39,322 nt of DNA from Alphaproteobacteria bacterium (GTDB taxonomy: Bacteria > Pseudomonadota > Alphaproteobacteria > GCA-2731375): contig JASLMY010000016.1 in the NCBI GenBank assembly GCA_030746295.1, forward strand, positions 1-39,322, read 5' to 3'. Within the stretch, counting starts at the first letter, position 1. Each line of letters opens with the position of its first letter. Under the pieces are notes generated by a model. It searched no databases and was not told the DNA's origin. It saw only the letters and a program-made list of their open reading frames with translations. A program made the position numbers and the translations under genes. This document shows positions 1 through 39,322 of this stretch, one piece after another.

Positions 1-1
1 G

Positions 2-286
2 CTGGCCTTCGAGTTCCGCGACGTCGGTCACAAGATGACCCGCGAGGCCGGGCAGTCGGTGTTCAAGGTCACCGGCAACGTCGCCAACGTCGGCAACGCC
101 GCCCAACGGGTGCCGAGGCTCAAGGTCACCGTCAGCGACGGGAACCAGAAAGAGCTCTCGCACTGGACGGTGGTCTTGCCGTCGCGGCTGCTGCAGCCCG
201 GCGACGTCGCCTCGTTCACGACCCGACTGGAAAACCCGCCGGAGAACTTGAAGAGCTTTTCGATCGGCTTCTACGAGGAAGGCTAG
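2..286 (+). CDS. DUF3426 domain protein, C-terminal fragment (5' end outside window)
   Basis: The reading frame is open from base 2 to a TAG at 284-286 and gives the last 94 residues of a protein whose start lies outside the window. It contains alternating strand-like stretches (FKVTGNVANVGN, RVPRLKVTVSDG) and a closing block with LENPPENLKSFSIGFYEEG. This is the usual ending of the DUF3426 beta-sandwich found in alphaproteobacterial proteins that start with an MJ0042-type zinc ribbon and carry one membrane helix. That N-terminal part cannot be seen here. Family members are presumed envelope-associated; no reaction is known. cpdR follows on the same strand after 64 bases, an arrangement I believe is common in this group. 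Confidence 0.7.
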   Translation: MAFEFRDVGHKMTREAGQSVFKVTGNVANVGNAAQRVPRLKVTVSDGNQKELSHWTVVLPSRLLQPGDVASFTTRLENPPENLKSFSIGFYEEG

Positions 287-350
287 GATAGGACCGGCCG
301 GGGAAGCGATGAAACGGGAAACGCGCGTCGAGCAGGGGTGAGGCGGCGGT

Positions 351-710
351 ATGGCTCGAATCCTACTGGCGGAAGACGACGAGTCGGTACGGAGGTTCGT
401 CGCCCGGGCACTGACGCTCGATGGTCACGACGTGACCGAGGCGGCGGACGGCGCGCTGGCTCTGGAGGCGCTGCGCGAGGACCGCTTCGATTTGTTGCTG
501 ACCGACATCGCCATGCCGGTGATGGACGGCATCCAGCTCGCCCTCAACGTCGCCCGCGACTATCCGACGCTCAGGATCTTGATGATGTCCGGCTATGCCG
601 ACGAGCGCCGCCGCGCCCACAACCTCGAGACCCTGGTCCACGACGTCGTCGCCAAGCCCTTCTCGCTTGCCGAGATCGTCCAGGCGGTGGCGAAGGCGCT
701 CGAGGGCTGA
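351..710 (+). CDS. cpdR: CpdR-type single-domain response regulator
   Basis: This is a 119-residue stand-alone receiver domain with no output domain. The acidic pocket is AEDDE near residues 7-11, the phospho-acceptor is D52 in LLTDIAMPVMDG, the conserved S/T is in MMSGYAD, and the lysine is K102 in VAKPFS. Length and sequence match CpdR, which in Caulobacter receives phosphate from the CckA-ChpT relay and, when unphosphorylated, primes the ClpXP protease to degrade cell-cycle proteins. The start ATG follows a GGGGTGAGGCGG stretch. It ends in LEG rather than the AA-type tail of the Caulobacter protein, so its own proteolysis may differ. A generic stand-alone receiver is the alternative. Confidence 0.85.
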   Translation: MARILLAEDDESVRRFVARALTLDGHDVTEAADGALALEALREDRFDLLLTDIAMPVMDGIQLALNVARDYPTLRILMMSGYADERRRAHNLETLVHDVVAKPFSLAEIVQAVAKALEG

Positions 711-732
711 GGCCCGACGGAGCGACTGCCTC

Positions 733-1139
733 TTGAGCTCCGACCGCGGCCTCCAGTTTCTGCCCGAGGGCCGGCTCGCGGAGGCGCGCCGGCGTCGGGT
801 TCGGACCTTCCTGCCAGGCGTCACCATGAAGGCCGAGGGCCGCGCGATCTCCGTTCGGGCGGACGGCTTGGTGCGAATCGTCTGGCGCACCAGGGGCACC
901 CGGCTTCGGCCCAACCTGGCCGAGACGCGGGCCATCCTCGCGCGCCGCTACCGCTTCGCCGAGGCGGTCGAGACCGAGCAGGCGGCGATCGTGGACCTTG
1001 ACCGTGCCGCCCAGGAGAGCCGGCTGCTCGACATGGTCGGCCAGGGCACACCGTCGACGCGGTGATCCTGGCCAAGAACCTCTATGGCTTCGACACGACG
1101 GAGGCGAAGCGGTTTCTCGACGAGCTGGAGAAGAGGTGA
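733..1139 (+). pseudogene. Probable frameshifted small gene with an L7/L12-like tail motif
   Basis: A frame starting at a TTG at 733 (or an internal ATG at 826) encodes a basic protein. Near residue 105 it reads SRLLDMVGQG and then hits a stop at 1063-1065. Shifting by one base near 1047-1062 restores a coherent ending, HTVDAVILAKNLYGF followed by DTTEAKRFLDELEKR and a TGA at 1137-1139. That ending resembles the short domain related to the C-terminus of ribosomal protein L7/L12 (a 'gain-identity-AI-LY-G-EAK-FV-EL' pattern) seen at the end of many small bacterial proteins. The upstream 90 residues are not recognised. The gene is either decayed or the window has a missing base. It lies 22 bases after cpdR on the same strand. 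Confidence 0.4.
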
Positions 1140-1185
1140 TACCAGCGACCCAACCTGCTCGACGATGCGACGACCCCTCGCCGGC

Positions 1186-1268
1186 GTCATCGCAAAGATC
1201 GCGAAGCGATCCAGATTGGAAGCCTGGATACTGGATTGCCGTGCTCGCTTCCGCTCGCTCGTAATGAC
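1186..1268. repeat. REP-like imperfect palindrome
   Basis: The left arm begins GTCATCGCAAAGATCGCGAAG and ends ...GATCCAG at 1214. The right arm runs from CTGGATTGCC at 1231 to CTCGTAATGAC at 1268. The reverse complement of the right arm (GTCATTACGAGCG... CAATCCAG) matches the left arm imperfectly. This is the form of the widespread 'GTCATTGCGAGCGAAGCGAAGCAATCCAG' dispersed palindrome of GC-rich bacteria. It sits in the gap between the frameshifted small gene and the 3' end of the TIGR02302 gene, a typical place for such elements. Confidence 0.6.
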
Positions 1269-1303
1269 CGCGCGGTGGCGGATACCGGCCGAGCGGAAGC
1301 GCC

Positions 1304-3715
1304 CTAGAACCGCTTCAAGAGGCGGTCGATGTAGTCGCGCTCGGGCTCCGGGCGGTGGCGTTGGCCGGCGCGGCGGCGCAGTTCGTCGAGGATCTCGCGG
1401 GCCCGTTGCAGGTCGGCCTTGCCCGGCAGCTCGACCGCCGAGGTATCGAGGCCGCCCTGGGCCGCCGGCCGGCCGAGCGGATCCTCGTCCATGGGGTTGC
1501 CCGGCAGTTGGCGGTCGCCCTGGCCCTGACCGAGGCGCCGGGCCATCTCTTGAGCCAGGCCGCGCAGGCCCTCTGCCATCTGGTCGATGGCTCGGCCCTG
1601 GCTCTCCGTCGCCGGGCCCGGCTGACCCTGGCCCAGCGATTCGCGGGCATCGTGCATGGCCCGCTCGGCGCGGCCCAAGGAGCCCGGAATTTCGCCCATC
1701 TGCTCGCCCAGCTGGCGCATGATCTCGCCGAGCCGGCGCCGCATCGCCTCTTGATCGGCGCTCATGCCGTCGAGCCCCCGTGCCGGCGCACGGCCGCGTT
1801 GGCGCTCGCCCTTGCCCTCGCCCGGGCGCATGCCGCGCTGCGCCTCGCGGAAGGTCTTGTCGAGCAGGCGCTGTTGGTCGCGCATCAGGTCGCCGAGGTT
1901 GCGCATCGCCCGTTCGGTGCCGCGCAGTTGCGGTGGCATCGACATCATCGGGCCGCTGCGCAGGTTCTCCAGCATCGCCTGCAACTGCTGCAGCATTTCG
2001 CGCGCCGCGTCGCGGGCGCCGAGGCGCGACAGCTCGCGGGCCCGCTCCAGCATCTGTTGCAGTTGCTCGGCCTCGATACTCTGTGCACGGGGATCGAAGG
2101 GCATCGGCTCCTTGCCGGCCTCCATCTGCCGCTGGGCCTCCTCGGCCAACGCTTTCAGGTAGCGCTGCATCGCCTCCTGCAGCTTGTCCATCAGGCGCTC
2201 GATCTCGGCGTCGTCGGCGTCGCGGGCGAGCGCCTCCATCAGCTCCTGTTGGATCTCTCGCAATTCGCGCTCTGCCAGCGACAGGCGGCCGTCCTCGATC
2301 CGCAGCGCCAAGTCCCAAAGCAGGTCGAGAAGCTCGGGCATCGCCGCGTCGCGGCGATCGAAGCGCAACCGGGTGCTGGCCAGGCGAAGCCCCAGATAGA
2401 CGACGATGTCATGGTCGTAGCTGTCGGGCTGGGCGGTGATGGCGCTCAATGCCAGGGCGACAATGCCGCGGCGCTCCGGGTCGCGGACCAGGTTCTTGCG
2501 CTGCTCGATGATGGCGCGGGCGACGGGGTGGCGGAAGAGCCGCTCCGGCAGGGTGAAGCGCAAATCGGCGCTCCAGCCCTCTTGCCCGATGACGTCTTTC
2601 GCGCCCAGCCGTAGAACCACCTCCAGGCCGGCCCAGGGATGCGGGGCGAGGTCGTGGAAGCTGGCCTCCGCCACCTCTCTGATCCCGGGCGCCGGCAGCG
2701 TCAGGGGTCGCACCAAGACCTCGTCGCCGTCGCCATCGGCGAGGCGGAACTCGGCCCGGGCGGCGGCGAGGCCGTAGTCGTCGGAGGCCTTGTAGTCGAG
2801 CCTGAGCGTGCCGCGCTGGCTCGGCATAGGCGGTTGCGCGAGCGCGATCTCGGGCAGCGTGTCGGGCACCACCTCGATCGCCCAATCGGCCAGCGTGCGG
2901 TCCTCCTGCACGACGCTGAGCCGCTCGCCGGCGTCGATCTTCAAGCTCAGCTCGTGATTGAGGGCATCGACGCTCTCGAAGGCCGTCTGGGTGGCGTCGA
3001 GATGCGCTAACGGCCGGCCGCGGCCGCCGTAGACCCGGGCCAGGAGAGTGCTGCCCTCGGGCACCTGATAGGGCGCCTCGGCCGCCGCCCGGAGCTGCAT
3101 CGGTGGCCGCCCGGTATAGGCCGGCGGGTTGATCCAGGCATCGACGCGGGCTGGTACCGGCGGCGGCCCGGAGAAGTCGGGCACGAGCGCGTTGGCGAGC
3201 CGCTGGCCGGCCTCGCCCGCGCCCACCGTGAGGCCGACGATGAGAGCCAGGAAGACCACTGCGCGCGTGGCATAGACGTCGCGGTCATCGAGCCCGGGCC
3301 GGGGCCAGCCGATCCTGAGCCGCCTGACGGCCCGGCGCATGGCCTCGACATGGGCCCGCCAGAGCGCCCGCGTGCCCTGATCCGCGGTCGGGCTCAGCTT
3401 GTCCTCCAGCACCACCAGCGGTCGGTGGGCGAGGCCGCTCTTCCGCTCCAGGCGGCGGCGGGCCTCCTGTCGGCTCGGGGCCTCGAAGCGGCGGACGGCG
3501 AAGTTTATCGCGACGACGAAGGCGGCGGCGGCGGCGACCAGCAGGGCCAGGTGCCACCAGCCGCCCAGCGCCGGCGGCAACCCCATCAGGGCAAGTGCGA
3601 CGAAGCCGGTGACGACGCCGACCGCGGGCCAGGCTGCCGGCCAGAGCCGTTCCCAAAGTAGCGCCAGCCAGGCCATTGCCTGGCGTCGCGCCACCAGGGT
3701 TTCCAGGTCGATCAC
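1304..3715 (-). CDS. TIGR02302/DUF4175 family membrane protein
   Basis: 803 residues. Hydrophobic helices lie near residues 26-46, 52-70 and 149-167. A proline-rich beta region containing INPPAYTGRPP follows near residue 240, then a long predicted coiled, Q/M/R/E-rich region from about residue 490 (RELREIQQELMEALARD, MQRYLKALAEEAQRQMEAGK), then a low-complexity tail ending LLKRF. This architecture and length fit TIGR02302, a family confined to Alphaproteobacteria with no known function. The ATG overlaps the lysA stop by 4 bases (3712-3715), so translation is probably coupled and the gene is the last of the argH-lptM-lysA operon. A structural or envelope role is only a guess from the helices and coiled region. 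Confidence 0.85.
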   Translation of the reverse strand: MIDLETLVARRQAMAWLALLWERLWPAAWPAVGVVTGFVALALMGLPPALGGWWHLALLVAAAAAFVVAINFAVRRFEAPSRQEARRRLERKSGLAHRPLVVLEDKLSPTADQGTRALWRAHVEAMRRAVRRLRIGWPRPGLDDRDVYATRAVVFLALIVGLTVGAGEAGQRLANALVPDFSGPPPVPARVDAWINPPAYTGRPPMQLRAAAEAPYQVPEGSTLLARVYGGRGRPLAHLDATQTAFESVDALNHELSLKIDAGERLSVVQEDRTLADWAIEVVPDTLPEIALAQPPMPSQRGTLRLDYKASDDYGLAAARAEFRLADGDGDEVLVRPLTLPAPGIREVAEASFHDLAPHPWAGLEVVLRLGAKDVIGQEGWSADLRFTLPERLFRHPVARAIIEQRKNLVRDPERRGIVALALSAITAQPDSYDHDIVVYLGLRLASTRLRFDRRDAAMPELLDLLWDLALRIEDGRLSLAERELREIQQELMEALARDADDAEIERLMDKLQEAMQRYLKALAEEAQRQMEAGKEPMPFDPRAQSIEAEQLQQMLERARELSRLGARDAAREMLQQLQAMLENLRSGPMMSMPPQLRGTERAMRNLGDLMRDQQRLLDKTFREAQRGMRPGEGKGERQRGRAPARGLDGMSADQEAMRRRLGEIMRQLGEQMGEIPGSLGRAERAMHDARESLGQGQPGPATESQGRAIDQMAEGLRGLAQEMARRLGQGQGDRQLPGNPMDEDPLGRPAAQGGLDTSAVELPGKADLQRAREILDELRRRAGQRHRPEPERDYIDRLLKRF

Positions 3716-5004
3716 GCCGCGCCTCGTGCGTCCTCGCCCGAGGTGCCGTCGAGCCAGGGCGGCAGGCTGTCCCGCGAGACCAGCTCCTCGACGCTCTGGC
3801 GCCGCCGAACCACGGCGAAGCGGTCGCCCTTGACCAGAACCTCGGGCGCCAGCGGCCGGCTGTTGTAGGTCGAGGCCATGACCGCAGCATAGGCGCCCGC
3901 GGAGCCGATGGCGATCAAATCATCGGGAGCCAGCAGCGGTGCCGCGCGCTGATGCGCCAGCACGTCGCCGGTCTCGCAGATCGGCCCGGCGAAGGTGGCC
4001 GGCGCCAGGCTCTCCCCCGGCCGGGGCTCGGCCACGGGCAGGATGTCGTGCCAGGCCTCGTAGAGCGCCGGCCGGATCAGGTCGTTCATCGCCGCGTCCA
4101 GGATCACGAAGCGACGGCCCTCGTCCTTGATGTGGATGACCCGGCTCAAGATGATGCCGGCGTTGCCGACGAGATAGCGGCCCGGCTCGAAGACGAGCTG
4201 CAGGCCGAGACCGCCGACGGTGCGCCGCACCATATCGGCATAGGCCTCGGGCGAGGGCGGCGCCTCGTCCTTGTAGTTGATGCCGAGGCCGCCACCGAGG
4301 TCGAGGTGGCGGATGTCATGCCCAGCCTGGCGCAGTGCGGTCGCCAGCTCGGCCACCCGGCGGAAGGCCGCCTCGAAGGGGCCGAGCGAGGTCAGCTGCG
4401 AGCCGATATGGACGGCCACGCCCTCGGCCTTCAGGCCCGGCAGCTCGGCCGCCAGGTCGTAGATCTCACGCGCCCGCTCCCAGCCGATGCCGAACTTGTC
4501 CTGGCGGCGGCCGGTCGAGATCTTCTCGTGCGTGCCGGCGTCGACGTCGGGGTTGACGCGGACCGAGATGGCCGCGGTGGCGCCCTTGCTCTCGGCCACC
4601 TGGGACAGGAGCCTGAGCTCGGGCTCGCTCTCGACGTTGAACATCATGATGCCGGCATCGATCGCGGGCGCCATCTCCTCGGCGGTCTTGCCGACGCCGG
4701 CGAAGACAATCCGCTCGGCCGGGACGCCGGCGGCGAGCGCCTGGCGCAACTCGCCGAGGCTAACGACGTCGGCACCGGCGCCCAGCGCGGCGAAGGTTCG
4801 GATCACGGCGAGGTTCGAATTCGCCTTCAGGGCATAGCAGACCAGATAGTCGAGGCCGGTGAGCGCCTGTTGGAACTCTCCCAGGCGGGTCTCCATCGCC
4901 CGGCTCGAATAGACGTAGGCCGGCGTGCCGACGGCCGCCGCGATCCGTGTCAGCGGCACTTCCTCGATCGCCAGAGTGCCGTCCCGATAGACGATGGGGT
5001 CCAT
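3712..5004 (-). CDS. lysA: Diaminopimelate decarboxylase
   Basis: 430 residues, the normal length. It catalyses the last step of lysine synthesis, decarboxylating meso-diaminopimelate to L-lysine with pyridoxal phosphate. The PLP lysine is K60 in YALKANSN. The glycine loop HLDLGGGLGINY, FEPGRYLVGNAG and the substrate-binding GPICETGD with the active-site cysteine are all present. SAGAYAAVMASTYNSRP near the C-terminus is typical of LysA. It begins 3 bases after the stop of lptM and overlaps the downstream TIGR02302 gene by 4 bases. Cytoplasmic, expected to act as a dimer with shared active sites. Confidence 0.96.
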   Translation of the reverse strand: MDPIVYRDGTLAIEEVPLTRIAAAVGTPAYVYSSRAMETRLGEFQQALTGLDYLVCYALKANSNLAVIRTFAALGAGADVVSLGELRQALAAGVPAERIVFAGVGKTAEEMAPAIDAGIMMFNVESEPELRLLSQVAESKGATAAISVRVNPDVDAGTHEKISTGRRQDKFGIGWERAREIYDLAAELPGLKAEGVAVHIGSQLTSLGPFEAAFRRVAELATALRQAGHDIRHLDLGGGLGINYKDEAPPSPEAYADMVRRTVGGLGLQLVFEPGRYLVGNAGIILSRVIHIKDEGRRFVILDAAMNDLIRPALYEAWHDILPVAEPRPGESLAPATFAGPICETGDVLAHQRAAPLLAPDDLIAIGSAGAYAAVMASTYNSRPLAPEVLVKGDRFAVVRRRQSVEELVSRDSLPPWLDGTSGEDARGAA

Positions 5005-5007
5005 GGC

Positions 5008-5148
5008 CTATTGCGTCCTACGTCTCGACTTCTTCTTCTCGTCCTCGTCGTCGCCCTTGGGCCGCTCAAGCGGCCCCTTGCGACCACAGGTGGCCAGCGC
5101 CGGCAGGCAGGCGAGCGCCAGCCCGCCGACGAGAGCCCGGCGCGTCAA
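5008..5148 (-). CDS. lptM: LptM-like small lipoprotein
   Basis: 46 residues from a TTG start. A basic N-terminus (TRRALVGG) leads into a hydrophobic stretch ([10 protein letters not shown]) and then a lipobox-like LATC followed by [11 protein letters not shown]. The CGxKGPL motif right after the cysteine defines the LptM (YifL) family. In E. coli this lipoprotein binds the LPS translocon LptD and assists its oxidative maturation. The tail is strongly charged ([12 protein letters not shown]). The start overlaps the argH stop as TTGA (5145-5148), which argues for translational coupling and for this TTG. Position -1 is Thr rather than the usual Gly/Ala, so lipid attachment is likely but not certain. 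Placement between argH and lysA is common in Proteobacteria. Confidence 0.75.
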
Positions 5149-6578
5149 CCGAGCCGCCGGCGCGCCGCCTCGATCTCTGCCTTGACGCAGCTCGGCGCGG
5201 TGCCGCCCAAGCTCCGCCGGCTCGCCACCGAAGCCTGAACCGTAAGCACCTCCAGCGCCTCGGCGCCGATCGACGGCTCGATCGATTGCAGGTCCTCCGG
5301 CCGAAGCTGCGAAAGCTCGCACTGCCGTTCCTCCGCCAGCCGCACGATCCGGCCGGTGACGTGATGCGCCTCGCGGAAGGGCATGCCGACGACCCGCACC
5401 AGCCAGTCCGCCATGTCGGTGGCGGTAGCATAGCCGGCGCCCGCTGCCCGCGCCATGGTCTCGGGCGCGACCTCCAGGTCGGCGATCATGCCGGTCATCG
5501 CCGGCACCGTGAGGGCCAGCGTATCGGCGACCTCGAAGACCGGCTCCTTGTCCTCCTGCATGTCCTTGGAATAGGTCAGCGGCAGGCCCTTCATGACGAT
5601 CAGCAGGGCATTCAGGTCGCCGATGACGCGGCCCGCCTTGGCGCGCACGAGCTCGGCCGCGTCGGGGTTCTTCTTCTGCGGCATGATCGAGGAGCCGGTG
5701 GAAAAGGCATCGGAAAGACGGACGAAGCCGAACTGGGCCGAGGACCAGAGTACGATCTCCTCCGCCAGGCGCGAGAGGTGCACCGACAGGATCGCCGCCA
5801 GACCGAGATACTCGAGGGCGAAGTCGCGGTCCGAGACCGCGTCCAGCGAGTTCCGCATCGGGGCATCGAAGCCGAGCGCACCCGCCGTCACCTCGCGATC
5901 GATCGGGAACGAGGTCCCGGCCAGCGCCGCGGCGCCCAAGGGACACTCGTTCAGCCGCCGCCGGCAGTCCCGGATCCGGCCCCGGTCGCGGCCGGTCATC
6001 TCGACATAGGCCATCAGGTGATGGCCGAAGGTCACCGGCTGTGCCGACTGCAGATGGGTGAAGCCGGGCATCACGGTATCGGCGTGGGCCTCCGCCAGAT
6101 CGAGGAAGGCGCGCTGCAGGGCATCGAGGTCCTGGTCGAGCGCATCGAGGGCGTCGCGGACCCAGAGCCGAAAGTCGGTCGCCACCTGGTCGTTGCGCGA
6201 GCGTGCGGTGTGCAGTCGCCCCGCGGGCTCGCCGATCAGCTCGGCCAGGCGCGCCTCGACGTGCATGTGGATGTCCTCGCGCTCAGGTGAGAAGGCGAAG
6301 GCGCCGGCCTCGATCTCGGCCTCGATCAGGTCGAGGCCTCTCAAGATCCCGTGAGCGTCCTCGCTCTTGAGAATGCCTTGGCTCATGAGCATGTTACAAT
6401 GCGCGCGGCTGCCGGCCAGGTCCTGCCTGTAGAGACGCTTGTCGAAGGCGATCGAGGCGTTGATCTGGGCCATGATCTCGGCCGGCCCCGATGCGAAGCG
6501 GCCGCCCCACAGCGCGTTCGAGGCGGTGGCGTCGTTCGGGATCGTGTCGTCCTGGTCGTCGGGCCTTTTGTCGGCCAT
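5145..6578 (-). CDS. argH: Argininosuccinate lyase
   Basis: 477 residues. It cleaves argininosuccinate to arginine and fumarate, the last step of arginine synthesis. The family signature [10 protein letters not shown] lies at residues 295-304. Upstream blocks [22 protein letters not shown] and [17 protein letters not shown] are all intact, covering the catalytic Ser and His loops of the fumarase/aspartase superfamily. The first 20 residues are a polar extension ([10 protein letters not shown]) not usual in the family; a later start is possible, but the ATG at 6576-6578 is the one placed for expression. It is first in an operon with lptM and lysA and divergent from the thioredoxin gene across only 39 bases. 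Confidence 0.95.
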
Positions 6579-6617
6579 CGGATTGCTCCGCTCGGGCTGT
6601 TCAAGTTGGGTCAGAAA

Positions 6618-7217
6618 ATGCCGAATCTCGCGTCAAAAATCACTTCCCTTCTTTGCCTGATGGCATTTCTCGGGCTCGTGCCGGCGGCATCGGCCGAGGT
6701 TCCAGCGACGCTGGTCACCGGCGCCGTGGCCAACTTCGCGGTCACGACGCCGCCCAAGCCGGCGCCCGAGATCAACTTCGTCGACATTGACGGCAAACCG
6801 ATGACGCTCTCGGCCTTTCGCGGCAAGGTCGTGTTCCTCAACTTCTGGGCCACCTGGTGCGCCCCCTGCCGGCGCGAGATGCCCGATATCGACGCCTTGC
6901 AAGCCAAATACGGCCCGGCCGGCCTGGCGGTAGTGGCGCTCTCGGCCGACCGCAAGGGACCTTCGGTGATCCCGCCCTTCTACGAGCAGACCGGCGTCGA
7001 GCACTTGGCGGTCTACAACGATAGAAGCATGAAGTCGAACCGGGCCTTCCGCGTCGTCGGCCTGCCGACGACGGTGATCCTGGACCGCCAGGGCCGCGAG
7101 GTCGGCCGCCTGATCGGCCCCGCCGAATGGGCCAGCCCCGAGGCCCTGGCCCTGATCGAGCACCTGGTCGGCGAGACCGATCGGCCGGCCCTCAAGAAGG
7201 CCAGCACCGGCGGCTGA
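6618..7217 (+). CDS. TlpA-type periplasmic thiol-disulfide oxidoreductase
   Basis: 199 residues. A signal peptide covers residues 1-26 (hydrophobic [12 protein letters not shown], cleavage after AASA). A thioredoxin fold follows, with C81-A-P-C84 in [18 protein letters not shown] and the cis-proline loop [11 protein letters not shown]. These features place it in the TlpA/ResA group, which reduces disulfides in exported proteins, often apocytochrome c or copper-handling proteins. The start was chosen because an ATG immediately precedes the signal sequence; the longer upstream frame runs through argH. In many alphaproteobacteria a TlpA-like gene is divergent from argH. The partner substrate cannot be told from this window. 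Confidence 0.88.
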
Positions 7218-7258
7218 GGACCAAGAGCGCCCAGGACATCTCGAGGCGGCGTCGGGCG

Positions 7259-7543
7259 TCACGCGGGTATCGGCTCCACCTCGATTCGAGCCACATTCCG
7301 TCGGGCCTCCGCCAGATCGTAGGCGAGCTGCATCCGCAGCCAGGATTCGGCTGTGCTCCAACCCATTTTTTCCAGGCGTAGCGCCATTTCCGGCGAAATC
7401 GCGGCATGGCCGTTGATCACCCGTGACAGCGTATGGCGCGCGACGCCGAGCTTCTTCGCCGCTTCGGTGACGGTGAGGCCGAGCGGCTCGAGGCAGGCGT
7501 CCCGGATCGAGCGACCCGGATGTGGCGGGTTCAACATAGCCAT
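7259..7543 (-). CDS. higA: HigA-type antitoxin (XRE-family)
   Basis: 94 residues. Opening [11 protein letters not shown] and the helix-turn-helix around residues 22-46 ([20 protein letters not shown]) followed by [17 protein letters not shown] are the hallmarks of HigA/VapI antitoxins. It should bind and neutralise the HigB toxin encoded just upstream and repress the shared promoter. The start is the ATG of [10 protein letters not shown]. It is preceded by GAGGAGAAG at a suitable distance and begins 13 bases after the higB stop. The longer frame upstream runs back through higB and is not expected to be translated. Confidence 0.92.
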
Positions 7544-7556
7544 TGGCTTCTTCTCC

Positions 7557-7835
7557 TCAATGATAGTCGACCAAGTCGACATCGAACGCATCGCCGTCAG
7601 CAAAGCGAAAAACGATTCGCCAGTTGCCGGATACCCTGACACTCCAGAATTGGCTCATCTGACCTTTGAGCGGATGCAATACATAACCCGGCAAATCCAA
7701 CATGGTGGGCGAATTCGCCGTATCCAAGCGGGCCAGAATATCCTCGATCCGGTTCACCTGGCCGGCTTGTAGCCGGCGTCGATCGCCACGTTCGTAAAGC
7801 CGCCTTAGCCCTCGATGCCGGAAGCTGCGGATCAT
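7557..7835 (-). CDS. higB: HigB-type toxin (RelE superfamily mRNA interferase)
   Basis: 92 residues. The start [18 protein letters not shown], the middle [14 protein letters not shown] and the ending [25 protein letters not shown] fit the HigB family of RelE-like toxins, which cleave mRNA on the ribosome. Toxin-before-antitoxin order is the standard higBA layout. The ATG at 7833-7835 lacks a Shine-Dalgarno sequence and lies about 8 bases from a good -10 box (7843-7848), so the transcript is probably leaderless or nearly so. The pair is isolated between the thioredoxin and etfA genes. Confidence 0.92.
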
Positions 7836-7842
7836 GCGCGAG

Positions 7843-7871
7843 ACTATATTGCGTACCGGTACACGGTACAA
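7843..7871 (-). promoter_or_regulatory. higBA promoter
   Basis: Reading the minus strand, TTGTAC (7866-7871) and TATAGT (7843-7848) are separated by exactly 17 bases. They match the sigma-70 -35 and -10 boxes at 3 to 4 and 5 of 6 positions. The expected start of transcription, near 7836, practically coincides with the higB ATG. Confidence 0.6.
7853..7869. promoter_or_regulatory. Probable HigA/HigBA operator
   Basis: GTACCG-GTACA-CGGTAC is a perfect inverted repeat with 6-base arms and a 5-base centre, and it also contains the perfect palindrome GTACCGGTAC (7853-7862). It overlaps the -35 box and spacer of the higBA promoter, the expected place for autorepression by a helix-turn-helix antitoxin. 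That HigA binds it is inference. Confidence 0.55.
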
Positions 7872-7970
7872 ATACCCGCGGCCAAACCGCCCAGATTACT
7901 CGCCAGAAACCAACACTGGCAATTTACGCCAGGCGGCCTACAGGTTGGTCGGAGATCGTATGAGCCACCC

Positions 7971-8918
7971 TCAGGCCGGCGGCAGCTTTTCGAGCTCTTC
8001 CTCCAGCTCGGGCAGGGCCTTGAAGAGGTCGGCGACCAGGCCAAAGTCGGCGACCTGGAAGATCGGCGCCTCCTCGTCCTTGTTGATGGCGACGATCACC
8101 TTGCTGTCCTTCATGCCCGCCAGGTGCTGGATGGCGCCGGAGATGCCGACCGCGACGTAGAGCTCGGGCGCCACCACCTTGCCGGTCTGGCCGACCTGGA
8201 ACTCGTTCGGCACGAAGCCGGCGTCGACCGCGGCGCGGCTGGCGCCGACGGCCGCACCCAGCTTGTCGGCGACGGCGTAGATCAGCGGGAAGTTGTCACC
8301 CGACTGCATGCCGCGGCCGCCCGAGACCACGATCCGGGCCGAGACCAGCTCGGGCCGCTCGCTCTTGGAGAGTTCTTGGCCGACGAAGCTCGACAGGCCG
8401 GGGTCGGCGGCCCCGTCGACCGCCTCGATCGCGGCACTACCGCCTTCCAGCGCCGCCTTGGCGAAGGCGGTGGTGCGCACGGTGATGACCTTGAGCGCAT
8501 CCGTCGACTGTACCGTCGCCATGGCGTTGCCGGCATAGATCGGGCGGACGAAGGTATCGGCGCCCTGGACCTCGACGATCTCGGAGATTTGGCTCACGTC
8601 CTTCATGGCGGCGAGGCGCGGCATGAAGTTCTTGCCGTCGGTGTTGGCCACCGCCAGGATCGCCGAATAGCCGTCGGCGAGGCCTGCCAGTAGGGCCGCC
8701 ATGGGCTCGGCCAGCATCTCCGCGTAGTGGGCTGCGTCGGCCACCAGCACCTTGGCGACACCCTCGATGCCGGCGCCTGACTCGGCGGCGGCGGCGCAAT
8801 TGCTACCGGCGACCAGCATGTGGACGTCTGGATCGAGCGCCAACGCGGCGGTGACGACACTCGCCGTGCCGGGGCGGACCTCGCCATTGTCGTGATCGGC
8901 TACAACCAGGACCGCCAT
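7971..8918 (-). CDS. etfA: Electron transfer flavoprotein subunit alpha
   Basis: 315 residues, usual length. Together with EtfB it carries electrons from acyl-CoA and other dehydrogenases to ETF-ubiquinone oxidoreductase. The C-terminal FAD domain contains [14 protein letters not shown], the [20 protein letters not shown] block and the signature [13 protein letters not shown], then [18 protein letters not shown]. The N-terminus [14 protein letters not shown] is typical. The ATG overlaps the etfB stop as TGATG (8916-8920), so the subunits are translationally coupled. The ETF family's usual SRPxVDAG reads SRAAVDAG here, a mild change near the FAD site. Confidence 0.95.
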
Positions 8919-9667
8919 CAGATCACTCCCACGTCGTTTCTGAGCTTGTCGACCAGCTCGGCCACGTTCTCGACCTTGACGCCGGCCTCGCGCTTGGGCG
9001 GCTCCTCGACCTTGAGGACCGTCAGCCTGGGTGCGACGTCGATGCCCAAATCCTCGGGCGACTTCTCGTCGATCGGCTTCTTCTTGGCCTTCATGATGTT
9101 GGGCAGCGAGGCATAGCGGGGCTCGTTCAGGCGCAAGTCCGTCGTTACCACGGTCGGCATGTTCAAGAGCACCGTCTGCAGGCCGCCGTCGACCTCGCGC
9201 ATAACCGAGAGCTTGCCGTCCTGGACCTCGAGCTTGGAGGCGAAGGTGCCCTGCGGCCAGCCCAAGAGCGCGGCCAGCATCTGCCCGGTCTGGTTGCAGT
9301 CGTCGTCGATCGCCTGCTTGCCGAGGATAACCAGCTCGGGCGCCTCGTCGGCGATCACGGCGGCCAGGATCTTGGCGACGTGCAGCGGCTCCAAGGCCGC
9401 CTCGGTCTTGACCAGGATGCCGCGGTCGGCGCCCATCGCCAGCGCCGTGCGGATCGTCTCCTGGCACTGTTGCACGCCGATCGAGATGGCCACGATCTCG
9501 CTGACCGTGCCCGCCTCCTTCATCCGGATCGCCTCTTCGACGGCGATCTCGTCGAAGGGATTCATCGACATTTTCACGTTGTTGAGGTCGACGCCCGTCT
9601 GGTCCGCCTTGACGCGAACCTTGACGTTGTAGTCGACCACCCGCTTGACCGGGACGAGGACTTTCAT
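8918..9667 (-). CDS. etfB: Electron transfer flavoprotein subunit beta
   Basis: 249 residues, the normal length. It opens with [17 protein letters not shown] and has [39 protein letters not shown] and [18 protein letters not shown]. These are the AMP-binding and subunit-interface blocks of housekeeping ETF beta, the beta-oxidation type rather than the FixA bifurcating type. It is followed directly by etfA and preceded by a 180-base gap holding a good promoter candidate. The C-terminal recognition loop ([18 protein letters not shown]) is present. Confidence 0.95.
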
Positions 9668-9766
9668 CTCTCTTTCCTGCTCTGAATGACAGCTGGTGTC
9701 GGCGTGGCGTCGTTACGTCGTGGGATCATGCGACGGCGCCACGTCTCGTCGCCATGATGCGGGCGC

Positions 9767-9795
9767 AAACTAGGCGTAGCCTTGACGGCTGTCAA
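9767..9795 (-). promoter_or_regulatory. Candidate etfBA promoter with an inverted repeat at the -35
   Basis: On the minus strand a perfect TTGACA (9790-9795) is followed after 17 bases by TAGTTT (9767-9772). The -10 match is weak (3 of 6). The -35 box lies inside the inverted repeat TTGAC-GGCT-GTCAA (9782-9795), which could be a regulator site. A 5' untranslated region of about 90 bases is implied. Confidence 0.4.
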
Positions 9796-9847
9796 TGAGT
9801 CGGAAGGGCGTGCGCGGGGCTTGAGACGAGATGCCGCAGCCCCGGCC

Positions 9848-10411
9848 TCAGCGGTTGGCGCCGGGGACCCAGAGGACGTCGCGGGCGCCGTCGTCGTTTA
9901 GGTGGCGGCCGAGGACGAAGAGGTGGTCGGAAAGGCGGTTGACGTATTGCAGGGACTCCGCCGAGACGGTCTCCTCGCCGGCCAGCGCCGCCATCAGCCG
10001 CTCGGCCCGCCGGACCACGGTACGGGCCAGATGGAGCTCTGCCGCGGCCGCCGTCCCGCCCGGCAGGATGAATGATTCCAGGGGCTTCAGCTGTGCGTTC
10101 AGGGCGTCGATCTCGGCTTCCAGCCGGTCCACCTGCGCCGCCGTGACACGGAGCGCGCCTTCGGCCTTGCGGCCTTCCGCCGGGGTTGCCAAGTCGGCGC
10201 CGAGGTCGAAGAGGTCGTTCTGAATTCGGCCCAGCATGGCGTCGGCATCGCCATCCGTGTGCAGTCGTGCCAGGCCGATCACCGCGTTTGCCTCGTCGAC
10301 GGTGCCGTAGGACTCGATCCTGAGGGCGTGCTTCGCCACCCGGCTGCCGTCGCCGAGGCTGGTCTCGCCCTTGTCGCCGCCCCGGGTGTAGATTTTCGTC
10401 AATCGGACCAT
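9848..10411 (-). CDS. PduO-type cob(I)alamin/cob(I)yrinate adenosyltransferase
   Basis: 187 residues. It transfers the adenosyl group of ATP to reduced corrinoid to make the coenzyme B12 form. The N-terminal ATP motif YTRGGDKGETSLGDGSRVAK, the YGTVDEANAVIGLAR block, LESFILPGG and the arginine-rich helix ARTVVRRAERLM are diagnostic of the PduO-type three-subunit four-helix-bundle enzyme. It begins 21 bases downstream of the twin-transmembrane gene on the same strand and precedes etfBA. That context is shared by several alphaproteobacteria, as I recall. The likely role is to supply adenosylcobalamin to enzymes such as methylmalonyl-CoA mutase. Confidence 0.93.
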   Translation of the reverse strand: MVRLTKIYTRGGDKGETSLGDGSRVAKHALRIESYGTVDEANAVIGLARLHTDGDADAMLGRIQNDLFDLGADLATPAEGRKAEGALRVTAAQVDRLEAEIDALNAQLKPLESFILPGGTAAAAELHLARTVVRRAERLMAALAGEETVSAESLQYVNRLSDHLFVLGRHLNDDGARDVLWVPGANR

Positions 10412-10432
10412 GGCTGCGGTTACCTCGGGTTG

Positions 10433-10636
10433 TCAGCTCCGGCCCTGGCTCAGAACCATGAAGAGAACGATGATCGCAAGGGCGGCGAACTGCAGCCCGA
10501 CCCGCCAGCGCATCAGCTTGTTCGAGCGCAGGCTCGCGCTGGCCCCGCCCCGGGCCATGTTGATGACGCCGAAGAGCAGGACCCCGGCGATCGCGACCAG
10601 CGCGAACCCGAGCAGATAGGAAAGCAGCTCATCCAT
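10433..10636 (-). CDS. Twin-transmembrane small membrane protein (HIG1-like)
   Basis: 67 residues with two hydrophobic helices, about residues 7-26 (LLGFALVAIAGVLLFGVINM) and 47-63 (LQFAALAIIVLFMVLSQ). They are joined by a basic loop with ARGG and RSNKLMRWRVG. The loop matches the 'MARGG...NKLMRxRVxxQ' pattern of the bacterial twin-transmembrane/HIG1-like proteins, which sit in the inner membrane and whose role is not established. It is first in a unit with the adenosyltransferase gene and, further on, etfBA. Confidence 0.85.
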   Translation of the reverse strand: MDELLSYLLGFALVAIAGVLLFGVINMARGGASASLRSNKLMRWRVGLQFAALAIIVLFMVLSQGRS

Positions 10637-10890
10637 GTCCCGTCCCCATGGCGCCAGTCTGGGGCCGCCCAGTCCGGGCCGTCAAGCATGGGGCGTCCAG
10701 GCCCGGTCGCGCCGCGGCGGCGCTCACGGATGGTTGATCGCTCTTTTTCCGTTGCGGTGATGGCCATCACTTCCCTTCGGCCCGTTTCACCCCAAATTAT
10801 CTTGCATAGGCGGCTCGTACTGCCGCCCCGGCGAAAGCCGGAACACCCGTCGAAAAGGCAAGTAGCGTAACTGTACAGAGTCCGAGCCAA

Positions 10891-10961
10891 GCGCCGGTTC
10901 CCCCCTCCCGCCGGCGCCCCTTCGACCCGGCCGTCGCCAGGCGGCCGGGTCGCGCATTTTT
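10891..10961 (+). ncRNA. Candidate small RNA: C-rich-loop hairpin plus intrinsic terminator
   Basis: Hairpin 1 is GCGCCGG (10891-10897), loop TTCCCCCCTCCCG, CCGGCGC (10911-10917). Its loop is pyrimidine-rich and complementary to Shine-Dalgarno sequences. Hairpin 2 is the terminator described separately. Hairpins with CCUCCC-type loops are known from alphaproteobacterial sRNAs (the alpha-r15 and 'cuckoo'/CcsR families). The true 5' end lies upstream of 10891 and was not identified, and no promoter is evident, so the call is tentative. Confidence 0.3.
10923..10961 (+). terminator. Strong intrinsic terminator without an upstream plus-strand gene
   Basis: A perfect 11-base-pair stem CGACCCGGCCG / CGGCCGGGTCG with an 8-base loop (TCGCCAGG) is followed by CGCATTTTT. 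The T-run fits the plus strand only. The nearest plus-strand gene upstream ends at 7217, so it must end a short unannotated transcript or insulate the ACT-like gene. Confidence 0.6.
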
Positions 10962-10982
10962 GGCCTACCCACTTAGGAAACC

Positions 10983-11011
10983 TCGACTCTCGGGCCGGCT
11001 CGGCCTATATT
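10983..11011 (+). promoter_or_regulatory. Candidate promoter for the ACT-like gene
   Basis: TCGACT (10983-10988), a 17-base spacer and TATATT (11006-11011) match the sigma-70 boxes at 4 and 5 of 6 positions. Transcription would start near 11018, exactly at the ATG of a 50-codon reading frame and about 127 bases before the ACT-like gene. Confidence 0.45.
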
Positions 11012-11144
11012 CTCGCCATGTCGACGATTTGGACATTCGCCGGGGCCTTGGCCTTGGAGATCGGACGAATTACCGGCCCGACCGCGTGCCGTGGTCGGGA
11101 TACGCAATCGTTCTCGTTCGATCAGCCAAGAAAGTCCAATCGTC

Positions 11145-11441
11145 ATGACCTATCCCCTTTCCGAGCCTAGAGAGGCGCTCGCCGCGCCGGCTGCTGCGGC
11201 CGGGCTCAGCCGCTTCTCCGTCCGCGCCGTCGCCGAGCCCTCGGTACTGCCGCGCGTCGTCGAGCTCTTCACGCTTCGCGATCTCTTGCCGGCGAGCGTC
11301 CGTTGCGAGCACCACGTGGCGGAGGGCGGGCTCGGCATCGATCTCGTGGTCCAAGGCCTGACCGCGCAGCAGGCCGACCATCTGGCGAGCCGCATGCGCA
11401 CCTTCCCGACCGTGACCGGCGTCCTCTTGCGGCACGAGTGA
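11145..11441 (+). CDS. Small ACT-domain-like protein (IlvM/IlvN-like)
   Basis: 98 residues. From about residue 23 (RFSVRAVAEPSVLPRVVELF) the order is strand, helix, strand (VRCEHHVAEGGLGIDLVVQG), helix (AQQADHLASRMRTF) and a final strand (VTGVLLRHE). That is the beta-alpha-beta-beta-alpha-beta plan of ACT domains. 'VLPRVVELFTLRDLLPASVRCE' resembles the small regulatory subunit of acetolactate synthase. No catalytic synthase subunit or other amino-acid enzyme is beside it, so the ligand and partner are unknown. The start is the ATG of MTYPLSEPRE; only a weak purine stretch (AAGAAAG) precedes it. The stop is 10 bases from the convergent gluQ stop. Confidence 0.65.
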   Translation: MTYPLSEPREALAAPAAAAGLSRFSVRAVAEPSVLPRVVELFTLRDLLPASVRCEHHVAEGGLGIDLVVQGLTAQQADHLASRMRTFPTVTGVLLRHE

Positions 11442-11451
11442 GGGCGTCGCC

Positions 11452-12291
11452 TCAATCGAGGCCGAGCCGGTGGCGGATCTCCGCCGGCGTGACGCCCGCC
11501 TCGCGGAGGTCGGCCAGCGTGCCGCCGCCCTGGCGCTTGGCGAGCCGGCGGCCGTCGGGATCCTGGACCAGACGGTGGTGGTGGTAGTCGGGCACGGCAT
11601 AGCCGAGGAGGCCCTGCAGCAGGCGGTGCACGTCGGTCGCGGGCACCAGGTCCTCGCCCCGCGTCACCAGCGTCACCCCTTGCAGATGGTCGTCGACCGT
11701 CACCGCCAAGTGGTAGCTCGTCGGCACGTCCTTGCGGGCGAGCACGACGTCGCCGAGCCGTTCCGGCCGGGCCTCGATCCGGCCCCGCTCGGCATCGTGC
11801 CAGGTCAAGGCGCCGTCGCAGAGGCCGCGAGCCGTGGCGATGTCGAGCCGGAGCGCGAAGGCGCGGCCGGCATCGCGCCGGGCCTCGACCTCAGGCGTCG
11901 GTAGGCCGCGGCAGGTGCCGGGATAGAGCGGACCCTCGGGTCCGTGCGGTGCGGAGGGGCTGCGCGCGACCTCGGCCGCGATCTCTTTGCGGGTGCAGAA
12001 GCAGGGGTAGACGACGCCCAGCGCTTCCAGCCGTTCGAGCGCCCGGGCATAGTCGGCGAAATGATCCGACTGGCGTCTGACCGGGGTCTCCCAATCCAAG
12101 CCCAGCCAGGCGAGGTCGGCCAGGATCGCCGCCTCGAACTCGGGCCGGGCCCGGCCCTGGTCGATATCCTCGATGCGGAGCAGGAAGCGCCCGCCCTGCC
12201 GCCTGGCCGCGTCGTGGGCGAAGAGGGCGGCGTAGGCGTGGCCCAGGTGCAAGGGGCCGTTGGGGCTTGGCGCGAAGCGGGTTACCACCAT
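11452..12291 (-). CDS. gluQ: Glutamyl-Q tRNA(Asp) synthetase
   Basis: 279 residues, which is the length of GluQRS and about half a normal GluRS because the anticodon-binding domain is missing. It glutamylates queuosine at position 34 of tRNA(Asp). The HIGH-type motif is in APSPNGPLHLGHAYAAL and the KMSKS-type motif is GRRLAKRQGG. The zinc site is YPCFCTRKE with YPGTC further on. LLRIEDIDQGRA and ARKDVPTSYHLAVTVDD are conserved. The start is the ATG of MVVTRFAPSPNG, since the synthetase fold begins there. It is divergent from the hydroxyacyl-CoA dehydrogenase gene across 86 bases. Confidence 0.94.
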   Translation of the reverse strand: MVVTRFAPSPNGPLHLGHAYAALFAHDAARRQGGRFLLRIEDIDQGRARPEFEAAILADLAWLGLDWETPVRRQSDHFADYARALERLEALGVVYPCFCTRKEIAAEVARSPSAPHGPEGPLYPGTCRGLPTPEVEARRDAGRAFALRLDIATARGLCDGALTWHDAERGRIEARPERLGDVVLARKDVPTSYHLAVTVDDHLQGVTLVTRGEDLVPATDVHRLLQGLLGYAVPDYHHHRLVQDPDGRRLAKRQGGGTLADLREAGVTPAEIRHRLGLD

Positions 12292-12377
12292 AGCATCCCT
12301 GTTGCGCCAGCCGGCCAGGCTTGTCAACTCGAGGCCAGCGGCCCGCCGGCGCCGGTATCAGGAAGGCGGAGGAAGCG

Positions 12378-13274
12378 ATGACGGCGAGCGAGATCAGAGT
12401 AATGGTGGCCGGCAGCGGGGTGATGGGCGGCGGGATTGCCAGGAGCTTCGCCGCTGCCGGCATTCCGACCGCCATCTTGAGCCGCAAGCCTGAGGCGGTG
12501 ACAAGCCCGGACCCGGCCGTTGCCATTCTGGGCGAGCTGCCGGAGGCGGCGCCCGAGCTCGTCATCGAATCGGTGCCCGAGGTCATGGACCTCAAGCTCG
12601 AGCTCTACCGGCGTATCGAGACGCGCTGGGACGGCGCACCGGTGCTCGCCTCCAACACCTCGGGATTGCCGCTGCAGGAGCTGGCGGGGCACCTAGCCCA
12701 TCCCGAGCGCTTTTGCGGCATCCACTACTTCCAACCCGCCGACATCGCGCCGATGGTCGAGATTGCCCGGGTCGCCCAGTCCACGGACGCGACGATGCGG
12801 ACCGCGATCTCGTTGGTCGAAGCCTCGGGTAAGATGACGGTGGTGTTGGCCGAGCCGGTGCCGGGGCTGCTGATCAACCGCCTGCAGCACGCGATTTTGA
12901 ACGAGGCCTACCGCCTGATCGAGGCCGGCATCACCAGCGCGGTCGACGTCGACCGGGCCGCCAAGCACATGCTGGGGCCCCGGATGTGCGTCACCGGCCT
13001 TATCGAGCAGAAGGACCTCTCCGGCATCGATACCCATGCCCGGGCGCAAGCCGCGATCGTGCCGCATCTCTATCACGAGGCGGTGCCGAGCCCGGTGATC
13101 ATGGACAAGCTCGAGCGGAACGAGCTCGGCACGAAGACCGGGACCGGCTTTTACGACTGGCGCCAGATGGACATCGCCGGCTATCGCGGCTGGGCCGAGG
13201 ACCTGTTGGGCCGGCTGATCCGCTTCATCGAGGCGGAGCGCCGCCCGCAGCCGCCGGCAGCCGATGGCGACTGA
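12378..13274 (+). CDS. 3-hydroxyacyl-CoA dehydrogenase family oxidoreductase
   Basis: 298 residues. An N-terminal NAD-binding Rossmann fold contains GSGVMGGGIARSFAAAG. The SNTSGLPLQELA block follows, then the catalytic region GIHYFQPADIAPMVEI with the His/Glu pair, and the helical C-terminal domain PGLLINRLQHAILNEAYRLIEAG. It reduces or oxidises a 3-hydroxyacyl group with NAD. HYFQPADIAPMVEI departs from the HFFNP form of fatty-acid enzymes, so a branched or non-fatty substrate is possible. GGAGGAAGCG precedes the ATG. The stop overlaps the start of the glycosylase gene by 11 bases. Confidence 0.88.
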   Translation: MTASEIRVMVAGSGVMGGGIARSFAAAGIPTAILSRKPEAVTSPDPAVAILGELPEAAPELVIESVPEVMDLKLELYRRIETRWDGAPVLASNTSGLPLQELAGHLAHPERFCGIHYFQPADIAPMVEIARVAQSTDATMRTAISLVEASGKMTVVLAEPVPGLLINRLQHAILNEAYRLIEAGITSAVDVDRAAKHMLGPRMCVTGLIEQKDLSGIDTHARAQAAIVPHLYHEAVPSPVIMDKLERNELGTKTGTGFYDWRQMDIAGYRGWAEDLLGRLIRFIEAERRPQPPAADGD

Positions 13275-13917
13275 CAAGGCGCGGCAAGCCAGGGCCCGAC
13301 GGCGCCTGAGGCAGGGCGTGGCCGAGCTCTCGGCCCTGGACCCGGACCTGGGCGCCATCGCCGACCGGCACGGCCTGCCGCCGACGCGGCTGCGGCCGGA
13401 AGGCTTCGAGACGCTCTTCAAGATCGTCGTCCAGCAGCAGGTCTCGCTGGCCTCGGGCGCCGCCATCTGGCGCCGCTTGGAGGACGGCTTGGATGGCGCC
13501 AATGCGGGTGCGGTGCAGGCGGCCACGGCCGAAGACTTGCGTGCCATGGGGCTCAGCCGGCAAAAGGCCCGCTACGCCCATGCCTTGGCCGAAGCGGTGC
13601 TAGACGGCGCGCTCGACCTTGCCGGATTGGACAAGCTCGACGACGAAGCCGCGATCGCGCAGCTGACCCAAGTCACGGGCATTGGCCGCTGGACCGCCGA
13701 GATCTATCTTCTTTCCGTTCTGCAGCGCCCCGACGTGTGGCCGGCTGCCGACGTGGCGCTGATGGTGGCGGCCGGTGAGGTCAAGGGCTTGGCGACGCGG
13801 CCCGATGCCAAGGCGCTCGGCCGGCTGGCGGAACCCTGGCGGCCTTGGCGGGCCATCGCGGCGCGGCTGCTTTGGCACTATTATCGCTTTGCCCGGGGCC
13901 GAGATGCCGGGCTCTGA
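13264..13917 (+). CDS. AlkA-like DNA-3-methyladenine glycosylase II
   Basis: 217 residues. It is a HhH-GPD base-excision repair enzyme that removes alkylated purines. Residues 45-65 (GFETLFKIVVQQQVSLASG) give the substrate-pocket helix. The helix-hairpin-helix is LTQVTGIGRWTAEIYLL (134-150), and the catalytic aspartate is D163 in WPAADVALMVA. It lacks the N-terminal beta-sheet domain of E. coli AlkA, as do many short relatives. Its ATG lies inside the end of the hydroxyacyl-CoA dehydrogenase gene, suggesting co-transcription, and a serine hydrolase follows. Confidence 0.9.
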   Translation: MATDKARQARARRRLRQGVAELSALDPDLGAIADRHGLPPTRLRPEGFETLFKIVVQQQVSLASGAAIWRRLEDGLDGANAGAVQAATAEDLRAMGLSRQKARYAHALAEAVLDGALDLAGLDKLDDEAAIAQLTQVTGIGRWTAEIYLLSVLQRPDVWPAADVALMVAAGEVKGLATRPDAKALGRLAEPWRPWRAIAARLLWHYYRFARGRDAGL

Positions 13918-13959
13918 GCCGCCACGGGCATCGTTGTCGGCACGAGACGGGGGAATGAG

Positions 13960-14643
13960 TTGAGCCATATCGTAGACCTGGACGGACCCAGGCTGGTGCC
14001 GGCCTCGGGCGGGCCGGCGCGCCAATTGGTGCTGCTGCTGCACGGTTACGGCGCCGATGGCGAGGACTTGATCGCGCTGGCGCCGCATTTGGCCCAGGTC
14101 CTGCCCGAGGCCGCCTTCGTCGCCCCGCACGCGCCCGAGCCCTGCGCCCAGCAGCCGATGGGCCGGCAGTGGTGGGGCATCGAGACCTTCAGTCGCCAGG
14201 AGCGCTTCCTCGGCGCCCGAGCCGCCGCCCCGGTTCTCGACGCCTTCATCGACGCCGAGCTGGCACGCCACGGTCTGGACGAGAGCAAGATGGCCCTGGT
14301 CGGCTTTTCCCAAGGCACGATGATGGCGCTCCAGGTCGGCCCCAGGCGCGAGCGGCCGCCGGCGGGCATCATCGGCTTTTCCGGCGCCCTGGTGGCGCCC
14401 GAGCGCCTGGTCGACGAGGTTCGCAGCCGGCCGCCGGTACTGTTGATCCACGGCGACCGCGACGAGCTGGTGCCGGCGGAATCGACGCTCGAGGCCGCCG
14501 AGGGCCTCGCCGCCGCGGGTATCGCGGTGGAGTGGCATTTCGGCCAAGGCTTCGGGCATACGATCGCCCCCGACGGCCTCCGCCTCGGCACCGCTTTCCT
14601 CGCCCGCGCGCTCGGTGTCAGCGACGGCGAGGCATATATGTAG
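13960..14643 (+). CDS. Phospholipase/carboxylesterase family alpha/beta hydrolase
   Basis: 227 residues. It is a cytosolic serine hydrolase with nucleophile S117 in LVGFSQGTMMAL, D168 in IHGDRDELVPAEST and H200 in FGQGFGHTIAPDGL. LHGYGADGEDLIALAP forms the oxyanion region and RQWWGIE is typical of the family (esterases such as E. coli YpfH). The start is a TTG preceded by GGGGGAATGAG; no in-frame ATG fits the domain. The physiological ester is unknown. It follows the glycosylase gene after 42 bases. Confidence 0.88.
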   Translation: MSHIVDLDGPRLVPASGGPARQLVLLLHGYGADGEDLIALAPHLAQVLPEAAFVAPHAPEPCAQQPMGRQWWGIETFSRQERFLGARAAAPVLDAFIDAELARHGLDESKMALVGFSQGTMMALQVGPRRERPPAGIIGFSGALVAPERLVDEVRSRPPVLLIHGDRDELVPAESTLEAAEGLAAAGIAVEWHFGQGFGHTIAPDGLRLGTAFLARALGVSDGEAYM

Positions 14644-14764
14644 TGGGCTTGCCGGCGAGCGACGCACCGCATCTGGTATTTCTTCTGGAACTCGATTCGC
14701 TGAGGTGCCACAATTCCGCCGCTGTCCCCGCTTAGGCTGGGGCATTGCTTCGTTCGGGTGAGAC

Positions 14765-15316
14765 ATGAGCCTCGCGACCAACGCCAATCCGGCCCTGGTG
14801 CTGAACGCCGACTACCGGCCGCTGAGCTATTTCCCGCTCTCCACTTGGCAGTGGCAGGACACGGTCAAGGCGGTGTTCCTCGACCGCGTCAACGTGCTGT
14901 CGGAGTACGACCGCGTCGTTCGCTCGCCCGGCTTCCAGATGCGGCTGCCCAGCGTCATCGCGCTCAAGACCTACGTGCAGCCGGCCAAGTACCCGGCCTT
15001 CACCCGCTTCAACCTGTTCCTGCGCGACCGTTTCTCGTGCCAGTACTGCGGCTCGGACGACGACCTCACCTTCGATCACATCCTGCCGCGCAGCCAGGGC
15101 GGGCGCACGACCTGGGAGAACGTCGCTACTGCCTGCGCGCCCTGCAACTTGCGCAAGGGTGGCCGGACGCCGAAGGAAAGCGGCATGCACCCGCACATCA
15201 AGCCGGTGCGCCCGACGGTCTACGAGCTGCACGATCGCGGCCGCGCCTTCCCGCCCAACTTCCTGCACGCCAGCTGGCGCGACTTCCTCTATTGGGACAC
15301 CGAGCTGGAACCCTAG
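14765..15316 (+). CDS. HNH endonuclease family protein
   Basis: 183 residues. The zinc-binding pairs are C92-x2-C95 (SCQYCGSDDD) and C124-x2-C127 (ACAPCNLRK). Between them are D104-H105 in TFDHILPRSQGG and N119 in TWENV, giving the HNH core with a structural zinc. The N-terminus (ALVLNADYRPLSYFPLSTWQ) is that of a conserved group of stand-alone HNH proteins common in Alphaproteobacteria and Cyanobacteria, whose in vivo role is not settled. No methyltransferase or phage gene is nearby, so a restriction or phage packaging role is not indicated. Its stop is 22 bases from the convergent coq7 stop. Confidence 0.9.
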   Translation: MSLATNANPALVLNADYRPLSYFPLSTWQWQDTVKAVFLDRVNVLSEYDRVVRSPGFQMRLPSVIALKTYVQPAKYPAFTRFNLFLRDRFSCQYCGSDDDLTFDHILPRSQGGRTTWENVATACAPCNLRKGGRTPKESGMHPHIKPVRPTVYELHDRGRAFPPNFLHASWRDFLYWDTELEP

Positions 15317-15338
15317 AGCGTCATCCGGCCAAGCCGCC

Positions 15339-15926
15339 TCAAATCCGCTCGGAAAGCCAGATGGCGAGACGGGCGCCGGCGCGGATGGCGCCTTCGAGCG
15401 GGCGGGCGCCCAGCGCCTGCTCGGCCTCGTGCTCCAGCGCGGTCTCCCGGTGGCGGACCTCGTCGTCGCGGAAGGCCAGGATGGTCTCCTTGAGCGCCGC
15501 CTCGTCCGCACCCAGACGGTCTGCCTGGCGTTGGTAGTGGCGGTCGATCTCGGCCTCGACGGCGACGGTGCAGAGCATGGCGTGGCGCTCGCTCATGAGC
15601 GCCGAGCCGGCGCCGAGCAGAAAGCCGGCGGCCCGCCACACGGGCGTCAGCACCGTCGGCCGGACGCCGCGCTCCACCATCATTTCGTTGAAGACCGCCA
15701 GATGCTCCGCCTCGTTCGCCGCCATCTCCTCGACGATCTCGCGGCTTGGCGTGTTGCCCAGCACCGCCAACTGGCCCTCGTAGATCCGGATGGCGCCGAA
15801 CTCGCCGGCCTGGTCGACCCGGATCATACGCGCGGTCTCGGCGGCGACCTCCAGATCGCCCGGCAGGGGCGACCGGGCGGGTGCCGCCGCTGGCTTGGCA
15901 TGCCGACGCTTGCGCGTCGGTCTCAA
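15339..15926 (-). CDS. coq7: COQ7-type demethoxyubiquinone hydroxylase
   Basis: 195 residues. It is a di-iron monooxygenase adding the last ring hydroxyl in ubiquinone synthesis. Iron ligands are visible as E42 (DQAGEFGAIRIYEGQ), E72-x2-H75 (NEAEHLAVF), E124 (TVAVEAEIDRHY) and E156-x2-H159 (DDEVRHRETAL). The first 24 residues are a basic, alanine/proline-rich extension. The start overlaps the dsbB stop by 4 bases (15923-15926), so the two genes are coupled. Confidence 0.95.
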   Translation of the reverse strand: MRPTRKRRHAKPAAAPARSPLPGDLEVAAETARMIRVDQAGEFGAIRIYEGQLAVLGNTPSREIVEEMAANEAEHLAVFNEMMVERGVRPTVLTPVWRAAGFLLGAGSALMSERHAMLCTVAVEAEIDRHYQRQADRLGADEAALKETILAFRDDEVRHRETALEHEAEQALGARPLEGAIRAGARLAIWLSERI

Positions 15927-16429
15927 GGCTTTTCTCCTGGTCGATTGAGCCGCTTCGCCATTGCCAAGCTGAAGGCGGCGAGCGCCGCCGAGGCGAGGAC
16001 GTTGTAGCCGGCCATGGAGACGCCGAAGAGCGACCAGGCGACCTCGTCACAGCGGACGAGCGGCGCCGCCAGGATCTGCGCCTTCAGCTCGGCCAGGGTC
16101 GCCGCCCCGCTGGTGCCGGTGCATTCGGCGGTGCCTTGCCACCAGTGCTGCTCGACACCGACGTGGTAGCCGGCGATGGCGGCGTTGGCGGCGAAGACGA
16201 GGCCGGCCAGCGCCAGTGCCCAGGCCGGCGAGCGGCCGCCGCGAACCAGCAGCAGCGCCGCCGCGGCGACGACGATAACGATCGCGAAGGGCCAGCGCTG
16301 ATAGATGCAGAGGACGCAGGGCTCCAACCCGAAGCCGTACTGGGCGATGAAAGCTGCACCCAAGGCGCCGGCGCTGGCCGCGAGGATGAGGAACGGCGAG
16401 GTTGCGGGCCGGTCGAGGAGTGCCAACAT
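15923..16429 (-). CDS. dsbB: Disulfide bond formation protein B
   Basis: 168 residues. It is an inner-membrane quinone reductase that reoxidises DsbA. Four hydrophobic helices alternate with two periplasmic loops carrying C38-x2-C41 (EPCVLCIYQRWPF) and C103...C127 (AECTGT, VRCDEVAW), the two redox pairs of DsbB. The start is the ATG of MLALLDRPAT at the first membrane helix; the longer upstream frame crosses the promoter region. It lies in an operon with coq7, so both gene products act on the quinone pool. No dsbA is in the window. Confidence 0.92.
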   Translation of the reverse strand: MLALLDRPATSPFLILAASAGALGAAFIAQYGFGLEPCVLCIYQRWPFAIVIVVAAAALLLVRGGRSPAWALALAGLVFAANAAIAGYHVGVEQHWWQGTAECTGTSGAATLAELKAQILAAPLVRCDEVAWSLFGVSMAGYNVLASAALAAFSLAMAKRLNRPGEKP

Positions 16430-16563
16430 GGCCCGAGATATAGGCCCTCCCGACGTGCGCCGGCAAGGCCAATGGCAGCGTCGAGGTACCCGCCTTGTTC
16501 GATTTCGGTGCTTTGAAGTAACGTCGACGGCAGCCTCGCCGACGGACATCGGAAAGACGACCC

Positions 16564-17925
16564 ATGGCCCAGGACCTCAGCACCTATCTCGATCTCGTCA
16601 GGGCCAGGAATCCGGCCGACGTCGTCAGTGTCTCGAAGCCGATGGACCCTGCCTTCGAGATCAGCGCCACCGTCGCCAAGCTGCAGAGCGAGGCCAAACG
16701 GCGCCCGGTCCTGACCTTCGAGAACGTCGCCGGCACCGACTTCCCGGTCCTGACCAACCTGCACGCCAGCCGCGCCCGCCTGGCCCTGGCGATGAATGCG
16801 GAGCCCCGGCAGATGCTGGGCAAGTACCTCGACGCCATGGAGGCGCCGCTGCCGCCGCGCGAGGTCAATACCGGGCCCTGCAAGGACGTCATTCTGACGG
16901 GCGACGCGGTCGACCTCGGCCGCCTGCCACAGGTGGTGCATCACCAGGGCGATGCCGGCGCCTATGTCACGGCGGCGATCTCGTTCGCCAAGGACCCGGA
17001 CGGCGAGATGTGGAACTGCGCCTACAACCGGCTGATGATCACCGGCAAGGACGAGACCTCGATCCATCTGACCGTCGGCAAGCACCTCTGGGAATACTAC
17101 AAGGTCGCCGAGGCCCGCGACGAGGCCCTGCCCGTGGTCTTCGCCATCGGCGTCCATCCGGCGATCGCGCTCGGCTGTCTCGCCATCGGCTCGATCGACG
17201 AGGACGAGCGCGGCATCATGGGGGCGTTGCTCGGCGAGCCGTTGGAGCTGGTCCGTTGCGAGACCATCGACCTCTTGGCGCCAGCTCATGCCGAGATCAT
17301 CCTGGAGGCCGAGATCCTGCCTGGCGCCCGCATGGAAGAGGGGCCCTTCGGCGAGTTCACCGGCTACAGCCTCGGCGCCCGCCAACGCGAGGTCGTCAAG
17401 GTCAAGGCGATCACCCACCGCGAGGGTGCCGTCTATCAGGACATCTCGGTCGGCCATTTGGACCACATGCTCTTGTCGACGATCCCGATGGAGGCGAACC
17501 TCTACCGCGCGGTCCGCGCCATGGTGCCGTCGGTCAGGCAGGTCCGGGTGCCGAACCCCTTCACCTGCTTCGTCGCCATCGAGCAGCGCGTCCTCGGCCA
17601 GGCCACGAACGCGATCCTGGCGGTGCTGGGCTCGGACCTCTACATGAAGCGGGTCGTCGTGGTCGACCAGGACGTCGACGTCTTCGACGACCGCGAGGTC
17701 AATTGGGCGATCGCGACCCGCTGCCAGCCGGACCGCGACATCACCGTAATCTCGAACGCCCGCGGCTCCGACCTCGATCCCTCGACCGCGGGCAGCGACG
17801 GCTTCACCGCCAAGTGGGGCGTCGATGCGACGGCAAAGCCGAGCCTGGCCGAGTATACGCCGCGCCACGGCTTCCCGTCCGAGGTGTGGGAAGGCATCGA
17901 CCTCGATGCCATTTTGCCATCCTAG
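16564..17925 (+). CDS. UbiD-family prenyl-FMN-dependent decarboxylase
   Basis: 453 residues. UbiD enzymes use prenylated FMN to (de)carboxylate aromatic or alpha,beta-unsaturated acids. The catalytic set aligns with the fungal Fdc1 R173/E277/E282 triad as R156 (NCAYNRLMI, five after N151) and E259 and E264 (EEGPFGEFTGY), so the enzyme should be active. SVGHLDHMLLSTIPMEANL and the C-terminal DVFDDREVNWAIATR / GSDLDPST blocks are typical. The acyl-CoA ligase gene begins 2 bases after the stop. No UbiX prenyltransferase is nearby. General ubiquinone synthesis is less likely than degradation of a specific acid. Confidence 0.92.
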   Translation: MAQDLSTYLDLVRARNPADVVSVSKPMDPAFEISATVAKLQSEAKRRPVLTFENVAGTDFPVLTNLHASRARLALAMNAEPRQMLGKYLDAMEAPLPPREVNTGPCKDVILTGDAVDLGRLPQVVHHQGDAGAYVTAAISFAKDPDGEMWNCAYNRLMITGKDETSIHLTVGKHLWEYYKVAEARDEALPVVFAIGVHPAIALGCLAIGSIDEDERGIMGALLGEPLELVRCETIDLLAPAHAEIILEAEILPGARMEEGPFGEFTGYSLGARQREVVKVKAITHREGAVYQDISVGHLDHMLLSTIPMEANLYRAVRAMVPSVRQVRVPNPFTCFVAIEQRVLGQATNAILAVLGSDLYMKRVVVVDQDVDVFDDREVNWAIATRCQPDRDITVISNARGSDLDPSTAGSDGFTAKWGVDATAKPSLAEYTPRHGFPSEVWEGIDLDAILPS

Positions 17926-17927
17926 CA

Positions 17928-19319
17928 ATGCCGGCGAGCCTCTTCGCCGGTGAGGCGGCGCAGCGGCCCGAGAAGCCGGTTCTCGTCGACGGCGAAGGCA
18001 CACATACTTGGGCGGCGCTCCTGCGCCGGGCGGGCCGGGTCAGGGCGGACCTGGCGGCCCAAGGCGTCGGGCCGGGAGAACGAGTGGCGATCCGGATCGA
18101 GAGCCCCCTCGAGCTGACGGTGGCGGTGCTGGGCACCCTCGCCACCGGGGCCACGGTGACGCCGCTCAATCCACGCCTCGCCGCGGACGAGAGCGAGGTG
18201 ATCCTGGCCGATTTGCAGCCGGCGTTGACCATCAGCCAAGCAATTCCGGGCGAAGCGGATTTCGACCCTCGCGTCGTCGCAACCGAGGCGCCGGCCTTCG
18301 TCCTCTACACCTCCGGTAGCACCGGCCAGCCCAAGGGCGTGGTGCTGTCGCATGGTGCGGTGGCGGCGGCGTTGGCGCATTGGCGCGGGCCCGTGATGGC
18401 GCTTGGGCCCGACGACGTCGTCCTCTCGACCCTGCCGCCGGCCCATTCCTTCGGCCTCTTCGGCTCGATCTTAGGCCCGCTCTCGGCCGGGGCCACGGTC
18501 GTCTTTCTCCGGCGCTTCACGCCCGAGGCCGCCCTGGCCGCGATCGCTCGGGCCCGGGTCAGCGTCTTTCCCGGCGTCGCCACCATGTTCCAGCGTATTC
18601 TGGAATGCCCCGATTTGGCCGGGTCAGACCTTGCCAGCCTCCGCATCGCCGTCTCGGGCGCCGCGCCCTGCCCCTGGGAGCTGGCGGAGAAATGGCGTGC
18701 GGTCACGGGTGCGCGCATCATTCGCGGCTACGGCATGACCGAGCTCTTCCGGCCAATCTCGTTCATGGCCGAGGACGAGAACGAGGCGCCGTTGGCGATC
18801 GGCCGCGCCATGCCCGAGGTTCGGCTGCGCATCGTCGACGACGATGGCGAAGAGCTGGCGACAGGCGAGACCGGCGAACTGTGGATCAACTCGCCGGCGC
18901 GTCTTAGCGAATACCTGAACCGGCCTGCCGAAACCGCAGAGGTGTTGACAGCGGACTGGTTCCGGACTGGCGATCTCGCGACCATATCCGCCGACGGCTT
19001 CGTCACCATCGCAGGGCGAATCAAGGACGTCATCCTGCGCGGCGGCTATACGGTGGCGGCGGGCGAGATCGAGGCCGTGCTCGAAAGCCACGACGACATC
19101 GCCGAGGCCGCCGTCGTCGGTGTTCCCGACCCGGAGTTGGGCGAGGAGATCGCAGCCTTCGTGACGCTTGGCCCCGACGCGGCGTCAACGGAAGCAGACA
19201 TCATCGCCTATTGCCGCCAACGGCTCGCCAGCTACAAGTATCCGCGCCGCATCGAGATCGTGGTGAGCCTGCCCAAGGGGCCGACCGGCAAGATCCTGAA
19301 GGCGCGCCTCCAGGCCTAA
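17928..19319 (+). CDS. AMP-binding acyl/aryl-CoA ligase
   Basis: 463 residues. Adenylation core motifs run in order: YTSGSTGQPKG (127-137), GYGMTE (267-272), WFRTGDL (344-350), GRIKDVILRGG (363-373) and GPTGKILK (451-458) with catalytic K455. At 463 residues it is shorter than usual acyl-CoA synthetases because the N-terminal domain is compact. It should activate a carboxylic acid as the acyl-adenylate and then the CoA thioester. The ATG is 2 bases after the ubiD-family stop, so the two form one translational unit and probably handle the same compound. The substrate is not deducible. Confidence 0.92.
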   Translation: MPASLFAGEAAQRPEKPVLVDGEGTHTWAALLRRAGRVRADLAAQGVGPGERVAIRIESPLELTVAVLGTLATGATVTPLNPRLAADESEVILADLQPALTISQAIPGEADFDPRVVATEAPAFVLYTSGSTGQPKGVVLSHGAVAAALAHWRGPVMALGPDDVVLSTLPPAHSFGLFGSILGPLSAGATVVFLRRFTPEAALAAIARARVSVFPGVATMFQRILECPDLAGSDLASLRIAVSGAAPCPWELAEKWRAVTGARIIRGYGMTELFRPISFMAEDENEAPLAIGRAMPEVRLRIVDDDGEELATGETGELWINSPARLSEYLNRPAETAEVLTADWFRTGDLATISADGFVTIAGRIKDVILRGGYTVAAGEIEAVLESHDDIAEAAVVGVPDPELGEEIAAFVTLGPDAASTEADIIAYCRQRLASYKYPRRIEIVVSLPKGPTGKILKARLQA

Positions 19320-19326
19320 GTTGTTC

Positions 19327-19932
19327 TCAGGCCCGGGCCGTCCGCCGCGCGGTCACGGCCTGCCACCAGCGGGCGAGGTTGGGCGCGTCCTCGGGCATCG
19401 GCGTGCCGGTATTGCGGCCCAGCAGCAGGGCGCATTGCGCGGTGATGTCGGCGACAGTGTAGTCGTCGGTGGCAATGAACTCGCGCCCCGCGAGGTGGCC
19501 ATCGAGCCAGCCCATGCGCTCCGTCGCCTGCTGGCGGGCCAGTTCCGCATAGTCGGGCACCTGGCCGCGGCCCTTCCAGAATTCGTGGCCGTGGCGGAAG
19601 ACGGCGGTGACCGGGATCATGATCTCGTGCTCCATGCGCCGGTTCCACATCTCGACCTGAGCCTCTTCCAGCGGCGTGCGTCCGAAGAGCGGCGGCTCGG
19701 GATGTAGATGCTCGACGTAGCGGCAGATGGCGATCGATTCTGTGAGTATGGTGCCGTCGTCGAGCTCCAGGACCGGCAGGGTGCCCATCGGGTTCATGGC
19801 CAAAAACTCGGGCGTTCGGTTCTCGCCCTTCATCATGTCGACGTCCACCGTCGGCACCTCGACGCCCTTTTCGGCGAGAAAGATCCGGACGCGGCGCGGG
19901 TTCATGCCGGGCGGCAGGTTGTAGAGCTTCAT
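19327..19932 (-). CDS. Glutathione S-transferase family protein
   Basis: 201 residues. The N-terminal thioredoxin fold has YNLPPGMNPRRVRIFLAEKG (the glutathione activation segment, with N11 and R13 rather than an obvious catalytic Tyr/Ser), NPMGTLPVLELDDGT with the cis-proline, and LTESIAICRYVE with the E/S glutathione contact. The helical C-terminal domain contains the DDYTVADITAQCALL block with the N-capping aspartate. Cytosolic; conjugation or glutathione-dependent isomerisation is typical of the family. It is convergent with the ligase gene (7 bases) and 47 bases downstream of the DUF2189 gene. Confidence 0.9.
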   Translation of the reverse strand: MKLYNLPPGMNPRRVRIFLAEKGVEVPTVDVDMMKGENRTPEFLAMNPMGTLPVLELDDGTILTESIAICRYVEHLHPEPPLFGRTPLEEAQVEMWNRRMEHEIMIPVTAVFRHGHEFWKGRGQVPDYAELARQQATERMGWLDGHLAGREFIATDDYTVADITAQCALLLGRNTGTPMPEDAPNLARWWQAVTARRTARA

Positions 19933-19979
19933 GGGGTCTCCTCCGAATTGGTCCGTCTTCGGTCCGGCGCGGGCCGGCC

Positions 19980-20756
19980 CTATTCGTCCTGGATCACGGC
20001 GCGGAAGGCGTGCCAGGTGGCGTGGCCGACCAAGGGAAAAGTGACGATCAGGCCGAGGTAGAGCGTGGCGATGCCGAAGGCGGTCAGCAGCGCGATCAGC
20101 CAGGCCCAGAGCAGCATCGGTAAGGGGTTCGCCTTGACGGCGCGAATGCTGGTCAGGACGGCGGTCACGGCATCGACGTCGCGCACCATCAACAGCGGCA
20201 CCGAGACGGCGCTGACCGCGAACGCGACCACCGCCAGCAGGCCACCGGTGGCGGTGCCGACCAGGAGAAAGGCCAATCCCTCGGCGGAAAATATCAGCAC
20301 CGAGACCCATTCCTCCAGCGGCGGGTAGTCCATCGTGCCGAAGAAGAGGGCGAAAAGCAGCGTCGCGATCCGCGCCCAGACCAGCATGAACAGCATCAGC
20401 AGAAGGCCGATGAAGGCCAGCTGCGCCGGCGAGCGGGTGGCGACGAAGACCACTCGGCTGAGCTGGATCGGCTCGCGCGCCTCGAGGCGGCGGCTGGTCT
20501 CGTAGAGGCCGACCGCCAGCATCGGCCCCAACAGCATGAAGCCGGCCGCCAGCGGCAACACCAGCGGCAGCGAATCGATGTAGAGGAGCCCCAACGTCAA
20601 CAGCCCGCCCGCGACCGCGACCACGAGACCATAGGCGAGCCCGACCGCGGGCGCGCGCCAGAGGTCGGCCCAACCGGCGGCAAGCCACTGCCAAGGTTGT
20701 TCCTTGTCGAGGATTCGGATGCCCGGGGGCATTACTTTGCTCTCGGCCGTGGTCAT
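19980..20756 (-). CDS. DUF2189 family integral membrane protein
   Basis: 258 residues from the ATG of MTTAESKVMP. About six membrane helices are visible: two near residues 38-85 (VGLAYGLVVAVAGGLLTLG, LPLAAGFMLLGPMLAVGLYE), then LAFIGLLLMLFMLVWARI, a helix pair near LAFLLVGTATGGLLAVVAFA, and the last at LLWAWLIALLTAFGIATLYL. WQWLAAGWADLWRAPAVGLAYG and the ending LVGHATWHAFRAVI fit DUF2189. The function is unknown. A GTG at 20786 gives a 10-residue longer protein, but the ATG fits the promoter and start better. It is divergent from the dioxygenase gene. Confidence 0.85.
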   Translation of the reverse strand: MTTAESKVMPPGIRILDKEQPWQWLAAGWADLWRAPAVGLAYGLVVAVAGGLLTLGLLYIDSLPLVLPLAAGFMLLGPMLAVGLYETSRRLEAREPIQLSRVVFVATRSPAQLAFIGLLLMLFMLVWARIATLLFALFFGTMDYPPLEEWVSVLIFSAEGLAFLLVGTATGGLLAVVAFAVSAVSVPLLMVRDVDAVTAVLTSIRAVKANPLPMLLWAWLIALLTAFGIATLYLGLIVTFPLVGHATWHAFRAVIQDE

Positions 20757-20803
20757 CTGCCTTCGACGCCTCCGAATAGGCGACACCCTCTAGCGAAGCG
20801 TCA

Positions 20804-20832
20804 ATTAACAGGTCCGAGTCGGCGCTTGTAAA
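20804..20832 (-). promoter_or_regulatory. Candidate promoter of the DUF2189 gene
   Basis: On the minus strand TTTACA (20827-20832) and GTTAAT (20804-20809) are 17 bases apart, matching the sigma-70 boxes at 5 and 4 of 6 positions. Start of transcription near 20797 leaves a leader of about 40 bases to the ATG at 20756. Confidence 0.5.
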
Positions 20833-20934
20833 GCGGCTTTGCCGATCGGGTGGCTGGTCGGCGGCCTCGGGGGCTGGCAGTATGGTTTCCAGAAGCGATC
20901 GACGGACACCGCGTTTGAAGCGAGGAGAGTTCCC

Positions 20935-21789
20935 GTGACCCTCGACACGACACCGCTCGGCCCCGATTTCGGCGCCCGCATCACCGGCGTCCGGCTGGTC
21001 GACGCCTTGGACGAGGCGTCGTTCGAGGAGATCCGAGTCGCCCTCGACACCTTTTCGGTTCTGGTTCTGCCCGATCAGCCCATGACCGACGACGAGCAGA
21101 TCGCCGTTGGCGAGCGGTTCGGCCCGCTGGAGACGACGATCAGCGCCAACCCGGCCCGGGGCACCGTCTTTGCCCGTCAATCCAACATCGACATGGCCTC
21201 GGGCGATCTGATCGGCGCCGAGGACCGCCGCATGAACTATCAGAAGGCCAACATGTTCTGGCATGCGGACAGCACCTTCAAGACGGTGCCATCGCTCTGC
21301 TCGCTCTTGTCGGCCCGCGAGGTGCCGCCCGAGGGCGGTGCCACCGAGTTCGTCTCGACCCGGACCGTCTACGACGAGCTGCCGCCCGACCGGCAGGCCG
21401 AGCTGGACGACCTCGTCGTCGAGCACAGCCTGGTCTATTCCCGCGGCCTCGCCGGCTTCACCTTTACCGAGGAAGAGGCGGCCGAGACGCCGCCGGTCCG
21501 CCATCGCCTGGTGCAGACCAACCCGGTGAACGGGCTGAAGTCGCTGATGATCGGCGCCCACGCTTCGCACATCGTCGGTTGGCCGCTGGAGGAGGGCCGC
21601 GCCCTGCTGGCCGATCTGCTGGCGCGCGCCACCGACCCTGAGCGCTGCTATCGCCACGAGTGGCGTCAGGGCGACATGGTGATCTGGGACAACCGCGCCA
21701 GCCTGCACCGGGCGACACCCTTCGACGCCGGCCGCCATCGCCGCCTGATGCAGCGCCTCACCGTCTCCAGCGGCGAGGCGGCGGCTTAA
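20935..21789 (+). CDS. TauD/TfdA-family Fe(II)/2-oxoglutarate dioxygenase
   Basis: 284 residues from a GTG start preceded by GAGGAGAG. The iron triad is H110-x-D112 (MFWHADSTF) and H258 (NRASLHRATPF), with the 2-oxoglutarate arginine in the RHRRLMQR segment near 267-274. The N-terminus (TPLGPDFGARITGVRL) is typical of TauD/TfdA. It should hydroxylate a small substrate; members act on taurine, 2,4-D, alkyl sulfates and many other compounds. The stop overlaps the convergent CxxCxxCC gene by 4 bases. The nearest functional context is a ureohydrolase and a DMT exporter. No sulfonate transporter is nearby, so taurine is not favoured. Confidence 0.92.
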   Translation: MTLDTTPLGPDFGARITGVRLVDALDEASFEEIRVALDTFSVLVLPDQPMTDDEQIAVGERFGPLETTISANPARGTVFARQSNIDMASGDLIGAEDRRMNYQKANMFWHADSTFKTVPSLCSLLSAREVPPEGGATEFVSTRTVYDELPPDRQAELDDLVVEHSLVYSRGLAGFTFTEEEAAETPPVRHRLVQTNPVNGLKSLMIGAHASHIVGWPLEEGRALLADLLARATDPERCYRHEWRQGDMVIWDNRASLHRATPFDAGRHRRLMQRLTVSSGEAAA

Positions 21790-22232
21790 ACTTCGGCGGC
21801 GTTCTCTTCCTCGGTAATTCGGGCCTCGTTGCGGCGCGCCTGCTCGGCGAATTCGCGGTCTTCGGGCTTCGAGAGATCCCACTCCCACTTGGCCAGGGCC
21901 TCGTTCATGAGGGCGCTGTCGGTGACGACGCCGGCAATCGACATCAGCGTGCAGGTGAAGAGGCGGCAGTGCTCGGGCCGGGTGCGGTGCCGCTCGCACT
22001 TGCCGTCGGCTTGCAGGTGAATGCAGGCACCGTCGGCGCGCTTGGATATCTCGGTGCCGTCGTCTTCGTAAATCGGCACGCCCGAGCGGCAACAAGCCGA
22101 GCAGTCGCCACAGGGAATATCGATGCTGCCCCGTTCGACGGCGCGCTTCAGATAGCGCCAGTGGGTGAGCGGCGAGCCGCCCCATTTCTTGCCCGTCGCG
22201 GGATCGACCTCGCCGAACTTCTTGGTTTTCAT
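21786..22232 (-). CDS. CxxCxxCC-motif (YkgJ-like) metal-binding protein
   Basis: 148 residues. IPCGDCSACCRSG gives the C-x2-C-x2-CC cluster, followed by ACIHLQADGKCERHRTRPEHCRLF and then TCTLMS, adding cysteines and histidines. The spacing is that of the YkgJ zinc/iron-chelating family. The N-terminus has TGKKWGGSPLTHWRYLKRAVERG. The biochemical role of the family is not established. The ATG is preceded by GGGAGGCG. It is divergent from the ureohydrolase gene across 118 bases, and convergent with the dioxygenase gene. Confidence 0.83.
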   Translation of the reverse strand: MKTKKFGEVDPATGKKWGGSPLTHWRYLKRAVERGSIDIPCGDCSACCRSGVPIYEDDGTEISKRADGACIHLQADGKCERHRTRPEHCRLFTCTLMSIAGVVTDSALMNEALAKWEWDLSKPEDREFAEQARRNEARITEEENAAEV

Positions 22233-22350
22233 GGCGCCTCCCGCATTCGGGAAATCCACTTGCCGACATCGAGGCCTTGGACCAGATTGTGTCCATCTCC
22301 GCGCCCGTGCAACCGGCGCCCTCCGCCAACAGACGAGACGAGGCATAGGC

Positions 22351-23391
22351 ATGAGCAACGACGACCGGCTGGCAAAGCTGCGCGAGAGGTACCGGGAGGC
22401 CTCGGCCGACGACATCCGGGACCCGGCCTTCCGCCGCGTCGCCGAGCAGGTCTTCGATCCCACCGGCCGCCGGACCTTTCCCTATAGCGGTATCTCGACC
22501 CTGTTGGATGCGCCCTACGAGCCGGCTCCGGCCGAGGGCAGCGATTTCGGCGACTTGGAGATCGCCCTCGTCGGCGTGCCGATGGACTTGGGCGTCACCA
22601 ACCGCCCGGGCGCGCGCTTCGGGCCCCGCGCGCTCCGCACCATGGAGCGGATCGGCCCCTACCATCATTTCCTGAAGATGGCGCCGCTGGCCGAGCGCCG
22701 CGTCGCCGATATCGGCGATGTACCGTTTCGGAGCCGCTACAGCCTCGATTCCTCGCTCGACGACATCGAGGGCTTCTATGACCGCATCGTCGGCGCCGGC
22801 GTGCAACCGTTGAGCGTCGGCGGCGACCATTCGATCAGCTATCCGATCCTGAAGGCCCTTGGCCGCGAGCGGCCCGTCGGTATGGTCCACATCGACGCCC
22901 ATTGCGACACCAGCGGCCGCTTCGAGGGCGCCAAGTTCCATCATGGCGGACCCTTCCGCCACGCGGTCCTGGACGGCGTCTTGGATCCGGAGCGGACGAT
23001 CCAGATCGGCATTCGTGGTGCTGCGGAATACCTTTGGGAGTTCTCCTACGAATCCGGCATGACGGTGGTCCATATCGAGGACTTCCACCGCGCCGGCGTC
23101 GATTCCGTGATCGCCCAGGCGCGCGAGGTGGTCGGCTCCGGACCGACCTACATCTCGCTCGACGTCGACGGCATCGATCCCGCCTTCACGCCCGGCACCG
23201 GCACGCCCGAGGTCGGCGGCCTCAGCCCGCGCGAGGTGCAGATCCTGTTACAGGGCCTAGCCGGTCTCGACATCGTCGGCGGCGACGTCGTCGAGGTGGC
23301 CCCCGAATACGACGGCACCACCAACACGGTCCAGGTCGGCGCCCAGATGCTGTTCGAGATCCTCTGCCTGATGGTGGCGGCGAAGGCCTAG
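22351..23391 (+). CDS. Arginase/agmatinase-family ureohydrolase
   Basis: 346 residues. It hydrolyses a guanidino group to urea with two manganese ions. Ligands are H160 (VGGDHSISYP), D182, H184 and D186 (HIDAHCDTSGR), and D271 and D273 (SLDVDGIDPAFTPG). PGARFGPRALR and the C-terminal EVAPEYDGTTNT (residues 315-326) are typical of the agmatinase subfamily rather than arginase. It is about 30 residues longer than many agmatinases owing to an N-terminal extension. The substrate could be agmatine, guanidinobutyrate, guanidinopropionate or another guanidine; neighbours do not decide. The ATG is chosen by the domain and a GACGAGGC purine stretch upstream. Confidence 0.9.
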   Translation: MSNDDRLAKLRERYREASADDIRDPAFRRVAEQVFDPTGRRTFPYSGISTLLDAPYEPAPAEGSDFGDLEIALVGVPMDLGVTNRPGARFGPRALRTMERIGPYHHFLKMAPLAERRVADIGDVPFRSRYSLDSSLDDIEGFYDRIVGAGVQPLSVGGDHSISYPILKALGRERPVGMVHIDAHCDTSGRFEGAKFHHGGPFRHAVLDGVLDPERTIQIGIRGAAEYLWEFSYESGMTVVHIEDFHRAGVDSVIAQAREVVGSGPTYISLDVDGIDPAFTPGTGTPEVGGLSPREVQILLQGLAGLDIVGGDVVEVAPEYDGTTNTVQVGAQMLFEILCLMVAAKA

Positions 23392-23437
23392 AAGGCTGCC
23401 GAAAAACGGCTGTCGACCTCGACATCGCGGTTCCATC

Positions 23438-23528
23438 GTCATATCCGCGAACGCGGAAATCCAGGGCGGCGTGAAAAATCTGCTTAATTTTCAACCCGTT
23501 ACTGGACGTCCGCTGCCGCGGGCATGAC
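23438..23528. repeat. REP-like palindrome of the GTCATACCCGCG class
   Basis: The left arm is GTCATATCCGCGAACGCGGA, running on to AATCCAG (23438-23464). The right arm begins CTGGACGTCCGCTGCCGCGG and runs to GCATGAC (23502-23528). The reverse complement of the right arm starts GTCATGCCCGCGG and matches the left arm imperfectly. This is the familiar dispersed 'GTCATACCCGCGAAAGCGGGTATCCAG' palindrome, in the convergent gap between the ureohydrolase and the DMT transporter genes. Confidence 0.6.
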
Positions 23529-23552
23529 CTCCGCGGAGGTGGCAGCCGGCTG

Positions 23553-24440
23553 TTACTTCCGCCTCTCAGCCGCGGCGCGCCGATAACGGGCGAGGCCGAG
23601 GGCGGCGTTGACGACGAGGGCGCTCAAGATCACTGCCCCGCCGACGAAGCCGAGCGTGGTCGGCCGCTCGCCGAGTGCCAGCAGCACCCAAAGCGGCCCC
23701 AGGACCGTCTCGCCGAGGGTCAGTAGGCTCGCCTCCGGCGCCGGCACGAAACGGCCCCCGAAGGTCGTCAGCGCCGCCGACGGGGTCAGCACCGCCAACC
23801 CCATGATCAGGACCCAGAGCATCTGCGTTTGATCGACCTCGCTCGGCCGACCGAAGGGCAGTGCAACGACGGCGATGACCAGGCCCGAGAGCGCCATCGC
23901 CGGCACCAGGTTGATGGTGCGCCGGCCGCGGATGATGACGAACTTGGCGGCCAGAAGTGCCGCCGCCAACAGCGCCATCGCTTCGCCGAACACCGTTCCT
24001 TGCCCCAACCCGTCCCAGACCAGAAGGGCGACGCCCACGATCGCGGCCAGGATGGCGAATCCGGTCCGGGCGGTCACCGCCTCGCGCAGGAAGAGATAGC
24101 TCATCGCCGCGGCGAAGAGCGGTGCCGTGGCGACGATGACCAGGACGTTGGCGACCTTGGTGTTCAGCATCGCCGTCAGGAAGAAGAGCGTGTTGATGCC
24201 GAAGAGCACCGCCAACAAGAGGCCCATGACGCCGATCGCCTTGAAGACGGCAAGCGTTCTGCCGCGGTAGATGCAGGCGAGCAGCAGCGTGACGCCGGCC
24301 GCCTGCAACACGCCGCGCCAGACCGAGAGCGTCCAGACGTCCAAATCGGCCAACCGGATCAACAGGGAATCGGGACTGATGACGATGACGCCGAGCGCCG
24401 TCAGCGTAAGACCCTTGGCGTGATCGGAAGAGGGCGGCAT
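23553..24440 (-). CDS. DMT-family (EamA) transporter
   Basis: 295 residues with about ten hydrophobic helices forming two EamA repeats. The first contains LTALGVIVISPDSLLIRLAD, VIVATAPLFAAAMSYLFLRE and GFAILAAIVGVALLVW; the second begins GEAMALLAAALLAAKFVIIR and ends VILSALVVNAALG. The REA- and GE-type acidic residues at helix ends (FLREAVTARTG, ALGERPTTLG) are typical of drug/metabolite exporters. The start MPPSSDHAKG follows a hydrophilic lead. The substrate is unknown. It is divergent from the LLM oxidoreductase gene across 178 bases. Confidence 0.9.
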   Translation of the reverse strand: MPPSSDHAKGLTLTALGVIVISPDSLLIRLADLDVWTLSVWRGVLQAAGVTLLLACIYRGRTLAVFKAIGVMGLLLAVLFGINTLFFLTAMLNTKVANVLVIVATAPLFAAAMSYLFLREAVTARTGFAILAAIVGVALLVWDGLGQGTVFGEAMALLAAALLAAKFVIIRGRRTINLVPAMALSGLVIAVVALPFGRPSEVDQTQMLWVLIMGLAVLTPSAALTTFGGRFVPAPEASLLTLGETVLGPLWVLLALGERPTTLGFVGGAVILSALVVNAALGLARYRRAAAERRK

Positions 24441-24618
24441 GGCGGCCTGTGTGAGTTTGGGTGGACGAACGCCCCGGCCGGATGGCCGAGAGCGCCGTCA
24501 TCTTTTCAAACCGGAGCGTCGAAGACCAGCGGAAGCCGTGGCCGGGGCGCCGAAGATCTGCCCAAAGGCGCTCGATCGAGGGTACCCTAACGCCAATGAT
24601 ACGAGAGGAGGGTCGAAG

Positions 24619-25641
24619 ATGGCGTTGAAGTTGGGATTGATGGCGGGCTATTGGGGGGCGCGGCCGCCCGCCGACCTGATCGGCTGGGCCAAGCGGGCCG
24701 AGGCGCTCGGCTACTGGGGCTTCTTCACCGCCGAGGCCTACGGCTCCGATGCGCTGACGCCCTTGGCCTGGGTCGGCGCCCACACGACGCGGATCAAGCT
24801 CGGCACCGCCATCGTCCAACTCTCGGCCCGCACGCCGACGGCAACCGCGATGCACGCGCTGACGCTGGACCACCTGACGGGCGGTCGGATGATCCTGGGC
24901 CTCGGCGTCTCGGGCCCGCAGGTGGTCGAGGGCTGGTACGGCCAGCCCTTCGCCAAGCCGCTGGCCCGGACGCGGGAATACATCGCCGTCATCCGCCAGG
25001 TTCTGGCCCGCGAGACCCCGGTCCAGAGCCCCGGCCCCCACTATCCCATCCCCTATCCCGAGGACGCCGCCGGCTCCTGGGGCCTGGGCAAGCCCTTGAA
25101 GCCGATCACGCATCCGCTACGAGCCGATCTACCGATCTTTCTCGGCGCCGAGGGGCCGAAGAATGTCGCCATGGCGGCGGAGATCTGCGATGGCTGGTAT
25201 CCGCTCTACTATGCGCCCGAGCGCGAGGAGGTCTATGCCCAGGCGATCGCCGGCCGTGGGCCCGGTTTCGAAATCCTCTATCCGATGCAGATGCACGTCA
25301 CCGACGACCTCGAGGCCGGCCGGCTGGAAGTGAAGCAGAACTTGGCTCTCTACGTCGGCGGCATGGGGGCGCGGGACCGCAACTTCCACAACGAGCTGGT
25401 GGTGCGGCTCGGCTACGGCGAAGCGGCGAAGCGGATCCAGGATCTCTACCTCGACGGCAAGAAGGCCGAGGCGGTGGCGGCCGTGCCCGACGAACTCGTG
25501 GACGAGATCGCCCTCGTGGGGCCCAAGGACCGGATCAAGCAGCGCCTCGCTGCCTGGCACGACAGCGCCGTCACCGGCCTTTTGGTCTGGCCCAAGTCGG
25601 ACGCCGACCTCGCCAGCTTCGCCGAGCTGGTCCTGGAGTGA
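24619..25641 (+). CDS. LLM-class (F420-type, Rv3520c-like) oxidoreductase
   Basis: 340 residues in a luciferase-like barrel. Diagnostic blocks are LGLMAGYWGARPP, AEAYGSDALTPLAWVGAHTT, RIKLGTAIVQLSARTPTATA, LDHLTGGRMILGLGVSGPQV, FLGAEGPKNVAMAAEICDGW and GPKDRIKQRLAAW. They fit the F420-dependent Rv3520c family described mainly in actinobacteria. Use of F420 rather than FMN is inferred from family only; no F420 biosynthesis gene is in the window. GAGAGGAGGGTCGAAG precedes the ATG. It is convergent with the lyase gene. Confidence 0.88.
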   Translation: MALKLGLMAGYWGARPPADLIGWAKRAEALGYWGFFTAEAYGSDALTPLAWVGAHTTRIKLGTAIVQLSARTPTATAMHALTLDHLTGGRMILGLGVSGPQVVEGWYGQPFAKPLARTREYIAVIRQVLARETPVQSPGPHYPIPYPEDAAGSWGLGKPLKPITHPLRADLPIFLGAEGPKNVAMAAEICDGWYPLYYAPEREEVYAQAIAGRGPGFEILYPMQMHVTDDLEAGRLEVKQNLALYVGGMGARDRNFHNELVVRLGYGEAAKRIQDLYLDGKKAEAVAAVPDELVDEIALVGPKDRIKQRLAAWHDSAVTGLLVWPKSDADLASFAELVLE

Positions 25642-25654
25642 GGCTCGGCGCCGC

Positions 25655-26491
25655 TCAAGCCTTGTCAATGGCGTTGAGCAGGTATTTGCGGTCCAGCACC
25701 GTGGCCGTCCAGCCGAAGCTGCCGGCGTCCCGCATCTCCTCGGCGGCGTTCCGAAGATAGCCGTAGCAGGCGTGGAAGAGGGCGCCGCCGATGCTGATCC
25801 GCTTGACCCCGGCCTCGGCCAGGCGGGCGACGGTCAGCGGCGTGTCGCGCCGGCCGACGACGACGTTGAGCGGCCCGTCGACTTCCGCCGCCAGGCGGGC
25901 GATCTCCTCCGGCTCCTGCGGGCCCGGCGCGTAGAGGACGTCGGCCCCGGCCTCGCGATAGGCGTTCAGGCGCCGGACCGACTCGGCAAAGGCGTTCTCG
26001 ACCCCGGCGAGGAAGCATTCGGCGCGGCCGGTCAGCACGTAAGGGATGCCCGAGGCGTCGGCCGCCTCGCGGGCGGCGGCGATGCGCTCGGTGCCGAGCG
26101 TCAAGTCGTAGAGCGGCTTCGAGGGGTCGCCGGTGTAGTCCTCGATGCCGCCGCCGGCCATGCCGGCGGCGATCGACTGGCGGATCGTCTCGGCCACGTC
26201 CTCCGGGCTGTCGCCGTAGCCGTTTTCCAGGTCGCCGTTCACCGGCAGGTCGACCGCTTGGGCGATCAAGCCGAAATCGCGGATCATGTCCTCGCGCGGC
26301 ACGTGGTAGTCCCAGTCGGTAGTGCCGTTGGCGTAGTTGGTGCCCGCACTGGTCGTCGCCAGGGCCTCGAAGCCGGCGGCGGCCAGCAACAGCGCGCTGC
26401 CTCGGTCCCAGGCGTTCGGCATCACGAAGATGCCGTCGCGCTCGTGCAGCGCCCGAAACGCCTCGGCCTTGGCCTTGATATCCGTCTCCAT
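25655..26491 (-). CDS. Isocitrate lyase/PEP mutase-superfamily enzyme
   Basis: 278 residues. A TIM-barrel carbon-carbon or carbon-phosphorus lyase with magnesium-binding D87 and E89 in PVNGDLENGYGD and the preceding ATTSAGTNYANG block. The N-terminus (LHERDGIFVMPNAWDRGSAL) is common in this superfamily. The KKCGH catalytic motif of isocitrate/2-methylisocitrate lyase is absent (GRAECFLAG takes its place). Oxaloacetate decarboxylase- or PEP mutase-like chemistry is more likely than isocitrate cleavage, but the substrate is open. It stands alone, and the next gene on this strand ends 76 bases upstream. Confidence 0.87.
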   Translation of the reverse strand: METDIKAKAEAFRALHERDGIFVMPNAWDRGSALLLAAAGFEALATTSAGTNYANGTTDWDYHVPREDMIRDFGLIAQAVDLPVNGDLENGYGDSPEDVAETIRQSIAAGMAGGGIEDYTGDPSKPLYDLTLGTERIAAAREAADASGIPYVLTGRAECFLAGVENAFAESVRRLNAYREAGADVLYAPGPQEPEEIARLAAEVDGPLNVVVGRRDTPLTVARLAEAGVKRISIGGALFHACYGYLRNAAEEMRDAGSFGWTATVLDRKYLLNAIDKA

Positions 26492-26567
26492 CGTCTCCTC
26501 CCCTGATGGTCGTCCTTGGGCGTTACGATGGGGCCGGCGACGGCGGAGGGCAAGCCTCGGCCGGTGG

Positions 26568-29500
26568 TCAGGTTTCCTCCGCCGGGCCGTCCGCCGCCGT
26601 GGCCCGGTTCTGGCGCCAGAGGTTGACGCGCCCGACGCCCCACCACACCAGCAGGCCGAGGGCGATCACGAGTGCCAGCGACGAAGCCGGTATCGGCGTC
26701 GTGCCGAGATAGCCGATCGAGGCCACCAACACGGCGATGCCGAGGACGAGCGTCGCCACCGTGGCATTGCGCGAGAGCCGGAGCCGCCGGCTGCCGATGG
26801 CGACGATCCCGATCCAAAGCAGGATCGTGCCGACGAGGCTCGCCAGCAGCGCGAGCTGATCGGCCCCGGCCGAGGCATAGCGGATCGTGAAGGCCGCCGC
26901 TTCGGGCGACTGGTTGGCGTAGAGCTTCTCGAAGGCGAAGAGGATGCCCTGGGTCGGCACCGAGATGCGGAGCGGCTGCCCCATCTGCGCCCGCTGCGCC
27001 TCGCTCGCCCGGTCCAGGCTCTTCTGGGCGGCGCGGCGCGGGTTCGCCCAGCGGCCGCCGACGACCAGGTCCATCGTGCTGTCGGGGGCCTGGTAGCGGG
27101 GGCCCGTCGGCAGGAAGACGTTCCAGCGGCTGTGCGTCACCACCATGTCGGGCCGGGGCAGGTGGCTGGAGAGGCTGCCCAGCGTCGTCATCGGCGCCAT
27201 CGGGGTGGCGTAAACGATATCGACCGGGAAACCGGCGGCGGAGTTGATCATCTTGATCAGAACCGCGTCGCCGTTCCGGCCCTCGCCGTCGCCGGCAAAG
27301 GCCGGCTTCTCGGGCTTGCCGTCGACGAACACCGACCAGACCTTCGATCCCGCCGGCAGGCCCAGCCGCAGGAACTGCCGCCGGCTGTTGCGGACGTCGA
27401 GGCGCGCGGTGGTCACCGCCAGGCCGTCGCGGGTGAAGAGCGACGAGTAGACGGCCCGCTCGATCGCCGCCACCTGGACGTCGATCTCCTTGTGGCGGGT
27501 GATCTTGAGGGCCAGCGTGAAGGGCGGCTTGGCGTGCACGTAGCGAAAGGCCATCAGGATCGGGTTGGTGGTCTTGAGGACGAGCTGCTGCGGCAACTCG
27601 TTCAGGTCCAGGTTGGAGAGCCGGTCGGTACGGCTGGCGCTGACCTCGACCGCGGTCAGGGCCTCGACCGCGATCCGCCCGTGCTCGACCTCGGCCTCCA
27701 TCACCGAGATCGTCGGCACCACCGGCTCCGAGGCCTCGCCGTCCATGATCCGCTCATAGGCGACCTCGATGCGGAAGCGCCCCTCCATCTCGCGGGTGAA
27801 CTCCAGCGCGATGGTCTGGGCGCCGTCCTCGGCCTCGCGCACCTGCTGCGAGCGTAGCGAGGGGCCCGAGACGCCGAGCACGTTGACGTCGGCCGGCAGG
27901 CGCAGGATCAGCTCCATGATGGTGCCGGACTTGACGTCGATCTCGACCGTGGCCGAGCCCTTCATGGTGACGTCGCCGAGTGAGATCAGGGTGTCGACCT
28001 GGGCGTCGAACTTGCCCTGGCGGCGCTCCGGCGCCACCGTCTTCACCTCCAGCGTCGGCCGGGGCTCGGTGTATTTGTAGGTATGGGCTACGGTCATGGT
28101 GATCTGGTTGCGGACGAAGGCCGGCAACTGGTTCTCGCCGACGCGGCTGACGCCGGTCTCGGTCACCGGCTTCAGCGCCAGTTCCTGGCCCGACAGAAGC
28201 GCCACCATGCCGCGCTGGCGGTTGACCTTGTCGGCGCTCAGAAGCGGCACGGAGAAGCCCGCCTCCGGGTCGCCGCCGCCCAAGAGCCGCTCGTAGGCGA
28301 TCTCCAGGACGTACTCGCCTTTTTGCGCGACCTCGAGGAAGACGTTGATCCGCTTCCGCCCGGGCTCGTCCGAATCCGCGACCGCCCAATCCGACAAGCC
28401 GCCGCCGGGGGCGGTGATCCGGTTGACCTGGGTGTCCGCCGGGATTTCGAGCGTCAGCTGGTTGGTCTCGCCGTGCGAGATCTCGTAGACGATCGTGGCG
28501 CGGCCGTGCAGCACGCCTTCCTCCGCGTGGACGGCATGATAGAGGCTGGCGTTGGCCCGGAACGGCGCCCTCAGGTTCACCGGTATGGCGTCGGTCCAGC
28601 TGAAGGTGACGGCATCGCTCATGGGGATGAAGACGCTCGCCCGCGTGCCGTCGTCGGTCTCGCTGGTGACCACGTTGGCGCCGGGGCTGGCCTTGACGAC
28701 CTTGCGTCCCGGCAGCTCCAACTCGAAATGGGAGACCGGGATGCGGGGAATCTGAAGATGCGCCTGCGGCGGGCCGGCATCGTCGACCACCGGCACCTGG
28801 AAAGAGACCCGGACGTCGTGCATGCCGCGCCCGTCCAACAGCACGCCGAAGCGGCCGCCCTCTTCCAGCACCGTCGCCGCCTCGCCGTCGACGCGGATCT
28901 CGTTCAAGGTCACGGCGCTCGGCATCAGCGGCAGCGTCACCACCTCGTCCCGGAACATCTCGACCCGGAAATGGGCGGTCCAGACCATGGCGTCCTCTTT
29001 CAGGGCGCCCGTGTAGTCGGCCCGGCCGATGGCATAGGGGCGCTCGGCGGGTGCGCGCCAGGTGACTAGGATCGACGAGGTCGCCGGCACGCTGGCGGTG
29101 TAGTGCGTCCTGCCCTGGCGCTCGACCCGGCGGAGCTCGGTCGAGGGCACCACCGCCAGGTCGGCACCGACGCCGGGGAAGGTGAGGCCGAAGGTCGTCG
29201 CCGCCGCCACCGGCACCGGCAGGGGCAAGACGAAACCGCTCTCCGAGCGCTGGGCATCGACGCCATAGGCGAGCTGCATGGTGACGACGCCGGCCTTGTC
29301 GGTGCTCCAGGCCAGGCCTTCGGGCCCGTGCACCAACTGCACCGGGCGGCCGTTCGCGGTGGCGTGGCGGAGCACCGTGCCCGGTGGCAGGATCGGGACC
29401 AGGATCCACTCGTTCTCGAAGGTCTCGATGCGGATATTGACGTTGACCTGGGCGCTGAAGCGGCCCTCGAACTCGGCGATCCGCACCGTGACGTTCGACT

Positions 29501-29687
29501 GGCCGATGGCGTAAGCCGCCGGTGCCGACCTCGGCTCCTTGGAGAGCTGGTTCAGCATCTGGGTGTAGACGGGAAGCGGCACGGTGACCTGGCCCGTATC
29601 CGCCGGTGCGGCTTTCGTGGCCACCGATTCCGTCGCCATGGCGGCCGGCGCCAGCAGCAGGGCGATCCAGACTAGCAATGCTCTCAT
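26568..29687 (-). CDS. Large exported beta-rich membrane-anchored protein of unknown family
   Basis: 1039 residues, not recognised. A signal peptide covers about residues 1-18 (RALLVWIALLLAPAAMA). Some 900 residues rich in strand patterns follow, with repeated 'V-x-E-I-x-Y-E-R' elements (YVLEIAYERLLGG, RFRIEVAYERIMDG), as if made of several similar beta-sandwich units. The C-terminus has three hydrophobic helices at about 944-965, 976-995 and 1003-1022, so most of the chain should face the periplasm or outside with a membrane anchor. It is the last gene in a unit with an ECF sigma factor and an anti-sigma/VWA protein, and starts 36 bases after that gene. A surface or envelope role regulated by that sigma factor is inference. 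Confidence 0.7.
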   Translation of the reverse strand: MRALLVWIALLLAPAAMATESVATKAAPADTGQVTVPLPVYTQMLNQLSKEPRSAPAAYAIGQSNVTVRIAEFEGRFSAQVNVNIRIETFENEWILVPILPPGTVLRHATANGRPVQLVHGPEGLAWSTDKAGVVTMQLAYGVDAQRSESGFVLPLPVPVAAATTFGLTFPGVGADLAVVPSTELRRVERQGRTHYTASVPATSSILVTWRAPAERPYAIGRADYTGALKEDAMVWTAHFRVEMFRDEVVTLPLMPSAVTLNEIRVDGEAATVLEEGGRFGVLLDGRGMHDVRVSFQVPVVDDAGPPQAHLQIPRIPVSHFELELPGRKVVKASPGANVVTSETDDGTRASVFIPMSDAVTFSWTDAIPVNLRAPFRANASLYHAVHAEEGVLHGRATIVYEISHGETNQLTLEIPADTQVNRITAPGGGLSDWAVADSDEPGRKRINVFLEVAQKGEYVLEIAYERLLGGGDPEAGFSVPLLSADKVNRQRGMVALLSGQELALKPVTETGVSRVGENQLPAFVRNQITMTVAHTYKYTEPRPTLEVKTVAPERRQGKFDAQVDTLISLGDVTMKGSATVEIDVKSGTIMELILRLPADVNVLGVSGPSLRSQQVREAEDGAQTIALEFTREMEGRFRIEVAYERIMDGEASEPVVPTISVMEAEVEHGRIAVEALTAVEVSASRTDRLSNLDLNELPQQLVLKTTNPILMAFRYVHAKPPFTLALKITRHKEIDVQVAAIERAVYSSLFTRDGLAVTTARLDVRNSRRQFLRLGLPAGSKVWSVFVDGKPEKPAFAGDGEGRNGDAVLIKMINSAAGFPVDIVYATPMAPMTTLGSLSSHLPRPDMVVTHSRWNVFLPTGPRYQAPDSTMDLVVGGRWANPRRAAQKSLDRASEAQRAQMGQPLRISVPTQGILFAFEKLYANQSPEAAAFTIRYASAGADQLALLASLVGTILLWIGIVAIGSRRLRLSRNATVATLVLGIAVLVASIGYLGTTPIPASSLALVIALGLLVWWGVGRVNLWRQNRATAADGPAEET

Positions 29688-29723
29688 CTCACTATCCTCT
29701 CCAGGGCCTCGGGCGAGGGCGCC

Positions 29724-32471
29724 TCACTTCCGTCTGCTGTGCAGCTTCGAGAAGGCCGCATAGCGCAGGGAATCCGCCAGGTAGCGGCGTTGTACGGGGT
29801 CGGTCGCCTGGGGCGAGCCGAGAACCCTCAGATAGCCGGCCAGCGCGGCCTCGTCGGCGGCGAGATCGCCATCCGTCGACCAGCCCTCGACCTCGAAGCG
29901 CAAGCCGCGGACCAGGGCCTTGAGGCGGGCGATCATCGCCGCCGCCTCCGCCGTTCGGCCGGCCTCGAAATAGTCTCCGTAGCGCCGAGCCTCGCGGGCC
30001 AGCTCATAGGCCAGCAGGTTCTTCAAGACGTTCCGCTCCAGCGGTCCGGCGGGCCGCTCGCCGGCAGGGATCGTCAGCCGGGCATGGGCGACGCCGTTCT
30101 TGAGGAAGACGACGTCCTTGTAGCGTGCCGTCACGTCGGCGATCGGGCCCGGCCGCTCGGCCACCACATCCAGCAAGACGACGTGCGAGTCGCCGGCGTA
30201 GAAGTTGGGGATGACGATCTGGATGCCCTCTTCGTCGGCACCGCGGTCGGCCGTGATGCCGAGGTTGCGGGCCAGGCGGCGGTCGATGGCGCGCTCGGCC
30301 TCGCGGACGCGCGCGGCCTGTGGTGCATCCAGGCGTCGCGAGCCCAAGACGTCGACGAGCTTGACCCCAGGTGCCAGGCGGATCCGCAAGCGCACGGCGC
30401 GGGCGACGGCACGGCTCGCCGCGTGCAGCTCGCGGTCGACCAACTCCTCGGCTTCGGCGGCCGCGGCCAGGACGCGGCGGTTGCCCTGGCCGGCGGCAAC
30501 CAGACGATCGACTTGGGCGGTCGCAACCCCCGAGCCCAGGCAGATGACGCTCGTCGGCAGGCCGCCGACGGCGTTCTCGTGCGCGATGCGCTCAAGGGCC
30601 GCGAATGGTTCGGCAATCGACGATCCGGTCGCCAGCACCAAGAGGCTCGCGCCCAGGACGGCGTCCTCGGCCGCACTTTCCCTGACGCTGGCCGCCGCCA
30701 TAGAGACCGCCTCGACCAGGCTGGTCGCGGGCCCGACGCGCTCGCCATCGGCAGCGGCGAAGAGCCGCGCCATCGCCACCTTCAGGGGGCCGTGGCGGAA
30801 CGAGTCGGGTGCCACGACCATGCCGCCCGAGGGGCCGGCAACGGTCAGCGAGAACCGGTCGCCCGGCTGGCGGGCCCGCTCCAACGCCTCGACCAGGGCA
30901 CGGATGCGGGGGCCCAGCGTGCGGTCGCTCTTGTCCCTGAGATCGACCACGAGGCCGACGTTCATGGCCGGGCGATGGCCGCCGCGCCTGGCCGCGCCCT
31001 TGAGGCCGACCTGGACGCGGAGCCGGGTCGGCCCCTGGATGCTGGCGACGTCGGCGTTCAGTTGGAGGGTCAGCGCCGCCGCCTCGGGCGGATCGAAGAG
31101 CTGCGTCACCGGCCGCACCGATTGCTCCAGGCTGGCCGGGCGGCCGAGCTGGCGGCGGTCCCAGGCGCCGAGCCGGCTCGCCAAGAGATGCATGTCGGGA
31201 TCGCCGGGGACGTAGCTGTTCGACCAGTAGCCGGTCGCCTCCTGGAAGCTCGGGCCCTCGACGGCCGAAATCCGCCTGAGGAAAGCGCGGGCCTCGCCAC
31301 GCGCCTGCTCGGGCGAATTCGCGGCGGCCAGGTTTCGCCGCTGGCCGTAGCGACGGCTCGCCGAGTCCTTGGCGACGGACGAGGACGGCTCGCTAGCCCG
31401 TGGCCGTTGGGCGGCCTCGCGGTCCGCGGCCTTGTCGTCGCCCAGCCGGCGGTGTCGGGCGTCTTCGGGCGTCGCCGCCAGCCGGCGTTTCTTGGTGACG
31501 GGGGCCGGCTTCGCGGTCGCGGACTTCGCGGCCTCGCCGACGGTCGTCAGCTTGTCGGCAAGACCCTTGTGCCGCCCGCTCTCGCGCAGCATGCCGGCGC
31601 CCCCGGCCCTCTGCCCGCGCACCGTCGTCCTGGCTTCGGCCTCCGCGTTGGCCTTCCGCTCGAAAGCATCGGAACGATCCGAGCTGGCGCCGGTGCCGGC
31701 GTGGTAGCGGTTCTCCGCCTGGTTCTTGCCGCCCAGGAGTCGCCTTGCCGTCGCCGGCTTCTTCTGCAGGTCGGCCAAGCGGGCGTTGCCGGTCCCTTGG
31801 TTGCGGAGGGCCATATCGGGCTTGGCCTTCTGCTTCGCGGGTGCCGTCTGCATCTGCAAGCGGGCGACGATCTCGGCTTCCTTGCCGATCCGCACCTGTT
31901 CAGGCCGGGCCTCGTCCCTGGCTTGACCTTCGGCGACATCCGCGTCGGCGTAGGCCCCCTGTGGCTGCGTCTGATTTGCCTCCAGCCGCCCGCCGACGCT
32001 GTCGAGCTCGCTCTTGCGGAAGGCGAACCGCTCGCCCGAGGTCGGCGCCGGCGCGTCGACGATCGCCTCGGTCATCGGCGCCTCGGCGACCATCTTATTG
32101 GACCAACCGAAGTCGACGCCGGCCTCGAAGCTCGGCAGCTGCAAGAGGCTATAGCTCAAATTCAGGCCGGCCAGCATGACGACCGAAGCCGCCAGCGCGG
32201 CGGCGGTTTGGCGGCGGCCGACACCGGCCGTGGCCGACCCCCGGTCCTGATGCACCGCCCGGCGCACCGCCGCCAGGCTGGCGGCCGCCACGGCCTCGGG
32301 CGCGTCGTGCTCGGGCAGCGCCGCGAGGCCTGAGTCGAGCCGGGCGAGCGCTTCGGCGATAGCGGTGCAGTCGACGCAACCGTCGAGGTGACGGGCGAGC
32401 TCGGCCTCGGCCCGGACCGTCTGGATGCCGCCTTCCGCCAGGAGGCCCTGGACCTGGTCACAGATGCTCAT
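29724..32471 (-). CDS. Anti-sigma zinc-finger / membrane / VWA-domain fusion protein
   Basis: 915 residues. The N-terminus has H28-x3-C32-x2-C35 (ARHLDGCVDC), with C4, as in anti-sigma zinc-finger domains. One membrane helix is at about 89-111 (ALAASVVMLAGLNLSYSLL). Residues 150-400 form a long hydrophilic K/R/A/Q-rich linker. A YfbK-like segment (YWSNSYVPGDPDM, 415-427) leads to a VWA domain from about 502. The rest, to 915, resembles the C-terminal region of YfbK-type proteins. The metal site is degenerate: D510-L-R-D-K instead of DxSxS. The start overlaps the sigma-factor stop by 14 bases. It is probably the cognate anti-sigma factor with an exterior sensor. Confidence 0.75.
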   Translation of the reverse strand: MSICDQVQGLLAEGGIQTVRAEAELARHLDGCVDCTAIAEALARLDSGLAALPEHDAPEAVAAASLAAVRRAVHQDRGSATAGVGRRQTAAALAASVVMLAGLNLSYSLLQLPSFEAGVDFGWSNKMVAEAPMTEAIVDAPAPTSGERFAFRKSELDSVGGRLEANQTQPQGAYADADVAEGQARDEARPEQVRIGKEAEIVARLQMQTAPAKQKAKPDMALRNQGTGNARLADLQKKPATARRLLGGKNQAENRYHAGTGASSDRSDAFERKANAEAEARTTVRGQRAGGAGMLRESGRHKGLADKLTTVGEAAKSATAKPAPVTKKRRLAATPEDARHRRLGDDKAADREAAQRPRASEPSSSVAKDSASRRYGQRRNLAAANSPEQARGEARAFLRRISAVEGPSFQEATGYWSNSYVPGDPDMHLLASRLGAWDRRQLGRPASLEQSVRPVTQLFDPPEAAALTLQLNADVASIQGPTRLRVQVGLKGAARRGGHRPAMNVGLVVDLRDKSDRTLGPRIRALVEALERARQPGDRFSLTVAGPSGGMVVAPDSFRHGPLKVAMARLFAAADGERVGPATSLVEAVSMAAASVRESAAEDAVLGASLLVLATGSSIAEPFAALERIAHENAVGGLPTSVICLGSGVATAQVDRLVAAGQGNRRVLAAAAEAEELVDRELHAASRAVARAVRLRIRLAPGVKLVDVLGSRRLDAPQAARVREAERAIDRRLARNLGITADRGADEEGIQIVIPNFYAGDSHVVLLDVVAERPGPIADVTARYKDVVFLKNGVAHARLTIPAGERPAGPLERNVLKNLLAYELAREARRYGDYFEAGRTAEAAAMIARLKALVRGLRFEVEGWSTDGDLAADEAALAGYLRVLGSPQATDPVQRRYLADSLRYAAFSKLHSRRK

Positions 32472-33135
32472 GGTCCCCTCCGCTCGCTTCGGCCGCGGCC
32501 TCGCGCCGCAGCATCGCCCGGGCCAGCCCCAGCCGGGCGCGGCGCAGATGCGTCTTCACGGTGTTGAGCGGCAGCTCCAGGGCCTCGGCGACGTCTCGCT
32601 GGGCCAAGCCGGCGATCGTCACCAGGACCAGCACCTGACGCTGCATCGCCGGCAGCGCCGCCATCTCGGCTTCCAGCCAGGCGACGGTCTCGCGCGCCTC
32701 GAGAACCCGTTCCGGCCCCGGCACGGGGTCCAGCGCCTCCGCCAGATCTTCGTCGGCGGAGACCAGGCTCGCATCGGGGCTGTCGCGAAAATGGTTGCGT
32801 ACCGTGTTGGCGGCGATGGTGAAGAGCCAGGGCGCCAGTGGACGCGCCGGCTGGTAGCGCGCCGCGGCCTGATGGATTTTGAGAACGATGCTTTGAAAGA
32901 GGTCGTCCCGCTCCGCTTCTCGAACGCCGGAGCGGACGAGGTAGCCGTAGAGGGGCCGGCGATAGGCGGCGAGAAGGGCGGCAAAGGCCGTTTCGTCGCC
33001 GCGGCAATGGCGCGTCAGCCAACCCCGTTCCTCCAGGTCCACGACCGGCCGGGCCGCCGCAGGCGCTTCACTTTGGGCGTCGCTCGTTCCTGCCGGCATG
33101 GGATCCGATCTCTGAGCCGCTTCCGCCGTCCTCAT
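32458..33135 (-). CDS. ECF-family RNA polymerase sigma factor
   Basis: 225 residues from the ATG at 33133-33135 (a second ATG at 33099 gives 213 residues). Region 2 contains FAALLAAYRRPLYGYLVRSG, then DLFQSIVLKIHQ and WLFTIAANTVRNHFRD. Region 4 contains ALPAMQRQVLVLV and GLAQRDVAEALELPLNTVKT plus HLRRARLGLARAM. No sigma1.1 or region 3, as in ECF factors. Upstream of the first ATG there is no clear Shine-Dalgarno. It is first in the unit and overlaps the anti-sigma/VWA gene by 14 bases. The expected role is to direct transcription of this unit and possibly others under envelope signals. Confidence 0.85.
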   Translation of the reverse strand: MRTAEAAQRSDPMPAGTSDAQSEAPAAARPVVDLEERGWLTRHCRGDETAFAALLAAYRRPLYGYLVRSGVREAERDDLFQSIVLKIHQAAARYQPARPLAPWLFTIAANTVRNHFRDSPDASLVSADEDLAEALDPVPGPERVLEARETVAWLEAEMAALPAMQRQVLVLVTIAGLAQRDVAEALELPLNTVKTHLRRARLGLARAMLRREAAAEASGGDHEHL

Positions 33136-33158
33136 GTGAAGCAGTACCCCATGAGGGC

Positions 33159-33171
33159 GTGAAAGTTTCAC
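33159..33171. promoter_or_regulatory. Palindrome GTGAAA-G-TTTCAC upstream of the sigma gene
   Basis: A perfect inverted repeat with 6-base arms lies 24 bases before the sigma-factor ATG. On the minus strand it reads GTGAAACTTTCAC; the GAAACTT resembles the -35 'GGAACTT' of ECF promoters, and GGTACT (33143-33148) 16 bases on may be a -10. It may be an autoregulated promoter or an operator. Confidence 0.35.
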
Positions 33172-33187
33172 TTTGGATACAAAATAC

Positions 33188-33202
33188 GGTCGAAATTTGA
33201 CC
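33188..33202. promoter_or_regulatory. Quasi-palindrome GGTCGAAATTTGACC in the same gap
   Basis: The arms GGTCxAA and TTxGACC mirror each other around one base. It lies in the 145-base gap between the sigma operon (minus) and the 53-residue gene (plus), 16 bases from the neighbouring palindrome, and could be a regulator site for either direction. No known regulator is assigned. Confidence 0.3.
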
Positions 33203-33280
33203 GACCGAGATGGACGTCGCGATCGTCGAGGCCCGCCGAAACCCTTTGCATCGCGGTCCGAGGGCGCGGAAGATGGCGCC

Positions 33281-33442
33281 ATGGAAGACCCTCTCGTCCG
33301 GCCGCGGACCTTGCTTTGGCGCTTGCTGCGGGTGCTCGCCCGGCTGCAGCTTCAGACCAAGCCCTGCATGGCCTGGGATCTCAGTACCGAGCAACGTGCC
33401 GCGCTGGAAGACGAGGAGCCAACGGAGACCGAACGGACCTAG
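33281..33442 (+). CDS. Small hypothetical protein, 53 residues
   Basis: A short frame from an ATG preceded by GGAAG gives a basic, possibly amphipathic stretch (LVRPRTLLWRLLRVLARLQL, residues 5-24) followed by QTKPCMAWDLSTEQRAALED and an acidic tail EEPTETERT. It has plausible starts and codon composition but no family I recognise. It is divergent from the ECF sigma unit. A repeat follows about 60 bases later. Whether it is translated is uncertain. Confidence 0.4.
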   Translation: MEDPLVRPRTLLWRLLRVLARLQLQTKPCMAWDLSTEQRAALEDEEPTETERT

Positions 33443-33798
33443 AGCAGTTCACGATCGGTCGCGACCGGCTCGCGGGGTTCGCTGCCACCCCCACCTAAAT
33501 CCTCCCCCATCAAGGGGGAGGACTTAAGCGCTTGCGCTGCAATAAACTTTCCCCCCTTGTGGGGGAGGGCCAGGGTGGGGGGCGTCGAGACGAATCTGAC
33601 CGAACCGGATTTGCTCTAGCGGCTTGCGACCGTCCGTCCCGGGCCGAGCCGGCGTGGTACGGCAAGGCGGAGTGACGAAGCGGCCGGCGTTTTGTAGGAT
33701 TCCTCTCGATTGGGTTTCGGCCATCGCCGGCCAGCTTGTCGGAAGACACCAAGGCCGCCAGAGAGAGCCGCGTTCCGAAGTCGACCGGAGTTAAGAAG
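33443..33798. other. Gene-free stretch with a repeat
   Basis: About 356 bases. The repeat at 33484-33584 occupies its centre. The remainder up to 33798 has an open frame in line with the small gene that follows (from a TTG at 33736), but I see no promoter or terminator I would defend. Confidence 0.5.
33484..33584. repeat. Dispersed repeat with two G/C-run hairpins
   Basis: Two hairpins, CCTCCCCC-ATCAA-GGGGGAGG (33501-33521) and CCCCCC-TTGT-GGGGGAGGG (33551-33569), are framed by GCCACCCCCACCT on the left and AGGGTGGGGGGC on the right. This is the layout of the widespread 'CCCCACCCTAACCCTCCCCC...GGGGGAGGGTAGGGTGGGG' intergenic element of proteobacteria. The purine/pyrimidine runs stand out sharply from the surrounding mixed coding DNA. 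Confidence 0.65.
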
Positions 33799-34005
33799 AT
33801 GGACCAAGACGACTTGCGCCACATCGTCGCTGCCATGCTCGCCAACGCCAGCGTGCAGGCGGACAATCTGAAAACCCCGAAAGCCGTGGTCCGCCGTTTC
33901 GTGGAGATCTACGGCGTTCTCGCCGACGACGACACCATGGACGACCTCGTCGGCGCCACCATGGTGGGCAAGGGCCGGCACAAGCTGGGAAGCGGCCGCA
34001 GCTGA
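33799..34005 (+). CDS. Small hypothetical protein, 68 residues
   Basis: From the ATG of MDQDDLRHIVAAMLANASVQ, preceded by CGGAGTTAAGAAG. The reading is helix-rich (DDLRHIVAAMLANA, PKAVVRRFVEIYGVL, DDTMDDLVGATMVGKG) and ends with a basic tail KLGSGRS. A TTG at 33736 would add 21 residues. No family recognised and no motif beyond acidic N- and basic C-terminus. It ends 8 bases before the convergent amidase stop. Confidence 0.5.
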   Translation: MDQDDLRHIVAAMLANASVQADNLKTPKAVVRRFVEIYGVLADDDTMDDLVGATMVGKGRHKLGSGRS

Positions 34006-34012
34006 TGCCGAT

Positions 34013-35362
34013 CTAGCGCTCGAGACAGGCCTCGATGGCGGCGGCGACGTCCAAGAGCCAGTGGTCGGCGCCGTTGGCGCCCATCGCCATGAAGCCGACC
34101 GGCAGCTCGCCCGGCGCCTGGCAGGGCACGGTGGCGGCACAGCGGTCGAGGATGTTGCCGACCATGGTGTTGCGGAGGCTGAGGAGGTTTCGCCGGGCGT
34201 AGTCGTCGTCGCTCGCGACCTCGTCGAGCCGGGGCGCCAGGATCGGCGTCGTCGGCATGACCACGGCATCGAAGGCCCGGGTCCGCCGCTCGGTCTCGGC
34301 GATGATCCGTCGGCGCCACTCCAAGAGGTCGATGTAGTCGGCGGCGCTGATCCGCTCGCCGTTCTGAATCCTCCCACCGACGCGCGGGTCGTAGTCGTTG
34401 CCGCGCCGAGCCAAGAGATTGCGGTGCCAAGCATAGGCCTCTGCCGCCGCCAGGCCGCCGGCGGCGCCCATCTCGGGGATCTCGTCGAGCGCGGGCAAGG
34501 TCACGTCGCTGAGGCGCGCGCCCGCCGCCGCGAGCCGTGACAGCGCCGCCTCGAAGGCCCGGGCGACCGCGTCGTCCATGTCGTCGAGGACGTAATTCCG
34601 GACCACGCCCAGGCGCACGCCGGCGATGTCGATTTCCTCCGGCAGGCGTACCGCAGTTCCAGCCAGCAGCGAATCGGAGATCGCGCAGCAGGCGATGGAG
34701 GGCGCCAGCGGGCCGATCGAATCGAGGCTGGAGGAGAGCGGCAGGCAGCCGGCGAGGGGCACCCGCGACTGCGTCGGCTTGAAGCCCGAAATGCCGCAAT
34801 AGGCGGCGGGGATCCGGACCGAGCCGCCGGTGTCGGTGCCGAGCCCCATCACTGCCATCTGGTCGCCGACCGAGACCGCGGCGCCCGCGGACGAGCCGCC
34901 CGGCACCCGGGCCCGGTCGTGCGGGTTGCCGGGGGTGGCGTGGTGCGGGTTGACGCCGAGGCCGGAGTAGGCGAACTCGGTCATGTTGGTGCGCCCCATC
35001 AGCACCGCCCCGGCGGCGCGCAGGCGGGCGACGACGGGGGCGTCGGCCGTGGCGGCGGCGGCGTCCGCCAGCACGATCGAGCCGGCCGGCGTCGGTTGCC
35101 CGGCGATATCGAAGAGGTCCTTGATCGAGACCGGTAGGCCCAGCAACGGCGACGGCACCCGGCCCTCGGCCCGGATCGCGTCCGCCGCCTCGGCCTGACG
35201 CCGCACCGCGTCGGCGTCGAGCTTGATGAAGACGCGGCCACCTTCGCCGGCGGTGTCGGTGGCGCGCTCCAGCGCTGCCTCGGCGAGCGCTCGGCTGCTG
35301 GTCCGGCCCTCGGCCAGGTCCGCGGCGAGCTCCAGTACGGTTGGCAGTCCGTTGATCGGCAT
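34013..35362 (-). CDS. Amidase-signature family hydrolase
   Basis: 449 residues. The Ser-cisSer-Lys triad is K81 (LPVSIKDLFDIAG), S157 (PGGSSAGAA) and the nucleophile S181 (GTDTGGSVRIPA). GRTNMTEFAYSGLGVN is the typical amidase block. It hydrolyses an amide or, less often, acts as part of a GatA-like enzyme; no gatB or gatC is nearby, so an amide-degrading enzyme is more likely. The start follows GAGGAGGAGCTATTCG. It begins 17 bases downstream of the GGT-like gene on the same strand, so the two form a probable operon in amide or gamma-glutamyl compound use. Confidence 0.9.
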   Translation of the reverse strand: MPINGLPTVLELAADLAEGRTSSRALAEAALERATDTAGEGGRVFIKLDADAVRRQAEAADAIRAEGRVPSPLLGLPVSIKDLFDIAGQPTPAGSIVLADAAAATADAPVVARLRAAGAVLMGRTNMTEFAYSGLGVNPHHATPGNPHDRARVPGGSSAGAAVSVGDQMAVMGLGTDTGGSVRIPAAYCGISGFKPTQSRVPLAGCLPLSSSLDSIGPLAPSIACCAISDSLLAGTAVRLPEEIDIAGVRLGVVRNYVLDDMDDAVARAFEAALSRLAAAGARLSDVTLPALDEIPEMGAAGGLAAAEAYAWHRNLLARRGNDYDPRVGGRIQNGERISAADYIDLLEWRRRIIAETERRTRAFDAVVMPTTPILAPRLDEVASDDDYARRNLLSLRNTMVGNILDRCAATVPCQAPGELPVGFMAMGANGADHWLLDVAAAIEACLER

Positions 35363-35379
35363 CGAATAGCTCCTCCTCT

Positions 35380-36948
35380 TCAGGCGGCGCTGACCTTGGC
35401 CCAGGGCGACATCACGAAGGCCGCACCGACTTGTTCTTCGCCGCCGGCGAAGCCGCCGACCGCGTTAGGGCAGGCGAAGAGCGCCGGATAGACACCGTGC
35501 TGGACCTCGGCGGTGTTGAAGGCACCGGCCAGCGCCGAGACGACGTCCGGCGCCAGCGTCCGGTCGACGGCGACGAGGTCGCTGCCGGAGACGTCGATCC
35601 GGGGCTGGTGGAAGGCAGCCTCCATCTCCATGCCATAGTCGGTCAGGAACGAGATCAGTTGGTAGACGGCAGGCAGAATGCGTCGCCCGCCGGAGCCGCC
35701 GACGGCGAAGCGGAAGCCGTCATCGCGGACCACAATGCTGGGGCACATGTTGGAGAGCGGCCGCTTGCCGGCCGCGATCGAGTTCGGTCGGCCGGGGCGC
35801 GGATCGAACCACATGATGCCGTTGTTCATCATGATGCCGGTCCGGGGCAGCATCACCTTGGAGCCGAAGAGCGACAACAGCGTCTGCGTCAGCGCCACCA
35901 TGTTGCCCTCGGCGTCGATCACCGAGAGGTGCGTGGTGCAGGAGGGCTGGCGGGCCTCGTCGGCATCGCCCATGGTCGCCAGCCGCTCGGCGAAGGCCTC
36001 GGTCAGCGCGCCGGCGTAGGCGAGGTAGGTCCGGGCGTCCGGTGCCGCGCCGGGGCTCAGCCGCTCGGCCAGGGTGGCAAAGGCCCGTTGCATGGTCGGC
36101 CCGGCCGAGAGGTCGGGTGCGGCATGCACCGTGGCGCCGCGATAGGGCCGGCCGAGCGCCGGCACGACACGGGCCTCGTAGCGGGCCAGGTCGTCGGCGG
36201 TGAGCGTGCTGCCGCCGGCACGCGTGTCGGCGGCGATGGCGGCGGCGATCTCGCCCTCGTAGAAGTCGCGCGGGCCGGCCTCGGCGAGGCGGCGGAGCGT
36301 CTCGGGCAGCACGCCCAGATGCGTGCGCGGGATCGGTCCGCCCCATTCGCCGACCGGCGGGAAGCCGCCCGGCAAGTAGACCCGGCGGCTCTCCTCGAAG
36401 CGGTTCAGGATTTCGGCCGCGGTGGCGATCTTCAGCGTCGCGTACCAGTCCACCATCATGCCTGCTTCGGCGAGCCCGATCGCAGGTGCCAGCATATCGG
36501 CCCAGCTTCGCGTGCCGAAGCGTTCAAGCGCGGTTGCGATGCCGTCGACGTAGCCCGGCACGGCCATGGCGTAGTAGCCGTGCAGGTTGCGGTCCTCCAG
36601 CACCGCCGGCCAGCCGAAGAGCTCGCCCGAGGTGTTGCCCGTCAGCGGGTAGTCGTCGGGGTCCAGTCCGGTGGGTGCTACCATGCCGAAGTCGACACAA
36701 CTGACGCTGTCTTTCGCCGCTTCGTAAACGAGCATCATGCCGCCACCGCCAAGGCCGCTCATCCAGGGCTCCACCGTGCCGATCGCCAGGCTGGCGGCCA
36801 CCGCGGCATCGACCGCGTTGCCGCCCTCGGCCAGCACCTGGGCGCCGACGTCGGAGGCGAGATGGTGCTGCGAGGCGACGAGCCCCCGCCGGCCGGTCAC
36901 CGCCGGTTTCCGCACCTGCCAAGTCTCGATCGCGCTTTCCGTCGTCAC
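35380..36948 (-). CDS. Gamma-glutamyltransferase-family N-terminal nucleophile hydrolase
   Basis: 522 residues. The autoprocessing site is C337-T338-T339-H340 (SCTTHLSVIDAEGN), with T338 as the new N-terminal nucleophile of the small subunit. GNAVDAAVAASLAIGTVEPWMSG and GIMMNNGIMWFDPRPGRPNS are typical. The segment aligned with E. coli LDFREMAP reads VDFGMVAP, so the Arg114 that holds the gamma-glutamyl alpha-carboxylate is lost (G88). There is no signal peptide, unlike secreted GGT. It may act on another amide, as in cephalosporin acylase-like members. It is adjacent to the amidase gene. Confidence 0.87.
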   Translation of the reverse strand: MTTESAIETWQVRKPAVTGRRGLVASQHHLASDVGAQVLAEGGNAVDAAVAASLAIGTVEPWMSGLGGGGMMLVYEAAKDSVSCVDFGMVAPTGLDPDDYPLTGNTSGELFGWPAVLEDRNLHGYYAMAVPGYVDGIATALERFGTRSWADMLAPAIGLAEAGMMVDWYATLKIATAAEILNRFEESRRVYLPGGFPPVGEWGGPIPRTHLGVLPETLRRLAEAGPRDFYEGEIAAAIAADTRAGGSTLTADDLARYEARVVPALGRPYRGATVHAAPDLSAGPTMQRAFATLAERLSPGAAPDARTYLAYAGALTEAFAERLATMGDADEARQPSCTTHLSVIDAEGNMVALTQTLLSLFGSKVMLPRTGIMMNNGIMWFDPRPGRPNSIAAGKRPLSNMCPSIVVRDDGFRFAVGGSGGRRILPAVYQLISFLTDYGMEMEAAFHQPRIDVSGSDLVAVDRTLAPDVVSALAGAFNTAEVQHGVYPALFACPNAVGGFAGGEEQVGAAFVMSPWAKVSAA

Positions 36949-37033
36949 AATTCTCTCCTCGAACTACGGTTTATTCACAGGCCCGCATCCTGCGGCCTGA
37001 CACAGCCTCGGACAAGCCGGGCTAGGGGCTTGC

Positions 37034-39091
37034 CTATTTGCCCTCCATGACGTTGACGCCGTCCCAATCGGCGTCGGGCGGGTTCTCGGCGAACTCGTGC
37101 GCCCGCGCCGCCATCACTTGGGCAGGGCCGTCCTCGGGCCCGGCCGCCTGCCAACGATCGGCCGCTTCGGCGAAGCGGCGCTGGCGGTAGAGGGCCAGGG
37201 CCTCGGCGTATCGGGCCGCCGTCGCCCGCTCGGCCTCGCCGGCGGCATCGCTCCGGGCCAGCGGCTCGAAGATCGTCAGCGGCTCGGCGCGGCCCTTGAC
37301 CGCGACCCAATCGATCTCGCGCAGCAGCATCTCGTCGTCCACCGCCGCCGCCGTCGTCGGTCCGATCAGGAACGAGCAGCCGTAGACCCCGGGCAGGCTC
37401 TCCATCCGCGCGGCGACGTTCACGGTCTCGCCGACGGCGGTGTAGTTGTAGCGCTTCTCCGAGCCGACGTTGCCGACGATCGCCTCGCCCGAATAGACGC
37501 CGATCTTGATGCCGAAGCCGTGCTCGCCCCTGGCCGCCGCCTGGCGGGCCGCCTCTTGGATGCGCTGCAAGGCCTTGAAGCCGGCATCCACCGCATGCCG
37601 GGCATGTTCCGGGTCCGCCACCGGCGCGCCCCAGATCGCCATCACGGCGTCGCCGATATACTTGTCGACATAGCCCCCGCTGTCGTCGACCTCGTCGCTG
37701 ACGAGGGCCAGATACTGGTTGGTGAGCGCCACCAGCTCCTCGGGCCCGACCTTGGTGGAGAGGGCGGTGAAGCCGGAAAGATCCGCGAACATCACCGTCA
37801 CCGGACGCACCGTGCCGCCGAGATGCAGGGCATTTGGATCGTCGGCCAGGCTCTCGACCAGGCTCGGCGCCAGGTAGCGCCCGAAGGCGCGCTGGATAGA
37901 GAGGCGGCGGCGCTCTTCGACCAGGTAGTGGACGAGGTAGCCGAGCCCCGTCGAGACCGCCACCGCCAGCATCGGCAGTGCCGCCGGCAGCCAGAGCCGG
38001 CTCTCGATCAGCACCACCTCGCCGGCCCAGAGCGCCAGAATCGAGAGCAGCGCCAGCACCACCGCCGTCCAGGGGGCCAGGACCATCCCGACCACCGCGC
38101 CCAATCCGCCGGCGAGGCCGGCCAGGCCAATTCGAAACCAGACCGGAACCGGGCGCAGATGCTCGCCGGTAAGCGCGGCGTCGGCCGCCGAGGCGTGCAC
38201 GTAGACGCCGGGGACACTGCGCGACTTCGGCGCCGCGGAGGCAAGACGCGGCAGGGCGCAGGCCGCCTTCGGGTCGTCGGCAGGCGGTACCGTTCGGGAC
38301 AGATACCTGGATGACGGCACGGCGCGGTCCTCGACGGGCAGCACCGAGCCGATGAAGACGAGGCGGCCACCGAAGACCTCCCGCAAGCGTTCCGGCGCCT
38401 GGGTGGCGCAACGCAGCACATCGACAAGGGCATAGGTGGGCATGGATTCGAGCTGGCGCCTCGGCGCCGGCATCAGCTCCGCCGCCGCCACCTCGGTGCC
38501 AGCCCGGCCCAGGACCGCGCCGGCGATGCTCTTGTCCTTGGTGCCGTCCGGGTTGTCGAAATGCAATCGCACCCGACGGACGACCTCGTCCGAATCGGGG
38601 GGGATCTCCAAGCGACCGAGGGCGTTCGCTTGGGATCTGAGCGCCGCCCGAAAAGTCCTGACCGGCAGCGTATTGGCCGAGCGGCCGAGCACGATTCTAT
38701 CACGATGCCGAGAGAGGGCTTTCAGAAACGGCAGATCGTAGCCGCGGCTCAACTTGTTGGCGTCATAGGCGAACAACAGGTCGAAGGCGACGACCCGGGC
38801 GCCGGCGGCGCCGAGTGCGGTCACCAGCTCGGCCCAGATCGGGCTGAAGAGGACCCGCGGCAAGGCGGCGAGGTCGTCCGAATCGAGGCTGCGCTGATCG
38901 ATCGCGACGACGACGACCTTGGTTTCGGTCTCGGGCACCGTCGCCGGCCAGAGCTGCGCCCGCGCCGCCAGGGCGACGTCGAAGAGCCAGCCGTCGCCAA
39001 TCGTCGGCCCGTCCAGCTTGAACGACGCCAACGCGGCGGCGGCGAGACAGGCGGCGATGGTCGGAAGGGCGAAGCGGCGGCGCAGAGACAT
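37034..39091 (-). CDS. CHASE2-domain class III adenylate cyclase
   Basis: 685 residues. A membrane helix near 9-25 leads to a periplasmic CHASE2 sensor (about 30-310, with VVVVAIDQRSLDSDDLAALP and GGRLVFIGSVLP). Three helices lie near 318-340, 342-365 and 366-391, before the cyclase domain at about 430-610. Metal aspartates are D437 (MFADLSGFT) and D481 (YIGDAVMAIWG). Base-recognition residues are K477 and T551 (NYTAVGETVN), the bacterial adenylate pattern, with N558 and R562 for the transition state. The C-terminus has a TPR-like helix pair. It makes cAMP in response to an unknown envelope signal. It ends 85 bases before the GGT-like gene; an hyphenated hairpin (36978-36999) lies between them. 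Confidence 0.92.
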   Translation of the reverse strand: MSLRRRFALPTIAACLAAAALASFKLDGPTIGDGWLFDVALAARAQLWPATVPETETKVVVVAIDQRSLDSDDLAALPRVLFSPIWAELVTALGAAGARVVAFDLLFAYDANKLSRGYDLPFLKALSRHRDRIVLGRSANTLPVRTFRAALRSQANALGRLEIPPDSDEVVRRVRLHFDNPDGTKDKSIAGAVLGRAGTEVAAAELMPAPRRQLESMPTYALVDVLRCATQAPERLREVFGGRLVFIGSVLPVEDRAVPSSRYLSRTVPPADDPKAACALPRLASAAPKSRSVPGVYVHASAADAALTGEHLRPVPVWFRIGLAGLAGGLGAVVGMVLAPWTAVVLALLSILALWAGEVVLIESRLWLPAALPMLAVAVSTGLGYLVHYLVEERRRLSIQRAFGRYLAPSLVESLADDPNALHLGGTVRPVTVMFADLSGFTALSTKVGPEELVALTNQYLALVSDEVDDSGGYVDKYIGDAVMAIWGAPVADPEHARHAVDAGFKALQRIQEAARQAAARGEHGFGIKIGVYSGEAIVGNVGSEKRYNYTAVGETVNVAARMESLPGVYGCSFLIGPTTAAAVDDEMLLREIDWVAVKGRAEPLTIFEPLARSDAAGEAERATAARYAEALALYRQRRFAEAADRWQAAGPEDGPAQVMAARAHEFAENPPDADWDGVNVMEGK

Positions 39092-39110
39092 GCCGGCCCG
39101 TATGCGCGTC

Positions 39111-39322
39111 CTAGTTCAGTCGGACGACGGTCAGCGGCGACTTGCCCCGTCCCTTGACCTCGAATTCGAGGCGGAGCGCCTTGCCGCCGCCGGCGGGCAC
39201 GACCTCCAGCGCATAGCCCTCGCCCGGCGCCAGCGGCGCCTTGTCTTTCGGCCAGTCGAAGCGGGGGCTTTCGATCGGCGCCTCCAGCAGTGCGGTGTCG
39301 TCCTTCACGATGCGTAAGCTCT
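39111..39322 (-). CDS. C-terminal end of an unidentified protein (5' end outside window)
   Basis: The minus-strand frame runs from the window edge to a TAG at 39111-39113 and gives about 70 residues: DTALLEAPIESPRFDWPKD, then a beta-rich ending with LAPGEGYALEVVPAGGGKA and RGKSPLTVVRLN. A GTG at 39306-39308 is in frame but the open frame continues past it. 'P-R-F-D-W-P...APL-PGEGYAL' resembles the tail of FecR-type or carbohydrate-binding-like exported proteins that sit beside CHASE2 cyclases, but this is weak. It ends 19 bases before the cyclase start, so the two are probably co-transcribed. Confidence 0.55.
   Translation of the reverse strand, partial: SLRIVKDDTALLEAPIESPRFDWPKDKAPLAPGEGYALEVVPAGGGKALRLEFEVKGRGKSPLTVVRLN

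What the first reader, a model, noticed from the sequence alone, without database searches (positions are those of the whole stretch)
26568..33135. Self-contained unit: ECF sigma, anti-sigma/VWA fusion, giant exported membrane protein
Three minus-strand genes are tightly packed: the sigma-VWA overlap is 14 bases and the next gap is 36. A zinc-finger anti-sigma head, one membrane helix and a von Willebrand domain in one polypeptide would couple an external contact or envelope signal directly to sigma release. The third product, 1039 residues with a signal peptide and three C-terminal helices, has no family I recognise and could be the structure being sensed or built. The arrangement is more like a dedicated surface system than a general stress regulon.
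Basis: partly seen in the sequence, partly recalled or inferred. Interest (0 to 1): 0.72.

Follow-up and report, generated by a model that had tools for sequence, protein, structure and literature searches.

The report
Self-regulated sigma, pseudo-VWA, beta-scaffold operon
Three adjacent genes found together in several bacterial phyla look like one self-controlled unit, in which a membrane sensor holds back a transcription switch that seems to turn on mainly its own operon, including a large and so far undescribed cell-envelope protein.

Summary
In detail: ECF sigma (32458-33135, -), a 915-aa zinc-finger anti-sigma/TM/VWA-fold protein and an exported 1039-aa protein. The order is kept far beyond Alphaproteobacteria: of 51 relatives with over 4 kb held upstream, 46 have the VWA gene beside the giant and 39 the sigma gene too. 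A SigW-like promoter, GAAAC-N17/18-GTA, precedes the sigma gene in 33 of 42 upstream regions, the window included (33145-33170). Exact matches elsewhere in 28 genomes are near control level (101 v 77), so the sigma looks largely self-targeted. Of 54 VWA proteins with complete starts, 39 have sigma and zinc-finger head, 8 neither, 7 one only; five of the eight start lipoprotein-like, so VWA plus giant is the constant core. The VWA fold has lost its metal site. The giant is a chain of beta modules, one shaped like the non-catalytic N-domain of M1 aminopeptidases, with no HExxH. My searches found no description in print. New variant of a known kind.

The parts
33145..33170 (-). ECF-type promoter TGAAAC...GTA (17 bases between GAAAC and GTA), 9 bases before the sigma start codon
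   Evidence: Only match of TGAAACYNTN{13,14}KGTA in the window, 0.01 expected; GAAAC-N16..19-GTA before sigma in 33 of 42 upstream regions; 0-1 at eleven other offsets
32458..33135 (-). ECF sigma factor, 225 aa (regions 2 and 4)
   Evidence: Pfam Sigma70_r2 and Sigma70_r4_2; start chosen because the promoter lies inside the longer ORF
29724..32471 (-). Anti-sigma / TM / linker / pseudo-VWA protein, 915 aa
32322..32471 (-). Residues 1-50: helical zinc-finger anti-sigma head (C4, H28, C32, C35)
   Evidence: Invariant in A3; profile matches RsiW, E 0.0079; at E up to 1, DUF3379 in 11 and zf-HC2 in 7 of 23 members of A2
32142..32219 (-). Residues 85-110: membrane helix
   Evidence: Predicted helix; hydropathy gives such a span in most complete relatives
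31317..32141 (-). Residues 111-385: variable linker, mostly unstructured in the model
   Evidence: pLDDT under 50 at 115-195 and 208-366; mean top-residue frequency 0.24
30411..30971 (-). Residues 501-687: VWA fold without MIDAS
30069..30410 (-). Residues 688-801: beta region after the VWA fold, the most conserved part of the protein
   Evidence: Mean top-residue frequency 0.72, 27 of 114 columns at 95% or more
26568..29687 (-). Exported protein, 1039 aa: chain of beta modules and three C-terminal helices
29040..29525 (-). Module 1 (residues 55-216; bounds drawn by me)
   Evidence: Repeat of module 2: HHalign probability 99.65
28575..29039 (-). Module 2 (residues 217-371), fold like the M1 aminopeptidase N-domain
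28029..28574 (-). Module 3 (residues 372-553)
   Evidence: Repeat of module 4: probability 99.2; modules 3-4 align with ribophorin I, rmsd 21; by eye an extra copy in P0006 and P0113
27483..28028 (-). Module 4 (residues 554-735), most conserved module
   Evidence: Mean top-residue frequency 0.68
26874..27482 (-). Module 5 and juxtamembrane strands (residues 736-938)
   Evidence: Weak: probability 75 to module 2, 23 to module 1, 11 to module 3, 3 to module 4
26592..26870 (-). Three C-terminal helices (residues 940-1032)
   Evidence: Predicted helices

Best explanation
The three genes form an insulated, autoregulated envelope cassette. Shown by sequence or model: an ECF sigma factor; a class I zinc-finger anti-sigma head followed by one membrane helix, a long variable linker and a pseudo-VWA plus beta region; an exported chain of beta modules with three C-terminal helices; and a SigW-like promoter just before the sigma gene, kept across phyla. 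Inferred: the head holds the sigma off RNA polymerase; the pseudo-VWA region lies in the periplasm and docks on the giant, perhaps through its conserved beta region 688-801 and the giant's modules 4-5; loss or change of docking frees the sigma (proteolysis of the anti-sigma protein is my best guess), which then transcribes chiefly its own operon. It would be a feedback loop that keeps a scaffold and its sensor in balance, not a general stress regulon.
For: Gene order: of 51 loci with over 4 kb upstream, VWA gene adjacent on the same strand in 46, sigma too in 39. Besides antisense ORFs over the three genes, the largest other protein cluster covers 9 of 79 loci, at scattered places. Zinc-finger head in 39 of 45 sigma-bearing and 1 of 9 sigma-less relatives; sigma-less VWA proteins start with lipoprotein-like or plain membrane segments, so VWA plus giant is the constant core. 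In 369 class-mates of Marinicella litoralis (itself among them): giant and VWA protein both in 6, giant only 1, VWA only 1, neither 361. Promoter in 33 of 42 upstream regions; GAAAC/GTA in 31 of 41 against 0-1 at eleven other offsets; no full motif in 9 sigma-less loci. Genome scans: in four genomes (G013, G416, G417, G418) the cassette's own promoter is the only match. Protein distances correlate at 0.78-0.86 over 41 loci.
Against: No experiment shows sigma-head binding, VWA-giant binding or release. Six of 45 sigma-bearing relatives lack the H-x3-C-x2-C motif, and L007 has the head but no sigma found. A phylogeny-aware test of sigma with head is not significant: five independent pairs, on average 2.8 the same way, 0.2 the other way, p 0.25. 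In L022 and L031 the VWA gene lies on another contig, and none was found in L029's draft genome. Distance correlations may reflect shared descent alone. The promoter pattern matches 120 times in 28 genomes, 77 in the reversed control; only 19 of the 28 loci carry it as their own promoter, so 101 matches are elsewhere, somewhat above control; in G015, G419 and G421 the single match is not the cassette's. Drafts are of unknown completeness and weaker targets cannot be excluded.
Confidence: 0.55

Rival explanations
1. A SigW-like general envelope-stress sigma: the VWA domain senses damage and the giant is one of many targets.
For: The promoter is close to the SigW consensus TGAAACN16,17CGTA (PMC2375139, passage); among solved anti-sigma structures the head profile matches RsiW best (E 0.0079); non-cassette matches (101) exceed the control (77).
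Against: In 4 of 28 genomes the cassette's own promoter is the only match. Of 21 non-cassette matches in four genomes, 18 lie inside ORFs of 100 aa or more; one (L174) sits 7 bases before a gene and one of the 18 (L175) 36 bases before an overlapping ORF.
Confidence: 0.2
2. The VWA domain is a metal-dependent adhesin or contact sensor, and the giant is a surface structure.
Against: Full DxSxS and TDG occur in 0 of 62 aligned rows; the VWA part is less conserved than the beta region after it (0.49 v 0.72). The predicted anchors do not place the parts on the cell surface, although a lipoprotein form could be there.
Confidence: 0.1
3. The VWA plus giant pair is an envelope machine with its own job, and sigma and head are a dispensable add-on that responds to something other than the pair's state.
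For: Sigma-less relatives keep VWA plus giant; the sigma state changes six times on the best tree of the giant.
Against: The head is covalently part of the VWA protein in sigma-bearing relatives, and the conserved promoter precedes the same operon.
Confidence: 0.15

Closest known systems
SigW-RsiW (B. subtilis) and other ECF / class I anti-sigma pairs
   Same: ECF sigma with regions 2 and 4, Hx3Cx2C head before a membrane helix, promoter close to TGAAACN16,17CGTA (PMC2375139 passage)
   Different: The far side is a long linker plus pseudo-VWA module, the operon ends with a giant exported protein, GTA in the window is preceded by G, and a wider regulon is not evident
Bat-type and YfbK-like VWA proteins
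   Same: VWA fold, with 4jdu (aerotolerance-related membrane protein) and 3ibs (BatB) ranked first and third; some listed members are named 'Ca-activated chloride channel family protein'. The YfbK link is recalled
   Different: MIDAS lost, anti-sigma head fused; the genes flanking the cassette in the window are not MoxR ATPases
ArnB / Sec23-24 core and inter-alpha-inhibitor heavy chain
   Same: VWA followed by beta and helical parts; Foldseek E 2.4e-14 to 8s05 and 9.5e-10 to 6fpz
   Different: TM-score by query only 0.24-0.26; no sequence link found in the PDB search
N-terminal domain of M1 aminopeptidases; ribophorin I
   Different: No HExxH, no profile-level sequence link, several modules in tandem and three C-terminal helices

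Membership tests
ECF sigma factors | Sigma regions 2 and 4, without region 3 | tested here: met
   Pfam PF04542 and PF08281; no region 3 among the 8 families listed
ECF sigma factors | Linked anti-sigma gene | tested here: met
   Overlapping gene with Hx3Cx2C head; linkage in relatives
ECF sigma factors | Promoter with AAC at -35 and CGT at -10 before the own operon (early definition, PMC8103513 passages) | tested here: inconclusive
   AAC present; the window has GGTA, relatives TGTA, GGTA or CGTA. Activity not testable here
Class I anti-sigma factors (ASDI/ZAS) | Hx3Cx2C motif in a short helical N-terminal domain | tested here: met
   H28, C32, C35, helices 2-75, RsiW match E 0.0079
Class I anti-sigma factors (ASDI/ZAS) | Binds and inhibits its sigma | not testable with these tools
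   Needs a binding assay
VWA domain proteins | VWA fold | tested here: met
MIDAS-type VWA adhesins | DxSxS and TDG metal-site motifs (definition recalled) | tested here: not met
   0 of 62 aligned rows have either; first Asp in 58 of 62
MoxR-VWA (Bat, RavA-ViaA) systems | Linked MoxR-type AAA+ ATPase | tested here: not met
   Flanking genes in the window are PEP mutase and amidase families; no MoxR search was run in relatives, but no other protein cluster exceeds 9 of 79 loci
M1 aminopeptidases | HExxH zinc site and catalytic domain | tested here: not met
   No HExxH in the giant; no M1 family in Pfam or NCBIfam scans of the window protein
Ribophorin I / OST1 | Membership by sequence or whole-chain fold | tested here: inconclusive
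   Two modules align by fold with rmsd 21; no PDB chain found by profile
FecR-type cell-surface signalling | FecR domain in the anti-sigma protein | tested here: not met
   No Pfam family in the 915-aa protein at E 10

The most novel reading that the evidence does not exclude
A closed single-operon signalling loop: an ECF sigma whose only real target is its own operon, held by an anti-sigma factor whose periplasmic pseudo-VWA arm directly reads whether a modular, aminopeptidase-N-domain-like envelope scaffold is present or loaded. The VWA plus scaffold pair would be an undescribed envelope machine found in Pseudomonadota, Myxococcota and Acidobacteriota.
Probability: 0.4. Interest if true: 0.75.

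Novelty: new variant of a known kind. Interest (0 to 1): 0.6.

Why it matters
ECF sigma systems often control several genes and their signals are hard to find. Here nature supplies controls: relatives without sigma whose VWA protein starts lipoprotein-like or with a plain membrane segment instead of the zinc-finger head, while VWA and giant are kept. That makes the proposed signal, the state of the giant scaffold, directly testable. It also puts a function hypothesis on two large protein families with over 500 clusters each at E 0.001; among the 120 listed of each, no giant and only one VWA member (P0183, DUF3379) bears a precomputed Pfam domain.

Tried and rejected
Rejected: M1 peptidase activity (no HExxH; HHalign of the five modules to 34 M1 N-domains gives probability 0.6-4.8, a little above the reversed controls of 0.1-1.0). 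Integrin-like reading of the giant: Foldseek ranks integrin alpha chains first but at TM about 0.1, so I gave it no weight. TolA match of the VWA protein's linker (E 0.0002): set aside as low complexity. Phage or defence origin: no PHROG hit for giant and VWA protein; PADLOC hits on the sigma only, E 0.004. RNA families: none at gathering threshold. DUF2070, 7TMR-DISM and HdeD matches of the giant are weak (E 0.2 or more) and lie in the C-terminal helices. In its relatives weak Pfam hits were not followed: BiPBP_C in 6 of 25 (best E 0.0045), DUF3188 and DUF3262 in one or two (best E 0.0004-0.0008).

Module homology: only 5 of 10 module pairs score above the highest reversed control (3.8): 1-2, 3-4, 2-5, 1-5, 3-5; the pairs 1-3, 1-4, 2-3, 2-4 and 4-5 do not. 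That all five are one fold rests on their similar strand pattern; the fold search mainly covers residues 212-367.

Literature: no paper on this fusion or operon in the searches. Seen by passages only: PMC12826043, PMC3174227, PMC7406223, PMC8103513, PMC2375139; the others by search listing. Supplementary tables could not be read here, so an anti-sigma group with a fused VWA could be listed in one.

Weak points of method: start codons in relatives are first-in-frame guesses; the genome-contig scan used two exact peptide patterns and kept the best 80 of 87 relatives (79 loci), so it undercounts; loci are not independent; the giant's model has pTM 0.34, so the arrangement of its modules is not to be trusted. 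Rows dropped: one search counts 51 of 79 loci with over 4 kb upstream and 54 of 79 with a complete VWA start; one search used 41 loci; the tree used 57 loci and the window. In one search, 33 of 369 genomes matched A2; 26 of these were left out of the co-occurrence count because they match in the head alone or, in G196, over 81 VWA-region residues at E 5e-4. G131 was counted as having both, each gene partial and on a different contig; the VWA-only case (G083) is a fragment at a contig end.
Full report
What is there. One search confirms three minus-strand genes at the stated places with a 14-base overlap and a 36-base gap. The first product is an ECF sigma factor with regions 2 and 4. The second, 915 aa, matches no Pfam or NCBIfam family even at E 10; the third, 1039 aa, has only weak hits in its C-terminal helices. 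At E 0.001 they have 503 and 536 homologous clusters among about 8000 scored candidates each (120 listed of each). Where a source gives a name, it is 'hypothetical protein' or, for some VWA members, 'Ca-activated chloride channel family protein'. Neighbouring genes in the window are EamA transporter, luciferase-like monooxygenase and PEP mutase on one side, amidase and gamma-glutamyltranspeptidase on the other.

Conservation of the unit. A scan of one genome for each of 84,980 species with two exact peptide patterns found 87 relatives, of which the best 80 were kept as 79 loci. By record title they come from Alpha- and Gammaproteobacteria, Myxococcota or 'Deltaproteobacteria', and Acidobacteriota, with a distant one labelled Omnitrophica. 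Of 51 loci with more than 4 kb held before the giant, 46 have the VWA gene directly upstream on the same strand, one has it divergently and four lack it; 39 of 51 also have the sigma gene. Apart from antisense ORFs over the three genes, no other protein cluster exceeds 9 of 79 loci. In 369 genomes of the class of Marinicella litoralis, that genome included, six have both giant and VWA protein, one the giant only and one a VWA fragment at a contig end only (Fisher p 1.5e-11, ignoring relatedness).

The head and the sigma go together. Of 54 VWA proteins with a complete start, 39 have sigma and H-x3-C-x2-C, 6 sigma without the motif, 1 the motif without sigma, 8 neither (Fisher p 2e-5, ignoring relatedness). 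Of the eight, L038 and L057 begin with a lipoprotein signal by pattern, L042, L044 and L052 by eye, and L009, L036 and L058 with a plain membrane segment. On the giant's best tree the sigma state changes six times. An independent-pairs test has too few pairs to be significant (p 0.25). The constant core is therefore VWA plus giant; sigma and head look like an exchangeable regulatory front end.

The promoter. In 33 of 42 regions before the sigma gene, the window included, GAAAC and GTA are spaced by 17 (29 cases) or 18 (4 cases). In one search the best word pair reached 32 of 42; 20 block shuffles gave 7-11. At eleven other offsets in the same loci this pair gave 0-1, and the best of any pair 8-17. 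In the window the motif is at 33145-33170, the only match of the longer pattern, 0.01 expected; it ends 9 bases before the start codon at 33135, so the message is probably nearly leaderless (inference). It is close to the SigW consensus TGAAACN16,17CGTA quoted in PMC2375139 (passage). Nine sigma-less loci lack the full motif (best 6-8 of 9 positions; 8 of 9 in L042), as do 400 random windows, of which 21 reach 8.

The regulon. The exact pattern gives 25 matches in four genomes (19 in the reversed control) and 95 in 24 further ones (58 in the control). Nineteen of the 28 loci carry the match as their own promoter; in G013, G416, G417 and G418 it is the only match in the genome, whereas in G015, G419 and G421 the single match lies elsewhere. 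Of 21 non-cassette matches in the first four genomes, 18 lie inside ORFs of 100 aa or more and one sits 7 bases before a gene that by eye looks like an esterase (L174). So the sigma appears to act chiefly on its own operon, but 101 matches elsewhere against 77 in the control leave room for further targets.

How it most likely works. The membrane-bound head sequesters the sigma; the linker and pseudo-VWA arm reach across the periplasm and touch the scaffold; a change in that contact frees the sigma, which remakes the whole set. The parts and the promoter are shown by sequence and models; binding, the direction of the signal and release by proteolysis are inferred from what is known of other class I anti-sigma factors. 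Distances of the three proteins correlate (0.78-0.86 over 41 loci), as expected for a unit but also for shared descent.

Verdict. It goes beyond Alphaproteobacteria, the VWA domain is a pseudo-VWA, and the giant is a modular protein of which at least one module has a known fold.

Noticed in passing
L084 2-1027 and L087 44-1021: In Thiotrichales the unlinked, sigma-less VWA gene directly follows a gene with many GLSRG/GVSRG pentapeptide repeats.
   Followed up: no
L055 13108-13962 and L056 13319-15310: A second VWA-type relative lies downstream of the giant in two 'Deltaproteobacteria'.
   Followed up: no
P0006 and P0113: Two giants carry an insert that by eye is an extra tandem copy of module 3.
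   Followed up: partly
L007 2350-5133: Zinc-finger head present but no sigma gene found upstream; the space to the previous gene is about 670 bases.
   Followed up: partly
L042, about 7198-7235: A sigma-less Acidobacteriota locus keeps TGAAACTTTC with a near -10 word (8 of 9 positions), perhaps a relic of the promoter; random windows reach 8 in 21 of 400.
   Followed up: no
L174 (genome of L011): One intergenic promoter match 7 bases before a gene that by eye looks like an esterase; no such match among the eight of the genome of L010.
   Followed up: partly
window 33736-34005 +: An 89-aa ORF next to the cassette has no Pfam family and only a weak PHROG match (E 0.021).
   Followed up: partly
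window 37034-39091 -: A CHASE2 plus adenylate cyclase protein lies a few kb upstream of the cassette.
   Followed up: no
L002: A locus labelled Desulfuromonadales encodes a giant 63% identical to the window's, perhaps a binning error or recent transfer.
   Followed up: no
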